NCBI RefSeq assembly: GCF_002082565.1
Contig: NZ_CP020562.1
Span: forward strand, 496,001 to 560,000
Length of the DNA: 64,000 nucleotides
From: Halomonas sp. GT
GTDB lineage: Bacteria > Pseudomonadota > Gammaproteobacteria > Pseudomonadales > Halomonadaceae
Reading direction: 5' to 3'
The position numbers and the translations under genes were made by a program. The notes under the pieces are model-generated. The model was not told where the DNA came from and ran no database searches. It saw only the letters and a list, made by a program, of their open reading frames with translations. Positions within the stretch are counted from its first letter, which is position 1; each line of letters starts with the position of its first letter. Shown here in pieces: positions 1-64,000 of this stretch.

Positions 1-930
1 GCTCGTATCAAATCAGGTCTAGGCAAAACGCGCGCCAATCTGACGGACGGTATTGCCGATCTGTTTTTAGGCAAAAAGCAGATTGATGATGAGCTGTTGG
101 AAGATCTTGAGACCCAACTGCTGATGGCGGATGTAGGTATTGAAGCCACTAGCGAGATTATTGAGCGCCTTGAAACGCGTGTTTCGCGCAAAGAACTGAA
201 TAATCCAGAAGCGCTTTATCGCGGGTTGCAAGAGGAGTTGGCGTTGATGCTAGCGCCGGTAGCGACGCCTCTTAGTTTTGAAAAAGAGAGCGAAGGGCCT
301 TTTGTTATACTCGTAGTCGGTGTTAACGGCGTAGGTAAAACGACGACTATCGGCAAGCTAACCCAACGTTTTCAACGTGAGGGTAAAAGCGTCATGCTCG
401 CTGCTGGTGACACCTTCCGCGCAGCGGCGGTTGAACAGCTTAAGGTGTGGGGTGAGCGTAACAACGCGCCGGTAATTGCGCAGCATACTGGTGCTGATAG
501 CGCTTCTGTGATTTACGACGCGGTGGCGGCTGCTAAATCACGTGGCGTGGATGTGCTGATTGCCGACACAGCAGGACGGCTGCACAACAAGAGCCACCTG
601 ATGGAAGAGTTGAAAAAAGTTCATCGGGTCATGCAGAAGCTGGATAGCACCGCTCCTCATGAGGTGATGTTGGTGCTAGATGCGGGGACGGGGCAAAACG
701 CCATTTCCCAGGCCAGCACATTTAATGATGCTGTGCCGATCAGTGGTATCACATTGACGAAGCTGGACGGTACCGCCAAAGGCGGAATTATTTTCGCATT
801 GGCGAAGCAGCTAAAAACACCGATTCGCTTTATTGGCGTGGGCGAAGGGCTGGATGATCTCCGCCCCTTTGAGGCAGATGACTTTGTTAACGCGCTGTTT
901 GACCGGCAAGGGGATGATGGCCGCGCATGA
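1..930 (+). CDS. ftsY: Signal recognition particle receptor FtsY (5' partial)
   Basis: GTPase that docks SRP-ribosome complexes at the inner membrane for co-translational insertion. The frame is open from base 1, so the start and the acidic N-terminal region lie outside the window and 309 residues are visible. The NG domain is complete: the Walker A motif GVNGVGKTTT is near fragment residue 105, followed by DTFRAAAVEQL, DTAGR and TKLDGTAKGG, which are the G-motifs of SRP-type GTPases. The stop codon overlaps the ftsE start as ATGA, so ftsY, ftsE and ftsX form one translationally coupled operon, the usual order in gammaproteobacteria. Identification is certain; only the 5' end is missing. Confidence 0.97.
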   Translation, partial: ARIKSGLGKTRANLTDGIADLFLGKKQIDDELLEDLETQLLMADVGIEATSEIIERLETRVSRKELNNPEALYRGLQEELALMLAPVATPLSFEKESEGPFVILVVGVNGVGKTTTIGKLTQRFQREGKSVMLAAGDTFRAAAVEQLKVWGERNNAPVIAQHTGADSASVIYDAVAAAKSRGVDVLIADTAGRLHNKSHLMEELKKVHRVMQKLDSTAPHEVMLVLDAGTGQNAISQASTFNDAVPISGITLTKLDGTAKGGIIFALAKQLKTPIRFIGVGEGLDDLRPFEADDFVNALFDRQGDDGRA

Positions 931-1595
931 TCGCTTTTGAACATGTGGGTAAGCGCTATGGAGGGCGCTTTGAGGCGCTGGCACACCTAAACTTTCGCGT
1001 TGCAAGAGGCGAAATGGTGTTCCTGACGGGGCATTCTGGTGCTGGTAAAAGCTCGTTGCTGCGACTAATTATGCGCCTCGAAAAGCCTAGCCGTGGCCGG
1101 GTAGTGGTGGCTGGGCACGACATTGCGGAGCTCCACGCCAGCCAAGTGCCGTTTTATCGTCGGCAAATTGGTGTGGTGTTTCAAGATCACCAATTGCTGT
1201 TTGATCGCAGCGTGTTCCGTAATGTATCTCTGCCGCTAGAAATCCAGGGGCTTGAGCCACGCGAAGCAGCGCGGCGGGTTCGTGCAGCCTTGGATAAAGT
1301 CGGGCTTTTACACCGCGAAAAAGCGCTGCCAGTAGAGCTTTCCGGCGGTGAGCAGCAGCGAGTAGGAATTGCGCGCGCGGTGGTTAATAAGCCAGCTTTG
1401 CTTCTTGCTGATGAGCCTACCGGTAACCTTGACCCACAGCTTTCTGCCGACATTATGGCGCTGTTCGAAGACTTCAATCGCATTGGCACCACCGTGATGA
1501 TTGCCAGTCACGACTTAGCGCTGATTGCACGACTGCGTCACCGCATTTTGCGTTTGCGGGATGGTCGTCTGGTGGCAGATGAGGGGGCCGTATGA
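927..1595 (+). CDS. ftsE: Cell division ATP-binding protein FtsE
   Basis: ABC-type ATPase that pairs with FtsX at the divisome and controls septal peptidoglycan hydrolases through periplasmic partners (family knowledge). The 222 residues match the family length. Visible motifs are Walker A GHSGAGKSS at residues 35-43, the signature LSGGEQQR near 138 and Walker B LLLADEPTGNLD near 157. The ATG overlaps the ftsY stop and the gene's own stop overlaps the ftsX start, both as ATGA, which implies coupled translation of the trio. Confidence 0.97.
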   Translation: MIAFEHVGKRYGGRFEALAHLNFRVARGEMVFLTGHSGAGKSSLLRLIMRLEKPSRGRVVVAGHDIAELHASQVPFYRRQIGVVFQDHQLLFDRSVFRNVSLPLEIQGLEPREAARRVRAALDKVGLLHREKALPVELSGGEQQRVGIARAVVNKPALLLADEPTGNLDPQLSADIMALFEDFNRIGTTVMIASHDLALIARLRHRILRLRDGRLVADEGAV

Positions 1596-2632
1596 AACGT
1601 GCTGCGACACCCCGTTCTATAGGTGCAGCGCCCAAGGGTAAGCGACAAGCGGCCAGAACCTCCAGTGAGCCACCCGCCGAGCGGCGTGGGGCGCGTTCAC
1701 ATCAAACACGCTTTAGCAGCCGCTTACGCGCCTGGGGACGCCATCACCGTGCAATGGCATTGGATAGCCTTTATCGCCTGGTACGTCATCCTGTGGGTAA
1801 TTTGCTAACCATGCTGGCCATCGCTATTGCGTTAGTTTTGCCTGCGGCACTTTGGTTAACCTTGGATAGCGCCAAGTTGCTAGACGCAGAACTTGATGAG
1901 AGTGCAACCCTCACCGTTTATCTGGAAACGACGGTAGACGCTGCGCAGTCCACTCGCATTGAAGAGGCTGTCATTGCGGACGAGGGCGTCGAAACGACCC
2001 GCCTTATCAGCGCAGAGCAAGGTATGGTTGAGTTTCAGCAGTCCCTTGGTATTGAAGATACCCTGGCAGGGCTTGAAGATAATCCACTGCCAGCCAGTAT
2101 TGTGATTTACCCGCAGAGCGTTGACCCCGCCGCTATGGCACAGTTGGCACAGCGGCTAGAAGCGTTCTCTGGGGTAGACGAAGTGCGCGTAGATTTGGCG
2201 TGGGTAGAGCGTTTACGTCATTTGGCGGATCTTGGGCGACGGGTGGCGCTCGCGCTTGGAGTGCTATTTGGCTGTGGTGTGCTGCTGGTGGTGGGCAACA
2301 CTATTCGTCTTTCGGTTGAGAGCCGGCGGAGAGAAATCGAAGTGGTGATGCTTATTGGCGCGACCCATGCCTTTGTCCGAAGGCCCTTCCTCTATAGTGG
2401 GGCCTGGTACGGCGTAGGAGGCGGTCTGCTGGCGTTGGGCTTGCTGGGGCTTGGCAACCATTGGCTGTCGATGCCTGTCGCAGCCTTGGCGGCCAGCTAT
2501 GGCGCGAGCTTTGTATTGCCGCAGTTAGACGTGACAGGCTCTACAATTCTGCTATCTTGCAGTACACTATTGGGCTGGTTAGGAGCTTGGTTGGCTGTCA
2601 CACGCCATCTCTCTAGCATACGCCCGCGTTGA
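1592..2632 (+). CDS. ftsX: Cell division permease-like protein FtsX
   Basis: Membrane partner of FtsE that passes ATPase state to periplasmic amidase activators. The 346 residues begin with a basic, disordered cytoplasmic tail of about 65 residues rich in Arg, Ala and Pro. A first membrane segment follows near 68-90, then a periplasmic domain near 95-210 and three more segments near 218-240, 268-290 and 317-338. This is the standard four-helix FtsX layout. The start overlaps ftsE by four bases. The long basic N-terminal tail varies between species. Confidence 0.95.
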   Translation: MKRAATPRSIGAAPKGKRQAARTSSEPPAERRGARSHQTRFSSRLRAWGRHHRAMALDSLYRLVRHPVGNLLTMLAIAIALVLPAALWLTLDSAKLLDAELDESATLTVYLETTVDAAQSTRIEEAVIADEGVETTRLISAEQGMVEFQQSLGIEDTLAGLEDNPLPASIVIYPQSVDPAAMAQLAQRLEAFSGVDEVRVDLAWVERLRHLADLGRRVALALGVLFGCGVLLVVGNTIRLSVESRRREIEVVMLIGATHAFVRRPFLYSGAWYGVGGGLLALGLLGLGNHWLSMPVAALAASYGASFVLPQLDVTGSTILLSCSTLLGWLGAWLAVTRHLSSIRPR

Positions 2633-2655
2633 TTATGTTTGTTATGCGGTCAGTA

Positions 2656-2678
2656 GCGGGAATTTCCACCCCGTTTTG
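2656..2678 (+). terminator. Weak terminator-like hairpin after ftsX
   Basis: A 5-bp stem GCGGG/CCCGT (one G-U pair) is followed by TTTTGTG. It sits 24 bases after the ftsX stop and ahead of rpoH, where partial termination would be expected. The stem is short, so this is only a candidate. Confidence 0.3.
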
Positions 2679-2785
2679 TGTCTTATGCAGTGAATGCATC
2701 GGTCATTTGAACCTTATGCTTAGGCTAAGGTCTTAGAGTTAACGGAACACCAACCACGATAGGTTTTAAGGGAGACCACCTGCAC

Positions 2786-3652
2786 ATGAGCACTAGTCTT
2801 CTACCGGTGGGTCAGCTTTCTCCAGGTCACGATCTGGGCGGCTATATTCAAGCGGTTAACGGCATCCCCGTACTAAGCGTCGATGAAGAGCGTGAGCTTG
2901 CATTCCGCCTTCATGATGAAGGCGATTTGGAAGCAGCTCGGCGTTTGGTGCTGTCGCACCTGCGTTTTGTTGTACATATTGCTCGTAGTTACTCGGGATA
3001 CGGCTTGCCTCAGGCTGACCTGATTCAAGAAGGTAATGTCGGCTTAATGAAAGCCGTTAAGCGTTTCGATCCCAATCAGGGCGTTCGCTTGGTATCGTTT
3101 GCCGTGCACTGGATCAAAGCAGAAATTCACGAGTTTGTGCTGCGCAACTGGCGCATTGTTAAAATTGCCACCACGAAAGCTCAGCGCAAGCTGTTTTTTA
3201 ACCTGCGTAGCGCTAAAAAGCGCCTAGCTTGGCTAAACAACGATGAAGTTAACGCGATTGCGGAAGACCTCAATGTAAAGCCAGAAGTAGTGCGCGATAT
3301 GGAAGGACGCCTGTCGGCTTACGATGCGGGCTTTGATGCCTCTCCTAGCGATGACGAAGAGAGCACCTATCAAGCACCAGCGTATTTTTTAGATGACGCC
3401 TCAGCCGATCCGGCAACGCTGTTAGAAGACAGCAACTTTGAAGAAGATTCAACGCGCCGCTTGCAGTTAGCCTTGAAAGGGCTAGATGAGCGTTCGCGAG
3501 ACATCTTACAACGTCGCTGGCTCACCGATAATAAAGCGACACTGCATGATCTGGCCGATGTTTATGGCGTCAGTGCTGAGCGGATTCGTCAGCTCGAAAA
3601 AAATGCGATGAAAAAATTGCGCCAGAAAATGGGCGATGCTATCGCTGCTTAA
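2786..3652 (+). CDS. rpoH: RNA polymerase sigma factor RpoH (sigma-32)
   Basis: Alternative sigma factor that directs transcription of heat-shock genes. At 288 residues it matches the family. Region 2 shows [14 protein letters not shown] and [19 protein letters not shown]. The RpoH-specific box QRKLFFNLR is near residue 133. Region 4.2 ends with a helix-turn-helix ([18 protein letters not shown]). The start has a good ribosome binding site, AAGGGAG, about 10 bases upstream. The 153-base leader leaves room for its own promoter and an RNA thermometer, as in E. coli, but I did not establish either. It follows ftsYEX, a conserved neighbourhood. Confidence 0.97.
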
Positions 3653-3685
3653 TTAACGAGTCATAGCTGGCAAGCACGTTAGATA

Positions 3686-3720
3686 AACGCCCCGAAGGCA
3701 CTGCCTTCGGGGCGTTTTTA
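3686..3720. terminator. Bidirectional terminator between rpoH and slmA
   Basis: Near-perfect inverted repeat with arms AACGCCCCGAAGGCA and TGCCTTCGGGGCGTT around a single central base, followed by TTTTTA on the plus strand and a shorter T run on the minus strand. It separates convergent rpoH and slmA and can end both transcripts. Confidence 0.9.
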
Positions 3721-3754
3721 TTGAGTGGCTGATCGCTTGATATGTCAACGCTTG

Positions 3755-4363
3755 CTAAGCCGGTTGTACGGTTTCTCGTAACAGTTGGCTAGATAGTAGC
3801 GCCCACTGGTCTTCCCAGTACTCTGTTGGCAAGCGTTTGAAATCACTGCGCACATACTGAGAGATACGCCCTTCAGCCTGGGCGATCAGCAGGTTGGCTG
3901 CTGCTGAAGCCGAAATGCTTGTGCGTAGCCCTTCGCGCAGCTCGGCTTCCCGCAGTATCTGTTTTAACTGGGTTTCCAAGCGTTCAAACAGTTGGTGAAC
4001 GCGCTGGCGAAGTCGGGCCGTTTCGCCAGTCAGTACATCGCCTCCCAGTACCCTGGCAAGTCCAGGATTTTTTTCGGCAAAGCCGAGAAGTAAGGCCAGA
4101 ATAGTGCCGCATCGAGACGCCGCATCGGGGATGTCTTCTAGGATGCGCGTGATACGCGCAAAGATGCTTTCTTCAATAAAGTCGATCAGACCTTCAAACA
4201 TGCGCGCTTTGCTGGGGAAATGTCGATACAGCGCTGCTTCCGAGACGCCAACTTGGCGGGCAAGCGCAGCGGTTGTAATGCGCTTGCCGCTATCCTCTTC
4301 CAGCATAACGGCTAACGCTTGCAGGATTTGCTCGCGGCGGCGAGGTTTTTGTTCGTCACTCAT
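3755..4363 (-). CDS. slmA: Nucleoid occlusion factor SlmA (TetR family)
   Basis: DNA-bound inhibitor of FtsZ assembly that keeps division septa off the nucleoid. The 202 residues begin with [15 protein letters not shown]. The helix-turn-helix [19 protein letters not shown] near residues 33-51 is nearly identical to E. coli SlmA, and the C-terminal ligand and FtsZ-binding domain follows ([19 protein letters not shown]). It lies 21 bases downstream of argB on the same strand, so the two are probably co-transcribed. In Pseudomonas pyrE often occupies this slot. Confidence 0.94.
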
Positions 4364-4384
4364 GACGTTAGCCCTCCGTCGCGG

Positions 4385-5413
<1,029 letters not shown>

Positions 5414-5451
5414 TCACTTTTCTTCTGTTTACCCTGTCGTGTCTTTTCACG

Positions 5452-6834
5452 TTATTGAGGTTCGGGGATCGTCAGTGCCGGTGAAATCTCCGCCAGCGCC
5501 TTGGCAAACTGCGCTTTTATTCGGCTAAGTGCCGCAGCATCGCTACCCTCAAAGCGCAGTACTAGTGCAGGTGTGGTGTTGGAGGCTCGGCACAGTCCCC
5601 AGCCATCGGCATAGTCCACGCGAATGCCATCAATCGTGGTTTTGATACCTTCGCCGAAGTCGCCCTCTCTAGCAAGCTTCTTGATAAGCGCAAATTTTTC
5701 TTCATCAGCGACCTCGATATTAATTTCAGGCGTGCTGATATCTTGTGGAAATTGATCAAACAGTTCATCGGCACTGCCGGTGTATCGAGCTAGAATTTCA
5801 AGTAAGCGGGCCGCGGCGTAGAGACCGTCGTCAAAGCCATACCAGCGCTCCTTGAAGAAAATATGCCCGCTCATTTCACCGCCCAGTTCAGCGCCGGTTT
5901 CCCGCATGCGTGCCTTGATTAGTGAATGGCCGGTACGCCACATTTCAGGTTCGCCGCCGGCGTCGCTAATCACTTGCGCCAGGTTACCCGTGCATTTGAT
6001 GTCGAAGATCACCTTGGCACCGGGGGTGCGTGATAGCATATCAGCTGCAAAAACCATCAGTAGATGATCAGGATAAATCATACGGCCACTTGGCGTGACA
6101 ACGCCTAAACGGTCGCCGTCGCCGTCAAAAGCCAAGCCAATATCGGCACCTGTTTCATTAACGCTGTGGATCAAGTCGCGCAGGTTTTCAGGTTTGCCTG
6201 GGTCGGGGTGGTGGTTTGGGAAGTGACCATCAATGTCGGCAAATAATGGGGTGGTTTTTACCCCAAGGCGCTCGATAAGCTGCGGGCCAAGCTCTCCGGC
6301 AACGCCGTTGCCACAATCCACAACCGCGCTTAGTGGACGCTCAATATGGATGTCGCTAATAATTCTTTCAAGATACGCCGTGCGTAGGTCGTGCTGGCGA
6401 ACACTGCCTTGGCCGCTGGTTAGGTCGTTTGCTTGGATTCGCTCATAGAGGGCAGTGATAGCATCACCGGAGAGCGTTTCACCCGCTAAGACGATTTTGA
6501 AGCCGTTGTAGTCAGGTGGGTTGTGACTGCCGGTTAGCATTACCCCAGAACAGCTTTCAGGCAGCGTGTGGGTGGCAAAATAAAGCACAGGCGTTGGCAC
6601 CATGCCGATATTGATAACGTCTCGTCCTGAGGCTGTTAGGCCACGGATTAGCGCTGCTTGCAAGTGGGGCCCGGAAAGTCGTCCATCACGTGCAACAATG
6701 ACCGTTTGCTCGCCTCGAGCGGCGGCTTCAGAACCAACGGCGCGGCCAATGAGTTCGGTGGTGGCCTCGCTCAGCGTATCGCCCACAATGCCGCGAATGT
6801 CGTAAGCACGAAATATCGACGCAGGTACGTTCAT
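5452..6834 (-). CDS. algC: Phosphomannomutase/phosphoglucomutase AlgC
   Basis: Interconverts hexose 6- and 1-phosphates for lipopolysaccharide core, exopolysaccharide and nucleotide sugars. The 460 residues match AlgC length. The phosphoserine loop is MLTGSHNPPDYNG with the active Ser at residue 103. The Mg-binding loop FDGDGDR is near 240, the sugar-binding loop GEMSGHIFF is near 320 and the phosphate loop of the last domain is RASNTTPALVLRFEG. The gap to argB is 167 bases and shows no clear terminator. Confidence 0.95.
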   Translation of the reverse strand: MNVPASIFRAYDIRGIVGDTLSEATTELIGRAVGSEAAARGEQTVIVARDGRLSGPHLQAALIRGLTASGRDVINIGMVPTPVLYFATHTLPESCSGVMLTGSHNPPDYNGFKIVLAGETLSGDAITALYERIQANDLTSGQGSVRQHDLRTAYLERIISDIHIERPLSAVVDCGNGVAGELGPQLIERLGVKTTPLFADIDGHFPNHHPDPGKPENLRDLIHSVNETGADIGLAFDGDGDRLGVVTPSGRMIYPDHLLMVFAADMLSRTPGAKVIFDIKCTGNLAQVISDAGGEPEMWRTGHSLIKARMRETGAELGGEMSGHIFFKERWYGFDDGLYAAARLLEILARYTGSADELFDQFPQDISTPEINIEVADEEKFALIKKLAREGDFGEGIKTTIDGIRVDYADGWGLCRASNTTPALVLRFEGSDAAALSRIKAQFAKALAEISPALTIPEPQ

Positions 6835-6870
6835 TGTCGCTCCTAGATATACGGTAAAACAGCGCTTGGC

Positions 6871-7332
6871 CTATTGGCTGCCTGTGCTGCCAAAACCACC
6901 GCTGCCGCGAGTGGAGTCTTCAAAGGCATTGACAATCGTAAGTTCCGCTTGCACGACGGGGACAACGACATACTGAGCGAGACGCTCAAAGGGCGATAAC
7001 GTAAAGCTGCTTTGACCACGGTTCCACACGGATACCATCAGTTCGCCCTGATAATCAGAGTCGATTAGTCCGACGAGATTACCCAGCACGATACCGTGCT
7101 TATGACCTAGCCCGGAGCGAGGCAAAATCATACCTGCTAAACCAGGATCTTCTATGTAAATGGCAAGGCCTGTTCGCACCAGCTGGCAGTCACCAGGAGC
7201 AAGCACCAGTGGTTCGTCTAGCAGTGCTCGCAAATCCATCCCCGCTGAGCCTGTTGTCGCATAAGAGGGGAGATAGTCGTGCAGGCGTTCATCCAATACT
7301 TTGCACTGCAAGCGTGGGCGAGAACCGCTCAT
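6871..7332 (-). CDS. dut: dUTP diphosphatase Dut
   Basis: Hydrolyses dUTP to dUMP and pyrophosphate, keeping uracil out of DNA and supplying dTMP synthesis. The 153 residues contain the trimeric dUTPase motifs: [33 protein letters not shown], the Phe-Glu-Arg-Leu-Ala-Gln motif and the glycine-rich C-terminal arm [10 protein letters not shown] that closes over the active site. The start overlaps the coaBC stop as ATGA, so translation is coupled. Confidence 0.97.
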
Positions 7333-8621
7333 GATAATTCTCCGGAGGATTGAGAGGGTATTTGAGAAGGCAGAAGTGATAGTGCGTGACGAATAATTAG
7401 CGCGGCTAGCTGGGTTTTAGGCTGAGGTGGGGCTTCCAGTTGATTGGTTCCCGTCGCAGAGCGCCAAAGCAGCAGAGCGGCATTGTTGTCGCTGCCAAAA
7501 CCGAGCCCCTGCTGAGAAACGTCGTTGGCTACGATCATATCTAGCCCTTTGCGGGTTAATTTGTCTTCCGCGTAGCGTGCGACATCCTGAGTCTCGGCGG
7601 CGAAGCCCACCACAAAAGGGCGTTGGTCAGTAGGTAGCGCGGAAACATCGGCAACAATGTCAGGATTCTTGACCAGCGTAAGCGTTAGCGTATCGCTGTC
7701 GTCGGTTTTTTTGATTTTGTGCTCGGCAGCACTGGCAGCGCGGTAGTCAGCGACCGCAGCACAGCCAATAAATAGGCCAGCATGAGGTGCTAGTGCTAAC
7801 GCTTCGTGATGCATTTGTGCGGCGGTTTCCACATCAATCCGCTCAACGCCACTAGGGGTGGGTAGATTAACCGGGCCGCTTATCAGCGTCACCCGTGCTC
7901 CCTGGGCGGCAGCTTCAGCGGCAAGTGCGTAACCCATCTTCCCTGAGCTGTGATTGGATAGATAGCGCACAGGATCCAGCGCCTCGCGGGTAGGGCCCGC
8001 AGTAATAACTACGTGCGGCGCAGAGGTTGGCGCTGGTGACGTTTTAGCAGAAGTAAAATGCTGTGCTAGGAAATCAACAATAATGTCTGGTTCGCTCATT
8101 CGCCCAGGACCGACGTCGCCGCAAGCTTGGTCACCAGCCGCTGGCCCGATCATCTGCCAGCCATCGTTGACTAACTGAATCACGTTGCGTTGGGTTGCAG
8201 GGTGTCGCCACATGGCCTGATTCATGGCCGGTGCAATCAACTTGGGTGCTTCACAGGCTAGGCACAGAGTGGTTAGCAAGTCATCAGCCATGCCATGTAT
8301 CAACCGTGCGATCAAATCAGCCGTTGCTGGGGCAATCAATACGGCATCTGCCCAGCGGGCTAGCTCAATATGACCCATTCCAGCCTCTGCTTCAGGATCA
8401 AGGAGTGAGGTGCGTACCGGCTCCCCTGAAAGTGCCTGAAGCGTTAACGGCGTGATAAACGCTTGAGCACCCTCGGTCATTACCACGCGAACCTCACAGC
8501 CGGCTTGCTTGAGTAACCGAACAATCAGCGCGCTTTTATAAGCCGCGATACCGGCGCTAACGCCAAGCAATAGGCGCTTTCCAGCAAGCGATGTTAACGG
8601 AGATGGCGATAATAAGGCCAT
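7329..8621 (-). CDS. coaBC: Bifunctional CoaBC, phosphopantothenoylcysteine synthetase/decarboxylase
   Basis: Carries out two consecutive coenzyme A steps: ligation of cysteine to 4'-phosphopantothenate and decarboxylation of the product. The N-terminal flavoprotein domain shows [25 protein letters not shown] and the substrate-clamp segment GPGRMSEP. The C-terminal synthetase domain shows [20 protein letters not shown] and an AEHKIKK lysine region. I chose ATG 8621 (430 residues), which best matches family N-termini. The frame stays open to ATG 8663 and another ATG at 8636, and none has a clear ribosome binding site. The gene is divergent from radC. Confidence 0.93.
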
Positions 8622-8774
8622 GATGGGCAGTCCCATGTAGCGTTTGTTAAAGGTGAGTACCATACCATTTGGCGGGTTATTTTGGCATGCTCAAGCAGCA
8701 GTTGGAAAAGCCAGCTTGGGTGGGCGCAGTAGCAAGCGCGGACGGTGCTATTAGGGGTGGGCAAGGAGGCGGCG

Positions 8775-9449
8775 ATGGGGATTAATCACTGGCCGGAAGG
8801 TGAGCGGCCACGCGAGAAGTTATTGAACATGGGGGTGCAGGCGCTTTCAGACGCTGAGTTACTTGCCATTTTTTTACGAGTAGGCGTTCAGGGGCGCTCT
8901 GCGGTGGATCTGGCACGGGATCTGTTGGCTAGTTTCGGTGGTTTGAGGCAGCTCTTGGAGGCGGATCAGGATCAGTTTTGTGCGGCTCGAGGGCTTGGTA
9001 GTGCGAAATTTGCTCAGCTGCAGGCGACCCTAGAGCTTTCCAGGCGCCATATGGCGAGTCAGCTTGCCCGTGGCAATGCGCTCACATCGCCAGCGCTTGT
9101 ACGTCATTATTTAAGCTCCCAGCTTCGTCATCTGGGTCATGAAGAGTTTGCTGTGCTTTTTTTAGATACACAGCATCGAATTATTCGCTATGAATCCCTG
9201 TTTCGCGGTACCCTAGACAGCGCATCCGTTTACCCCCGCGAAGTAGCCAAGCGTGCGCTTGAATTACATGCTGGTGCTGTCATCCTGGCCCACAACCACC
9301 CATCGGGTGTTGCTGAGCCCAGCGATGCTGATCGACGTATTACTGAACGTCTAAAAGATGCCCTTGCACTCTTCGATGTGCGAGTGCTTGATCATTTCGT
9401 GGTGGGGGACGGTAACGTGGTTTCGTTTGCCGAGCGCGGTTGGCTATAG
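8775..9449 (+). CDS. radC: RadC/JAB-domain DNA repair-associated protein
   Basis: UPF0758 family. Its biochemical role is unsettled despite the name. The 224 residues carry a helix-hairpin-helix region in the N-terminal half ([12 protein letters not shown]) and a JAB/MPN metalloprotease-like motif [15 protein letters not shown] near the end. I set the start at ATG 8775 because AAGGAGG lies 5 bases upstream; the longer frame from GTG 8745 lacks a site. It is divergent from coaBC, as in many gammaproteobacteria, and is followed by rpmB-rpmG. Confidence 0.93.
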
Positions 9450-9506
9450 CAATTAATGAAAACGGTGCGACGACAAAATTTCGTCGTTTACCTAAGTAAA
9501 TTGTCC

Positions 9507-9530
9507 AAAAGATGCCTTTTTTGGCATTTT
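9507..9530. terminator. Terminator hairpins after radC
   Basis: The stem ATGCC/GGCAT with a T6 loop is flanked by A and T runs and followed by TTTT. A second small hairpin, CGACGA/TCGTCG, lies just upstream at 9468-9486 and is followed by TTT. Together they probably end radC before the rpmB promoter. Confidence 0.6.
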
Positions 9531-9543
9531 GGGGCGTTTTTGC

Positions 9544-9572
9544 TTGCTGGTAGCCGGGTGCTCTGGTATAAA
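9544..9572 (+). promoter_or_regulatory. Sigma-70 promoter of rpmB-rpmG
   Basis: -35 TTGCTG and -10 TATAAA are separated by 17 bases and lie about 130 bases upstream of rpmB, after the radC terminators. The extended context GGTATAAAG recurs at the rpsB promoter (23244-23249). Confidence 0.6.
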
Positions 9573-9699
9573 GTGCCACCTTTAAACTTGGGTTGAATAA
9601 CGGATTTGGGTACAGCTAGGCGGTTAACTGCGTCGACTCCCTCCCTGCTCCGGTTTGCCCGACAGTTTTGAACAACTCGCCAAGCGGTTGGAGGCTCTC

Positions 9700-9936
9700 A
9701 TGTCCAAAGTATGTCAGGTTACCGGCAAGCGTCCGGTAACTGGTAATAACGTTTCTCACTCCCAGCGTAAGACACGTCGTCGTTTCTTGCCGAACCTGCA
9801 CACCCATCGTTTTTGGGTTGAATCTGAAAACCGCTTCGTCAAGCTGCGTGTTTCCTCTAAAGGAATGCGCATCATCGACAAGAAAGGTATCGAAACGGTT
9901 CTGGCTGATATCCGCAAACGCGGCGACGCCATCTAA
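9700..9936 (+). CDS. rpmB: 50S ribosomal protein L28
   Basis: Large-subunit ribosomal protein of 78 residues, starting [12 protein letters not shown] and ending [10 protein letters not shown]. It is basic, with the family signature [14 protein letters not shown] near residues 19-32. The frame is open upstream to 9655, but the L28 start is the ATG at 9700, preceded by GGAGGC. It is followed 25 bases later by rpmG, the usual rpmBG pair. Confidence 0.97.
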
Positions 9937-9961
9937 GCTAGCATTTTGGGAGAGTTAAACC

Positions 9962-10117
9962 ATGCGCGATAAGATCAAGCTGGTGTCTAGTGCCGGTACA
10001 GGCCACTTCTACACCACTGATAAGAACAAGCGGAATACACCGGATAAGTTCGAATTCAAGAAATACGACCCGGTTGTCCGTAAGCACGTTATCTACAAGG
10101 AAGCTAAGATCAAGTAA
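9962..10117 (+). CDS. rpmG: 50S ribosomal protein L33
   Basis: 51-residue large-subunit protein beginning [19 protein letters not shown] and ending EAKIK. It includes [15 protein letters not shown], typical of proteobacterial L33. The zinc-ribbon cysteines are absent, so this is the zinc-independent form. The site GGGAGAG precedes the ATG. It is co-transcribed with rpmB and ends before a strong terminator. Confidence 0.96.
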
Positions 10118-10145
10118 TCGCGATTACAATGATCGGCTTTCACCG

Positions 10146-10189
10146 CAGGCGAGCGCCTGTTGAAAAACCCGGCCCTAAGCCGGGTTTTT
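10146..10189 (+). terminator. Terminator after rpmBG
   Basis: Strong hairpin AAAAACCCGGC/GCCGGGTTTTT at 10163-10189 with a T5 tract, preceded by a smaller stem CAGGCG/CGCCTG at 10146-10159. It ends the rpmBG transcript before mutM. Confidence 0.9.
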
Positions 10190-10303
10190 GCATGCCCGGT
10201 ATTTAGTTGCTTACTTTGTGGGTTGGCGGTACCTGTCCCTACGTTTCGGCACCGCTTAGGCGACAGAGTGGTTGTCACGGTGCTGTCATCATAGACTTTC
10301 ATC

Positions 10304-11131
10304 ATGCCCGAATTGCCTGAAGTTGAAACGACGCGACGCGGCATTGCCCCCTATTTAGAAGGGCAAGAGATCACCGAGGTGCTGGTGCGCCAGACTCGGT
10401 TACGTGTACCAGTGCCCGAGGATCTAGCCGAGCGGCTAGTAGGTGCCCGGGTTGGCGTATTAAAGCGTCGCGCTAAGTACCTACAAATTCCCGTGGCGAC
10501 ACTTGAAGGTGAGGCCACGTTATTGTGGCATCTGGGCATGTCGGGCAGCTTAAGGATTGCAAGCGTCGGCGATTTGCCTAAAAAGCACGACCATGTTGAC
10601 GTGGTGACGGCCAAGGGACATGTGCTGCGCTACCATGACCCACGCCGCTTTGGTTTTGTTGACTGGCAGCAGGGCGATGGCAGCTTGGATAAGCGCCTTG
10701 CGCACCTTGGTCCTGAGCCGTTGGATGACGCGTTTAACGGTCGCTGGCTCTATAACGCATCGCGTAATAAACGCGTTGCGGTAAAGCCTTTTTTAATGGA
10801 TAACCGCGTGGTGGTCGGTGCGGGTAATATTTATGCTGCCGAAGCACTATTTATGGCGGGCATTGACCCTCGACGTGCCGCTGGGAAAATTTCCTTGGCC
10901 CGTTACCAGCAGCTAGCCGCTGCGGTTAAAGAGGTGCTGGCGGCAGCGATTACCCAAGGTGGCACCACGCTGCGGGATTTTGTCAGTGGGCAGGGCGAAC
11001 CAGGTTACTTTGCCCAGCAACTGAATGTATATGGGCGCCATGGACAGCCTTGCCTGCGCTGTGGTGTTGAGCTGCGTCGTATCACTCTAGGCCAGCGGGC
11101 CAGCGTGTTTTGCCCTGGTTGTCAGCGTTAG
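10304..11131 (+). CDS. mutM: Formamidopyrimidine-DNA glycosylase MutM
   Basis: Base-excision repair glycosylase/AP lyase that removes 8-oxoguanine and ring-opened purines. The 275 residues start [14 protein letters not shown]; Pro2 is the Schiff-base nucleophile and Glu3 the acid. The helix-two-turn-helix region is near [14 protein letters not shown], and the C-terminal zinc finger [10 protein letters not shown]...CPGCQR has four Cys. No residue of the catalytic set is missing. It appears to be a single-gene unit after the rpmBG terminator. Confidence 0.97.
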
Positions 11132-11212
11132 CGGCCGCTCTTTGATATTAACTGTTTTGCCTATGCTTCCAGAGTCTATGGACTTTGTAAGATTGCTCTT
11201 TTGGAGATTGTT

Positions 11213-12403
11213 GTGACTCAACGCCTGCGCCTGAATAAAAATGCCGATCGCCGCCTGAAAGCGGGTCATCTGTGGATTTACTCCAATGAAGTAGATATCA
11301 AAGAGACGCCGCTAAAAAACTTTGCGGCTGGTGAGCCTGCTTTAGTTGAGGCTTCCAATGGAAAAACTCTTGGCGTCGCTTACATTAATCCGCACTCGCT
11401 GATTTGTGGTCGGGTGATGTCTCGTGATCCAGAGATGCGTCTAGATCGCTCGTTATTCGTACACCGCTTCAACCAAGCGCTGGCGCTGCGTGAGCGCCTG
11501 TTCGATAAGCCATTTTACCGTTTGATTCACGGTGAAGGTGATCTGTTGCCGGGCTTGGTGATTGATCGTTTCGGTGATGTGTTGGTGGTGCAGTTGAATA
11601 CCGCGGGAATGCAAGCGTTGGCGGAAGACATAGTCGATGCGCTGGAAAAAGTCGTTAAGCCAAGTGCCATTGTGTTTCGCAATGATACGGGTGGCCGTCG
11701 CCAGGAAGGTCTGGAGGCCCAGGTTGAAGTGGTCAAAGGCACACTTCCTGACGAGGTTCTGCTGGAAGAGAATGGTGTCACCTTTGCGGTGCCTGTGTTG
11801 AATGGTCAGAAGACAGGGTGGTTCTATGACCATCGCGTCAACCGCGCATGGCTGAACAGTCAAGTGGCGGGCAAGCGCGTGCTGGATGTGTTCAGTTACG
11901 TGGGCGGCTGGGGTGTTCAGGCGGCAGCCAGTGGTGCTTCGGAAGTACTGTGTGTCGATGCTTCTGCACCGGCGCTGGAGAAAGTGGCACGCAATGCTGA
12001 GCTAAATGGTGTGCAGGAGCAAGTAGCGGTAGCCGAAGGCGATGCCTTTGAAGCGTTAGCGGCACTGAAAGCCGACGGCGAACAGTTTGATGTGATCATT
12101 CTTGATCCGCCTGCGTTTATCAAAAAGCGCAAGGACATCCCTAATGGTGAGCGCGCTTACGCACGACTAAACCGTGAAGCGATGCGGCTATTGGGCCGCG
12201 ATGGCTTGCTGTTGTCAGCCTCGTGTTCCATGCACCTCGCTCCTGAGCGTTTGGTGGATGTGGTTCGTGGTGCCGTTCGCCACCAAGACCGTCATGGCCA
12301 GGTGATTTTTCAAGGACATCAGGGCCCCGATCACCCCGTTCATCCGGCTATCCCGGAAACCTCGTATCTGAAGGCGCTGGGCGTGCGGGTATTCCGCGAC
12401 TAG
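11213..12403 (+). CDS. rlmI: 23S rRNA m5C methyltransferase RlmI-like
   Basis: SAM-dependent methyltransferase of the RlmI/YccW family, which in E. coli modifies C1962 of 23S rRNA. It has 396 residues from GTG 11213, chosen because GGAG ends 6 bases upstream; the frame is open to TTG 11201. An N-terminal PUA-like region (RLKAGHLWIYSNEV) is followed by the SAM motif VLDVFSYVGGWGVQAAASGA, the catalytic loop LDPPAFIKKRKD and a SASCSMHL segment carrying the nucleophilic Cys. The exact target base is inferred from the family. Confidence 0.9.
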   Translation: MTQRLRLNKNADRRLKAGHLWIYSNEVDIKETPLKNFAAGEPALVEASNGKTLGVAYINPHSLICGRVMSRDPEMRLDRSLFVHRFNQALALRERLFDKPFYRLIHGEGDLLPGLVIDRFGDVLVVQLNTAGMQALAEDIVDALEKVVKPSAIVFRNDTGGRRQEGLEAQVEVVKGTLPDEVLLEENGVTFAVPVLNGQKTGWFYDHRVNRAWLNSQVAGKRVLDVFSYVGGWGVQAAASGASEVLCVDASAPALEKVARNAELNGVQEQVAVAEGDAFEALAALKADGEQFDVIILDPPAFIKKRKDIPNGERAYARLNREAMRLLGRDGLLLSASCSMHLAPERLVDVVRGAVRHQDRHGQVIFQGHQGPDHPVHPAIPETSYLKALGVRVFRD

Positions 12404-12476
12404 GCCAAAGACGCTGCTTGGCAAACATTTGCAAGGCAAGAAGTAGCATCAAGGAGTCACCGCAAGGAGTAGCGTT

Positions 12477-12911
12477 ATGGAGTGGGCACTGCCAAACCCT
12501 TTTTTGATCGATCTTCAGGTGACGCCGGAGGCCATTGACGCTTACCGGCATGTCAATAACAGCGAGTATTTACGCTGGGTTGAGCAGATCAGTTGGGCCC
12601 ACTCCGAAGCCTTGGGGCTATCCCTTGAGCGCTACCAGTCCCTTGACCGTGCCATGGTCGTCCATCGTCATGAGTTGGACTATCTGGCACCCGCCTTTGT
12701 CGATGATGAGTTGCAATTGGCGACGTGGATTGTTGCCTGCGATGGCCGTTTTAGTTTGACCCGCCGGTTCCAGCTTAAGCGCGTGGGGAGTGGCAAGACG
12801 TTGCTAAATGCCCGCACCAGGTTTGCCTGTGTGGCGCTTAGCAGCGGGCGGCCCACGCGGTTGCCTGATGAGTACCAGCGCATTTACGGTGGTGCGGTGG
12901 TGGCTGAATAG
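12477..12911 (+). CDS. Acyl-CoA thioesterase (4HBT hotdog family)
   Basis: 144-residue single-domain hotdog thioesterase. The early motif YRHVNNSEYLRWVEQ matches the 4-hydroxybenzoyl-CoA thioesterase active-site loop (xxHVNNxxYxxW), with an Asp just before in the family position. It probably hydrolyses short or medium acyl-CoAs; the substrate is not evident. AAGGAG precedes the ATG by 7 bases. It lies 73 bases downstream of rlmI on the same strand and is followed by a terminator. Confidence 0.85.
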   Translation: MEWALPNPFLIDLQVTPEAIDAYRHVNNSEYLRWVEQISWAHSEALGLSLERYQSLDRAMVVHRHELDYLAPAFVDDELQLATWIVACDGRFSLTRRFQLKRVGSGKTLLNARTRFACVALSSGRPTRLPDEYQRIYGGAVVAE

Positions 12912-12972
12912 GTAGTGGCGAAATGCCGTCGATTTTCTCGCTGATTTTTGTTAAACGCTAGATTTTTCTCCC

Positions 12973-12998
12973 AAAAAACGCCTTGGCCGGCGTTTTTT
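12973..12998 (+). terminator. Terminator after thioesterase gene
   Basis: Hairpin AAAAAACGCC/GGCGTTTTTT with a short loop and a T8 tract, 60 bases beyond the thioesterase stop. Confidence 0.85.
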
Positions 12999-13088
12999 TT
13001 GTTTTTCTTGCTTGGGGTGGTGGTTAGTGCCAGCTGTGCTGTAATTTGCTTAATAGCGCTTATTGATGGCCTGCCTCTAACGGCTAGG

Positions 13089-13160
13089 TAGTAAAGATAG
13101 ATAGTAAAGATGAAGCTCTGACGATCTAGCAGTTGAGACTTAGCAGTTGAGATTTAGCAC
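13089..13160. repeat. Short tandem direct repeats upstream of ald
   Basis: Two sets of direct repeats lie in the alanine dehydrogenase leader. TAGTAAAGATAGA at 13089-13101 recurs from 13102 as TAGTAAAGATGA. TAGCAGTTGAGACT at 13127-13140 recurs at 13141-13154 with one change, followed by a partial third copy, TAGCAC. They could be regulator sites or simple slippage; the sequence does not decide. Confidence 0.6.
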
Positions 13161-13188
13161 TAACAAACAATAGAGAAGGAAAACGCTA

Positions 13189-14304
13189 ATGAAAATCGCC
13201 GTCCCCAAAGAGATCAAAAACCACGAGTATCGGGTGGCGCTCACTCCGACAGGTGCACGAGAGCTAGTCGGGCGTGGGCATTCGGTATGCGTGCAGGCCG
13301 CTGCAGGAGAGGGTGCCGGATTTAGCGACAGCGACTATGAAGCCGCAGGCGCCCAGGTGGAAGCTAATGTAGACACACTGTGGCAAAACGCCGAGCTGAT
13401 TCTCAAAGTAAAAGAACCTCAGGCCGAAGAAGTGGCGCGTCTAACCGCCAATCAAACGCTGTTCACCTACTTGCACTTGGCCGCTGAGGAAAAATTAACC
13501 CAAGGGCTGATGGCCAGTGGTGCTACCTGCATTGCCTATGAAACCATTACCGATGCAAAAGGTGGGCTTCCACTACTTGCGCCGATGAGCACGGTCGCTG
13601 GACGCATGGCCGTCCAGGCAGGTGCGCATAGCCTGGAAAAAGCCCAGGGCGGCTCCGGCGTGCTATTGCCTGGTGTGCCAGGCGTTGCGCCGGGTAAAGT
13701 TACCGTGGTTGGCGGTGGTGTGGTTGGTGAAAACGCTGCCCGTATGGCGTTAGGGTTGGGGGCCGAGGTAACTATTCTGGATAAATCGATTGCTCGCTTA
13801 GAGGTGCTGGACGACCGTTATCAGGGGCGTATCAAAACGGTTTACTCAACGGCGGATGCTCTAGATCAGGCAGCTAAAGAGTCCGATATGATCATTGGTG
13901 CCGTACTTATTCCTGGTGCCGCTGCTCCTAAGTTAATTACCCGTGCCATGCTGGCCGATATGAAGCCTGGCAGTGTATTGGTCGACGTAGCTATCGATCA
14001 GGGCGGCTGCTTTGAAACCAGCAAGCCCACCACGCATGCCGAGCCAACTTATATCGTGGACGGCATCGTCCATTATTGCGTGGCGAATATGCCTGGTGCG
14101 GTAGCACGAACATCCACGTTGGGGCTTACCAATGCCACCCTGCCGTTTGTGCTAGCGCTAGCTGATAAAGGCTGGCAGCGGGCGCTCAAAGATGACCCGC
14201 ACTTCTTGCCAGGGCTTAACGTCCATAATGGGCAAGTGACTTATCAGGCCGTTGCCGATGCTTTTGGACTCAATAGCATCGACCCAGCGAGCGCAGTGGC
14301 GTGA
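13189..14304 (+). CDS. ald: Alanine dehydrogenase
   Basis: NAD-dependent enzyme that interconverts L-alanine and pyruvate plus ammonia. The 371 residues match the family. The N-terminal signature [20 protein letters not shown] is diagnostic, with substrate residues Arg15 and the downstream KVKEPQ. The Rossmann glycine motif is [19 protein letters not shown] near residue 170, followed by [22 protein letters not shown] precedes the ATG. The leader of about 190 bases after the previous terminator carries direct repeats that may be regulatory. Confidence 0.96.
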
Positions 14305-14358
14305 TAATCGGTACGTCAATTAGTAGTAGTTGATACCACTAGTATTAGGGTGATGTTG

Positions 14359-14607
14359 CTAATAATGAGGGGGCACTTCGTCCTCTGGGCGAGTATCGCC
14401 TTGTGAGTCACCCGCTTGGAGCGCTTGATACTGCTCGCGCAAGCGGTCACGCATCAGCGTGCTCAGTTGCTCCAGCTTTTCTAATCGGCGCTCTTGCTGG
14501 GCAACCGCTTGGTCAAGAGTGTCTAGCCAATGCTCCTGGTAAGCCAGCCGACTCTCTAAAGATTCAAGAAGTTGAGTTAGCTCTGCAGGCGATAATTCGT
14601 TTGTCAT
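14359..14607 (-). CDS. slyX: SlyX family protein
   Basis: 82-residue all-helical coiled-coil protein of unknown function. The SlyX pattern is clear: LESRLAYQEHWLDTLDQAV, heptad repeats through residue 60 and the conserved C-terminal Pro-Pro-His-Tyr. It is divergent from the cold-shock-domain gene and converges on ald. Nothing here reveals a partner. Confidence 0.88.
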   Translation of the reverse strand: MTNELSPAELTQLLESLESRLAYQEHWLDTLDQAVAQQERRLEKLEQLSTLMRDRLREQYQALQAGDSQGDTRPEDEVPPHY

Positions 14608-14717
14608 GATAACATCGTCACCTTGTGTAGTATGCTCGGTACTGTTAGGAATGGGCCTAGTTGGCCGAGTATTGTCCTTCGTCTGTTACCCATACAACAA
14701 GAGAGCTTTTATCATCT

Positions 14718-15260
14718 ATGAATCCAAAAGTTGTTTTTCGCTGTTTCTTCATCAGTGTTTTACTTGCCGCCCCCACGCCACTTCTTCTGGCGGGGATTGT
14801 TCATTTAACGAATGCACCGCTTGCTGAGCAATGGTTAGCCGAGCTCGCCATCAGCGGGGTGAGTGGTGTGTATATTGCCGCTGCTCTGGGATGTTTTATT
14901 GCGTTATTCATAGGCACTTTAGCCGCTGCTGCTCTGGCGCCGCCTATGGTAGTGAAAGCTGATGTTTCTCGAACTAAATCTGCGCCGCGTCAGCCTCAAG
15001 CGGTACCTGAAGTGGAAGATGATGAAGAGGAAGATATCATCGACCCCAATGATGGTCGTGAAGAGGGCGAAGTAAAGTGGTTTAACACCAATAAAGGTTA
15101 CGGCTTTATTACCCGAGATAATGGTGAGGATGTGTTTGTTCACTTTCGTGCTATTCGTGGACGTGGCCCGCGTATGCTTGCTGAAGGGCAGATTGTTCGC
15201 TATCACGTGATTAAGAATGATCGTGGTCTTCAGGCGGATGATGTCAGCATTATTGAGTAG
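14718..15260 (+). CDS. Membrane-anchored cold-shock-domain protein
   Basis: 180 residues from ATG 14718; the frame is open to TTG 14661, but the ATG gives a clean N-terminus. Two hydrophobic segments near 6-29 and 50-79 predict a membrane anchor. They are followed by a Pro-rich, strongly acidic linker near 85-112 and a full cold-shock domain from [19 protein letters not shown] to VSIIE. RNP1 (KGYGFI) and RNP2 (DVFVHF) are both intact, so RNA or single-stranded DNA binding is expected at the cytoplasmic face. No function for the tethered form is evident. A hairpin terminator follows. Confidence 0.8.
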
Positions 15261-15315
15261 CTTTTATTAAATCGCTTTTATTGAATTGCGCTGGCACCGA
15301 CAACTGCTGAAAAAC

Positions 15316-15338
15316 AAGACCCCGCTATGCGGGGTCTT
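15316..15338. terminator. Bidirectional terminator between cold-shock-domain gene and dap operon
   Basis: Perfect 10-bp stem AAGACCCCGC/GCGGGGTCTT with a TAT loop. The T run is better on the minus strand (GTTTTTC), so it mainly ends the dap operon, but it sits between convergent genes and can serve both. Confidence 0.8.
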
Positions 15339-15344
15339 CTGCGT

Positions 15345-15734
15345 TTAACGGCCTGAGTCAGGCCATTCAATGGCGTTTTCCTGGCCCCCTGGTAATACCT
15401 GCCAGAAACGATCGGGATCATCGCCTGGGTGCCACCCACCTAGCGAACAGCGCACTTCGGTTTGCAGTGCCTCTGCGGCGTGCTGAGCGCACTCTTGGTC
15501 GGTGTGCCACGGAGTATGGTGGCTATCAAACCACAGGCTGGCAAAACCATCGGCCGCTTTGTCCACCAATAGTACGGGCACAACTTCACCTTGATGGTGT
15601 CCGCGAGTCTTCCATTTGCCTTTGCCTGCGGGGCTAAGAGGCGGTGCATCTAGTGCTTCACTTAACCATGTGTTGACGTCTTCTATCGCCACATGCGCCA
15701 AGTAAACTTCGATATCTGGGAACCGTTCCATCAT
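15345..15734 (-). CDS. Conserved hypothetical protein at the end of the dap operon
   Basis: 129-residue soluble protein with no recognised domain. It is rich in Trp, His, Asp and Pro, with segments [20 protein letters not shown] and [16 protein letters not shown]. There is no signal peptide or membrane segment. The ATG ATG start overlaps the dapE stop as ATGA, so it is translationally coupled to lysine and peptidoglycan precursor synthesis. Its function is unknown, but the coupling argues it is a real gene. Confidence 0.8.
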
Positions 15735-16903
15735 GCGCTTACCTCGTCGTCCGTTAACAAGGCTTGAAGCGTTGCTTCGTAAATGCGGCTTAGGTCATCT
15801 AGGTCGCTGGCGCGCACGCGCTCATTCACTTTGTGAATGGTGTCGTTAAGCGGGCCGAGCTCGACCACTTGAGCGCCAAGTGTCGCGATGAAGCGACCAT
15901 CTGAGGTGCCGCCGCTGGTCGAAAGCGCAGGTCGCTCGCCGGTAACGGCTTCTACCCCGCGAATGGCAGCATCGACTAATTCGCCTTCTGCGGTTAGAAA
16001 TGGTTCGCCGTTGAGTGTCCAATCGATGTGGTACTCAAGGCCATGTTTATCCAAAATCGACTCGGTTCGGCTTCTTAGCATCTCATGGGTAACTTCCGTG
16101 GAATAACGGAAGTTAAAGACGACTTCTACTTCACCTGGAATGACGTTGGTTGCCCCGGTGCCCGCGCGAAAATTAGATACCTGGAAGCTGGTGGCTGGAA
16201 AAAAGTCATTGCCCGCGTCCCAGTGCTCGTTAACCAACGCATCCAGTGCGGGCATCGCTTGGTGAATAGGGTTGCGCGCAAGGTGTGGGTAGGCCACATG
16301 ACCCTGAACCCCTTTGAGATGTAGAACGCCGCCCAATGACCCGCGGCGACCGTTTTTAATCATATCGCCCAGTCGTGAAGTTGACGAAGGTTCACCAACA
16401 ATACAGTAGTCCAGGCGTTCGTTGCGTTCGCGTAAATGCTCAACCACTGCACGGGTGCCATCAACGGCAGGGCCTTCCTCATCGGATGTGATTAAAAACG
16501 CTATCCGGCCATCGTGCTCCGGATGGGTCGTAACAAAGCGCTCAACAGCAGTGAGCATCGCCGCTAGGCTGCCCTTCATGTCTGCTGCGCCTCGCCCACA
16601 GAGCATGCCGTGCTCATCAATGCATGGCTCAAACGGTGGGAATTCCCAGTTCGTATGGGGCCCACTGGGTACGACGTCGGTGTGGCCAGCAAAGGCTAAC
16701 ACGGGGCCATGATGGCCTCTTATTGCCCAGAAATTTTTGACATCGCCAAACGGCAGTTGCTCGATATGAAAACCGAGCGCCGTTAAGCGCTCGATCATAA
16801 GGTCCTGGCAGCCTTCGTCATCCGGCGTTACCGACGCCCGGCTTAGTAGCTCAAACGCGAGCTGCAGTGTGGGCGACAGCGTTTCAGGCTCAGTTATGGG
16901 CAT
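15731..16903 (-). CDS. dapE: Succinyl-diaminopimelate desuccinylase DapE
   Basis: Zinc hydrolase that releases LL-diaminopimelate and succinate in lysine and cell-wall precursor synthesis. The 390 residues match the family. Metal ligands and catalytic residues are visible in [14 protein letters not shown] (His and Asp), [15 protein letters not shown] (Asp) and [10 protein letters not shown] (catalytic Glu followed by ligand Glu), with the C-terminal His in [13 protein letters not shown]. The 5' end overlaps the dapD 3' end by 14 bases, consistent with coupled expression. Confidence 0.96.
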
Positions 16904-17915
16904 GCAGTGCCTCGTTCAGCGCAATGGCGCTTTTATTGGTCAGGCACTCAATACGACCGTTTTGCGAATTGCGGCGCAGTAATAAGTCATCCTGGCCTGC
17001 TAGTTCGCGTGCTGCCACGGTGTTAACTTCCTGATTCTGATCGTCGAGCAGGGTAACTTTCGAACCTGCGGTAATATACAAGCCCGCTTCTACGGTGCAG
17101 CGGTCACCTAGTGGAATACCGATGCCAGCATTGGCACCGATCAGGCAGCCTTCGCCTACCTTGATGATGATGTTGCCGCCGCCAGAAAGCGTTCCCATGG
17201 TAGAGCAGCCGCCACCCAGGTCAGAGCCTTTACCGACCATAACGCCTGCAGAAATGCGCCCTTCGATCATGCCGGGGCCTTCAGTACCTGCGTTGAAGTT
17301 GACGAAGCCTTCATGCATTACCGTGGTGCCTTCACCTAGGTAAGCGCCCAGGCGCACGCGAGCAGTGTCGCCAATGCGGATGCCCGTGGGCACCACGTAA
17401 TCGGTCATTTTGGGGAATTTATCAACGCAGTCGACTGATAGCGCTCGACCCGCTAAGCGCGCTTTCAGGCGGCGGGCGGGCAGCTCTTCGATATCAATCG
17501 CGCCTTCGTTGGTCCAGGCAATATTGCGCAGCAGGCCAAACATACCCGTCAGATCCAAGCCATGAGGCTTCACTAAACGGTGAGAGAGCAGGTGCAGCTT
17601 TAAGTAGACTTCAGGAGCGGTTTGTGGTGCCTGATCGCTTTCTAAAAACATCGCGACCAGAGGGCGATGGCTGGTGGCGAGTGATTCGGCGAGGGCTGCC
17701 TGCTCAGAGTGGCCGGCAGCTTCTAACGCTTTGGCTAGGCGCGTGCAATCTTCAGGCAGGAAACTGATCGCCGTATTTCCAGTGGGGGCGTCTAGCGCCT
17801 CTTTGGCTGCGGCTACCAAGCTGTCTGCAGGATTAAACAGTGGTGCTGGGTAGTAGATTTCTAGCCAGTCGCCCTGGGTGTTTTGGGTGCCGATTCCAAG
17901 CGCGAAGCTCAGCAT
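16890..17915 (-). CDS. dapD: Tetrahydrodipicolinate N-succinyltransferase DapD
   Basis: Adds succinate from succinyl-CoA to tetrahydrodipicolinate at the committed step of the succinylase branch. The 341 residues make it the long form seen in Pseudomonas and relatives; the E. coli form is about 274. A left-handed beta-helix is evident from hexapeptide-like turns between residues 180 and 290 ([55 protein letters not shown]). It is upstream of and overlaps dapE. Confidence 0.95.
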
Positions 17916-17972
17916 AACGCGTCTTCCTTTAAAGTTTTAAATAATAATCAGTTGTTAGGGTTCAGTGGCGTA

Positions 17973-18320
17973 TTAGCCGCTGAGAGAGTCGTAATCGCCG
18001 TCGCGGTAGCCCACTAAAATAGTATCGTTATCAACTTCTAACAGTGGCCTTTTGAGCAACGTGGGCTGTTCAAGTAATAGCCTGCGGGCAGACGTAGCAT
18101 CCAAGCTGTCTTTTTCTTCCTGGGGTAAGTCGCGCCATGTTTTGCTGCGCTTATTAAGCGCCTCTAATAGCGGTACGCGCTCAAGAATGTGCTCAAGTAG
18201 GCCAGCTGAAAGACCATCTTTACGCAGGTCATGGGTCTTGAAAGGAATACCTTTTTCTTCAAGTGCGTTGCGTGCTTTGCGGCAGGTGTCGCATGTGTTG
18301 ATGATATAGAGTGTCAGCAT
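17973..18320 (-). CDS. yffB: ArsC/Spx-family reductase-like protein YffB
   Basis: 115-residue thioredoxin-fold protein of the ArsC/Spx superfamily. The N-terminal motif is NTCDTCRKARNALEEKGI, a CxxC; E. coli YffB has only the first Cys of this motif. The later segment LLKRPLL is the family cis-proline region. YffB proteins are linked to dapE in enterobacteria as here, between dapC and dapD, but true arsenate reductase activity is not established for this subgroup. The conserved neighbourhood suggests a thiol-redox role tied to lysine synthesis, which is inference. Confidence 0.85.
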   Translation of the reverse strand: MLTLYIINTCDTCRKARNALEEKGIPFKTHDLRKDGLSAGLLEHILERVPLLEALNKRSKTWRDLPQEEKDSLDATSARRLLLEQPTLLKRPLLEVDNDTILVGYRDGDYDSLSG

Positions 18321-18349
18321 ACAACCTCCTTAAATAAGTCTACGGTGTC

Positions 18350-19546
18350 TTAGCCGCGCTCAAGCAGTTGACGAAGTCGCTCAGCTGCTTCAAGTGTGGG
18401 CGCAAGTTCCGCCACTAATGCTAAACGTAGTCGACCCGAGCCGGGGTTACGGCCATTTTCTCCTGGGCGGCCCATAAGGCTGCCAGGTAAGACGCTGACG
18501 TGTTGCTCGCTAAATAGCCGCTGGGTAAAGGCGATGTCATCACCATCGGGCACTGCTGGCCAGAGGTAAAAGCTCGCTTCTGGCGTGGGGAAGCTCATTA
18601 CCGGGGCCAGAACGTTGGTGACAGCGTTAAATTTTTCGCGGTAAGCGTCCCGGTTGGCGCGAACGTGGGTTTCATCCTGCCAAGCGGCGATAGAGGCATG
18701 CTGAAGCGGCAGCGACATTGCACAGCCGTGATACGTACGGTAGCGCTTAAACGGCGCCAGAATATTCGCGTCACCCGCCACAAAGCCAGAGCGTAACCCT
18801 GGCAAGTTAGAGCGTTTAGATAGCGAGTGAAATACTACGCAGCGTTGGTAGTCGTCGCGTCCAAGCTCTGCGCAGGCTTGTAGCAGGCCGGGAGGCGGCG
18901 TGCTTTCATCCAGATATAGCTCTGAGTAGCACTCATCGGAGGCGATGATAAAGTCGTGCTCATCAGCCAGTGCGATGAGCTCCTTGAATTCAGAAAGTGG
19001 CGTGACGGCCCCTGTGGGGTTGCCAGGTGAGCAAATGAATACCATTTGTACATCGCGCCAGGTTGCCGCGCTCACGGCCGAAAAATCAGGGCGAAAATCG
19101 TTGTCAGCCGTGCAATCCAAATAGAGCGGCTCGCCACCTGCCAGTAGTGTGGCCCCTTCATAAATTTGGTAGAAGGGATTGGGGACAGCCACCTTGGCGG
19201 GGCGATGACGATCCAACGCGGCTTGTACAAATGCAAAAATTGCTTCGCGGGTGCCGTTAACGGGGAGTACTTGCTGTTCGGCATCTAGCCCGGCAAGCGA
19301 AAAACGTTGGGTTGCCCAGCGGGCAATTGTTTCGCGTAGGGCGGGTAGGCCGATGGTTGCTGGGTAGCGAGCCATCTCTAATTGGTGGGTAACCAGCGCC
19401 TCTAACGCCCCTGCGTAAGGGGCGTGTTGAGGTTCCCCAATAGTGAGGGGAATATGTGCAAGCCCCACCGGTGGCACAAGCGCTGCCTTTAGGGCGGCTA
19501 GCTTTTCAAACGGATAGGGGTGCAGAAGGTTTAGATCAGGATTCAT
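18350..19546 (-). CDS. dapC: Succinyldiaminopimelate transaminase DapC
   Basis: PLP-dependent class I aminotransferase that converts succinyl-amino-ketopimelate with glutamate. The 398 residues start MNPDLNLLHPYPFEKL, typical of DapC. The PLP lysine lies in VFHSLSKRSNLPGLRSGF near residue 240; the cofactor-binding Asp-Glu-Cys-Tyr and the substrate Arg near the C-terminus (GSGRLRLALVAEL) are present. It sits in the dap cluster, which distinguishes it from the related ArgD-type enzymes. A 127-base gap separates it from glnD. Confidence 0.93.
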   Translation of the reverse strand: MNPDLNLLHPYPFEKLAALKAALVPPVGLAHIPLTIGEPQHAPYAGALEALVTHQLEMARYPATIGLPALRETIARWATQRFSLAGLDAEQQVLPVNGTREAIFAFVQAALDRHRPAKVAVPNPFYQIYEGATLLAGGEPLYLDCTADNDFRPDFSAVSAATWRDVQMVFICSPGNPTGAVTPLSEFKELIALADEHDFIIASDECYSELYLDESTPPPGLLQACAELGRDDYQRCVVFHSLSKRSNLPGLRSGFVAGDANILAPFKRYRTYHGCAMSLPLQHASIAAWQDETHVRANRDAYREKFNAVTNVLAPVMSFPTPEASFYLWPAVPDGDDIAFTQRLFSEQHVSVLPGSLMGRPGENGRNPGSGRLRLALVAELAPTLEAAERLRQLLERG

Positions 19547-19673
19547 GGCATGTCCGTTGATAGCCTAAAGGCGGTGCTGGATGTCTGTAAAAACGGCCAA
19601 CTAAACCGCCGATTATAGGCAACCCCTGGTGCCACCTCAAACTTAACCACCAAGGTGTCGCTGATTTGAGCGC

Positions 19674-22349
19674 TTACACGCCTAACACTTCGATAAGCCG
19701 TTCACGAAGCTGCTGTTGCCGATCTGGGTCGGTGAGCGGTTCACCTGCTTTTGTGGTAATGAAGAAAACGTCTTCAACCCGTTCCCCCAGCGTGGCAATT
19801 TTCGCCGCCGATAAGGCAATATCCTGTTCCATAAAAATACGCCCGACACGAGCCAGCAGGCCGGGGCGGTCTGGAGCAGTTAACTCTAGCAGCGTACGTT
19901 CGTTGGCTGGGTCCTGCTCAATAACTACCTCGGTGGGCACTTTGAAGTGCTTAAGCTGTCGCGGTGTGTGGCGCGTAACAATCTCTGGATAGTCATCCGG
20001 GTCATCCAATTCTTCGACGAGGTGCCGACGCATCTCCTCAATATGCTCAGGATCACGAATAGGCTGGCCATAATGATCTAGCACAATGAACGTGTTGAGT
20101 GTCCAGTCGTTGTGCGAGGTGGCGATGCGGGCATCATGGATAGATAAGCCTAGTTGCTCCATGGCGGCGGCGGTTGCCGCAAATAAATCGTCTACCGAAC
20201 GGGTGTGGATAAAGACCTTGGTGCCACCTTCGGCCATATCGGCGGTGGGCGCACTAATTAAGACCAACGGCAAAATAGACGGCTGGTGGGCAAGAATGCC
20301 TTGGGTCTGCCAGACAATTTCGCTGGGTGCGTATTGAAGGAAATAGTCTTCGCCGAGGGATTCCCACAGTTGATCAATCTGAGCGCTGTCGACGCCGACT
20401 GTTTGCAGTAACGAGCGGGCTTCAGTGCGGGTTTCTCGCACCCAGTCATCTCGGTCAGGCGGATTTTTTAGCCCCCGTCGCAATGCACGCTTGGTTTCGG
20501 CATGAAGCTGGCGCAACAGTGACGCGCGCCAACCGTTCCACAGAGTGGGGTTGGTTGCGTTTATGTCGGCCACTGTGAGCACGTAGAGGTAATCTAAGCG
20601 GGTCTCGTCGCGCACCGTTAGAGCGAAGTCGCGAATCACGTCGGGATCGCTAATGTCACGCTTCTGAGCGGTCATGGACATCAGTAGGTGATGCTCCACC
20701 AGCCAGCGCAGTAAATTGGTATCGTGTTGGGAAACGTGGTGACGGTGACAGAATTGTTCAACATCACGTGCACCAATCTCAGAATGGTCGCCGCCGCGAC
20801 CTTTACCAACATCATGAAACAGCCCGGCAATCCACAGTAGATCCATTTTGGGCAGTTGATGGATAAGCGTGGCTGCGACTGGGAAGTCGTCTTTGGCATC
20901 CGATTTTCGAAATCCGTGTAAAAACTTCAGCAAGCGGAGGGTATGAGCATCTACGGTGTAAATATGAAACAAATCGTGTTGCATCAATCCAACCGCGCGA
21001 CCAAATTCTGGAAGGTACTTGCCTAAGATGCCGTAACGGTTCATACGCCTTAACTGGCGAGGGACATTGCCGGGAGCCCGTAAAATGGACATGAACAGCC
21101 GCTGATGGCGCGGGTCTTCACGGTAATGGTCATCGATTTGATGGCGATGGTCGCGAATCAAGCGGATGGTGTCAGCGCGTACCCCCTCTATTTCCGGGTG
21201 CTTGGCCATCAACAGAAACAGTTCCAGCATGGCCGCAGGTCGCTCACGAAACAGATTGCGTGAACGCACCTGGATGTAGCCGCCTTTCGTTTCGAAACGC
21301 TCATTCAGCTTAACAGTTTCCAAGGCCTCTTTGCCGCGTAGAATAACCTCATCAAAGTGCTGTAACAGCATGTCGTTAAGCCCGGCTAGGGCGGTCACAT
21401 GCCGATAGTAGCGCTTCATAAACTGTTCAACCGCTAAGCGCTCAGGGGTATCTCGAAAGCCAAACATTTCGGCAATGGTGCGCTGGTGATCAAATAGCAA
21501 TCGGTCTTCGGCGCGGTCTGTCAGCATGTGCAGGGCATAACGCACCTGCCACAAAAAGGCTTGGCCCTGGCTTAAGATGCGAAGCTCGGCATCGTTCATA
21601 AAGCCATTTGCGACAATGTCGGCATAGTGCTCAGTGCCAAAATGGCGTTTGGCTACCCAGCCAATCATCTGAATATCTCGCAGGCCACCTGGGGAGCTTT
21701 TGAGGTTTGGCTCTAAATGGTATTCAGAATTGTTGTAGCGGTAGTGGCGAGCAATTTGTTCTTGCCACTTTGCTTCAAAAAAGCGGTCGGCGGGCCAAAT
21801 GTGCTCGGCACTAAGGCGTTCACGCATTTTTTGGCGAAGGTGTTCGGGGCCAGCAATGAGCCGTGATTCCAGCAGATTGGTCATCACGGTGACATCCGCT
21901 TCAGCTTCTCGCTCACAGTCATTTAGTGAGCGTACGCTATGACCAATCTCAAGACCGATATCCCATAAGAAGGTAATAAAAGCGCTTAGCGATTCTTGGA
22001 AGGGAGTATCGTCGTCGTGTTCTAGCAGCAGCAACAGATCAATATCTGAGTGCGGGTGTAGCTCGCCACGCCCATAGCCACCTACCGCTACCAGAGCAAC
22101 ACCCTCGTCAGGCCAATCGTGCTGTTCCCAGGCGATGGCTAGCAACTGATCCAGATACCACGCCCGTCCGCGGACTAAGTCGCGTATATCTGCCCCGGAA
22201 CGAAACTGCTCATCCAGCTTGGCTTGTAGCTCCCGAAGCGCCGCCTTAAACGGCGCAATAGGAGAGCGTGAACCAGCTAGTTCGGTGCGAAACATAGCGA
22301 GATCGTACAGCGTGGTGTCCGGCTCGAACCGGTAGTGATGAAGAAGCAT
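19674..22349 (-). CDS. glnD: PII uridylyltransferase/uridylyl-removing enzyme GlnD
   Basis: Nitrogen sensor that uridylylates PII proteins when glutamine is low and reverses the modification when it is high. The 891 residues show a nucleotidyltransferase domain (VGGYGRGELHPHSDIDLLLL near residue 95), an HD hydrolase domain (GLFHDVGKGRGGDHSEIGA near 500) and two C-terminal ACT domains (the last begins LLELTAPDRPGLLARVG). The start overlaps the map stop as TGATG. The map-glnD-dap order is shared with Pseudomonas. Confidence 0.96.
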   Translation of the reverse strand: MLLHHYRFEPDTTLYDLAMFRTELAGSRSPIAPFKAALRELQAKLDEQFRSGADIRDLVRGRAWYLDQLLAIAWEQHDWPDEGVALVAVGGYGRGELHPHSDIDLLLLLEHDDDTPFQESLSAFITFLWDIGLEIGHSVRSLNDCEREAEADVTVMTNLLESRLIAGPEHLRQKMRERLSAEHIWPADRFFEAKWQEQIARHYRYNNSEYHLEPNLKSSPGGLRDIQMIGWVAKRHFGTEHYADIVANGFMNDAELRILSQGQAFLWQVRYALHMLTDRAEDRLLFDHQRTIAEMFGFRDTPERLAVEQFMKRYYRHVTALAGLNDMLLQHFDEVILRGKEALETVKLNERFETKGGYIQVRSRNLFRERPAAMLELFLLMAKHPEIEGVRADTIRLIRDHRHQIDDHYREDPRHQRLFMSILRAPGNVPRQLRRMNRYGILGKYLPEFGRAVGLMQHDLFHIYTVDAHTLRLLKFLHGFRKSDAKDDFPVAATLIHQLPKMDLLWIAGLFHDVGKGRGGDHSEIGARDVEQFCHRHHVSQHDTNLLRWLVEHHLLMSMTAQKRDISDPDVIRDFALTVRDETRLDYLYVLTVADINATNPTLWNGWRASLLRQLHAETKRALRRGLKNPPDRDDWVRETRTEARSLLQTVGVDSAQIDQLWESLGEDYFLQYAPSEIVWQTQGILAHQPSILPLVLISAPTADMAEGGTKVFIHTRSVDDLFAATAAAMEQLGLSIHDARIATSHNDWTLNTFIVLDHYGQPIRDPEHIEEMRRHLVEELDDPDDYPEIVTRHTPRQLKHFKVPTEVVIEQDPANERTLLELTAPDRPGLLARVGRIFMEQDIALSAAKIATLGERVEDVFFITTKAGEPLTDPDRQQQLRERLIEVLGV

Positions 22350-23140
22350 CAGCGATTCAGAAAACTGAAGTCTTCGTCGTTGCGTGCTGTTAACACCTCA
22401 ACGCCGTTTTCCGTGACCAGCAGCGTGTGCTCCCACTGAGCAGATAAGCTTCGATCCTTAGTGACCGCGGTCCAGCCATCGCGTAGTACCTTGGTTTTAT
22501 AGCCGCCCACATTAATCATTGGTTCGATAGTAAAGCACATGCCGGCTTCCAATGAGATATCGGCATCTGGCGCATAGCCATCATAGTGAAGAAACTGCGG
22601 ATCTTCGTGGAAATCGGCGCCGATGCCGTGGCCGCAGAAGTCACGTACCACGGAGTAGCCGTGTGCCTCAGCGTGTTGCTGAATAACGCGGGCAAGTTCC
22701 GATAGGTGTACGCCTGGCTTTACTAGCTCAATGCTTTTGTACAGGCACTCTTGAGTGATACGGCATAAGCGCTCGCCCTGGATCGTATCGCCGATGACGA
22801 ACATTACGCTGGAATCGCCGTGGTAGCCGTCAGTCGTTTTGACGGTGATATCCAGATTCATGATATCGCCGTTCTTCAATTTTTTGGCATCATCAGGGAT
22901 GCCATGGCAGACCACGTGATTGATTGATGTGCAGGTTGCTTTCGGAAAACCGTGGTAGTTCAACGGGGCAGGTGTAGAGCCCAAATTATTAACAATAAAA
23001 TCGTGGCACAGGCGATCAATTTCACCCGTAGAGATCCCTGCTTCGATGTGGGGTGTGATCATTTCAATGACGCTGGCAGCTTGGCGCCCGGCTTCACGCA
23101 TTTTCTCGATTTCAGAAGGCGTCTTGATAGGAACGTTCAT
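22349..23140 (-). CDS. map: Methionine aminopeptidase, type I
   Basis: Removes N-terminal methionine from nascent proteins. The 263 residues match the type I family without N-terminal extension. Metal ligands are visible in MNLDITVKTTDGYHGDSSVMF (two Asp), RDFCGHGIGADFHEDP (His), CFTIEPMINVGG (Glu) and WTAVTKDRSLSAQWEHTLLV (Glu). It is divergent from rpsB, as in most gammaproteobacteria. Confidence 0.97.
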   Translation of the reverse strand: MNVPIKTPSEIEKMREAGRQAASVIEMITPHIEAGISTGEIDRLCHDFIVNNLGSTPAPLNYHGFPKATCTSINHVVCHGIPDDAKKLKNGDIMNLDITVKTTDGYHGDSSVMFVIGDTIQGERLCRITQECLYKSIELVKPGVHLSELARVIQQHAEAHGYSVVRDFCGHGIGADFHEDPQFLHYDGYAPDADISLEAGMCFTIEPMINVGGYKTKVLRDGWTAVTKDRSLSAQWEHTLLVTENGVEVLTARNDEDFSFLNR

Positions 23141-23220
23141 GAATTCTCGATGTGGATTCTAAAGTAAGTGGTGAACGGCAATGGTGAGCGGTAAATTAAG
23201 ACCGTTACATGCGCTGTGAC

Positions 23221-23249
23221 TTCATCTTGGTAATGATCTATGGTATAAA
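23221..23249 (+). promoter_or_regulatory. Probable rpsB-tsf promoter
   Basis: -10 TATAAA at 23244-23249 follows a weak -35 TTCATC with 17-base spacing. The bases after the -10 are very G+C rich (GCCGCGCGC), the discriminator type linked to stringent control of ribosomal promoters. The GGTATAAAG context matches the rpmB promoter. Confidence 0.5.
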
Positions 23250-23255
23250 GCCGCG

Positions 23256-23476
23256 CGCTTTCCTGCAATCGCCATCCAATGCTTCTTTATCGGTTGGTCA
23301 TCTGCAGAAAGGCTATTTTAAACGCAATGCAGGTAGTCTGTGTTGCTAAACAGCAAGCCTTGAAAACACACATGCACCGGCACATGGTCCCGGGTGCCGC
23401 TGGCAGCGTCTGACGATGCCACTGGTCGGATCCATGGGGTGCGTGGAGGCCTAACCCGAGTTTCAGGAGTTTTATC
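23256..23476 (+). promoter_or_regulatory. rpsB 5' leader, probable S2 autoregulatory region
   Basis: Most of the 336-base gap between map and rpsB would be transcribed as a leader of about 220 bases. It contains a stem GGCAC/GTGCC around 23378-23403 and further G+C-rich segments before the ribosome binding site AGGAG at 23466. E. coli rpsB is repressed by free S2 through its leader. That this leader does the same is inference. I see no ORF with a ribosome binding site in it. Confidence 0.4.
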
Positions 23477-24226
23477 ATGTCTCACGTTAATATGCGTGAC
23501 CTGCTGAAAGCAGGCGCTCACTTCGGTCACCAAACCAAGTATTGGAATCCGAAGATGGGTAAATTCATCTTCGGCGCGCGCAACAAGATTCATATCATCA
23601 ACCTCGAGCACACCTTGCCGGCGCTGAACGAAGCGATCGACGTGGTTGAGAAGATGGCGGCATCCAACAACAAAATTTTGTTTGTTGGCACCAAGCGCAG
23701 CGCTAGCAAGATCATCAAAGAAGAAGCAAACCGCGTTAACCAGCCGTTCGTCAACCATCGCTGGTTGGGTGGCATGCTGACTAACTTCAAGACTATTCGT
23801 CAGTCCATCAAGCGTCTACGCGACTTAGAAACAATGCGCGAAGACGGTACGTTCGAGAAACTGACCAAGAAAGAAGTCTTGATGGCGACGCGTGAGCAAG
23901 AGAAGCTCGAGCGTTCTATCGGCGGTATCAAGAACATGGGCGGCCTTCCTGACGCACTGTTCGTTATCGATGTTGACCACGAGCGCATCGCGATCAACGA
24001 AGCCAACAAGCTGGGTATCCCGGTTATTGGTGTGGTAGATACCAACTCAAACCCAGATGGCGTTGATTACGTGATCCCGGGTAACGATGACTCTATCCGC
24101 GCTATTCAGATCTACGTGAAAGCAATTGCTGACGCGTGTGGTCGTGCGAAAGAAGGTCGTCCGGAAGAGTTTGTCGAAGTGACTGAAGAAGCCGCTTCTG
24201 CCGACACTGACGCTGCTGCCGAGTAA
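23477..24226 (+). CDS. rpsB: 30S ribosomal protein S2
   Basis: Small-subunit ribosomal protein of 249 residues. Family signatures are [20 protein letters not shown] at the N-terminus and [19 protein letters not shown] near residue 160. The C-terminus is an acidic, Ala-rich tail that varies among species. CAGGAG precedes the ATG. It is followed by an intrinsic terminator and then tsf, the conserved pair. Confidence 0.98.
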
Positions 24227-24271
24227 CGGTTGCAGTGGTGCGGCGGCCAGACAAGCCGCATCATGTTTAAG

Positions 24272-24294
24272 AGGGGGCCTTATGCCCCCTTTTT
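24272..24294 (+). terminator. Intrinsic terminator between rpsB and tsf
   Basis: Stem AGGGGGC/GCCCCCT with a 5-base loop and a T5 tract, 46 bases after the rpsB stop. In E. coli a similar element makes tsf expression lower than rpsB, so read-through here probably sets the ratio. Confidence 0.85.
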
Positions 24295-24389
24295 CCCGCT
24301 TTGAGTTCGCTCAAGTGGGCCGATTATGCCGGACGCTTAATGCCGGCGAATGCTCTACAAAGTGATACGCAACGGTCATCTACCGAGCC

Positions 24390-24395
24390 TATACT
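24390..24395 (+). promoter_or_regulatory. Possible tsf-proximal -10 element
   Basis: TATACT 50 bases upstream of tsf is followed by the G+C-rich GTAGCGCG. The matching -35 region is poor (TACGCA at 24366-24371), so this is only a candidate for an internal promoter after the rpsB terminator. Confidence 0.3.
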
Positions 24396-24444
24396 CTGTA
24401 GCGCGTTTAACTTTCAGCTAGAACCATTTCCGAGGTGAAAACTC

Positions 24445-25314
24445 ATGGCTGCTATCAGCGCCTCTCAGGTTAAGGAACTGCGCGAACGTACCGGTCTTGG
24501 CATGATGGAGTGTAAAAAAGCACTTACTGAAGCCGACGGTGATATCGAAGTTGCAATCGAGAACCTGCGTAAAAGCTCTGGCCTTAAAGCCGCGAAAAAA
24601 GCGGGTCGTACCGCTGCAGAAGGTGCCGTTGTTACTCGCGTAGCAGAAGACGGCAGCTACGGCGTAATGGTCGAGATCAACTCCGAAACTGATTTCGTTG
24701 CCCGTGACGACAACTTCATCGCTTTCACCAACAAGATCGCAGATGCGTTCTTTGCGGCGAAAAATGAAGACGTTGCAGCGGTAATGGCTGGCGACCTCGA
24801 GTCTACTCGTGAGCAGCTGGTACAGAAAATCGGCGAGAATATCGGTGTGCGTCGTGCCGTTGTTGTGAACGCTGTTGAAGGTGGCCTTGTAGGCGAATAC
24901 GTTCACGGCGGCCGTATCGGCGTCTTGACCGTTCTGAAAGGTGGTAACACGGAAGCTGCTAAAGACGTTGCTATGCACGTGGCAGCGATCAATCCGTCGG
25001 TTGCGCACCCAGAAGATATGCCGCAGGAAGAGCTGGATAAAGAAAAAGCGATTATTCTGGCCCAGCCGGACATGGCCGGTAAGCCTGAGCAGATCGCTGA
25101 GAAAATGGTTCAAGGCCGTCTGAAAAAGTACTTGGCCGAGAACAGCCTGACCGAACAGCCGTTCGTTAAAGACCCGAACCAATCCGTTGCCGAGTTCGTG
25201 AAAGCGGCGGGTGGCGAAGTGGTTAGCTTCACTCGCTTTGAAGTGGGCGAAGGCATCGAGAAAGAAGAAGTCGACTTTGCTAAAGAAGTTATGGAACAGG
25301 CTGGCCGTCGCTAA
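24445..25314 (+). CDS. tsf: Elongation factor Ts
   Basis: Nucleotide exchange factor for EF-Tu. The 289 residues begin [27 protein letters not shown], the UBA-like domain with the family signature (usually TGAGMMDCKKAL). The core exchange residues lie in [16 protein letters not shown], with the conserved Thr-Asp-Phe-Val contacting EF-Tu, and the C-terminal module ends [16 protein letters not shown] precedes the start. It is followed by its own terminator before pyrH. Confidence 0.98.
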
Positions 25315-25339
25315 GGTCAGAGGTTTCAGAAAGAAGATG

Positions 25340-25364
25340 GCGTGCGCGCGAGCGCACGCTTTTG
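25340..25364 (+). terminator. Terminator after tsf
   Basis: Perfect 8-bp stem GCGTGCGC/GCGCACGC closed by a GCGA tetraloop and followed by TTTTGTG, 25 bases beyond the tsf stop. Confidence 0.85.
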
Positions 25365-25436
25365 TGTATCCGGCCCCTGCGAAAAACTGGGGTCGTCTCG
25401 CCCGCCTGTGTTCAGGTCTGCCTCAGGAGAGATGCC

Positions 25437-26210
25437 ATGTCACGTGAAGTTCAAGAGTCCGCCCCCGCAGTTGCTGCCAGTAAGGCTGAAAAGTCGAAAT
25501 CAAAATACAAACGTATTTTGCTGAAGTTGTCTGGCGAAGCGCTAATGGGTGAGCACGATTTTGGTATTGATCCGAAAGTGCTGGATCGTATGGCACTAGA
25601 GATCGGCCAATTGGTTGGTATTGGCGTTCAGGTGGGTATCGTGATTGGTGGTGGAAACCTATTTCGTGGCGCGGCGCTCAATGAAGCTGGCATGGATCGG
25701 GTGACGGGTGACCACATGGGAATGCTGGCAACAGTGATGAATGCGCTAGCAATGCGGGATGCACTTGAGCGCTCCAATATTCGCTCGCGAGTAATGTCAG
25801 CGATTCCCATGAGTGGTGTGGTGGAGCATTACGACCGCCGCACCGCCATCCGCTACTTAACGTCGGGAGACGTGGTGCTGTTTTCCGCTGGTACGGGTAA
25901 TCCTTTCTTTACGACCGACTCTGCAGCCTGCTTACGTGGTATTGAAGTAGATGTTGACGTGGTGATCAAGGCCACCAAAGTGGACGGCGTGTACAATAAA
26001 GATCCGGTTAAACATCCCGATGCCGTGAAGTACGACCAGCTCTCTTACGACGATGCCCTAGACCAAAAATTGGGCGTTATGGATTTGACCGCAATCTGCC
26101 TGGTACGTGACCATAATATGCCGGTGCGGGTATTTGATATGAATAAGCCTGGTGCCCTGCTGAATTTGGTAGTAGGGGGCAAGGAAGGCACGCTGATAGA
26201 CAGAGGGTAA
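25437..26210 (+). CDS. pyrH: UMP kinase PyrH
   Basis: Bacterial hexameric UMP kinase supplying UDP. It has 257 residues from ATG 25437, which has CAGGAGA 6 bases upstream; the longer frame to 25362 overlaps the terminator and is not used. Motifs are [13 protein letters not shown] (ATP-binding loop), [13 protein letters not shown] near residue 70 and [16 protein letters not shown] near 155. The N-terminal tail of about 22 residues before the core is longer than in E. coli. The gene opens the pyrH-frr-uppS-cdsA-dxr run. Confidence 0.97.
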
Positions 26211-26214
26211 TATC

Positions 26215-26772
26215 GTGATCAATGACATCAAGAAAGATGCAGAATCTCGCATGAAGAAAAGCGTTGAAGCGCTGCACAGTAACTTCAATAAGATCCGTAC
26301 GGGGCGTGCTCATCCCAGTATTCTCGACGCGGTGACCGTTGATTATTACGGTGGCCAGGTGCCGCTAAATCAAGTGGCTTCCGTTAACGTCGAAGATGCT
26401 CGTACACTGACAGTAACGCCTTGGGAACAGGGCATGGTGCCCAAGATTGAGAAGGCGATTATGACCTCTGATCTGGGGCTTAATCCTGCCAGTGCTGGTA
26501 ATGTCATTCGTGTGCCGATGCCGATGTTGACCGAAGAAACACGCAAAGGCTACATCAAGCAGGCGCGTAGCGAAGCTGAGCATGCGCGCGTGGCGGTACG
26601 TAACGTACGTCGTGATGCCAACGGTGATTTTAAATCCTTGCTGAAGGATAAAGAAATTACCGAAGACGATCAGCGCCAAGGTGAAGACGACATCCAGAAG
26701 TTGACGGATAAGTATATTGCTGAGATCGATAAAGCGCTTGCCGCAAAAGAACAGGATCTCATGCAGGTATAG
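26215..26772 (+). CDS. frr: Ribosome recycling factor
   Basis: 185-residue two-domain protein that, with EF-G, splits post-termination ribosomes. The start is GTG 26215 ([20 protein letters not shown]). Conserved segments are [13 protein letters not shown] near residue 26 and [19 protein letters not shown] near 110, with the terminal helical bundle ending [16 protein letters not shown]. It lies 4 bases after pyrH, so translation is coupled. Confidence 0.97.
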
Positions 26773-26808
26773 TTATTAGTATAAAAATAGCTACCTGCTT
26801 TCAATCAA

Positions 26809-26833
26809 CCACGGGGAGCTTGGCTGCCCGTGG
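26809..26833. other. G+C-rich hairpin between frr and uppS
   Basis: Perfect 7-bp stem CCACGGG/CCCGTGG with an 11-base loop and no T tract after it, so it is not an intrinsic terminator. It could be an RNA processing or stability element in the operon transcript. Confidence 0.4.
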
Positions 26834-26878
26834 GCCATCGCTTGGCTTTACTATGACTGACCTTTGGTGCGAGAACCC

Positions 26879-27664
26879 ATGACGTCTCCGCAGCTTCCCC
26901 AAGCGCAGCAGGATGGCAGGCCGCCTTCTCGATCCGAGGAGGCACCGCCATCCCATGTTGCTATTATTATGGATGGTAATAACCGCTGGGCGCGGGCACG
27001 AGGGCTTTCCGGAGTGCGCGGTCACCGAGCCGGTGTCGAAGCCGTGCGAGCGGTTATTGAGCGCGCTGCGCAACGGGGCGTTCAAACATTGAGTCTTTTC
27101 GCTTTTTCTAGTGAAAATTGGAAGCGTCCCGCGGCTGAGGTGAATGCCTTGATGGAGCTTTTTTTGATGGCGCTTAAGCGTGAAGTCAAAAAGCTCAATG
27201 AGCGTAATATTCGTCTGTCAATTATTGGCGAGCAGCGTGGTTTTTCCCATGCGATCCAAAAGCATATTCAGCGTGCCGAGGCGTTAACCGCAGAGAATAC
27301 CGGCATGCATCTAGTGATTGCTGCTAACTACGGCGGCCAATGGGACCTTGCGCGAGCGGCTAGGCAGTTGGCAGAGCAAGTAGCCGCAGGCGAGCTGGCG
27401 GCTTCCGATATTAATGAGGCGCGCCTTGATGCGGCAATGAATACGCACAATGTGCCGCCGGTAGATTTATGCATCCGCACCAGCGGGGAGCAGCGGTTAT
27501 CTAACTTTATGTTATGGCAGTTGGCTTATGCAGAACTGCATTTTTCGCCACTGCTCTGGCCAGATTTCAACGGGGCGGCGCTTGATGAGGCGTTGGACGA
27601 CTTTTGCCTACGTCGCCGTCGTTTTGGTATGACCGACGCACAAATAGAGGCGCAAGGTGCTTAA
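26879..27664 (+). CDS. uppS: Undecaprenyl diphosphate synthase UppS
   Basis: cis-Prenyltransferase that makes the C55 lipid carrier for peptidoglycan and O-antigen. It has 261 residues from ATG 26879; GTG 26867 and TTG 26864 are in frame. The catalytic segment HVAIIMDGNNRWARARG carries the essential Asp, followed by FAFSSENWKRP and the C-terminal DLCIRTSGEQRLSNFMLWQ. The 3' end overlaps cdsA by 8 bases. Confidence 0.96.
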   Translation: MTSPQLPQAQQDGRPPSRSEEAPPSHVAIIMDGNNRWARARGLSGVRGHRAGVEAVRAVIERAAQRGVQTLSLFAFSSENWKRPAAEVNALMELFLMALKREVKKLNERNIRLSIIGEQRGFSHAIQKHIQRAEALTAENTGMHLVIAANYGGQWDLARAARQLAEQVAAGELAASDINEARLDAAMNTHNVPPVDLCIRTSGEQRLSNFMLWQLAYAELHFSPLLWPDFNGAALDEALDDFCLRRRRFGMTDAQIEAQGA

Positions 27665-28478
27665 ACAGCGGATGATTACAGCAGCCTGGTTAGCGCCCTT
27701 GACGCTGATTGGCTTGTTCGGACTACAAGGTGGGGCCTTTGCACTTTTTACAGCACTTATTGTGCTGCTAGGTGCTTGGGAGTGGACCAACTTAGCCGGT
27801 GTCGCCCGCCAGGGGGCGCGATTTTCCCTGGTGGCTGTTATGGCAGTGTTAATGCTGGTGATGTGGCTAGGAGGAGCAGCGTTAGCCGCTTGGCCGCTTT
27901 GGCTGGCGGTTATAGGGTGGGTAATTAATCTTTATTGGGTGACCCACTACCCTAATGCTGTTAACCAATGGCAAGCCACTTCACGACGGTTGCTAATGGG
28001 TGTGTGGGTGCTGCTGCCGTGCTGGGTAGGATTCAACGTGCTCCGCGATAGTGGCGCTGTATGGCTGCTATTTGTGCTATTGCTGGTATGGACCGCTGAT
28101 ATTGGCGCCTACTTTGCAGGTAGGCGTTGGGGAAAAAACAAGCTTGCTCCAAAAGTAAGCCCAGGAAAGTCCTGGGAAGGCGTGTATGGCGGTCTTGCGG
28201 CCACATTATTGCTAGCGATTGTGTTCGCTGTATGGCAGCCCATTAATTTTATGGGTGGTGTTGCACTCGTAGTGATTACCGGCTTGGTTACACTAGTTTC
28301 AGTGCTTGGTGATCTATTGGAAAGTATGCTCAAGCGCTATCGAGACATCAAGGATTCAAGCCAGCTCTTGCCAGGCCATGGCGGTATACTAGATCGTATT
28401 GACAGCCTGACGGCAGCAGTGCCTATTTTTGCGCTGTTCTATTTACAGGTGATCCATCTTCAGGTGAGTGCCCTATGA
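27657..28478 (+). CDS. cdsA: Phosphatidate cytidylyltransferase CdsA
   Basis: Integral membrane enzyme making CDP-diacylglycerol from phosphatidic acid and CTP. It has 273 residues with seven to eight hydrophobic segments. The C-terminal family signature is unmistakable: [26 protein letters not shown], described by its key Lys-Arg, Lys-Asp and Asp-Arg-Asp residues near 225-250. The start is GTG 27657 inside the uppS end, or ATG 27672. The stop overlaps dxr as ATGA. Confidence 0.95.
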
Positions 28479-29662
28479 GCCAACCACCTGTTCAGCGTAT
28501 TACAGTGCTTGGTTCAACAGGCTCAATTGGTAAAAGCACCCTTGATGTCATTGCTCAATACCCAGACCGCTATCGCGTTTATGCCTTAACGGCTCATACC
28601 TCAAAAGAAGTGCTCTTAGCGCAATGTCGCGTTCATCATCCTGAGGTTGCTGTATTAGATGATCCTGAAGATGCGAACTGGTTGCAGCAATCACTTTTAA
28701 TGTCAGGGCTCTCTACTAAGGTTCTTTCGGGGGCTATAGCGCTTTGTCAGGTGGCACGAGAAAGGCAAGTGGATACCGTGATGGCCGCTATTGTTGGCGC
28801 AGCGGGCCTGCTACCTGCGCTAGCAGCTGCCGAGTCAGGTAAGCGTGTGCTGTTGGCCAATAAAGAAGCATTGGTGATGAGCGGTGCCTTGTTTATGGAC
28901 GCTATTGCTCGCTCGGGTGCAACTTTATTGCCGATTGATTCCGAACATAATGCTATTTACCAGTGTCTACCTACCGAGCACAGGGGCGGGCTACGTCAGC
29001 ACGGTGTTCGCCAGTTGCTGCTTACTGCCTCTGGCGGGCCTTTTCGCGGCTGGCCGGCAGACGATATCGCTAAGGTGACCCCTGAGCAGGCTTGTCATCA
29101 TCCTAACTGGTCAATGGGGCGCAAAATCTCCGTTGACAGTGCGACGTTGATGAATAAAGGACTAGAGCTTATTGAAGCGTGCTGGCTATTTGATGCAACG
29201 CCCGATCAGATACAAGTCGTGGTTCATCCGCAAAGCGTTATTCATTCTATGGTTGCCTATGATGATGGTTCGGTGATTGCGCAGTTGGGTAATCCTGATA
29301 TGCGTACGCCTATTGCCTATGGCTTGGCATGGCCGGAACGGATTAATGCAGGGGTTGAGACGCTGGATCTTTTTCAGGTGGCGCGTCTGGATTTCGAAGC
29401 TCCCGATGAAACGCTTTTTCCCTGCTTGACGCTCGCCCGCGAAGCAATGCGAAAGGGCGGCGCTGCACCGGCGATTTTGAACGCAGCAAATGAGGTCGCT
29501 GTCGAGGCTTTTCTGGAAGGACAGCTTGGCTTCAGCATGATTGCTGAGGTGGTGGCAAAAGTGATGGCCCTACCGTTTGAGGAACCTGCCGACACGCTTG
29601 AGCAGATACTATCGGCAGATCAGTGGGCACGGGAGCAGGCGGCTCTAATAGTATGCCAATAG
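28475..29662 (+). CDS. dxr: 1-deoxy-D-xylulose 5-phosphate reductoisomerase
   Basis: First committed enzyme of the MEP isoprenoid pathway, feeding UppS. The 395 residues have the NADPH-binding [20 protein letters not shown] at the start, the metal and substrate loop [15 protein letters not shown] near residue 150, the flexible active-site loop [20 protein letters not shown] near 210 and the EACWLF segment. The start overlaps cdsA by 4 bases. Confidence 0.97.
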
Positions 29663-29714
29663 TTCGCTTAGCATCAGCCATCGTTGATCAGCGAGTTGTG
29701 TAAAGGAGCGAAGA

Positions 29715-31073
29715 GTGGGCCTGATACAAAATATACTAGCGGTAATCGTGGTGCTTGGGTTGTTGGTAACCTTCCACGAGTTTGGCCATTTTTGGGTGGC
29801 GCGGCGCTGTGGTGTAAAGGTGCTGCGTTTCTCAGTAGGCTTTGGTAAGCCGCTGTGGTCGACCGTTGATCGTCACGGCACAGAGTTCGCAGTGGCGGCC
29901 ATACCGCTAGGTGGCTATGTAAAGATGCTGGACGAGCGCGAAGCACCTGTGCCCGAAGAGCAATTAGATCAAGCATTTAACCGCAAAACCGTGTGGCAGC
30001 GTATCGCTATTGTTGCCGCTGGCCCGATTGCAAATTTTTTACTTGCGATTGTGGCCTATTGGGCACTATTTGTTGCCGGCACCACAACCGTTGCTCCCAT
30101 TGTTGGTGATGTTACTCCTAACTCTCCTGCGGCAGAGGCAGGGCTTTCTCATGGCGCTGAAATTACCTCGATCCAGGGAGATACTATGCGCTCCTGGGAA
30201 GAGATTAATTTAAAGCTAGTCTCCATGATTGGGTTCAATGGCGACCTGATACTTGAGGCGCAGCCTGAAGGGTCGAATGCCTCACGGGTTTATCAGCTTC
30301 CTGTGGCCAACTACATGGTTCGCCAGGACCCGCCCCAGCCGATGCAGAGTTTGGGTATTACGCCTTGGCGCCCAAACGTACCCGCGGTGCTAGGCCAAGT
30401 GATTGATGGCCAGGCGGCTTCACAGGCTGGCCTGCGAGCAGGTGATCGTATTTTGTCACTGGATGGCGAACCAATTGATGATTGGATGCAGTTTGTCTCA
30501 GTTATTCGTGAGAATGCAGGCCAAACCTTAGAGGTTGGTTACCAGCGTGGTGATGAGCAGGGCAGTCTCTCCTTAACGCCTGGCCGTAATGCGCTGGAGA
30601 GTGGCGGCGAGGTTGGGTACATTGGTGCCGGAGCGCAGCAGGTAACGTGGCCTGAAGAGCTTCAACGTGAAATCCGTTACGGGCCGGTAGAGGCGGTAGG
30701 TCAGGCGCTATCACGCACAGGTGAGATGACGCTGCTGACGGTAGATGCCATCCGCAAGATGCTGGTGGGGCTGATTTCACCGTCTAATCTTTCGGGGCCG
30801 ATTACCATCGCGCAGATATCAGGTGACTCGGCTCGTGCGGGAATGGAAGCGTTCGTAGGCTTTCTAGCGTATCTTTCCATCAGCCTTGGCGTGCTTAATC
30901 TACTGCCAATACCCGTGCTCGATGGTGGGCATTTACTTTATTATTTTATAGAGGTCGTGCGTGGGCGGCCGGTCTCTGAGCAAACGCAAGCGGTAGGGTT
31001 GCGTATTGGGCTTGCCATGGTAGGCACCCTAATGTTGATGGCTCTCTATTTTGATCTGATGCGCCTGTGGTAA
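29715..31073 (+). CDS. rseP: Site-2 protease RseP
   Basis: Intramembrane zinc metalloprotease that cleaves anti-sigma factor RseA to release sigma-E and clears signal-peptide remnants. It has 452 residues from GTG 29715 with AAAGGAG 6 bases upstream. The zinc motif TFHEFGHFWVARRCGVKVL is in the first membrane segment, two PDZ domains span about 120-310, and the third metal ligand is in LNLLPIPVLDGGHLLYY near residue 395. It sits directly upstream of bamA, as usual. Confidence 0.96.
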   Translation: MGLIQNILAVIVVLGLLVTFHEFGHFWVARRCGVKVLRFSVGFGKPLWSTVDRHGTEFAVAAIPLGGYVKMLDEREAPVPEEQLDQAFNRKTVWQRIAIVAAGPIANFLLAIVAYWALFVAGTTTVAPIVGDVTPNSPAAEAGLSHGAEITSIQGDTMRSWEEINLKLVSMIGFNGDLILEAQPEGSNASRVYQLPVANYMVRQDPPQPMQSLGITPWRPNVPAVLGQVIDGQAASQAGLRAGDRILSLDGEPIDDWMQFVSVIRENAGQTLEVGYQRGDEQGSLSLTPGRNALESGGEVGYIGAGAQQVTWPEELQREIRYGPVEAVGQALSRTGEMTLLTVDAIRKMLVGLISPSNLSGPITIAQISGDSARAGMEAFVGFLAYLSISLGVLNLLPIPVLDGGHLLYYFIEVVRGRPVSEQTQAVGLRIGLAMVGTLMLMALYFDLMRLW

Positions 31074-31173
31074 TGACGCGTGTAGGGCGCTGGATGCCTT
31101 GTCATCTGCCTGCACAAATGTATATGGTGCCTATCTGGAATGATGGGCAGACCAACGCGAGCGAACTGACTGC

Positions 31174-33525
31174 ATGAAAATCAAGACCCTTGGAATGGCG
31201 GCACTGTTGCTAGTAGGTACCAGCAGTGCCCAAGCACAATCCTTTGATGTTTCCGACATTCGTGTGGAAGGACTGCAGCGGGTATCTGCCGCCTCGGTCT
31301 TTAATGCGTTTCCCGTCAATGCCAATGATCGCGTTAGCGAGCAGCAGCTTGCTGCCGCTGCGCGCGATTTGTTTGCCACAGGCTTGTTTGAAGATGTTTC
31401 CCTCGCACGAGAGGGGGATGTATTGGTTATCCAGGTGGTAGAGCGGCCGACCATCGCGCGCTTGAACATTGAGGGGAATCAGCAGATTTCTGATGAGGAC
31501 CTGCGCAACGGCCTGCGCGAATCAGGCCTTTCCGAGGGGCAGGTACTGCAGCTTTCAACGTTGGAAGAGATTCAGCGTGAGCTTGAAGGAGTTTATCAAG
31601 CTCAGGGGCGCTACAGTGCCCGCATCGATGTTGAAGTTGACGAAATTGATGAAGGCCGTGTTCAGGTTAATATCAATGTTAACGAAGGCGAAGTTGCTAA
31701 AATTCGACAGATCAACATTGTGGGCAATGAGGCATTCGATGATGACACACTGCGCGACGTATTTGAGCTAAATGATCGGCCTGGGCGTGTTTTTGGTTGG
31801 TTCTCTAAGGATGATTATTCTCGTGAAGCGTTGGCAGGTGACATTGAGCGACTACGCTCTTTCTACCTGGATCGTGGTTACGTTAATTTTGATGTCACCT
31901 CAACACAGGTATCGATTGGTCCTGAAAAGTCAGAGATCTTCATCACGTTAAATATTGATGAGGGCAATCAGTTCCAAGTAGGCGACATTCGTTTTGCAGG
32001 TGACCTGCAAATTAGCGAAAACGAAGCGAACGAACTACTGATCATTAGCCGTGGTGATACGTTCTCTCGTGGCGATCTTAATGCGTCTACTGAAGCGCTT
32101 CGCCAGCGACTTGGTGCGGAAGGCTTTGCGTTTGCTGAAGTTCAGGGTATCCCTGAAATGGCAGGTGATGGCGAAACGGTTGATTTGGTGATTGCAGTCG
32201 ATCCTGGTCAACGCACTTATGTGCGTCGTATCGAGTTCTATGGCAATACCACAACGCAAGACGAAGTATTGCGTCGCGAAATGATTCAGCTAGAAGGCGC
32301 ACCAGCCTCCACCGAGTCGATTACTCAATCGCGTCAACGCCTAGAGCGCCTTGGCTTCTTTAGCCAAGTAGAGGTTGATACGCAACCGGTCCCGGGACAG
32401 CCCGACTTACTAGACGTAACGTATAACGTTGAAGAACAGCCGTCTGGCTCAGTTTCTGCCAGTGTCGGCTTTTCACAAAGCGCAGGTGTTATTTACGGCG
32501 TTGGTCTGGCGCAAAATAACTTCCTGGGCACCGGGAACCGCGTCAACGTAGGTGCACAACGTAGTGATACGTTTACCAGTGTTAACTTTGCTTTCACGGA
32601 TCCCTATTGGACACTGGATGGTATTTCGCGCGGTTATAATCTCTTTTATCGGGAAACTGATTACGGCGACTCTGATATTTCGACGTTCTCCACTGATGCC
32701 TATGGGGCTGGTATTAACTTCGGTTACCCCATTAGTGAGCTTTCACGTCTGAATTTTGGTGCCAGCCTTGAAGAGGTCACGGTTAAAACCTATAACGACT
32801 CAGCCTCAGAAATTATTCGTTACGTCGAAGATGAAGGCGATAACGCCCAAAGCCTGAAGCTAACGGCGAGCTGGACACGTAATAACTTGAACCGTGGCAT
32901 TATGCCGACAGCGGGCAACTATCAGCGTGTATCGCTAGAAACAGGCGTCCCTGGTAGTGATGCGGAGTACTACAAGCTGCGTGCTCGTGCTCAGCAACTG
33001 TTCCCAATCAACGATGACGAGACTTGGGCGCTGAAGTTTACTGGTAATCTAGGCTATGCCGACACGCTAGGTAGCAACGACCCTTATCCGTTCTATGAAA
33101 ACTTTTATGCGGGTGGTTTAGGTTCAGTACGTGGTTTTACATCGAACACTCTGGGCCAGCGTACGACGCCGACTCGAGATGGCGGTCGTGACCGTACGTT
33201 GGGCGGCAATATATTGGTAGAAGGATCAGCAGAAGTCCTTTTCCCAATGCCTTTTGTAGAAGATCAGCGTGCGATTCAGCCATCGCTCTTTCTCGATGCG
33301 GGTAATACCTTCTTGAGTTCTTGCTATGATGTGCAGGAAGCGGATGTTGGGCGCCAGCAATGCAACTCTGGCGTTGACCTGGGTGACTTGCGCTACAGCG
33401 TTGGTGTCGGCCTTTCGTGGCTAACACCGGTAGGCCCATTGACCTTCAGCGTGGCAGAGCCGTTAAGCGACGAAAGCGGTGACGATACTCAGTTTTTCCA
33501 GTTCTCGCTGGGCCAAACGTTCTAA
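31174..33525 (+). CDS. bamA: Outer membrane protein assembly factor BamA
   Basis: Central Omp85 subunit of the BAM complex that folds beta-barrel proteins into the outer membrane. The 783 residues begin with a signal peptide ending near SSAQA at residue 21. Five POTRA domains follow to about 420, then a 16-strand barrel. The barrel loop motif GGLGSVRGF near residue 650 (the VRGF box) is intact, and the protein ends with the Phe-terminated signal FSLGQTF. The ATG follows rseP by 100 bases. Confidence 0.97.
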   Translation: MKIKTLGMAALLLVGTSSAQAQSFDVSDIRVEGLQRVSAASVFNAFPVNANDRVSEQQLAAAARDLFATGLFEDVSLAREGDVLVIQVVERPTIARLNIEGNQQISDEDLRNGLRESGLSEGQVLQLSTLEEIQRELEGVYQAQGRYSARIDVEVDEIDEGRVQVNINVNEGEVAKIRQINIVGNEAFDDDTLRDVFELNDRPGRVFGWFSKDDYSREALAGDIERLRSFYLDRGYVNFDVTSTQVSIGPEKSEIFITLNIDEGNQFQVGDIRFAGDLQISENEANELLIISRGDTFSRGDLNASTEALRQRLGAEGFAFAEVQGIPEMAGDGETVDLVIAVDPGQRTYVRRIEFYGNTTTQDEVLRREMIQLEGAPASTESITQSRQRLERLGFFSQVEVDTQPVPGQPDLLDVTYNVEEQPSGSVSASVGFSQSAGVIYGVGLAQNNFLGTGNRVNVGAQRSDTFTSVNFAFTDPYWTLDGISRGYNLFYRETDYGDSDISTFSTDAYGAGINFGYPISELSRLNFGASLEEVTVKTYNDSASEIIRYVEDEGDNAQSLKLTASWTRNNLNRGIMPTAGNYQRVSLETGVPGSDAEYYKLRARAQQLFPINDDETWALKFTGNLGYADTLGSNDPYPFYENFYAGGLGSVRGFTSNTLGQRTTPTRDGGRDRTLGGNILVEGSAEVLFPMPFVEDQRAIQPSLFLDAGNTFLSSCYDVQEADVGRQQCNSGVDLGDLRYSVGVGLSWLTPVGPLTFSVAEPLSDESGDDTQFFQFSLGQTF

Positions 33526-33573
33526 CATGGTGGGATACCTTTGGTAGCCATCTAATAAAAAGGAGTTAACACG

Positions 33574-34080
33574 ATGCGTAAACTGACAGCAGCTGTGTGC
33601 CTACTTGGCGCAATGACGCTACCCGCCTACGCTGTTGCTGCCGAAGTGGCAGTACTTGACTGGCGTGCTGCGTTGATGAATACACAGTCGGCTCAGTCAT
33701 CGTTGAGCCAACTGGAAGGCCAAATTGGTAACCAACAGCGCGAAGCTCAAGCGTTGGGAGAAGAACTTCAACGACTGCAAGAACGTCTGCAGCGGGAAGG
33801 TGAGACGATGTCTCAATCTCAGCGAGATCCGCTAATTGCTGAGCTTCAGGAGAAGGGCAGTCGCTTTGAGCAACTGCGCCGTGAAGTGCTCCAAGCGCAG
33901 CAAGCATCTGAGCAGCAGTTCCTTGAAGGGGCTGAGTCCAAGCTAGAGCGAGCGGTAGAGCAGGTGCTAGAACGTCACAACATTGATGTTCTGGTGGAGC
34001 CGCAAGGGGTATTGCACTCATCGACTGACCTACCTAATGTGACTAATGAGGTCACACAGATTTTTGATTCGCTAAACTAA
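33574..34080 (+). CDS. skp: Periplasmic chaperone Skp (OmpH family)
   Basis: 168-residue trimeric jellyfish-type chaperone that holds unfolded outer-membrane proteins. A signal peptide (AVCLLGAMTLPAYAVAA) covers residues 1-23. A short core strand (VAVLDWRAALMNT) is followed by two long coiled-coil arms rich in Gln, Glu and Leu between about 45 and 130, and the C-terminal NIDVLVEPQGVLHSS completes the body. AAAAGGAG precedes the ATG. It lies between bamA and lpxD. Confidence 0.94.
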   Translation: MRKLTAAVCLLGAMTLPAYAVAAEVAVLDWRAALMNTQSAQSSLSQLEGQIGNQQREAQALGEELQRLQERLQREGETMSQSQRDPLIAELQEKGSRFEQLRREVLQAQQASEQQFLEGAESKLERAVEQVLERHNIDVLVEPQGVLHSSTDLPNVTNEVTQIFDSLN

Positions 34081-34131
34081 TTTTATGACTGTCGGTGCGG
34101 CTAGCCCGCACCCATGTTTCTCTGGGCTCCC

Positions 34132-35169
34132 ATGACGCACGCTTCTCATCACCTCACCCTTGCGGATATTGCACGTCACTTGGACGTCGATTTTGAAGGC
34201 GACGCCGAACAGCCGATTCGGGGTCTTGCAACGCTTAAAGAAGCGGCGCCTGACCAAGTGGCTTTTCTCGCTAATCGTGCGTATTTGAAAGATCTAGCCA
34301 CCACTAAAGCAGCCGCGGTACTGCTTCATCCTGAGCATGGCAAAAACTGCCCTGTTCCACGCTTAGAGATGGCCAATCCTTATTTAGGTTACGCAAAGCT
34401 TTCCCAGCTGTTTGATCCATTACCTGCTCGGGATGTGATCGGTATTCATCCCACAGCCGTTGTGGCAGAGAGCGCCATGTTGGGTGAGGGTGTTTCTGTT
34501 CAAGCACATGCGGTGATTGAAGCAGGTGTGGTGTTAGGTGAGCGTGTGGTTGTGGGTGCTGGCAGCGTGATCGGTGCAGATAGTGTGATTGGCGATGATA
34601 CACGGCTACACGCGAATGTGACTGTTTGCCACGGTGTTGTTGTGGGCAAACGGGTGATTTTGCAAAGTGGTTGTGTGATCGGTGGTGATGGTTTCGGCTT
34701 TGCCCATGACGGTGCTGGATGGCATAAGATCGCTCAGTTAGGCGGGGTTGTGCTAGGCGATGACGTTGAGGTCGGCAGTTGCTCAAGTATTGATCGTGGT
34801 GCATTGGGAGACACCGTCATTGGCAACGATGTGAAAATCGACAGCCAAGTACAGATTGCGCATAACGTGATCATTGGTGATCACAGTGCACTAGCGGGCT
34901 GCGTTGGCATCGCTGGTTCCACCAACGTGGGTAAACACTGCATGCTTGGAGGGGGGGTTGGGCTTTCCGGGCACCTCACTATTTGTGACGGCGTGCAGGT
35001 AACGGGTATGAGTCTAGTGACCAATTCGATTCATGAGCCAGGTGTCTACTCTTCGGGTACCGGTGCCATGAACAATACCCAATGGCGTAAGAATGCGGTG
35101 CGATTTAAACAGCTAGACGAAATAGCCAAGCGTTTATCCCGTTTAGAGAAGAGCCAACGCAGCGAGTAA
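34132..35169 (+). CDS. lpxD: UDP-3-O-acylglucosamine N-acyltransferase LpxD
   Basis: Adds the second hydroxyacyl chain in lipid A synthesis. It has 345 residues from ATG 34132 (MTHASHHLTLADIARHLDVD); another in-frame ATG is at 34114, and neither has an obvious ribosome binding site. An N-terminal uracil-binding domain is followed by a left-handed beta-helix of hexapeptide repeats from about residue 105 to 310. The catalytic His is in QIAHNVIIGDHSALAG near residue 245. Confidence 0.96.
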   Translation: MTHASHHLTLADIARHLDVDFEGDAEQPIRGLATLKEAAPDQVAFLANRAYLKDLATTKAAAVLLHPEHGKNCPVPRLEMANPYLGYAKLSQLFDPLPARDVIGIHPTAVVAESAMLGEGVSVQAHAVIEAGVVLGERVVVGAGSVIGADSVIGDDTRLHANVTVCHGVVVGKRVILQSGCVIGGDGFGFAHDGAGWHKIAQLGGVVLGDDVEVGSCSSIDRGALGDTVIGNDVKIDSQVQIAHNVIIGDHSALAGCVGIAGSTNVGKHCMLGGGVGLSGHLTICDGVQVTGMSLVTNSIHEPGVYSSGTGAMNNTQWRKNAVRFKQLDEIAKRLSRLEKSQRSE

Positions 35170-35199
35170 CATTATGCCAGCTATTTAGAGGCAGGTAGC

Positions 35200-35227
35200 T
35201 TGAGGCTGTACAGCAGCAGGTTATAAT
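35200..35227 (+). promoter_or_regulatory. Internal sigma-70 promoter upstream of fabZ
   Basis: -35 TTGAGG and a perfect -10 TATAAT are separated by 16 bases, 80 bases ahead of fabZ. It would give fabZ-lpxA-lpxB-rnhB their own transcription inside the long lipid A operon. Confidence 0.6.
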
Positions 35228-35240
35228 TCACTGCTTTTTG

Positions 35241-35285
35241 ACCAGCAAATTTGCTGGTGCGTGCCTGATATAACTCAGGCCTTTT
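35241..35285 (+). terminator. Hairpin pair in the fabZ leader, possible attenuator
   Basis: A perfect palindrome ACCAGCAAATTTGCTGGT is followed by the stem GCCTGA/TCAGGC and CTTTTG. The second hairpin resembles a weak intrinsic terminator. Both lie downstream of the TATAAT promoter, so they would be at the start of the fabZ transcript. Confidence 0.45.
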
Positions 35286-35306
35286 GTCATTTTAGAGGTC
35301 GTTACG

Positions 35307-35750
35307 ATGGTTATGGATATTAACGAAATTCGCGAATACTTGCCTCACCGCTACCCGTTTTTGCTGGTGGATCGAGTAACGCAATTAACCGTGGGTGAAT
35401 CCATCGTTGCGTACAAAAATGTCAGTATTAATGAGCCATTTTTTAATGGTCATTTCCCGCATCACCCCATTATGCCAGGTGTTTTAGTTTTAGAGGCGCT
35501 GGCTCAGGTGTGCGGTATTTTAGGTTTTAAAACCGTCAATAAGCTGCCCGCTGACGGCTATGTTTACTATTTAGTAGGAAGCGATAATGTGCGTTTCAAG
35601 CGCCCGGTTATGCCGGGTGATCAGTTAGTCTTGGAAGCCAATGTCATCCGAGGGAAGCGTGGTATCTGGAAGTTTGCCTGTCGCGCCACGGTTAATGATG
35701 AATTAGCCTGCGAGGCGGAAATTATTTGTGCTGAGAGGAAGGTAGCTTGA
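35307..35750 (+). CDS. fabZ: 3-hydroxyacyl-ACP dehydratase FabZ
   Basis: Hotdog-fold dehydratase of fatty acid elongation. The 147 residues contain [14 protein letters not shown] and the catalytic segment [22 protein letters not shown], described by its His and, 14 residues later, Glu. The start is ATG 35307, with AGAGGT upstream; ATG 35313 is possible. FabZ and LpxA compete for the hydroxymyristoyl-ACP pool, which explains their linkage. The stop overlaps lpxA as TTGA. Confidence 0.96.
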
Positions 35751-36514
35751 TACATCCTACTGCACTGGTTGATCCCAAAGCGCAGCTTGCTGACGACGTT
35801 GAGGTTGGCCCGTTTAGTGTTATTGGGCCAGACGTCACGATTGGTGCTGGCTCTGTGATAGGCCCTCACGTGGTTATTAAAGGGCCTACCGTTCTGGGTG
35901 AACGTACGCGAATTTTTCAATTTGCTTCGGTAGGAGAAGACTGCCAAGACAAAAAATACGCGGGTGAGCCAACACGGTTGGTAATGGGAGATGATAACGT
36001 TGTTCGTGAAGGCGTTACCCTCCATCGTGGTACCGTGCAGGATCGCGGGGAAACCACCATTGGTTCGCGTAACCTATTTATGGCGTATGTTCATGTTGGT
36101 CATGATTGTGTGATTGGCAACGACTGTATCCTAGCTAACCAAGTGACTTTGGCAGGTCATGTGGTTCTCGGCGATCACGCCATTTTGGGTGGCCTAGCGG
36201 CTGTTCACCAGTTTTGTCACTTTGGTGAACATGCGATGGCCGGAGGCGGGTCGATTATTACCAAAGACACGCCCGCTTTTGTGATGATTAATGGTAACCC
36301 TGCTGAAGCGCGAGGCCTTAATCTTGTTGGTTTGAAGCGCCGTGGCTTTAGTCGAGACGCGATTAATGCATTAAGCAGTGCCTACAAGCTGGTATACCGC
36401 CAGGGCTTAACTGTCGAACAGGCGGTTAGCGAAATGCGCAGCCGATTCGACCTGCCCGAAGTCACCACGTTTGCCGACTCTATTGAACGGTCAACGCGCG
36501 GTATCGTCCGCTAA
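35747..36514 (+). CDS. lpxA: UDP-N-acetylglucosamine O-acyltransferase LpxA
   Basis: First step of lipid A synthesis. It has 255 residues with a TTG start overlapping the fabZ stop ([20 protein letters not shown]). Hexapeptide repeats forming a left-handed helix fill residues 1-185. The catalytic His is in [17 protein letters not shown] near residue 122, and the acyl-chain ruler region is in [18 protein letters not shown]. The helical C-terminal domain is complete. The rare start codon may hold its level below FabZ. Confidence 0.96.
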
Positions 36515-36542
36515 TGATAGTGATGTCTAGCTGACATCAACG

Positions 36543-37775
36543 ATGGATTCAAATGCCACTACTTCTCCCGTCATCATGACACTTCGGCGCGTTTACATTG
36601 TTGCAGGCGAACTCTCGGGCGATATCCTCGGCGCAGGGTTGATGCACGAGCTGAAGCTTCGTTACCCAAACCTCGAGTTTCGAGGGCTGGGTGGCCCTCG
36701 CATGGAAGCGCATGGTCTGACGAGCCGCTTTCCCCTTGAAACATTATCGGTGATGGGGCTTGTTGAAGTCCTAAAGCACTTGCCAGAACTCATTCGTGTA
36801 CGCCGTACTCTGCGCGAAGAAGCGCTCGCCTGGCAGCCGGATATTATGATTGGCATTGACGCGCCTGACTTCAATATTGGCCTTGAAAAACAGCTGCGCG
36901 CCGCCGGTTTAAAGACAGCTCACTATGTCAGTCCTTCGGTATGGGCATGGCGGCAAGGGCGGGTGAAAAAGATCGCCAAGGCGGTTGATGGCATGTTGAC
37001 GCTACTGCCGTTTGAGGCTGACTTTTATCATCAGCACCAGGTGCCGGTCGCCTTTGTTGGCCATCCATTAGCGGATGAATTGCCGCTTGAGAATGATCGC
37101 CAAGCGGCTCGCCAAACACTCACATTGCCTGCTCAAGCTTCTGTTCTGGCAATATTGCCTGGTTCGCGGGGCAATGAAATACGCTTTCTTGGTGATACGT
37201 TTTTACGTGCTGCTGAGTTGCTCTGTCAGCGTAATGAATCGCTGCATGTGGTCATTCCCGCAGCGACCCACCAGCGTTATCAAGAAATTACCCAGCTACT
37301 GGCAAGCTACCCCACGTTAAGCGAGCGGGTCATGCTCTTGGAAGGTCAGGCTCGCGAGGCGATGGTTGCCAGCGATGCTGTGTTGCTGGCCTCGGGCACT
37401 GCCGCGCTAGAAGCCATGCTATGTCATCGGTCAATGTTGGTGGCTTATAAAATGGCATCGATAACTCATTGGTTGGCAAAGCGCCTGGTGAAAACAGAAT
37501 GGATTTCACTACCCAATTTGATTGCTCAAGAGGGCGTTGTGCCCGAGCTAATTCAGGACGCTGCATCACCAGAAACGATCGCTGATCGGCTTAGCGAAAT
37601 GCTTAATAATGCCCAAGAACGTAACGCCCTGGAGGCACGTTTTGCCGATATGCACCGTGCATTACAGCGCAATGCCAGTCAGCGGGCGGCACAAGCCATT
37701 ATCTCTCTGGTGGCGAGCCAGCCATTGGATAGCGACGAAATAGCTTCCCAAGAAGGGAGTCATCATGGCCGTTAA
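36543..37775 (+). CDS. lpxB: Lipid-A-disaccharide synthase LpxB
   Basis: Membrane-associated glycosyltransferase (GT-B fold) that condenses UDP-diacylglucosamine with lipid X. It has 410 residues; the family N-terminus [14 protein letters not shown] (here [14 protein letters not shown]) begins at residue 16, so ATG 36576 is as likely as ATG 36543. Further motifs are [17 protein letters not shown] near residue 130 and LPGSRGNEI near 210. The gene overlaps rnhB by 11 bases. Confidence 0.95.
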
Positions 37776-38382
37776 GCCGACTGACTATCCTCCCTTAGTA
37801 ATCGACTATCGTGGTGACTTTTTAGCGGGCGTTGACGAAGTTGGGCGTGGGCCACTGATCGGTAGTGTGGTCGCATCGGCGGTGATTCTTGATCCTAGTC
37901 GCCCTATTGAGGGGCTGACGGATTCAAAAAAACTCAACGCTAAAAAACGCGAAGCGCTGAATGTACAGATTCGCGAACGAGCGCTAGCGTTTGCTGTGGC
38001 CGAGGCCAGTGCTGCTGAGGTTGATCAACTAAATATCTATCATGCCACTCATCTTGCTATGCGGCGTGCCATTGATGCTCTAACACCCGCGGCAGAATAT
38101 TTATTGGTAGATGGTAACCGCTTGCCCGGGCACGAGCTTCCCGGGCAAGCGGTGGTAAAAGGCGATGCTCGCCATCCTGCGATCGCCGCTGCGTCAATTT
38201 TGGCCAAAGTAGCCAGAGATGCCCAGATGGCCGAGCTGGATCTGCGCTATCCTGACTATGGCTTTGCCCGCCACAAAGGCTACCCAACGAAAGAGCATTT
38301 GGCGGCACTGTCTGCCCACGGGCCGCTTGCCGAACACCGCCGGAGCTTTGCGCCGGTGCAGCGTCAGTTAGCGCTGCTGTAA
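37765..38382 (+). CDS. rnhB: Ribonuclease HII
   Basis: Nuclease that nicks DNA at misincorporated ribonucleotides and RNA-DNA hybrids. The 205 residues show the active-site motif [14 protein letters not shown] with Asp-Glu near residue 23 and Asp in VDGNRLPG near 115. The C-terminal segment [13 protein letters not shown] is family-typical. The start lies inside the lpxB end with AAGGGAG upstream. Confidence 0.96.
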
Positions 38383-38420
38383 GCATTTTCTATTTATCTA
38401 GCTTTGTTGCTGAGAGTCCC

Positions 38421-41400
38421 ATGACGGTTCCGTTTGTTCATCTACGTTTGCACAGTGAATACTCCCTGGTCGATGGCTTGGTAAAACTCAAGTCACTGGT
38501 CAGTACCACCGCTGAGCGCGGGATGCCGGCTCTGGCCTTAACCGATGAAGCTAACTTGTTTGGTTTGGTTAAGTTCTACAAAGCGGCGCAGGGCGCTGGT
38601 CTCAAGCCCATCATTGGTAGCGACTTATGGCTGTACAACCCCCATGATGAGGCCCATCCGTACCGCATTACGCTGCTGGCGATGAACGATGTTGGTTACC
38701 GCAACCTCACTGAATTGATTTCTAAAGGGTGGACCGATGGCCAACGCCAAGGGCGAGCCATTCTGGACAAACAGTGGGTGCTAGCGCAAAGCGAAGGACT
38801 GATTGCGCTATCAGGCGGACGTGAAGGCGAGATAGGTCGTCACTTGCTGTCTGATCATGAGCGCGAAGCCCGAGAGCTGTTGGAAGAGTGGCAGCGCGCT
38901 TTTCCAGACCGTTTTTATTTGGAGTTAATCCGTACCGGGCGCCCACTTGAAGAAGATTGCGTTCACGCGAGTGTGAAGCTGGCGATTGAGTCGAATACCC
39001 CAGTGGTAGCGACCAATGACGTGCGCTTTTTAGAGCGGGAGGACTTTTGGGCACACGAAACCCGCGTTGCCATCGGTGAAGGTAAGGCCTTGGATGATCC
39101 GCGCCGTGAACGACGCTACACCGAAGAGCAGTACCTAAAAAGCCCTGAGGAGATGGCCGCACTGTTTGCTGATATTCCTGAGGCGCTTGAGAACAGCGTC
39201 ATGATCGCCGAGCGGTGTAGCGTTGATGTACGGTTGGGTGAAATTTTCCTACCTGAGTTCGAAATTCCCGAAGGGATGACTCAGGATGAGTTTTTCCGCA
39301 AAGTCTCCCATGACGGCCTCACTGAACGGTTAGATTTTCTGTTCCCTGTTGAACAGTACCCCCGCGATAGCGATGCCTATCGCGAAATTGATCAACGTTA
39401 CCGTGACAGGCTTGAATTTGAGCTGAACGTTATTATCCAAATGGGCTTTCCTGGCTACTTCCTGATCGTGATGGACTTTATCCAGTGGGCGAAGGATAAC
39501 AACGTGCCAGTTGGCCCAGGGCGTGGTTCCGGTGCGGGCTCATTAGTGGCTTACGCGCAAAAAATTACCGATCTTGATCCCATTGGCTACGACTTGCTGT
39601 TTGAGCGCTTTCTTAATCCTGAGCGTGTCTCCATGCCTGACTTTGACGTCGACTTTTGCATGGAAAAACGCGATAAGGTAATTGAATATGTAGCTAATCG
39701 CTATGGCCGCAACGCGGTATCTCAGATTGTTACCTTTGGCACCATGGCCGCCAAAGCGGTGGTGCGCGATGTGGCGCGTGCCCAGGGGCGGCCTTACTCC
39801 TTGGGCGATAAGCTCTCCAAGCTGATTCCCTTTGAAGTGGGTATGACGCTTGCTAAAGCGATAGAGCAAGAACCGGCCCTGAAAGAATTCATCGGCAATG
39901 ACGAAGAAGCCGAAGAGATCTGGGAAATGGCCCTCAAGCTAGAGGGCACCACCCGGGGTACCGGTAAGCACGCGGGGGGCGTCGTTATTGCCCCAACCAA
40001 ACTGACCGATTTCTCGCCGCTGCTGTGCGATGAAGATGGCTCTGGCCTGGTGGTGCAGTTCGATAAAAACGACATCGAAGACGCTGGACTAGTGAAGTTC
40101 GACTTCTTGGGCTTGCGGACGTTGACGATTATCGACTGGGCGCTGGAAATGGTCGATAAAGTGCGGGGGGTAAACGGTCAAGCGCCACTTAACATCGACG
40201 CCATCCCGCTGGACGACAGTAAAACGTTTGAGATGCTTAAACGCGCGGAAACCACCGCCGTTTTCCAGTTGGAATCTCGTGGTATGAAGGAGCTGATTAA
40301 GCGCCTGCTGCCAGACTCCCTCGACGATATGATCGCACTGGTGGCGCTATTCCGCCCAGGCCCGCTGCAGTCTGGCATGGTTGATGACTTTATCAATCGT
40401 AAGCACGGCCGTGCCGAAGTCTCTTACCCCCACCCAGATTATCAGCATGACCTGCTGAAGCCGGTGCTCAGCCCGACGTACGGCATTATTTTGTACCAAG
40501 AGCAGGTCATGCAGATTGCTCAGGTAATGGCCGGTTATTCTTTGGGGCAGGCAGACATGTTGCGCCGCGCCATGGGTAAGAAAAAGCCCGAAGAGATGGC
40601 CAAGCAGCGTTCAGGCTTTATGGAAGGCTGTGCCGCCAACGGTATTGATAAAGATCTTGCTGGCAATATCTTTGATCTTGTTGAGAAATTCGCCGGTTAT
40701 GGTTTTAACAAATCGCACTCTGCCGCTTACGCCTTGGTGTCTTATCAAACCGCCTGGTTGAAAGCGCACTATCCTGGCCCGTTTATGGCCGCCGTTATGT
40801 CAACGGAAATGGATAACCTGGACAAGGTGGTGCCGTTAATTGAGGAGTGCCGCCACCTCAAGCTTACCGTCACACCGCCGGATGTTAATGTCGGTGGCTA
40901 CAAGTTCACCGTTGATACAGAAGGGCGCGTGGTTTACGGCTTGGGTGCCATTCGCGGTGTGGGTGAAGGCCCGATTGGTGCGATTGTTGAAGCCCGTAGC
41001 ACCGATGGTCCATTTAAAGATCTTTTCGATTTTTGTCGCCGCCTTGATCCAAAGCGGATAAACAAGCGAACGCTGGAAGCGCTGATTCGCTCTGGCGCAC
41101 TGGATAATCTTGGCCCTAACCGGGCGGTGCTTTCCGCCGCGATGGAAGACGCCTTGAAAGCGGCTGCTCAAAACCATGCCAACCAAAATCTGGGTATGCT
41201 GGATATGTTTGGCGATGCGTTTACTGCGGAAGAGGAAGAAACGGATCCTTATGCTGAGTATCAGAGCGCCCGTGAATGGACAGATCGTGAGCGCCTTTCT
41301 GGTGAAAAAGATACGCTGGGTCTCTATCTGACCGGCCATCCCATTGATGAATATGAGCGTGAGCTAAAGCGCTTTGTCTCTACTCGCATTAGTGATTTGA

Positions 41401-41924
41401 AGGCCTCTCGTGAGCCGCAGCGGGTGGCTGGCTTAGTGGTAGCCATGCGCACCATGAAGTCCAAGCGCGGCGATACCATGGCGTTTATCACGCTGGATGA
41501 TCGCACCGGGCGCATCGAAGCCTCTCTGTTTGGCGAACTATTTGAGCAACTGCGGGGCCAAATCGAATCTGACCAAGTGATTATCGTTGAAGGTGAAGTA
41601 TCCAACGATGACTTCTCCGGCGGTTTACGCTTGCGGGGTAAAGACGTTACGCCGATGGTGACCGCGCGGATTCGCTATGGCGAAGCGGTGGAATTAGCAC
41701 TGGATGCTGAACAGATCAACGGGCGTTTAGTCGATAGCCTGCGTGAGAGTCTTACGCCATACCGCGATACCGGCGGGCTGCCAGTGCGGTTGCAGTATCG
41801 CCACTCAGCAGCGGTTGGCTGGCTGGCGCTGGCCGATGAATGGAAAGTAGCACCCAGCGACGACTTGCTGTTGGCCCTTCGTGATGTGCAGGGGCAGGTT
41901 GGCGTTCAGCTCCGCTATCGTTAA
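38421..41924 (+). CDS. dnaE: DNA polymerase III alpha subunit DnaE
   Basis: Replicative polymerase of the holoenzyme. The 1167 residues are close to E. coli (1160). An N-terminal PHP domain begins [15 protein letters not shown]. The polymerase core has the catalytic pair in [20 protein letters not shown] near residue 405 and [13 protein letters not shown] near 368. A helix-hairpin-helix region and an OB domain follow ([20 protein letters not shown] near 1010). No intein or truncation is seen. The lpxB-rnhB-dnaE-accA order is standard. Confidence 0.98.
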
Positions 41925-42097
41925 AAAACGTTATAAACGTGCGCGTGCCACCGCTAGATTGAATGCTAAATGACGGTGCGGCACGCTAATTGAAAGGGTA
42001 CTGCCTTGCGTGGCAGGTTCAGGGTGCGATAATGCCCCTTATACATGCCCGTTTCGACAAGGCTTCTTTTTTTATAGGCAGCTTACAGGCAGAGCCG

Positions 42098-43054
42098 ATG
42101 AATCCTAACTATCTCGATTTTGAACAGCCCATTGCCGAGCTTCAGGCAAAAATTGAGGAGCTGCGTTTGGTCAGCTCCGATAGCCAAGTTAATCTCTCCG
42201 ATGAGATATCTCGGCTGGAAGAGAAAAGCCGTAAGTTAACCGAATCGATCTTCAAGGATTTAACGCCCTGGCAGGTTTCCCAGATATCTCGCCATCCGCA
42301 GCGCCCTTATACGCTGGATTATCTTGAGCATATTTTTACTGACTTTGATGAGCTTCACGGCGACCGCAACTTTGCCGATGATGCAGCCCTTGTCGGAGGC
42401 GTCGCGCGTCTGAATGATCAGCCGGTGATGGTCATTGGGCATCAAAAAGGACGAGATGTTAAAGAGAAAGTACGTCGCAACTTTGGCATGCCGCGCCCAG
42501 AAGGCTACCGTAAAGCCTGTCGCCTAATGGAAATGGCTGAACGCTTTAAAATGCCCATTCTAACCTTTATCGATACGCCTGGGGCTTACCCAGGGATCGA
42601 TGCGGAAGAGCGCGGTCAGTCGGAAGCCATTGCGTATAATTTGGCAGTGATGTCACGCCTGAAAACACCGATTATCTCCACCGTAGTGGGGGAAGGGGGT
42701 TCTGGTGGCGCGCTGGCGATTGGTGTGTGCGACGAGCTGCATATGCTGCAGTACTCCACCTATTCGGTTATTTCTCCGGAAGGCTGTGCGTCTATTCTTT
42801 GGAAGAGCGCTGAAAAAGCATCTGACGCCGCCCAAGCCATGGGGATCACTGCTGAGCGTCTCAAAGAGCTTGGCTTTGTTGATGAGCTAATTAAAGAGCC
42901 GCTGGGTGGTGCTCATCGTCATCCGCTGACAACGGCTGAGCGCGTTAAAGAGGCTTTGGCTAACAGCCTGGAACGCCTGCAAAGCTATGATAGCGATGCG
43001 CTACTAGAGCGCCGCTATAAACGGTTGATGAGCTATGGCGCCCCAGCCGCCTAG
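42098..43054 (+). CDS. accA: Acetyl-CoA carboxylase carboxyltransferase alpha subunit
   Basis: Half of the carboxyltransferase that makes malonyl-CoA for fatty acid synthesis. It has 318 residues from ATG 42098 ([19 protein letters not shown]); the open frame further upstream is not part of AccA. Crotonase-like core motifs include [32 protein letters not shown] and [17 protein letters not shown]. The 3' end overlaps tilS by 20 bases. A bulged G+C-rich inverted repeat (41943-41986) precedes the leader. Confidence 0.97.
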
Positions 43055-44321
43055 GCCGCTTTTACGCTTACTGAATGACGCCCTGGCGGAGACCCCGCCG
43101 GGGCGTACTATTTGGGTAGCGCTTTCCGGTGGGCTAGACTCTTCGATGCTGCTGACGTTGGCCGCTCAGGTTTGCCGGGACGCACGTCGTCCGCTGCGGG
43201 CGATTCATATTAACCATGGCCTACAGGCGGCAGCCAGCGCCTTTGAAGCGCATTGTCAAACGCTGTGCGATACGCTTGGTGTATCACTAGTAACGGCAAA
43301 CGTTGCTGTGGACGCTCAGGGCGAGGGCATAGAGGGGGCGGCGCGGCGAGCGCGCTACCAGGCGTTCATGGCGCATATTCCCGCTGGCGATACGCTATGG
43401 CTAGCCCAGCACCAAGATGACCAAGCCGAGACGTTACTGCTGGCCGCGTTGCGCGGCAGTGGTGTGCGTGGCTTGGCGGGCATGCCTTTTCGCCGCGAGT
43501 GGCAGGGGCTCACTCTGCTGCGGCCCTGGTTGAGTGTCAGCAGACAGACGTTGGCTGATGCCGCGCAAGGATTATCAATCAGTTGGTGCGAAGACCCGAC
43601 AAACCGAGACATCGCGTTTGATCGCAATCGCTTACGTCATCAGGTGATGCCAGCATTACAGCTACGTTGGCCTGGCGCTGCACGAGCCCTTGCCAACAGC
43701 GCCCAGCATGCCGGTGAGGCAGACCAGCTGTTGGAGGCCTATGCCGCGGAAGAGCTGGCAACGCTGATGCGCGGAGAGTACTGCATGGATGCTACGCTGC
43801 TTAGTCAACGCCCCTTACCTCGCCAGCGGCTGCTGGTGCGTACGCTTTGTAAGCAGCTAGCGCTCCCAACACCCCCTCAAAAACGCCTTGAAAGCCTGCT
43901 TGCGCAATTAGATGCAGCGGATGACGCCCAGGTGAAGGTTACATGGCCAGGGGCAGACGCACGAATTTGGCAACGCCGTCTCTATCTCATGGAACTGCTT
44001 AAGCCGCTGCCTAAGTGGGAAACCGAGTGGGAGGGTGAGCCAGGGAAGATAACCCCCCTAGGCAGGCTGGAAGTAACACTGCAGCCGCCGCGCCGTGTAA
44101 CGTTGCGTTGGCGACGTGGTGGTGAAGTGGTTGCATTAAAAGAGCGCGGACGGCGGGATGTTAAACGCTTGCTCCAAGAGCAGGGTGTGCCGCCCTGGGA
44201 GCGTGAGCGTTTGATTGTAGTGATGGAGGGTGATGTCTGCTTGGGCGTTATCCAACCGCCTGCCGAGGTATTGTGGCAGGCTGAAGGCGTCGTTCTTGCC
44301 TCTATACGACTGAAAACGTAA
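43035..44321 (+). CDS. tilS: tRNA(Ile)-lysidine synthase TilS
   Basis: ATP-dependent enzyme that converts C34 of the CAU anticodon tRNA-Ile to lysidine so that it reads AUA. The 428 residues contain the N-type PP-loop [13 protein letters not shown] near residue 29, [30 protein letters not shown] and the C-terminal domain with [19 protein letters not shown]. It overlaps accA by 20 bases and converges with ppx, the two reading frames sharing 20 bases at their ends. Confidence 0.95.
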
Positions 44322-45837
44322 ATCCAACCGCTGTCATATAGGCTTGTTCCTGCTCCATATCAGTACTTAACAGTGTCGGTTCATCGCTGGGTGGTAGCGT
44401 CATCATCAGCGCCTCACCCTCGGCGTTAATTTCTGGTAGCGGCGGGGCATTTTCAGACCGGGAGTGATTAATAAGCACGGCCAGGCGCAGCAGGCGAGCA
44501 AGCTTAGCACAACCTTCCTGATGGGAGGCCGGCAGAGCCTGCCACTCTTTCGTTGGAAACTTGCGTCGATGGGCGCGCACTAAAAACGCTAGTAAACGCT
44601 GCTCAGGGCGCGAAAATCCAGCCAAGTCGGAATGTTCTAGCAAGTAGGCGCCATGGCGATGAAACTGGCTGTGAGAAATAGCCAAGCCAATTTCATGTAC
44701 ATGGCTTGCCCAGACAAGATAGTGGCCTTGCTCTTTTGTTAATCCCCAGGATTTTTTTACTTCATTGAATAAACGAAGGGCAGTGTCGGCGACATTTTCC
44801 GCCTGCCGAGAATCAACATCGTAAATCCGTTTCAATGCATCTAGGCTTTTAGAGCGAGTATCTTCTGCACTATTTCGCCCCGCCATGTCATAAAGCACTC
44901 CTTCGCGCAGGGCTCCATCCGCAAAGCGCATTTGGGAAAGATTAAAGGCTTCAAAAATAGCGTTTAAAATGGCAATACCTGCCGGAAAGACTTTTGCTCG
45001 ATCAGGTTTTAGGCCATCTAACTCAACTTTATCGAGCTGTTTGCATTTTAATAGACGCTCACGCAGTTTTTTCAATCCACTCCGGGTAATAACACCCTCT
45101 TGGGGCGAATCGCCATAAGCATATAGCACACTGGCGGCGGCTTTTATCGTTCCGCTAGAACCCACTGGGTCATCCCAGCCAAGGCGTTGATAGGGGCGCT
45201 GAATGTTGGCCAGTTCTGACAGCGCTGCTAGCTCAGCCCGACGCATACGCTTTTCGCTAAGTTCGCCATCAGGAAAGAAGCGGCTGCTGAAGGTGACGCA
45301 GCCCATGCGTAAGCTCTCAAGCGCTTTGGGCTCGAAGGCTTCGCCAATGATAAATTCCGTCGATCCGCCACCAATATCAACAATTAAACGGCGGCCAGTT
45401 TCGGCTAGTGCGTGGGCGGCCCCTAAATAAATAAGCCGGGCCTCTTCGCGGCCAGCAATAATTTCGATGGCGTGTCCAAGCTGCGCTTCGGCACGCTCAA
45501 TAAACGCCTGACTGTTATAGGCATCACGCAATGCATTCGTACCAACAATGCGAAGATTGGCATCTTCAATGCCGGTGAGAAACGGTGCAAAGCGCCCCAG
45601 ACAGTCCAATGCGCGCTGCATCGCTGCTTCGCTTAAATAACCGTTCTCGTCCAACCCAGCGGCTAACTGAACCTTTTCACCCATCCTGGCAACGACTTGA
45701 AGGCGCTCATTTTGATAGTTGGCTACCAATAGGTGAAAGCTATTGGAGCCCAGGTCAATGGCGGCTAAGCGCTGCGGTTCAGTGTGATCCAGTTCAGCAG
45801 ATGGCGCGGTGAGTGGGAGCGAAATTTCCTTGGGCAT
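44302..45837 (-). CDS. ppx: Exopolyphosphatase Ppx/GppA
   Basis: Hydrolyses inorganic polyphosphate or pppGpp. The 511 residues have the ASKHA-type phosphate loop AAIDLGSNSFHLLVA near residue 25 and the second loop IVDIGGGSTEFIIGEA near 155. A helical C-terminal HD-like region includes LVWASHVHEIGLAISHSQFH near 375. The length fits Ppx better than the shorter enzymes, but separating Ppx from GppA by motif alone is not secure. It is divergent from rho, as in other gammaproteobacteria. Confidence 0.92.
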   Translation of the reverse strand: MPKEISLPLTAPSAELDHTEPQRLAAIDLGSNSFHLLVANYQNERLQVVARMGEKVQLAAGLDENGYLSEAAMQRALDCLGRFAPFLTGIEDANLRIVGTNALRDAYNSQAFIERAEAQLGHAIEIIAGREEARLIYLGAAHALAETGRRLIVDIGGGSTEFIIGEAFEPKALESLRMGCVTFSSRFFPDGELSEKRMRRAELAALSELANIQRPYQRLGWDDPVGSSGTIKAAASVLYAYGDSPQEGVITRSGLKKLRERLLKCKQLDKVELDGLKPDRAKVFPAGIAILNAIFEAFNLSQMRFADGALREGVLYDMAGRNSAEDTRSKSLDALKRIYDVDSRQAENVADTALRLFNEVKKSWGLTKEQGHYLVWASHVHEIGLAISHSQFHRHGAYLLEHSDLAGFSRPEQRLLAFLVRAHRRKFPTKEWQALPASHQEGCAKLARLLRLAVLINHSRSENAPPLPEINAEGEALMMTLPPSDEPTLLSTDMEQEQAYMTAVGFTFSVV

Positions 45838-46304
45838 GGGCTTTCCTTCCTAGTGGCTATGCCAAGGTTGCGGTGCCTCATTAGTATTGTCAATTGTCAA
45901 AGGCTTGCGTTTATCGCGGGGCTTGACTACCATCGAACTACTGGCTTGATCCGAGTTAACTTGTTTGCCTATTAAACAGGCGTATTACTCGGGTATCCCG
46001 AGCAGTACGTATCCAAATGGCATCAGCCAGATGTCCAAGTCGTCAGATAACCCGCTGAAACAGCATTTTCTGTGCCGATCAGATTAACTAGTTTATTAGC
46101 ACCCTCACGCTAAGCAGTCATTGATGCCGCTACTCCTTCATTGGCATTTGCTTCAAGACTGCCTAGCTTTCAGTATCTGAGTGTGTGCCTAGATGGGGTT
46201 CTGAACGCATCACTCGGCGCTTAGCCCTACTATTTAGGCCACGCCTCCTGTCTTATTCCCGGCGCTTGTCGCCCAGCTTTCATGAGCAACTTTCTAACAC
46301 ACCG
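45838..46304 (+). promoter_or_regulatory. Long rho leader region with candidate promoter
   Basis: 467 bases between ppx and rho without a convincing gene. A candidate promoter is TTGATC (45946) and TATTAA (45970) with 18-base spacing, which would give a leader of about 320 bases. A hairpin CTCGGG/CCCGAG lies at 45988-46002. The stretch 46100-46300 is rich in C and T, poor in G and lacks strong hairpins, as expected of Rho-utilisation sites. Autogenous attenuation by Rho is known in E. coli; here it is inferred. An 18-codon ORF at 46124 lacks a ribosome binding site. Confidence 0.45.
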
Positions 46305-47564
46305 ATGAATCTCACTGAACTCAAGCAAAAAACCGTTCCCGAGCTGCTCGATATCGCCCGCGAGATGGGTATCGACAACTTAGCCCGTTCGCGCAAGCAG
46401 GACATCATTTTCGCCATCCTCAAAAAGCATGCTAAAAGCGGAGAGGATATTTATGGCGATGGTGTGCTGGAAATTCTTCAGGATGGCTTCGGCTTCCTGC
46501 GTAGCGCTGACAGCTCTTACCTCGCTGGACCGGATGATATCTACGTATCGCCGTCTCAGATCCGTCGTTTCAATCTGCGTAAAGGCGACTCCATTTCCGG
46601 CAAAATTCGCCCGCCTAAAGAAGGTGAGCGCTATTTTGCCCTGCTCAAAGTTAGCCAGATCAACTTTGATCGTCCGGAAAATGCCAAGCATAAGATTCTC
46701 TTTGAGAACTTAACGCCGCTGTTTCCAGACGACCGGATGCGCATGGAGATCGGTAATGGTTCCACCGAAGATCTAACAGCGCGCATCATTGATCTGACTG
46801 CGCCGATTGGTAAAGGTCAGCGTGGTCTATTGGTGTCACCCCCCAAAGCGGGTAAGACACTGATGCTACAGAACATCGCGACGTCTATTACGCGCAATAA
46901 TCCTGAGTGCCATTTGATCGTATTGCTGATCGATGAGCGTCCTGAGGAAGTGACCGAGATGTCACGCACCGTGCGTGGCGAAGTGGTTGCCTCGACCTTC
47001 GATGAACCACCCGCCCGCCACGTGCAGGTTGCCGAAATGGTTATCGAAAAAGCCAAGCGCTTGGTAGAGCACAAGAAAGATGTGGTGATTCTACTCGATT
47101 CCATCACCCGTCTGGCGCGTGCCTACAACACCGTAGTACCAAGCTCCGGCAAAGTGCTAACGGGTGGTGTGGACGCTCATGCCCTCGAGAAGCCGAAACG
47201 CTTCTTCGGCGCTGCACGTAATATCGAAGAGGGCGGTAGCCTGACGATTATTGCCACTGCACTGGTCGATACTGGCTCGAAAATGGACGAAGTCATCTTC
47301 GAAGAGTTTAAGGGCACCGGCAACATGGAAGCGCACCTTGATCGCAAGCTGGCTGAGAAACGCGTGTTCCCCGCGATCAATATCCGTCGCAGTGGTACCC
47401 GTCGTGAAGATCTACTGGCATCTGAAGACGAAATGCAGCGCATGTGGATTCTTCGCAAGCTGCTCAATCCGATGGAAGACACGGCTGCTACAGAGTTCCT
47501 CATTGACCGTCTGAAAGATACCAAGACGAATCTGGAGTTCTTTGAAGCGATGAAGCGCCGCTAG
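46305..47564 (+). CDS. rho: Transcription termination factor Rho
   Basis: Hexameric RNA helicase that ends transcription at unstructured C-rich RNA. The 419 residues equal E. coli. The true start is ATG 46305 ([20 protein letters not shown]); the 40 upstream codons are open but not part of Rho. The RNA-binding cold-shock fold contains [21 protein letters not shown], Walker A is [11 protein letters not shown] near residue 178, Walker B is [17 protein letters not shown] near 258, and the Q-loop and R-loop follow. No trxA lies upstream. Confidence 0.98.
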
Positions 47565-47633
47565 GCGCTGCATTACGGCCAAGTACGAGCGACAAATGTC
47601 TGACCGCCGGAGAAGTGCCTTGAGGAGAGTGCC

Positions 47634-49127
47634 TTGAAGTACCACGACTTGCGCGATTTTATTGCGGCACTTGAAGCGCAGGGTGAACTTAAGCGAATTA
47701 AAGCAGAAGTTGATCCTTATCTGGAAATTACCGAAATTTGCGACCGGACATTGCGTGCCGGTGGCCCTGCACTGCTGTTTGAAAATGTGAAGGGTCACGA
47801 CATGCCGCTGCTGGGCAATCTATTTGGTACGCCAAAACGGGTTGCGCTGGGCATGGGGCAAGACTCGGTAGAGGCGCTGCGCGAAGTGGGTAAGCTACTG
47901 GCGTTTCTAAAAGAGCCCGATCCGCCCAAAGGGTTAAAAGATGCCTGGGACAAGCTGCCGATTTTCAAGCAAGTGCTAAGTATGGGGCCAAAAATTGTCA
48001 AGCGGGCCCCGGTACAAGCGCTATCGTTTGAAGGCGATGAGGTTGACTTAGATCGTTTGCCGATTCAGCACTGCTGGCCTGGCGATGCGGCGCCGCTAGT
48101 GACTTGGCCGTTGGTGATTACTAAGGGCCCGCATAAAAAGCGTCAAAACCTAGGTATTTACCGCCAACAGAAAATTGCTAAAAACCGCCTGATTATGCGT
48201 TGGCTCTCTCATCGAGGCGGTGCGCTGGATTTTCTTGAGTTTCAAAAAGCGCATCCCGGTGAGCCATTCCCTGTGGCGGTGGCGCTGGGGGCAGACCCTG
48301 CAACAATTTTAGGCGCCGTCACACCGGTACCGGACTCTCTTTCTGAATACGCGTTTGCTGGGCTTCTTCGCGGTTCACGCACAGAACTTGTCAAGTGCGG
48401 ACATGCTGACCTAGAAGTGCCTGCGTCTGCAGAAATTATTCTTGAAGGGTTTATTTACCCTGACGATATGGCGCCGGAAGGACCATTTGGCGATCACACC
48501 GGTTATTACAACGAAGTCGATCACTTTCCTGTTTTTACCGTTACGCGGATGACTATGCGCCGGGACGCGATATATCACTCCACGTATACCGGTCGCCCAC
48601 CCGATGAGCCAGCTATTCTAGGCGTCGCGCTTAACGAGGTGTTTGTCCCGATCCTGTGTAAGCAGTTCCCCGAGATTGTCGACTTCTACCTGCCGCCGGA
48701 AGGGTGCTCCTATCGGATGGCCGTCGTGACCATGAAGAAGCAGTACCCCGGTCACGCCAAGCGCGTCATGATGGGGGTTTGGAGCTTTCTGCGTCAGTTT
48801 ATGTACACCAAATTTGTCATTGTACTGGATGACGACGTCGACGCGCGTAACTGGGAAGACGTGATGTGGGCAATTACCACGCGTATGGACCCAGCACGGG
48901 ATACTGTGATGGTGGAAAATACCCCCATTGATTACCTCGACTTTGCGTCTCCGGTGTCTGGGTTGGGTTCTAAAATGGGACTCGACGCCACCAATAAATG
49001 GCCAGGTGAAACGGATCGAGAGTGGGGAACACCCATCGTGATGGACGATTCAATAAAGACCCGCGTTGACGAGCGTTGGGACGAGCTGGGCATTGATATC
49101 CCGTTACCCACACCTCGCCACGGCTAA
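47634..49127 (+). CDS. ubiD: 4-hydroxy-3-polyprenylbenzoate decarboxylase UbiD
   Basis: Prenylated-FMN-dependent decarboxylase of ubiquinone synthesis. The 497 residues start at TTG 47634 with GAGGAGAG 5 bases upstream ([20 protein letters not shown]). Family residues are seen in [40 protein letters not shown] (catalytic Glu region) and [19 protein letters not shown]. It is followed by fre, the linkage known from E. coli. Confidence 0.96.
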
Positions 49128-49168
49128 CCAGTGGCGCAGGTCGGACGATTCTTCATAAAGAGGCTTTC

Positions 49169-49948
49169 ATGAGCGCAAGCACGTCAACTTGCAAGACGTT
49201 AACCTGCCAGGTAACCGCCGTTGAGGATCTAAATCCTGACGTCTTTGGGGTGACCCTGGAAGGGCGGCCAGAGGCCATGCAGCATGCGCCTGGTCAGTAT
49301 TTAGAGCTAAAACTAGATGATAACACCTGGGTGCCGTTTTCAATTGCCAGCGCTGAACGCGGCGATGGCATTATCGAATTGCATATTCAGCACTGGCCTG
49401 AGCGTGATAACTCTGCTCGCTTGAGAGAGCTGTTGCAGGTGGCCAACCAGTTGACCGTACGTTTACCCAGTGGTGACTGTGTGCTGGACGCCGAAAGCGA
49501 GCGCCCGCTACTGCTGGTCGCGGCAGGCACCGGTTTTGCACAGATGAAAGCCATTGTAGAAGCGACGCTGCGGCAGACGCCTGTTCGGCCTATTTCGCTA
49601 TGGTGGGCAAACCGCGAGCACCGCGATCTCTATGCCGAAGACTTGGCCTGCGAATGGGCACAGCAGTTTGCAAATGTTGCTTTCCAAGCCGTAACAGAGT
49701 TTCCGCTTACCGAGCCGCTGGCAGTTGGTGAGCGTATATCACACCATCAAGGACGCATTGACCTTGTACTGGAAAATGCGCTTGAGAGCGAACTTGCAAA
49801 GGCTCAGTTGACACCCAGTGACTGTGATATTTTCCTATCGGGCTCGCCGGGGATGGTTTACGCCTGCGTTGATGTGTTAAGGCGGAAACACATCAGCAGT
49901 GAACGAATGTTCTCCGATGTATTTGCCTACGCTCCTCGCCCTCACTAA
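49169..49948 (+). CDS. fre: NAD(P)H-flavin reductase Fre-like
   Basis: Ferredoxin-reductase fold enzyme that reduces free flavins with NAD(P)H. The 259 residues have the flavin-binding motif VPFSIAS near residue 57 and the pyridine-nucleotide loop LLLVAAGTGFAQMKAI near 115; the C-terminal segment has FLSGSPGMVYACVDVL. No iron-sulphur domain is fused. Its place next to ubiD suggests it supplies reduced FMN for the prenylated-flavin cofactor, which is inference from context. Confidence 0.92.
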   Translation: MSASTSTCKTLTCQVTAVEDLNPDVFGVTLEGRPEAMQHAPGQYLELKLDDNTWVPFSIASAERGDGIIELHIQHWPERDNSARLRELLQVANQLTVRLPSGDCVLDAESERPLLLVAAGTGFAQMKAIVEATLRQTPVRPISLWWANREHRDLYAEDLACEWAQQFANVAFQAVTEFPLTEPLAVGERISHHQGRIDLVLENALESELAKAQLTPSDCDIFLSGSPGMVYACVDVLRRKHISSERMFSDVFAYAPRPH

Positions 49949-50014
49949 AATGATTGGCCGATGACTGAGGCACGGCATGTGCCAATAACCGATACCGATA
50001 AAAAGGAGGCTTTT

Positions 50015-50143
50015 ATGGCCCACCATGACGACAATTTCAAAGACGAATCAGGTTTACTTTCTATTGTGCTCGGCGTTGTGGTCCTGGTTAGCATGAGCGC
50101 ACTGCCAGCAACGATTGGTTGGATACAAGCATTTGGCGGCTGA
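50015..50143 (+). CDS. 42-residue single-span membrane protein
   Basis: Small ORF from ATG 50015 with an excellent ribosome binding site, AAAAGGAGG, ending 6 bases upstream. The peptide has an acidic head (MAHHDDNFKDESG) and one hydrophobic helix near residues 14-37, ending WIQAFGG, so it should sit in the inner membrane. A longer reading from 49961 has no such site. I do not recognise a family. It follows fre by 66 bases and precedes the aromatic leader region. Confidence 0.65.
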   Translation: MAHHDDNFKDESGLLSIVLGVVVLVSMSALPATIGWIQAFGG

Positions 50144-50241
50144 TGGTTGCCATTTTGTTTCTATGCAGGCAGGATTAAACATCCAGATGTCATCGTTTCC
50201 GATGAGCAACGCGAATTAGAATCGTAAATTAGGACGTAGCT

Positions 50242-50373
50242 ATGCACACAGCACAACTTACTCACCACGTACAAGCAAGGCCGGTATCGGCGGCTAGTGC
50301 TTGGGCGTGCGTTGCTGCGTTCTTTTATGCTGCCTATTGGTTTAGCCACGGTGTGCCCCTGGCCGACCAGTAG
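50242..50373 (+). CDS. Aromatic leader peptide 1 (attenuator peptide) upstream of DAHP synthase
   Basis: 43-codon ORF with AGGA 7 bases upstream of ATG 50242. Residues 27-34 read Phe-Phe-Tyr-Ala-Ala-Tyr-Trp-Phe, and Trp is also at 21, so seven of 43 residues are aromatic. The cluster (50320-50343) ends 5 bases before the first arm of a chain of alternative hairpins that finishes in a strong terminator at 50417-50459. This is the layout of a transcription attenuator that senses charged tRNA-Phe, tRNA-Tyr and tRNA-Trp, placed upstream of the gene for the first aromatic pathway enzyme. Function is inferred from arrangement. Confidence 0.75.
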   Translation: MHTAQLTHHVQARPVSAASAWACVAAFFYAAYWFSHGVPLADQ

Positions 50374-50459
50374 CGTCGCGTCATCAGGCACACCGACTAG
50401 GTTGCCTGCCGCATGCAAAGAAGCCTCGGTTGGTAACCCAGCCGAGGCTTCTTTTGTTT
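50349..50459 (+). promoter_or_regulatory. Aromatic attenuator: alternative hairpins and terminator
   Basis: Arm 1 CGGTGTGCC (50349-50357) pairs perfectly over 9 bp with arm 2 GGCACACCG (50387-50395). Part of arm 2, ACCGACT (50392-50398), can instead pair over 7 bp (two G-U) with arm 3 GGTTGGT (50428-50434), which would break the terminator. The terminator is a 13-bp stem AAAGAAGCCTCGG/CCGAGGCTTCTTT (50417-50429 with 50442-50454) followed by TTTGTTTT. A ribosome stalled on the aromatic codons would cover arm 1 and favour read-through. Confidence 0.75.
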
Positions 50460-50519
50460 TAACTGTTTATTTAGTTTAACTAGTCAGGTTTCACAGACAT
50501 TTCATCAAGGAGCTGCATC

Positions 50520-50696
50520 ATGATGTACCGCGCAAACTCTCTCGCTAATCTGCTCGCCAATGTTGCCAACTATATCGGTTATGGCTATGGCTGGCGATTT
50601 AGCGACGCGCGGTCGGTGCAAGCTGCCACCTCCGACCGTGCAAGCCAGGGTGGCAAGTTGTTGTTATCACGATGTCACACGCTTCCGGAGAGTTAA
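50520..50696 (+). CDS. Aromatic leader peptide 2, coupled to DAHP synthase
   Basis: 58-codon ORF with AAGGAG 7 bases upstream of ATG 50520 (a tandem ATG ATG). Residues 17-27 read NYIGYGYGWRF, giving three Tyr, one Trp and one Phe in a row of 11. The stop TAA at 50694 is 3 bases before the synthase ATG, and the synthase ribosome binding site GGAGAG lies inside this ORF, so translation is probably coupled. The codons after the cluster form two mutually exclusive hairpins. No protein family is recognised; a regulatory role is inferred. Confidence 0.65.
   Translation: MMYRANSLANLLANVANYIGYGYGWRFSDARSVQAATSDRASQGGKLLLSRCHTLPES
50607..50667 (+). promoter_or_regulatory. Second pair of exclusive hairpins inside leader 2
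   Basis: Hairpin A: GCGCGGTCGG (50607-50616) with CCGACCGTGC (50632-50641), 10 bp including one G-U. Hairpin B: TGCCACCT (50624-50631) with GGGTGGCA (50648-50655), 8 bp including one G-U, followed by AGTTGTTGTTAT. Each uses bases inside the other's loop, so only one can form. CTCCG (50630-50634) can also pair with CGGAG (50686-50690) at the synthase ribosome binding site. A stalled ribosome at the aromatic codons would block hairpin A. Confidence 0.55.
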
Positions 50697-50699
50697 GTT

Positions 50700-51779
50700 A
50701 TGAATGCCCATGTCAGTCCTGCTTGCACAACCTTGTCAAACCTAGCGTCATTAACAAATAGCCCCTCGAACTCATCGCAGCCATTGCCGTTGCCAGCAGA
50801 GCTACGCCGCAGTGTCGCTATCAATAACCAATTGGATGAGCAAATTGCCCGTCAGCGCCAAGCGGTTCAGCGCATCCTCAATGGTCAAGATAACCGCTTA
50901 TTAGTGGTTGTGGGCCCTTGCTCAGTCCACGATCCAAAAGCTGCGTTAGAGTATGCTGATCGTTTGGCTGCGCTAAGCGAAGAAGTTAGCGAGCAACTAT
51001 TACCAGTAATGCGTGTTTACGTAGAAAAGCCGCGTACCACCGTTGGCTGGAAAGGATTGGCATATGACCCTGGGTTAGATGGCCGTGGTGATATGTCAAA
51101 AGGCATCACTCTATCTCGTGAGCTTATGCACGCGGTTGCCTCACGGGGGTTGCCGGTGGCCACAGAGCTTTTACAGCCAATGCTAGCCCCCTACTTAGAT
51201 GATCTGCTGAGCTGGGTTGCCATTGGTGCTCGTACCACTGAGTCGCAGTTACACCGAGAGCTAGCAAGTGATCTTGCGGCAGCAGTGGGGTTTAAAAATG
51301 CGACGAGTGGCGACGTTCAGGTTGCCATTGATGCAATGCAGGCAGCGGCTCATTCCCATCAGCGTTTCGCAATGGATAATGAAGGACGCCCGATCATGCA
51401 GGAAACGGCTGGTAACCCCAATACGCATGTGGTGTTACGAGGCGGTCATGGCGAGCCAAACTACCAGGCGCATCATGTGCGAGCAGCGGTGAATACTTTA
51501 CGAGACGCCGGACAGAACCCTCGCTTAATGGTGGACTGCAGTCACGCCAATGCGCGCAAAGATCACCGACGCCAAAGCGAAGTGATGCTCGACGTGTTGG
51601 CGCAGCGCAAGGCAGGCGATGCAAACCTAGTGGCGCTAATGCTCGAAAGTTACCTGTTCGAAGGTAAGCAAGCGCTGTCGCCTAACGCGATGCGCTACGG
51701 TGTATCGGTGACCGATGCCTGCGTGAGTTGGGAAACCACTGAACGGTTGCTAAAAACCGCTGCTGATCGAATGAGTTAA
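50700..51779 (+). CDS. aroG: 3-deoxy-7-phosphoheptulonate (DAHP) synthase, class I
   Basis: Condenses phosphoenolpyruvate and erythrose 4-phosphate at the entry to the shikimate pathway. The 359 residues have a flexible N-terminal extension of about 35 residues, then the class I core: LLVVVGPCSVHDPKAALEYA (metal Cys), RVYVEKPRTTVGWKGL, ATSGDVQVAIDAM, VLRGGHGEPNY and MVDCSHANARKDH. I cannot tell from motifs which amino acid inhibits it, so the symbol marks the AroF/G/H family. Leader elements upstream suggest control by aromatic amino acid supply. Confidence 0.94.
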   Translation: MNAHVSPACTTLSNLASLTNSPSNSSQPLPLPAELRRSVAINNQLDEQIARQRQAVQRILNGQDNRLLVVVGPCSVHDPKAALEYADRLAALSEEVSEQLLPVMRVYVEKPRTTVGWKGLAYDPGLDGRGDMSKGITLSRELMHAVASRGLPVATELLQPMLAPYLDDLLSWVAIGARTTESQLHRELASDLAAAVGFKNATSGDVQVAIDAMQAAAHSHQRFAMDNEGRPIMQETAGNPNTHVVLRGGHGEPNYQAHHVRAAVNTLRDAGQNPRLMVDCSHANARKDHRRQSEVMLDVLAQRKAGDANLVALMLESYLFEGKQALSPNAMRYGVSVTDACVSWETTERLLKTAADRMS

Positions 51780-51868
51780 CCCCGTTATCTTCCAGCAGTT
51801 TGATAATCTCTTGTTTGCCCTGGCCAGCCCCGTATCATAAGAGACTACTTTTTATGATGAGGTTGGCC

Positions 51869-52381
51869 ATGGTTTTCACCCTTGAGCAGCATAATCCCAG
51901 TAGTTACCAGCGCAAGGCGCGAATGATCAGTATTGCCATGGCAGGGCAATTAATTGTCTTCGGGTTACTTTTCTCGATGCTTTTAACCTCCGCTTTTGGC
52001 AGCAGTTTATGGCTCAATGGGTTAGGAGTTTTCCTTGGCTTGTTGGCAACCAGTGCACTGTTTGCGGTACTGAAGGATCGGCCGTGGATGACTGAAATGC
52101 GTTACGTATGGCAACTCAAACATCACCTTTCCCATATTAGCGGCTACTTACAACCACTGCGTCGGGGCGTGGAAGAAGATAACCGTGTGGCGCTGGATAT
52201 TGTGACGTTTTACCATCAGGGCATGACGCAGCTTGCAGAACTTAACGGCCGTACTACCGATGATGATTCCGAACGCCTAGCTGAAAAAATGCAGATAAAG
52301 CTAAAGCGAGAAGAACTGGGGCTACCAGCCCAGGTTGACAGTTTTGATCCGCAGGACTTAAAAGCATTTAAGCGTCGCTAA
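51869..52381 (+). CDS. DUF3087 family membrane protein
   Basis: 170 residues from ATG 51869, chosen because GAGG lies 6 bases upstream; in-frame ATGs at 51854 and 51857 lack a site. Two membrane segments span about 25-48 and 52-72, followed by a cytoplasmic helical region with the pattern DRPWMTEMRYVWQLKHHLS and LDIVTFYHQGMTQLAELNG that I recognise from DUF3087 proteins of Pseudomonas. No function is known. It stands alone after the DAHP synthase gene. Confidence 0.75.
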   Translation: MVFTLEQHNPSSYQRKARMISIAMAGQLIVFGLLFSMLLTSAFGSSLWLNGLGVFLGLLATSALFAVLKDRPWMTEMRYVWQLKHHLSHISGYLQPLRRGVEEDNRVALDIVTFYHQGMTQLAELNGRTTDDDSERLAEKMQIKLKREELGLPAQVDSFDPQDLKAFKRR

Positions 52382-52541
52382 CTGAAGCGAAATTTGTTTA
52401 TTAAGAAGAACGATGCCGAACGCTAAGTAGACGCCATTGACGATATCTAGATGATGAATGGCATTACAAAGATAGCGGTATGAATAGTAATCACGGTAAC
52501 AATAATGGTAACAACAGTCATAACAACAGGGAGCAGGATGC

Positions 52542-53282
52542 ATGACTTACTCATCTAATCGGTTAACTGGTTTAATTGCGCTGACTGCCGCGGTTGTGTT
52601 GTCTGGCTGTGCAAATACTGGGACAACACCTGCTGATTCTGCTGCTGGCGTATCCAAAACAACCGTGCACAGCAGTGCCCCGTTACTGCCTGCTGTTTTG
52701 TTTCCAGGCAGCGCGTCCCACTTTGACGCTTGGGAGTGTCAGCCTGCAAATCAGAACCTAGTGACTGCGGTGAACGACGATAACCTGCGTCTTTGGTCAC
52801 TGCATGGAGCCTGGCGTTTACCGGAAGCGATTGTGGCAAGCGGTGCGCGCTATCAAGATGGTGAGATCAGCTTCTGGAACCGAGGCGATCAGGCGCAGGT
52901 AGAAACACCGCGTGGTCAGCTTCAATGTCAGCAAGGGCAGCGTCGAGCAGCAGCAACCCGTGCGGATCACCCCGGCGTGATGTTTCTAGGACGTGGTAAT
53001 GAGCCCGGCTGGTCGATTGAGCTTGCCCATGACGCGCCGATGATGACCTGGACAACGAACTACGGCAGCGAGACGCAAACGATGCCCTATATGGTTAGCG
53101 TCATGGATAATGAAGCGGGTAGGGTGGTGATTGAGAATGCCAGCGCTAATCAGTTTTTCCGTGTACGTATTGAATCAGGCGCCTGTTTTGATGATATGAA
53201 AGGCCAGCCATATCCCGCCCGAGTCACATTGACCATCGGCGGGGAGCAGTACAAAGGCTGCGGCCAGGGTATTGCCCCTTAA
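52542..53282 (+). CDS. Lipoprotein with MliC-like and COG3650-like domains
   Basis: 246-residue lipoprotein: signal peptide with lipobox LSGC, lipidated Cys at residue 23, then a linker rich in Thr and Ser. Residues about 62-135 resemble MliC lysozyme inhibitors (AWECQPANQNL, then VASGARYQDGEISFWNRGDQA and a Cys). Residues about 145-245 match the COG3650-type lipoprotein domain (FLGRGNEPGWSIEL, FFRVRIESGACFDDM, YKGCGQG). It probably sits in the outer membrane and may protect against lysozyme; domain calls are from memory of family patterns. Confidence 0.75.
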   Translation: MTYSSNRLTGLIALTAAVVLSGCANTGTTPADSAAGVSKTTVHSSAPLLPAVLFPGSASHFDAWECQPANQNLVTAVNDDNLRLWSLHGAWRLPEAIVASGARYQDGEISFWNRGDQAQVETPRGQLQCQQGQRRAAATRADHPGVMFLGRGNEPGWSIELAHDAPMMTWTTNYGSETQTMPYMVSVMDNEAGRVVIENASANQFFRVRIESGACFDDMKGQPYPARVTLTIGGEQYKGCGQGIAP

Positions 53283-53312
53283 TTGGTGCGGCCTTTTGAA
53301 CCCGCTGGTGTG

Positions 53313-54383
53313 TTAGCAACGGTAAAGGAAAGGCTCTACACGCCAGTGGGACTCGATAAAATCGCTAGCGCATAGGGCGGTGACGTTTCCTGTGGCTCTA
53401 ACCGCGAGTCTTGAAAGTGTCGAAAGGCGAAGCCCGCGAGATGTGTCTAGTTCTTCGCTAACCTCCACTGGGCGCCAAAGGTCATCATCCCGCGTTGCCA
53501 GGGTAAAACTGAATGGATGAAACCCGGGAAAGCCAAGGCGAATATCCGTGGCGATCAACGTTTCCTGGCCATCAATCCACTGCGTGTCATAGCGTAAAAA
53601 TGGACCAGTAAACCACGCCAGCCGTTGCCCTAGCGGCCCTGATAGCGCTGCTTCCTCAAGAGCGATGTTGCGCTTTATCGGTTCAAGTGTTGGCTCGCGC
53701 TGCCCATCAAATACGCTGATCAAACTCTCATAATAACGATCTTCGTCAATAACGGTGCTGCGCCAAAGTGCAATATTGAACGGGGTGGGTTGAATCAATA
53801 CAGGGGCTGACTGCAATCCAGCGTCCGCTAATGCTGGCGCTAAGCGCTGCTCAACGCTCCACTTTGCGCCTGCCGCCAGTAGTAAATACATGCTGGATAC
53901 TGCTAATCCGACTGTACAAGCCCTACGTACTTTTTTAGCAGCAATGGCGATAATCAGCGCTATCAATAGTGGCAGGGTATAAAAAGGGTCGATAATAAAT
54001 ACGATAGGCCACGCTGCAGGTGGCATATCTAGCGGCCAAAATAGCTGAGTGCCATAGGTGGTCAAGGCATCTAGTAGCGGATGAGTGATCAAAATGAGCG
54101 CAAAAAAGCACCACCATCTTCCCAAAGATATATCCCGGGCAGGCGCGAAACGGTTACACAGCAGCGCTAATAGTGTGGCTAACCCGGTGAGTACAAACAG
54201 CGAGTGGCTAAAACCGCGATGCTCTGTCACATTGGCCACGGCATCGCCATAGTCAAGCACTACGTCAAGGTCGGGTAAGGTACCGAGCAGCGCACCGATA
54301 AGCACGGCTTTACGGCCCAACCGTTTGCCCAACACAGCACCACCTATGGCGCCCCCAAGAGCTGCTTGTGTGATTGAGTCCAC
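53313..54383 (-). CDS. DUF457/YdjM-type membrane metal-dependent hydrolase
   Basis: 356 residues from GTG 54383, which has AAGGAG 6 bases upstream; the open frame to 54416 is not needed. The N-terminus DSITQAALGGAIGGAVLGKR is typical of the YdjM/YbcI-like family. Conserved His and Asp residues lie in LGTLPDLDVVLDYGD, TEHRGFSHSLFVLTG and ITHPLLDALTTYGTQLFWP, suggesting a metal site in the membrane. Four to five membrane segments fill residues 15-190 and a soluble domain follows. Substrate is unknown. Confidence 0.8.
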   Translation of the reverse strand: MDSITQAALGGAIGGAVLGKRLGRKAVLIGALLGTLPDLDVVLDYGDAVANVTEHRGFSHSLFVLTGLATLLALLCNRFAPARDISLGRWWCFFALILITHPLLDALTTYGTQLFWPLDMPPAAWPIVFIIDPFYTLPLLIALIIAIAAKKVRRACTVGLAVSSMYLLLAAGAKWSVEQRLAPALADAGLQSAPVLIQPTPFNIALWRSTVIDEDRYYESLISVFDGQREPTLEPIKRNIALEEAALSGPLGQRLAWFTGPFLRYDTQWIDGQETLIATDIRLGFPGFHPFSFTLATRDDDLWRPVEVSEELDTSRGLRLSTLSRLAVRATGNVTALCASDFIESHWRVEPFLYRC

Positions 54384-54410
54384 GAATATCTCCTTGGGGT
54401 GACCCCCGAA

Positions 54411-54438
54411 TTCCAAGCAATTAATATATTATTATACA
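54411..54438 (+). promoter_or_regulatory. Possible A+T-rich promoter of the DUF411 gene
   Basis: The short divergent gap holds TTCCAA and TATACA 16 bases apart inside an A+T run, next to the start of the DUF411 gene. The -35 match is weak. Confidence 0.3.
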
Positions 54439-54460
54439 GATCTGTGAGGAGGGTGTTTGA

Positions 54461-54910
54461 ATGTCACAAAATCGTCTAATTAAGTATTTTGCCATTAGTC
54501 TTCTTGCCACGTATTCGCTCAGCGCGTTAGCAGCACCTACTATTGATGTGCACAGTGACCCTAACTGTGGCTGTTGCAGTGCGTGGGTAAGCCACCTGGA
54601 AGAGGCTGGGTTTGATGTTAACCATCACCGTGACGACGACCTACGGTCTATCAAAATGGCCAACGGCGTTCCGCCCGAACTCGCTTCCTGTCACACGGCC
54701 ATTGTTGAGGGCTACGTGATTGAAGGTCATGTGCCTGCGTCAGATATTCAGCGACTACTGGAAGAGCAACCAGAGGTCGTTGGGCTAACGGTGCCGGGCA
54801 TGCCGCATGGTTCTCCAGGCATGGAAACAGGTCGAGTTGATGATTACGCTGTTCTCAGCTGGACCCGCAACGACAGCACCCCGACTATCTTTAGCGAATA
54901 TACCCAGTAA
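54461..54910 (+). CDS. DUF411 periplasmic metal-binding protein
   Basis: 149 residues with a signal peptide ending near SALAA (residue 24). The mature part begins PTIDVHSDPNCGCCSAWVSHLEEAG with a Cys-x-Cys-Cys motif. A second Cys and His lie in ELASCHTAIVEGYVIEGHVP, and Met/His-rich PGMPHGSPGME is near 115. This is the DUF411 pattern, whose members often accompany copper resistance genes. No copper pump or regulator is adjacent here, so a metal-handling role is inference. GAGGAGG precedes the ATG. Confidence 0.85.
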   Translation: MSQNRLIKYFAISLLATYSLSALAAPTIDVHSDPNCGCCSAWVSHLEEAGFDVNHHRDDDLRSIKMANGVPPELASCHTAIVEGYVIEGHVPASDIQRLLEEQPEVVGLTVPGMPHGSPGMETGRVDDYAVLSWTRNDSTPTIFSEYTQ

Positions 54911-54928
54911 TGATGAAGGGAGAATGAC

Positions 54929-55369
54929 ATGCAGTTTTTGCACACCATGGTAAGGGTAAGCGACTTAGATGCATCGTTGAAATTTTACTGCGATCTTTTG
55001 GGATTGAAAGAAGTGCGCCGCAAAGAAAACGAAAAAGGCCGTTTTACGCTGGTCTTTCTCGCCGCGCCGGAAGATGAAGCGCGTTCAGAGCGCTTAACAG
55101 CACCAGAGCTTGAGTTAACCTATAACTGGGATCCAGAAGAAGTCGCCGGGGGGCGCAACTTCGGGCATTTGGCCTATCGCGTTGACGATATTTACGCGCT
55201 ATGCAAAAAGCTTCAAGATAACGGCGTTACCATTAACCGCCCGCCGCGGGATGGGCATATGGCGTTCGTGAAGTCGCCCGACGGTATTTCTGTCGAGCTA
55301 CTGCAAAAAGGCGATGCGTTGCCCCCTCAGGAGCCATGGGCGTCAATGGGAAACAGCGGAAGCTGGTAA
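54929..55369 (+). CDS. gloA: Lactoylglutathione lyase (glyoxalase I)
   Basis: Converts the methylglyoxal-glutathione hemithioacetal to lactoylglutathione. The 146 residues of vicinal-oxygen-chelate fold contain LHTMVRVSDLDASLKFYCDLLG (metal His5), ELTYNWD (Glu), NFGHLAYRVDDIYALC (His) and GISVELLQKGD (Glu), giving the full set of four metal ligands. GAAGGGAGA precedes the ATG. It is 18 bases after the DUF411 gene and probably co-transcribed. Confidence 0.92.
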   Translation: MQFLHTMVRVSDLDASLKFYCDLLGLKEVRRKENEKGRFTLVFLAAPEDEARSERLTAPELELTYNWDPEEVAGGRNFGHLAYRVDDIYALCKKLQDNGVTINRPPRDGHMAFVKSPDGISVELLQKGDALPPQEPWASMGNSGSW

Positions 55370-55393
55370 TTTGTCAATAAGGAGCATGAGACA

Positions 55394-55846
55394 GTGACGG
55401 TCAAATTTGGAGCAATGCTAGCCGGTGTGGCTACCGCACTATTAATCAGTGCCTGCAGCAGTACACCAGAGCAAGAGAGCCCGGCAGCGCCGGAAAGCGC
55501 GTCGCTGTCAGGCGCGATAGTCGATCAGCGTTGGAATTTGCTATTAGTAGGTACCGATGAGCGGGTATCGTTACCCGATACGCCATTCTTTCAAATTGGA
55601 CGCGACGGCAGCGTGAGCGGCTCGGATGGTTGTAACCGATTTACCGGCAGTGTGGAGCTGGGTGAAAACCAACGTATCGAGTTTAGCCAGCTCGCGTCGA
55701 CACGCATGGCTTGCCCCAATATGGAAGACGCCAAACGGGTAACAGATATGCTCGACACGGCCTATCGCTACCTAATCGACCACGATCGGCTGGTGTTTTT
55801 TGGACCAGATAGCCGCGTATTAGGCGGCTGGCGCGAGGCTAACTAA
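55394..55846 (+). CDS. META-domain lipoprotein (HslJ-like)
   Basis: 150 residues from GTG 55394, with AAGGAGCATGAGACA upstream. The signal peptide ends in the lipobox LISAC with Cys at residue 21. The META domain spans about 45-148, with DQRWNLLLVG, GRDGSVSGSDGCNRFTGSVE and LASTRMACPNMEDAKRVTDM, the HslJ/META pattern. Members are linked to heat shock and novobiocin resistance in E. coli. It is the last gene of the DUF411-gloA run and converges with the minus-strand operon. Confidence 0.87.
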   Translation: MTVKFGAMLAGVATALLISACSSTPEQESPAAPESASLSGAIVDQRWNLLLVGTDERVSLPDTPFFQIGRDGSVSGSDGCNRFTGSVELGENQRIEFSQLASTRMACPNMEDAKRVTDMLDTAYRYLIDHDRLVFFGPDSRVLGGWREAN

Positions 55847-55875
55847 GCCTTCAGTTAGAACCTGGTCGCAGTTAT

Positions 55876-57078
55876 CTAGTGCTTAAAAGGCGGATTGAAG
55901 CGAGCAATAAAGCGCGCATCAATCCGCTTTTTCCATTCCCATACCCAGCGGCCTGAGAAACCGATGGCACCTCTGCTGGCAATTGCATGCCCGTCGCCAG
56001 TACCTATTAGAGCCAGTACACGTTTTGGTGGCTTCCAGTTGACCAGCGGTTCATTGTGACAGGCGGCGCGCAGGTTATCCGCCAGCACTGGCCCCTGGCG
56101 CACGGCATAAACTCCGGCTTTGGGTAGTGGGGAAGAGTTCAGTGGAGAAGAGTACAGTGGCGATGAGTGCGGTGATGAGTTGAAGGCTGCGCAGTCTCCT
56201 GCGGCAAAAAGCCCCGGTTGGCCCGCTACCTCAAGTGTCTTATTTACCTGGATAAATCCCCGCTGATTCAGCGGCAGAGCGGTGTCTTGCAGCCAAGGCT
56301 GGCCTATGGCGCCGGTAGCCCACAGTACGATATCCGCGTCAATCAGTTCGCCTTTAGAGGTTTGGACGCCACCTGCTGTTAGCGCCTGGCCGCGGACACC
56401 GTGCAGCACCGTAATACCTGCCCGGCGTAGAGCTCGTTGGGTTAACCAGCGAGGTAGCCGACCCGCATCGGGTAACAGTGTCGTTGATGCGCTGACTAGC
56501 CTACCTTGCCAAGTAATATCTGAGCGTTGTTGACGAAGCTGCGTTAACACACTCATTAAGGTTTCGCAGCCTGCTGCGCCGCCGCCTACGCTTACTAGCT
56601 GCTGTGTAGAACCATGCGGGAACTGGTCGACTTTCTCTCTTAGCACTTGCCAGCGGTAGTGCAGTGAACTCAGCGGTCGCATCGCCAACAAGTAGGGGCC
56701 TTGTTCGCCATGCTTTTCGAGAAACGGCTGTTCAGGCAACCTTAAGGTAGAACCCACGTTAAATGAGGCCACATCAAAATGGATCGCCTCGCCGTTCGCT
56801 AGCGCTATCTGGCGCTTAGTGGGATCGAGAGCCGTTGCAGGCGAAGTGATTAAGCGAGCGCCAGCCCGTTGAGATAGCGCCGCCACGTCAATTTGTGTTT
56901 CGCGTAGCGAGCATTCCCCTGCCAGCCACGCTGGCACGCTGCCAGAATAGGCTGACAGGGCACTGTCGCTAACCACGGTGATAGCGATTGACGGATCTGG
57001 GTGCTGAGCAAAGGCTTCCAGCACGAAGGCATGGGCATGGCCCGCGCCAATCAGCACGAGGTCTTTCATGGAGGGCAT
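55876..57078 (-). CDS. FAD-dependent oxidoreductase, stand-alone SelD-N-type
   Basis: 400 residues from ATG 57078, whose bases overlap the upstream stop as TGATG; ATG 57069 is also possible. The dinucleotide fold KDLVLIGAGHAHAFVLEAF and the segment SAYSGSVPAWLAGECSLRE match the oxidoreductase domain found at the N-terminus of some SelD (selenophosphate synthetase) proteins. The second nucleotide loop VSVGGGAAGCETLMSVL and the FAD end LFAAGDCAAF are present. Between this and KAGVYAVRQGPVLADNLRA sits a Ser-Ser-Pro repeat insertion. No SelD kinase domain is attached. It is the last gene of the operon. Confidence 0.8.
   Translation of the reverse strand: MPSMKDLVLIGAGHAHAFVLEAFAQHPDPSIAITVVSDSALSAYSGSVPAWLAGECSLRETQIDVAALSQRAGARLITSPATALDPTKRQIALANGEAIHFDVASFNVGSTLRLPEQPFLEKHGEQGPYLLAMRPLSSLHYRWQVLREKVDQFPHGSTQQLVSVGGGAAGCETLMSVLTQLRQQRSDITWQGRLVSASTTLLPDAGRLPRWLTQRALRRAGITVLHGVRGQALTAGGVQTSKGELIDADIVLWATGAIGQPWLQDTALPLNQRGFIQVNKTLEVAGQPGLFAAGDCAAFNSSPHSSPLYSSPLNSSPLPKAGVYAVRQGPVLADNLRAACHNEPLVNWKPPKRVLALIGTGDGHAIASRGAIGFSGRWVWEWKKRIDARFIARFNPPFKH
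56126..56170. repeat. 15-bp coding tandem repeat in the SelD-N-type oxidoreductase
   Basis: Three successive 15-base units, AGTGGGGAAGAGTTC, AGTGGAGAAGAGTAC and AGTGGCGATGAGTGC, with a degenerate fourth. On the coding strand they give a Ser-Ser-Pro-rich loop. The period keeps the reading frame, so copy number could vary without inactivating the protein. Confidence 0.85.
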
Positions 57079-59222
57079 CATTTTTCCGCGCCACGCCGCC
57101 AGCGGAAATACCTCTCCAACAGGGTGAGCATACGCTCGGGTTTGTGGGCATTTTTCCACACGCCAGCGGTGGCTTTGGCAGCTTCACCAAGGGTGGGATA
57201 GGGGTGGATGGTGCCCAGTAGCTTGTTAAGCCCCAGGCCATGCTTCATGGCGAGGGTGAATTCTCCTAGCCATTCTCCGGCGCTTTCAGCCACGATGGTC
57301 GCACCAAGGATTTTGTCCTTACCGGGCACAGTAAGCACCTTGATAAACCCGTCTGTCGCGCCCTCGGCAATAGCGCGGTCGCTTTCACTCATGGCATAGC
57401 GGGTGACTTCAAACGCCACGCCTTTAGCAATGGCCTCTTTTTCGTTGAGCCCCACCCGCGCTACTTCCGGCTGGATATAGGTGACGGCAGGCATAAAGCG
57501 ATAATCTACTGTGAAGCTTTTTAACTCACCAAACAGTGCATTGACTGCTGCATGCCACGCCTGATGGGCAGCGGCATGCGTGAGTTGATAGGGGCCTGCC
57601 AGGTCGCCGCAGGCCCAAATGTTAGGCAGTCGAGTTTGGAGACGCTCGTTGAGTTCTAGCGTGCCAGTGTTGGTGGTGGTGATTCCCAGGGCTTCCAAAC
57701 CCAGTCCTTCAACATTGGCTTGGCGGCCAACGCTGACGAGCAAATAATCAAATTCGATGGTGGTACGCTGGCCATTGTGCTCTACCACCAGTTGATGGCC
57801 AGGGCCATCTTGGCTTACTTCCAAGGCGTTGGCGCCGGTCATTACGTTAACGCCTTCCTGGGTGAGCGTGCGCTCCACGTGTTCGCCTACGTCTTGGTCT
57901 TCTCGGCCTAGCAACTGCGGAATACCCTCCACCAACGTGACCTGACTGCCCAGGCGGGCAAAACTCTGGCTGAGCTCGCAGCCAATTGCTCCGCCGCCCA
58001 GTACGACCAAGCGTTTAGGCAACTCCGTGAGTGACCACAGGTTTTCTGAGGTGAGCAGTGGTGCATGCTCGATGCCGGGAAGCGGTGGTATTCGGGGGCG
58101 CGCGCCAGTGGCTAGCACAATATGGCGGGCGGTCAGGGTTTTATCACCGATGTTGATTTCCCAAGGAGATATCAGGGTGGCATGTTCCTGATACACCTCA
58201 ACGCCCAGTTTGGTGTAACGCTCGACACTATCGTGGGGTTCAATATCAGTAATGGCTTGGTGTACGTGCCCCATCACCTTGGCAAAATCAATATCTGGCT
58301 CGCTAGCGTTAACGCCAAAGCGATGTGCTGTACGTACTTCGTGGGCAGCGTGGGCGGCACGAATTAGCGCCTTTGAAGGTACACAGCCGGTATTCAGGCA
58401 GTCGCCGCCCATTTTGTGCTTTTCTACCAACGCCACTTTTGCTTTTACCGCGCTGCCAATATAGCTAGTGACGAGACCCGCCGAGCCGCCGCCGATGACC
58501 ACAATGTCGTAATCAAAGCGGGATGGGCGCTTAAAACCACGATAGGCATTGCGCTTTTGTACTAGTAGCGCAATACGGCGAGCTATCCAAGGAAACACTG
58601 CCAGCAGCGCAAACGAGGCCAAAAGCCCAGGAGAAATAATACCGCCCAGGCTTTCAAGTTCACCCAATTGACCGCCCGCATTCACGTAAACCACGGTGCC
58701 GGGCAGCATGCCTAGCTGGCTTACCCAATAGAAGGTGACTGTTTTAAGCCGCGTTAGGCCCATCACCAGATTGATCATAAAGAAAGGGAATATCGGTACT
58801 AAGCGAAGGGTGAAAAGATAAAAAGCTCCGTCTTTATCAACGCCACGATTGACCGTATCGAATTGGCGAGGAAAACGCTTTTCAATCGGCTGTCGAAACA
58901 GGAATCGAGAAAGTAAAAAGGCTAGCGTTGCGCCGATGGTGCTGGCAAAGGAGATAATTAACAGCCCCCAACCGAGGCCAAACAGTGCGCCACCTAGCAG
59001 TGTGAGGAGTGTCGCGCCGGGTAGCGATAGTGTCGTCATAACCACATATACAGCAAAGAAAATGCCCGCAACCTGCCAAGGGGATTGCTGGAATGCAGCC
59101 TGGAAATCGCTGCGATAGGTTTGCAGGGTTTCCAAGGTGAAGAACGTATGGGCACCGCTCACGTAAAAGCCAAGCACGGCCAGTAGCAGCAAGGTGATAA
59201 TCAGCAGGCGCTGACGGTTCAT
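57078..59222 (-). CDS. TVP38/TMEM64 membrane domain fused to pyridine nucleotide-disulfide oxidoreductase
   Basis: 714 residues from ATG 59222, with GGAG 6 bases upstream; the frame is open to 59264. Residues about 5-225 are a TVP38/TMEM64 (DedA superfamily) domain with five to six membrane segments and the motif LPGATLLTLLGGALFG. A flavoprotein of mercuric-reductase or lipoamide-dehydrogenase type follows: VVIGGGSAGLVTSYIG, the redox pair CLNTGC in GGDCLNTGCVPSKAL, VVLGGGAIGCELSQSF, and the catalytic base region TIHPYPTLGEA. Both halves look intact. The substrate is unknown; no mercury-binding Cys pair is at the C-terminus. Confidence 0.88.
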   Translation of the reverse strand: MNRQRLLIITLLLLAVLGFYVSGAHTFFTLETLQTYRSDFQAAFQQSPWQVAGIFFAVYVVMTTLSLPGATLLTLLGGALFGLGWGLLIISFASTIGATLAFLLSRFLFRQPIEKRFPRQFDTVNRGVDKDGAFYLFTLRLVPIFPFFMINLVMGLTRLKTVTFYWVSQLGMLPGTVVYVNAGGQLGELESLGGIISPGLLASFALLAVFPWIARRIALLVQKRNAYRGFKRPSRFDYDIVVIGGGSAGLVTSYIGSAVKAKVALVEKHKMGGDCLNTGCVPSKALIRAAHAAHEVRTAHRFGVNASEPDIDFAKVMGHVHQAITDIEPHDSVERYTKLGVEVYQEHATLISPWEINIGDKTLTARHIVLATGARPRIPPLPGIEHAPLLTSENLWSLTELPKRLVVLGGGAIGCELSQSFARLGSQVTLVEGIPQLLGREDQDVGEHVERTLTQEGVNVMTGANALEVSQDGPGHQLVVEHNGQRTTIEFDYLLVSVGRQANVEGLGLEALGITTTNTGTLELNERLQTRLPNIWACGDLAGPYQLTHAAAHQAWHAAVNALFGELKSFTVDYRFMPAVTYIQPEVARVGLNEKEAIAKGVAFEVTRYAMSESDRAIAEGATDGFIKVLTVPGKDKILGATIVAESAGEWLGEFTLAMKHGLGLNKLLGTIHPYPTLGEAAKATAGVWKNAHKPERMLTLLERYFRWRRGAEK

Positions 59223-59298
59223 GGCAGGCTCCGTTAGGGCAAAGTGGTGGTAGAAACAGAACATTCGTTCAGTAACAGTGACGTAAAGAGCGGAATCC

Positions 59299-59931
59299 TT
59301 ACAGGCTGTTTGCGTGCTTCAGTGTTTGTTGCCAGCGCTGCCAGTCTTCTGGGCGGTCAATATCCCACATGGTGTCGGGAAAGATGGCTTCTAAGGACAG
59401 CGCTTCAAGCCGCTGTCGAGTGACTTGGAGCACTTGCTCGGTTCCCCAAGGTATGTTCTTAAATAGGCTAGGATGATCGTCATGAGTGCCGATCAACCCA
59501 TAGCCGCCGTCTTCGGCAGGTAAAATCACCACTGGCACGTCTTTAAGCGCTGCACTGCACTGCCTAAGCATCGCAACGGTGATACTAGGGCAATCAGTGC
59601 CCATCACCATTGATGGACCTTGAGTGCTATTCAGTGCATGACGTACGCGCATTCCCACATCGCCGTGAAGTTGAGCGGCGAGCGATATTCCGTAGTGAGC
59701 CTGTAGCTCCACAAACAAAGGGTGCTGATGCTCTAAGGAAGTCCATAATGTGACGTGTTGCGATCCCAGTGCTTGGCAGGCGGTGGCAACGCAGTGGCGA
59801 ACCATGGTGGCATGGGCTTGCGCCGCACCTTCTGGCCCAAGGCAAGGAATTAAGCGCGTTTTCGCCTGCCCAGGCAGCGGCGCTTTGGCCAGCAGATGTA
59901 GATGGGGCTGCACTGGAGACTTAACGGGCAT
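59299..59931 (-). CDS. rSAM/selenodomain-associated transferase 1 (DUF2064)
   Basis: 210 residues from ATG 59931, chosen for AAGGAG 8 bases upstream; the frame is open to 59967. The nucleotidyl/glycosyltransferase A-type motif LLAKAPLPGQAKTRLIPCLG is followed by MVMGTDCPSITVAML and PAEDGGYGLIG, the pattern of the TIGR04282 family as I recall it. These proteins recur beside radical SAM and SelD-domain genes and arsenosugar loci. The start overlaps the upstream glycosyltransferase by 11 bases, so the two are coupled. Confidence 0.82.
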   Translation of the reverse strand: MPVKSPVQPHLHLLAKAPLPGQAKTRLIPCLGPEGAAQAHATMVRHCVATACQALGSQHVTLWTSLEHQHPLFVELQAHYGISLAAQLHGDVGMRVRHALNSTQGPSMVMGTDCPSITVAMLRQCSAALKDVPVVILPAEDGGYGLIGTHDDHPSLFKNIPWGTEQVLQVTRQRLEALSLEAIFPDTMWDIDRPEDWQRWQQTLKHANSL

Positions 59932-60595
59932 TGCGATACTCCTTGGCAAGTTGGGTGGCGCTGACACCGCGCCAGTAGCGGTAACGCAGCCGCCACATCA
60001 GGCAAATAGTTTTCCTGGCGCCGAACTGATCCCAGCGCCTGCCTGAGCTTATCACTTTGGTGCGTAGGCAGGCGGGGGGAGAAAGTGCCTTTAGGCGCTT
60101 GCTTAACTCGATATCTTCCATTAGCGGTTGTTCGGGAAAGCCGCCGACCGCTTCAAAAGACGCTCGGCGTAGGAACATGCCCTGATCGCCAGTGGCGATA
60201 CCGCTTAGCCGTGAGCGTAGGTTCATCAGAATGCTAACGAGAGGCAGCCAGCGGCTTTTTCCCTCAAGGTGAATATCAAACCGTCCCCAGCAATTTGTGC
60301 TTAGCGATTGGAAGATCAGCTTGCAGGCCCCTTCAGGAAGCCGAGTGTCAGCATGTAAAAATAGCAGCGCCGCTGAGCGCGCGCTTTTTGCGCCGAGGTT
60401 CATCTGCCGTGCTCGGCAAGGGGCGCTCGTCAGTAGTGTATCCGCTAGCGGGGTGGCCAGCGCCACGCTGTCATCGGTACTCCCCCCGTCGACCACAATG
60501 ATTTCCGCAACGGTCTCTCGCAGTGGCTGCAGCGCGGCTAGTGCCGTTTCAATCCCTGCAGCCTCATTCAGCATGGGGATCACAATGCTAAGCAT
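59921..60595 (-). CDS. Family 2 glycosyltransferase, rSAM/selenodomain-associated transferase 2
   Basis: 224 residues from ATG 60595 (MLSIVIPMLNEAAGIETAL); an upstream ATG at 60667 would overlap the ATPase gene by 53 bases and is less likely. GT-A motifs are IIVVDGGSTDDSVALA near residue 35 and LLFLHADTRLPEGA, with GDQGMFLRRASFEAVGGFPE near 125. This matches the TIGR04283 type. It is probably soluble or peripheral and is paired with the next gene in every arrangement I know of. The acceptor is unknown. Confidence 0.84.
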   Translation of the reverse strand: MLSIVIPMLNEAAGIETALAALQPLRETVAEIIVVDGGSTDDSVALATPLADTLLTSAPCRARQMNLGAKSARSAALLFLHADTRLPEGACKLIFQSLSTNCWGRFDIHLEGKSRWLPLVSILMNLRSRLSGIATGDQGMFLRRASFEAVGGFPEQPLMEDIELSKRLKALSPPACLRTKVISSGRRWDQFGARKTICLMWRLRYRYWRGVSATQLAKEYRNAR

Positions 60596-60614
60596 AGGTG
60601 ATTTCGCACCTGGG

Positions 60615-61250
60615 TTAGCCAAGGGCAATGATTGGTCCTCCGGCGGCATTGGCATCGGCTTCATCATGGGTGACCAGCAGGGTGGGCAGGCCTGCTTCCC
60701 GAAGCTGGCCGAACACTAGCGTACGCATCTCCTGGCGCAGTGCGGTGTCCAGTTTGGAAAACGGCTCATCCAGCAGCACGGCACGGGGCTGTGAAAGCAG
60801 CAGGCGCATCAGCGCCACCCTAGCTTGCTGGCCGCCGGAAAGAGTCGCCGGATCGCGGTTTTCAAAGCCCGCCAGCCCCACTTGATTCAACGCTTGGGCA
60901 ACCTGCTGGCGTTTGTCGTTGGCACGGTGTGGCAGGCCAAAGCGACAATTCCCCGCCACACTTAAATGGGGAAATAGCATCGGGTCCTGAAACAGCAGGC
61001 CAATGCCACGCTGTTCGGCGGGCAGGGTATCTAGGCGTTTATCACCCAGATAGAGTTCACCTTGAGCCTGAAAGGCGGGGGACAAAAAGCCTGCCAGATA
61101 GGCCAGCAACGTAGACTTGCCTGAGCCGGAAGGGCCCATCACGGTTAATACTTCACCAGGCGCAATGTCACGGTGCATTGCCAGCAATGTTTCGCCTTTC
61201 AGCGTGATAGACATCTGTTTGATATGCAGCGTTTGAAGGTTGGGGGTCAT
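60615..61250 (-). CDS. ynjD: ABC transporter ATP-binding protein, YnjD-like
   Basis: 211 residues from ATG 61250, which overlaps the permease stop as ATGA. Walker A GPSGSGKSTLLAYLAG is near residue 36, the signature LSGGQQARVALMRLLLS near 130, Walker B AVLLDEPFSKLD near 150 and the H-loop LLVTHDEADA near 190. It belongs to the importer group that includes ThiQ, PotA and YnjD. The adjacent permease and binding protein identify the YnjBCD system, whose substrate is not established. Confidence 0.86.
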   Translation of the reverse strand: MTPNLQTLHIKQMSITLKGETLLAMHRDIAPGEVLTVMGPSGSGKSTLLAYLAGFLSPAFQAQGELYLGDKRLDTLPAEQRGIGLLFQDPMLFPHLSVAGNCRFGLPHRANDKRQQVAQALNQVGLAGFENRDPATLSGGQQARVALMRLLLSQPRAVLLDEPFSKLDTALRQEMRTLVFGQLREAGLPTLLVTHDEADANAAGGPIIALG

Positions 61251-62929
61251 GCAGCTCCTCGCATTTGGCGGCGTTTTGCCCACACAAGGCGGGGAATCAT
61301 GAGTGCTAGGCTAAAGCCAATAAAAGGCAGCAGCGCCTGCAACAGCGCTAATACCGCCACTAGTCTTCGATTGCCGCCAGACGCCATGGCAACCGCTTCG
61401 GTAGTGATGGTGGGTACGCGACCACCCCCCAGCAGCAGTGTTGGCAAATACTGGCCAATACTCACGGCTAAGCTCACTGCGCAGGCGGTGAGTAGCGGGG
61501 CCAATAACAGTGGCAGACGCACTTGCCAGAAAGCTCGCCAGGGGGGAACACCCAGCGACAGTGCCACCTGTACCCAGCGTGGGTCCAGCCGCCGGTAGGA
61601 CTCTGACAGCGATAAGTAGAGATACGGCACCACAAACAGCAAATGAACGGCCACTACCAAGGCGTGCTGAGGGCGGATGGCAATGCTTTCAGCGGCGACC
61701 ACTAAGCCAAACAGAAAGGCTACTTGAGGCACAATGAGCGGTAAGTAAAGCAGCCATTGAGCACGCAGTGCAGGCAAGTGGTGGCGCGCTGCATGCTCCA
61801 ATGTTGCCACGACCAGTACCGCGGCGATAAGTGTCGCGGCCAGCCCCACACTCAGCGTATTCATCAGCGGTGTTGCCACGCCGGGCAGAATGCGCCGCCA
61901 ATGATCCAGTGTGAACGTGCCCGGCAGCGCATCCGGAAAACGCCAAAAGCCCGCCACCGAAAACAGGGCCAACCCGGCCAGCGCACTGATCGCTAGCAGC
62001 GTGACAGCTAGCAGCAGCGCACGGCCACTAAAGGCAATTGCCGTTGACCCTGATGTCCGCGAGCCGTTGGCCAACCAACGCTGACAGAGGCACTTGACCC
62101 CTTGTTCGCCAAGCCACCAGGTAAGCAGTGCCGCCAGGGTAACGCCGAGCTGTAGCACGGCACCGGCAGATGCCATAAATCGGCGGCTTAAATCGGGATC
62201 ATTAAACCAGGTGAGCACCGAAACACTCAGCGTTGGTGGCAAGGTAGGGCCAAGAATCAACGCCATATCCACCACCGACGTGGCGTAGGCAATAACGGCA
62301 TAAACTGGCAAGCGAATGAGAGGGTAAAGCGCTGGGAAAACGCACTTCAGCCAAGCAATGCCGGGTGCATAGCCCAGCGACCGCGCCAAGGTGACACGTT
62401 GTTCAGGGCGCAACTGAGGGAGCGTAGCTAAACTCATCAATAGCAAAAAGGGCACTTCTTTGAGTATCAGGCCCGCCATTAGCGCAAGCCCTAACGGGTC
62501 GTTGACGATCAGCAGGTCAGGTGGGCGCTCCCACCCAGTGAGTCCAGGAGAGACCCAGCGCACCAGCAACCCTGAAGGGGCAATCAAAAAGGCGAGCCCG
62601 AATGCCACGGCTGCGTGGGGAATGGCCAGTAGCGGTGAGACCATTCGCCGAATGGCGCGGTCAATCCAGGTTCCTTGGCTAGCTGCCAGGAACAGCACCA
62701 CGATAAACAGTGCCACCAAGGTGGTGATCAGACCGCTAAAATAGCTCAGCAGTACGGAACGGTGGAGACCCGCACGCCCCCATAGAGCATGCCATGCTTC
62801 CAGATGAAACGTGCCCTCTCCGAGTACCGGTAAATAGCCAAAGGCAGGCAACAACACCATACCAAGCCCCACACTTACTGGAATAACCAAAAGTGCAATA
62901 AGCAGTATAGGGGCTAGCCGCAGGATCAA
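61247..62929 (-). CDS. ynjC: ABC transporter permease, fused two-domain, YnjC-like
   Basis: 560 residues with about twelve membrane segments in two halves, each with its own permease-ATPase coupling loop. The second is in SLGVPPWRAFWQVRLPLLLAP near residue 480 and the first near SLGYAPGIAWLKCVFPALYP at 205. The double-length permease is the YnjC arrangement. The start is TTG 62929, directly after the binding-protein stop and without a clear ribosome binding site, so it depends on coupling; a slightly later start is possible. Confidence 0.85.
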   Translation of the reverse strand: MILRLAPILLIALLVIPVSVGLGMVLLPAFGYLPVLGEGTFHLEAWHALWGRAGLHRSVLLSYFSGLITTLVALFIVVLFLAASQGTWIDRAIRRMVSPLLAIPHAAVAFGLAFLIAPSGLLVRWVSPGLTGWERPPDLLIVNDPLGLALMAGLILKEVPFLLLMSLATLPQLRPEQRVTLARSLGYAPGIAWLKCVFPALYPLIRLPVYAVIAYATSVVDMALILGPTLPPTLSVSVLTWFNDPDLSRRFMASAGAVLQLGVTLAALLTWWLGEQGVKCLCQRWLANGSRTSGSTAIAFSGRALLLAVTLLAISALAGLALFSVAGFWRFPDALPGTFTLDHWRRILPGVATPLMNTLSVGLAATLIAAVLVVATLEHAARHHLPALRAQWLLYLPLIVPQVAFLFGLVVAAESIAIRPQHALVVAVHLLFVVPYLYLSLSESYRRLDPRWVQVALSLGVPPWRAFWQVRLPLLLAPLLTACAVSLAVSIGQYLPTLLLGGGRVPTITTEAVAMASGGNRRLVAVLALLQALLPFIGFSLALMIPRLVWAKRRQMRGAA

Positions 62930-64000
62930 TTAATTAACGCCATAACGCTTAAGCCACGCATCCTGTAGCGCCGTCATCCAGCTGGGGTGAGGTTCGGCCA
63001 GGGTATTGGAAAGTGCATCGGCGGGCAGAGCAGATGGGTGGCTTTCGCCTTGTTCGAAGAGCGCCTTGTCGTTTTCATCTAACCGACTGACTGCCAATAC
63101 GGTGCGATCGCCCCACATGCTAAGCGACTGCTTTTGGGCTTGGGCTTCAGGTGAGAGCAGAAAGTTGGCTAGTGCCATTGCGCCTGCTTTATGGGGAGAA
63201 TTATAGGGAATAGCGACAAAGTGAACGTTTCCTAGGGTGCCGCCTTCCAGCACGTAGCTGCGCACACTCTCTGGGAGTTCATACTCCATCACCGCGACGG
63301 CGGCATCTGTCGGGTAGAAGGAGAAGGCCACGCTGAGTTCACCATCGCTCATTAAAGTGCGAAGGTTAGGGCCTGATTCCGGGAAACTTCGGCCGCTGCG
63401 CCATAGGTATGGGTGTAACTCATCCAGATAATCCCACAATGGCGCAGTGATCTCCGCAAACTCCGCTTCAACCACTGGCGCATAAAGGGCGTCATCTTGA
63501 TTCGATAATTCAATTAACGCCTGTTTTAAAAAGGTGCTACCGGTGAAATCGGGAATACGTGGATAGCTGAATTGGCCAGGATTATCTTTGGCCCACTCCA
63601 GTAAATCCGCAATACTTTGCGGCGGCGTTTCAGTTTGAGCGCTGTCGTAGTAGAAAGTGATTTGTGCTTTTCCCCATGGAGACTCATAGCCTTCAGTAGG
63701 CAACGTAAAGTCGGTAACCACTTCTGGGTTTTCATCTGAGTGAGTCAAGGCGAAGTTAGGCAGGGATTCGGCAAAGGGGCCAAATAAGAGGTCCTGTTCG
63801 CGCATGGCGGCGAAGTTTTCGCCGTTAATCCAGATCAGGTCGATGCGGCCATCATCCATGTTACCAGCCTGCTTTTCACCCAGTACTCGAGCAACGGCAC
63901 TACCTGTGTCGTCTAACTTCACATGCTCTACATCGACGCCATACGTGGACTGCATTTGCTCGGACACCCAAGCGATATATCGGTTGGTGCGACTGTCACC
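62930..64000 (-). CDS. ynjB: ABC transporter substrate-binding protein, YnjB-like (5' partial)
   Basis: Periplasmic binding protein. The frame stays open to the window edge, so the signal peptide is missing and 356 residues are visible. The visible N-terminal part reads GDSRTNRYIAWVSEQMQSTYGV. Family-like segments are DDGRIDLIWINGENFAAM, LLFGPFAESLPNFALT and GKAQITFYYDSAQ, which fit the COG4134/YnjB pattern. The mature domain is complete to TAA. It opens the YnjBCD transporter and the operon below it. Confidence 0.85.
   Translation of the reverse strand, partial: GDSRTNRYIAWVSEQMQSTYGVDVEHVKLDDTGSAVARVLGEKQAGNMDDGRIDLIWINGENFAAMREQDLLFGPFAESLPNFALTHSDENPEVVTDFTLPTEGYESPWGKAQITFYYDSAQTETPPQSIADLLEWAKDNPGQFSYPRIPDFTGSTFLKQALIELSNQDDALYAPVVEAEFAEITAPLWDYLDELHPYLWRSGRSFPESGPNLRTLMSDGELSVAFSFYPTDAAVAVMEYELPESVRSYVLEGGTLGNVHFVAIPYNSPHKAGAMALANFLLSPEAQAQKQSLSMWGDRTVLAVSRLDENDKALFEQGESHPSALPADALSNTLAEPHPSWMTALQDAWLKRYGVN

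Follow-up and report, generated by a model that had tools for sequence, protein, structure and literature searches.

A predicted relay attenuator followed by an aromatic leader with a pseudoknot upstream of a DAHP synthase gene in Halomonas sp. GT

The window analyzed here is a stretch of 64,000 nt from Halomonas sp. GT (assembly GCF_002082565.1, contig NZ_CP020562.1, positions 496,001 to 560,000 of the forward strand), in which two leader ORFs with aromatic codons lie in tandem upstream of a gene for DAHP synthase (Table 1). The gene matches NF009395 with 496.3 bits (cut-off, 343) as well as TIGR00034, and the nearest DAHP synthase protein among the named loci compared comes from Vreelandella alkaliphila (96.1% over 359 residues). 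Another DAHP synthase gene lies at 2367865-2368851 on the single contig of the window genome, and no aromatic-dense ORF is listed upstream of this second gene at five loci, one of them from the genome of the window itself. A search of the genome for a further leader of this kind found TATTGGTTTAGC once more and TGGCGATTTAGC three more times, in no case in a leader by sequence context. A promoter was sought directly upstream of ORF1, and no convincing conserved site was found there. Further upstream, positions 50015-50143 of the forward strand encode a predicted membrane peptide of 42 residues (MAHHDDNFKDESGLLSIVLGVVVLVSMSALPATIGWIQAFGG), whose ORF has a strong ribosome site; tblastn finds matches to the peptide at 55 of 141 loci with identities of up to 100%. 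Elsewhere in the window, Rfam identifies a t44 RNA at 23349-23455 on the forward strand (68.3 bits).

Table 1. Features of the two leaders and the DAHP synthase gene, in window coordinates
Feature	Position	Strand	Basis or remarks
ORF1, leader peptide 1 (43 aa)	50242..50373	+	ATG start, AGGA a few bases upstream; stop codon 50371-50373
Segment A (GGTGTGCC)	50350..50357	+	Starts 12 nt past the Trp codon; A:B covariation
Segment B (GGCACACC)	50387..50394	+	Partner of A or of C
Segment C (GGTTGCC)	50400..50406	+	Partner of B or of D
Intrinsic terminator, then T-rich tract	50417..50454	+	Terminator scan; alignment of 65 relatives
Segment D (GGTAACC)	50432..50438	+	Antiterminator partner of C
ORF2, leader peptide 2 (58 aa)	50520..50696	+	AAGGAG at 50508-50513; stop codon 50694-50696, just before the gene ATG
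TGGCGATTTAGC (Trp-Arg-Phe-Ser)	50592..50603	+	Near-invariant at the base level
Pseudoknot S1, 5' strand (GCGGTCGG)	50609..50616	+	S1 98.5% paired; both-side changes at 4 of 8 pairs
Pseudoknot S2, 5' strand (GCCACC)	50625..50630	+	S2 98.9% paired; both-side changes at 3 of 6 pairs
Pseudoknot S1, 3' strand (CCGACCGT; outer pair G-U)	50632..50639	+	Covariation
Pseudoknot S2, 3' strand (GGTGGC)	50649..50654	+	Covariation
CGATGT, conserved word in Halomonadaceae	50670..50675	+	Alignment
DAHP synthase gene (aroF/G/H type)	50700..51779	+	Ribosome site GGAGAG at 50687-50692

The upstream leader had been proposed from the sequence of the window as an aromatic amino acid attenuator, and most of its parts are where the original prediction placed them. 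The 43-codon ORF with its ribosome site and aromatic run does stand ahead of a DAHP synthase gene; its peptide ends in AFFYAAYWFSHGVPLADQ, the aromatic run occupies 50320-50343, and the Trp codon lies at 50338-50340. Of the ORFs of 12 to 90 aa on either strand of the window, ORF1 alone has at least six F, Y, or W within 10 residues, and ten first-order Markov sequences of 64 kb contain on average 0.5 such aromatic-dense ORFs, none of them with a terminator of at least 10 pairs within 160 nt. The predicted 9-bp hairpin was likewise found, as CGGTGTGCC (50349-50357) with GGCACACCG (50387-50395). A 7-bp alternative pairing also exists, but two candidates fit its description, namely segment B (as GGCA[C]ACC) with segment C and segment C with segment D, the latter with one G-U pair. 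The terminator is present with its T-rich tract, but it is longer than the 13 bp first given, the scan returning 17 pairs, 9 of them G-C, followed by TGTTTTAACT; segment D spans the end of its 5' arm, the loop, and the start of its 3' arm. The fold of 50310-50465 has a z score of -6.95, and 0 of 200 shuffles are equally stable.

Conservation of leader 1 was followed in 99 Halomonadaceae loci from 98 genomes (one genome is represented twice) covering 21 of 24 genera, the other three genera having distant copies only, and in a Pseudomonadaceae sample made up of the best-scoring 30 of 58 matching genomes. ORF1 is recognized by pattern at 94 of the 99 Halomonadaceae loci and at all 30 of these best 30 of 58 Pseudomonadaceae loci. 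Four of the five pattern-negative Halomonadaceae loci carry a variant leader (FWYGYFMTGVPAAMS), and the fifth (L097) fits neither ORF1 pattern, yet an ORF with YGWRFSDA is present there. Seven loci were read in other families of the order, where the ORF1 pattern gave only one short chance match; the identity at these loci is 46-48%, so they perhaps represent a different gene copy. An ORF1-type leader does precede DAHP synthase in one more family of the order and in two genomes of a single family outside it. As the original prediction had anticipated for close relatives, the aromatic codons of ORF1 and the stems are kept in Halomonadaceae, the stems with compensatory changes.

The pairings themselves were assessed in 65 of the 77 distinct long-type leaders of Halomonadaceae and in a second set of 30 of the 45 short-type leaders (27 from Pseudomonadaceae and 3 from Halomonadaceae); rows that were divergent or had badly placed ends were omitted by eye, which biases both alignments toward conserved structures. 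In the 65 Halomonadaceae leaders, A:B is 98.5% paired, C:D 92.7%, B:C 94.6%, and the terminator 95.0%, compared with at most 65% for slid controls, and both sides have changed at 3 of 8, 3 of 8, 2 of 8, and 6 of 13 pairs, respectively. The outer pair is broken in 28 of the 65 rows for C:D and in 21 for B:C, and for the set of B:C and the terminator, 17 of 500 shuffles reach the observed count of pairs changed on both sides. The second set is 84.0% paired for A:B, 97.6% for C:D, 90.5% for B:C, and 95.6% for the terminator, with variation that is too small, and the covariation of A:B and C:D in this set is no better than in shuffles, with one slid version scoring higher. The start of segment A is fixed relative to the Trp codon, lying 12 nt past it in 65 of 65 Halomonadaceae leaders and 13 nt past it in 29 of 30 leaders of the second set.

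The picture of a single leader was incomplete, as leader 1 is real but a second ORF with a pseudoknot, placed between the terminator and the gene, had been missed. ORF2 starts Tyr-rich and leads to TGGCGATTTAGC. By pattern it is present at 78 of the 99 Halomonadaceae loci and at 22 of the 30 Pseudomonadaceae loci (best 30 of 58), and at 20 of the 99 loci of Halomonadaceae ORF1 occurs with no ORF2. In one Halomonadaceae genus, ORF1 is much closer to the gene and there is no ORF2, which amounts to a natural deletion of leader 2. There are at least 120 pattern matches in species genomes, and in all 114 with enough downstream DNA, DAHP synthase is the next gene on the same strand, the other 6 of the 120 matches listed lying at the end of a sequence stretch. 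The 80 titles listed comprise Pseudomonas (fluorescens, putida, syringae, protegens, chlororaphis, and others) and Halomonadaceae (Halomonas, Vreelandella, Billgrantia, Chromohalobacter, and others), together with one Pantoea and one Paucimonas entry. An Rfam search of ORF2 at E values of up to 10 gave nothing notable, and no intrinsic terminator was found for leader 2.

Downstream of TGGCGATTTAGC, within ORF2, constraint falls on the bases, and an H-type pseudoknot is 98.7% paired over 76 distinct Halomonadaceae sequences, with both partners changed at 7 of 14 pairs. The alignment comprises 77 of the 78 ORF2 loci (one duplicate was dropped), which were selected with a protein pattern constraining part of the first S1 strand. 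Cells changed on both sides number 37, compared with 9.7 in shuffles, and 0 of 500 shuffles reach 37. A structure-free covariation scan of Halomonadaceae gave the outer pair of S1 as its strongest signal and no clear covariation partner for TGGCGATTTAGC or CGATGT; in Pseudomonas, the pseudoknot did not emerge from the same kind of scan, 71 of 72 sequences carry a mismatch in S1, and there is zero covariation. Of the 22 Pseudomonadaceae loci (from the best 30 of 58) in which the ORF2 word occurs exactly, 21 lack the pseudoknot. A covariance model matched 12 of 293 genomes of the order (8 from Halomonadaceae and 4 from one genus of the second family) and 2 of 369 genomes of the class, both Halomonadaceae, with a single copy in each. 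Six loci of that one second-family genus have the pseudoknot form, and the other Pseudomonadaceae loci keep ORF2 without it; its occurrence in a single genus there may reflect gain, loss, or exchange.

The evidence for both leaders is computational throughout, and comparison among relatives establishes the ORFs, their codons, the pairings, the reading frame, and the positions. The reading of the locus that we prefer, with a probability of roughly 0.7, is that a relay attenuator (leader 1) and a second aromatic checkpoint (leader 2) jointly govern the DAHP synthase gene. The sensing of tRNA, the direction of switching, and the whole of the action of leader 2 are parts of this reading that we infer from the conserved features.

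Under the preferred reading, leader 2 would be transcribed only after read-through at leader 1, and a ribosome stalled on the Tyr, Trp, or Phe codons of ORF2 would halt just ahead of the pseudoknot. Leader 2 would then act past the terminator, most likely by setting ribosome access to the gene start. In Halomonadaceae-type loci, the median distance from the ORF2 stop to the gene start is 6 nt; in Pseudomonas, it is 50.5 nt. In Pseudomonas, folds of this gap, computed with no shuffle control, begin 0-2 nt past the ORF2 stop in 66 of 66 loci (mean, -19.7 kcal/mol) and 0-8 nt past it in 21 of 21 loci of the other group (mean, -20.5 kcal/mol). In the twelve gap folds that were inspected, the hairpin ends near the ribosome site, and the alignment fold is weak. 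The Pseudomonadaceae loci L116 to L145 have a hairpin of variable sequence between the ORF2 stop and the ribosome site of the gene. The gap hairpin and the stop-to-start spacing point to translational gating or coupling, which is our best guess for leader 2, held at somewhat below even odds.

Two other mechanisms were tried and set aside. Masking of the gene ribosome site by CACCTCC in the pseudoknot was evaluated at 144 of 198 loci, those that fit the pseudoknot pattern and have an assigned start, where the first loop is fixed at 8 by the pattern and the second, free to range from 8 to 14, is 10 in 144 of 144. Mean pairing is 0.18 in the 78 Halomonadaceae-type loci, 26 of which exceed 0.3, and 0.005 in the 66 Pseudomonas loci, none of which does, and masking was rejected as a general mechanism. 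A frameshift from ORF2 into the gene is likewise rejected, as the TGG-to-ATG distance modulo 3 is 0, 1, or 2 in 37, 21, and 40 loci, respectively (98 of the 120 loci listed, those with a start assigned).

It is also conceivable that leader 2 controls Rho, in that a stalled ribosome would block access, whereas an emptied ORF2 would expose a C-rich stretch, and transcription would end before the gene. Control of Rho access by a stalled ribosome has a precedent in tnaC. The ORF2 tail in Pseudomonas is indeed rich in C relative to G, with a median C/G of 1.89 in the pseudoknot-type loci (n=66; 95th percentile of the control, 1.86) and 2.16 in other Pseudomonas-family loci (n=21; 95th percentile of the control, 1.84), but the Halomonadaceae-type loci, including the family of the window, have a median of only 1.19 (n=78; 95th percentile of the control, 1.92), and we consider Rho control unlikely.

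For leader 1, the analysis does not support switching as originally drawn, in which formation of the 2:3 pairing would disrupt the terminator. A:B and C:D have no bases in common and hence are not mutually exclusive, so that B:C is required, and A:B is the pairing predicted to favor read-through. On the evidence of the alignments, the conserved B:C pairing joins A:B and C:D into a five-segment relay. Leader 1 would accordingly be a ribosome-read transcription attenuator of relay design: a ribosome stalled on the aromatic codons would halt just before segment A, allowing A:B to pair, which would leave C free for C:D and break the terminator, giving read-through, while a ribosome at the stop codon would cover A or the gap between A and B, so that B:C and then the terminator would form.

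Folding of nascent prefixes, in which the leader 1 folds are equilibrium folds of truncated RNA, is consistent with this scheme. With the ribosome edge at Trp+12, B:C has a probability of 0.09 in Halomonadaceae and 0.15 in the second set, and A:B forms; with the ribosome at the stop codon, B:C rises to 0.95 and 0.93. The shift toward B:C between stall and stop exceeds 0.3 in 63 of 65 and 29 of 30 loci, and no locus shifts the opposite way. Edges from Trp+6 to Trp+12 favor A:B, Trp+15 is mixed, and Trp+18 favors B:C; for a ribosome at the last Phe (edge Trp+15), B:C exceeds 0.5 in 41 of 65 loci, and with the edge at stop+15, B:C is retained in only 10 of the 30 leaders of the second set. Pairing of D in the antiterminator, folded for the 106 of 124 leaders with a located terminator, averages 0.65 with a stalled ribosome versus 0.43 at the stop; the difference exceeds 0.2 in 43 of the 106 loci, is reversed in 1, and is small in the remainder. 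In the window itself, the corresponding values are 0.77 and 0.69, and because this final difference is small, the switch there must be kinetic, depending on the order of folding. Ribosome-free RNA favors A:B over B:C in the family means (0.78 versus 0.27; 0.56 versus 0.50 in the second set), but the window, unlike the family mean, favors B:C (0.71 over 0.32), and read-through of untranslated RNA is therefore a family trend rather than a prediction for the window genome. The model implies that stalls at the Tyr codons and at Trp should favor read-through, and that the last Phe is ambiguous; because the prediction for a stall there is mixed, the sensing of Phe would rest on the upstream Phe codons.

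A plain three-part attenuator, in which a stalled ribosome masks region 1, 2:3 pairs, and the terminator is broken, would account for the ORF, its codons, the first hairpin, and the terminator, all of which are present, and a ribosome halted at the last Phe (edge Trp+15 to +18) would cover A as this scheme supposes. However, a ribosome that stalls at Trp or before it does not extend to A, which stays free with edges at Trp+6 to Trp+12, and the outcome at the last Phe is mixed; moreover, a masked A would promote B:C and leave the terminator intact, and A:B and C:D share no bases. The plain scheme is thus improbable for leader 1. In the trp scheme, the first hairpin works in the direction opposite to that of A:B here, where A:B favors read-through. 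The relay design, if it operates as proposed, would allow stalls at several upstream codons, and for more than one amino acid, to give the same output.

A separate question is whether ORF2 matters as a reading frame at all. Aromatic codons make up 30.3% of those before TGGCGATTTAGC in frame versus 3.0 and 9.9% in the other frames (180 distinct sequences), and the distance between TGG and the conserved word that follows is divisible by three in 84 of 85 and 77 of 77 loci having that word. Because of this in-frame enrichment and the three-base steps in spacing, the ORF2 frame is under selection. The invariance of TGGCGATTTAGC at the base level (third codon positions are near-invariant too, although the species-genome loci were chosen by this word) and the compact geometry of the pseudoknot would also suit an element that is chiefly a riboswitch or a protein-binding pseudoknot with an incidental reading frame, but the enrichment in frame 0 only and the three-base steps show that translation matters, and Pseudomonadaceae keep TGGCGATTTAGC without the pseudoknot, which together make such an element quite improbable. 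If leader 2 is instead read by ribosomes, as in the preferred reading, ORF2 and its pseudoknot might represent a new class of ribosome-gated RNA switch, in which a starved ribosome halts at the pseudoknot edge and the charging of aromatic tRNAs is tied to translation of the shikimate entry gene once the relay has licensed it, a double lock that would be common to Halomonadaceae and Pseudomonas. This proposal is tentative, and we would expect it to fail more readily than to hold.

The leader 1 region also has a bearing on the Rfam family P15 (RF00627). At E values of up to 10, Rfam returned weak matches only for the leader, the best being a full-length match to P15 (E, 0.00034; 29.6 bits) that does not reach the gathering cut-off of 70. 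All 5 Pseudomonas loci tested have P15 above cut-off, some 90-115 nt before the ORF2 pattern, and of seven other matches, five lie upstream of DAHP synthase and two do not, so that 10 of the 12 P15 matches checked outside the window genome are upstream of this gene; the two exceptions are weak (29.8 and 28.4 bits). P15 is most likely the terminated leader of the DAHP synthase gene. Rfam lists P15 as a Pseudomonas sRNA and the window matches it over its full length, but the window falls below the cut-off and 10 of 12 matches sit upstream of DAHP synthase, and we consider it very improbable that the RNA acts mainly in trans. A role in trans in addition to that of a cis leader may exist. On the basis of synteny, a 2008 paper (PMC2527527) suspected that P15 may be a riboswitch. 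P15 occupies the same place ahead of the same gene as leader 1, and at 29.6 versus 70 bits the window is no formal member of the family. If our reading is correct, it provides a function for a family listed as a small RNA, as well as an explanation for the control of shikimate-pathway flux in Pseudomonas and relatives of Halomonas.

Ribosome-read attenuators control the trp, phe, his, and leu operons. Leader 1 shares with them a leader ORF rich in codons for the product, alternative pairings, and an intrinsic terminator ahead of a biosynthetic gene, and in Halomonadaceae its conserved, mutually exclusive pairings end in a terminator or an antiterminator. It differs from them in preceding the gene for pathway entry, in having codons for three amino acids, in having a second leader downstream, and in its extra relay pairing, with the stalled ribosome predicted to leave the first segment free. 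A review-level account of such attenuators is given in PMC1262725. In the portions consulted of the literature searched, which left subscription papers mostly outside and included PMC2965389, PMC8297930, PMC4263517, PMC2375449, PMC11124144, and PMC7822408, we found no account of this leader, nor a description of the pseudoknot leader or of its combination with a relay attenuator.

Several described systems nevertheless resemble parts of the locus. According to the available text of PMC2659441, an attenuator has been predicted for aroF in Shewanella, and there is an older proposal for E. coli aroF-tyrA; tyrosyl-tRNA-sensing attenuation has thus been suggested for a DAHP synthase gene, while that text describes no aroF leader peptide, relay, or second leader. 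The mgtCBR leader RNA of Salmonella (PMC3641672) likewise contains tandem leader ORFs that respond to different signals, ATP and proline, and one of the two senses a charged tRNA; both leaders here instead have aromatic codons, and no intrinsic terminator was found for leader 2. The LEU element ahead of leuA in Actinobacteria (PMC1262725) combines a leader peptide that has codons for the product with a conserved pseudoknot near the start of the gene, and its codon run pairs with the ribosome site of the gene. In Halomonadaceae only, ORF2 similarly has a pseudoknot beside its leader peptide, and no complementarity between the ORF2 codon run and the ribosome site of the gene was noticed by eye. 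Set against these systems, the locus holds an attenuator of a known kind at an unusual gene, with a relay that alters its predicted logic, followed by a pseudoknot-bearing aromatic leader.
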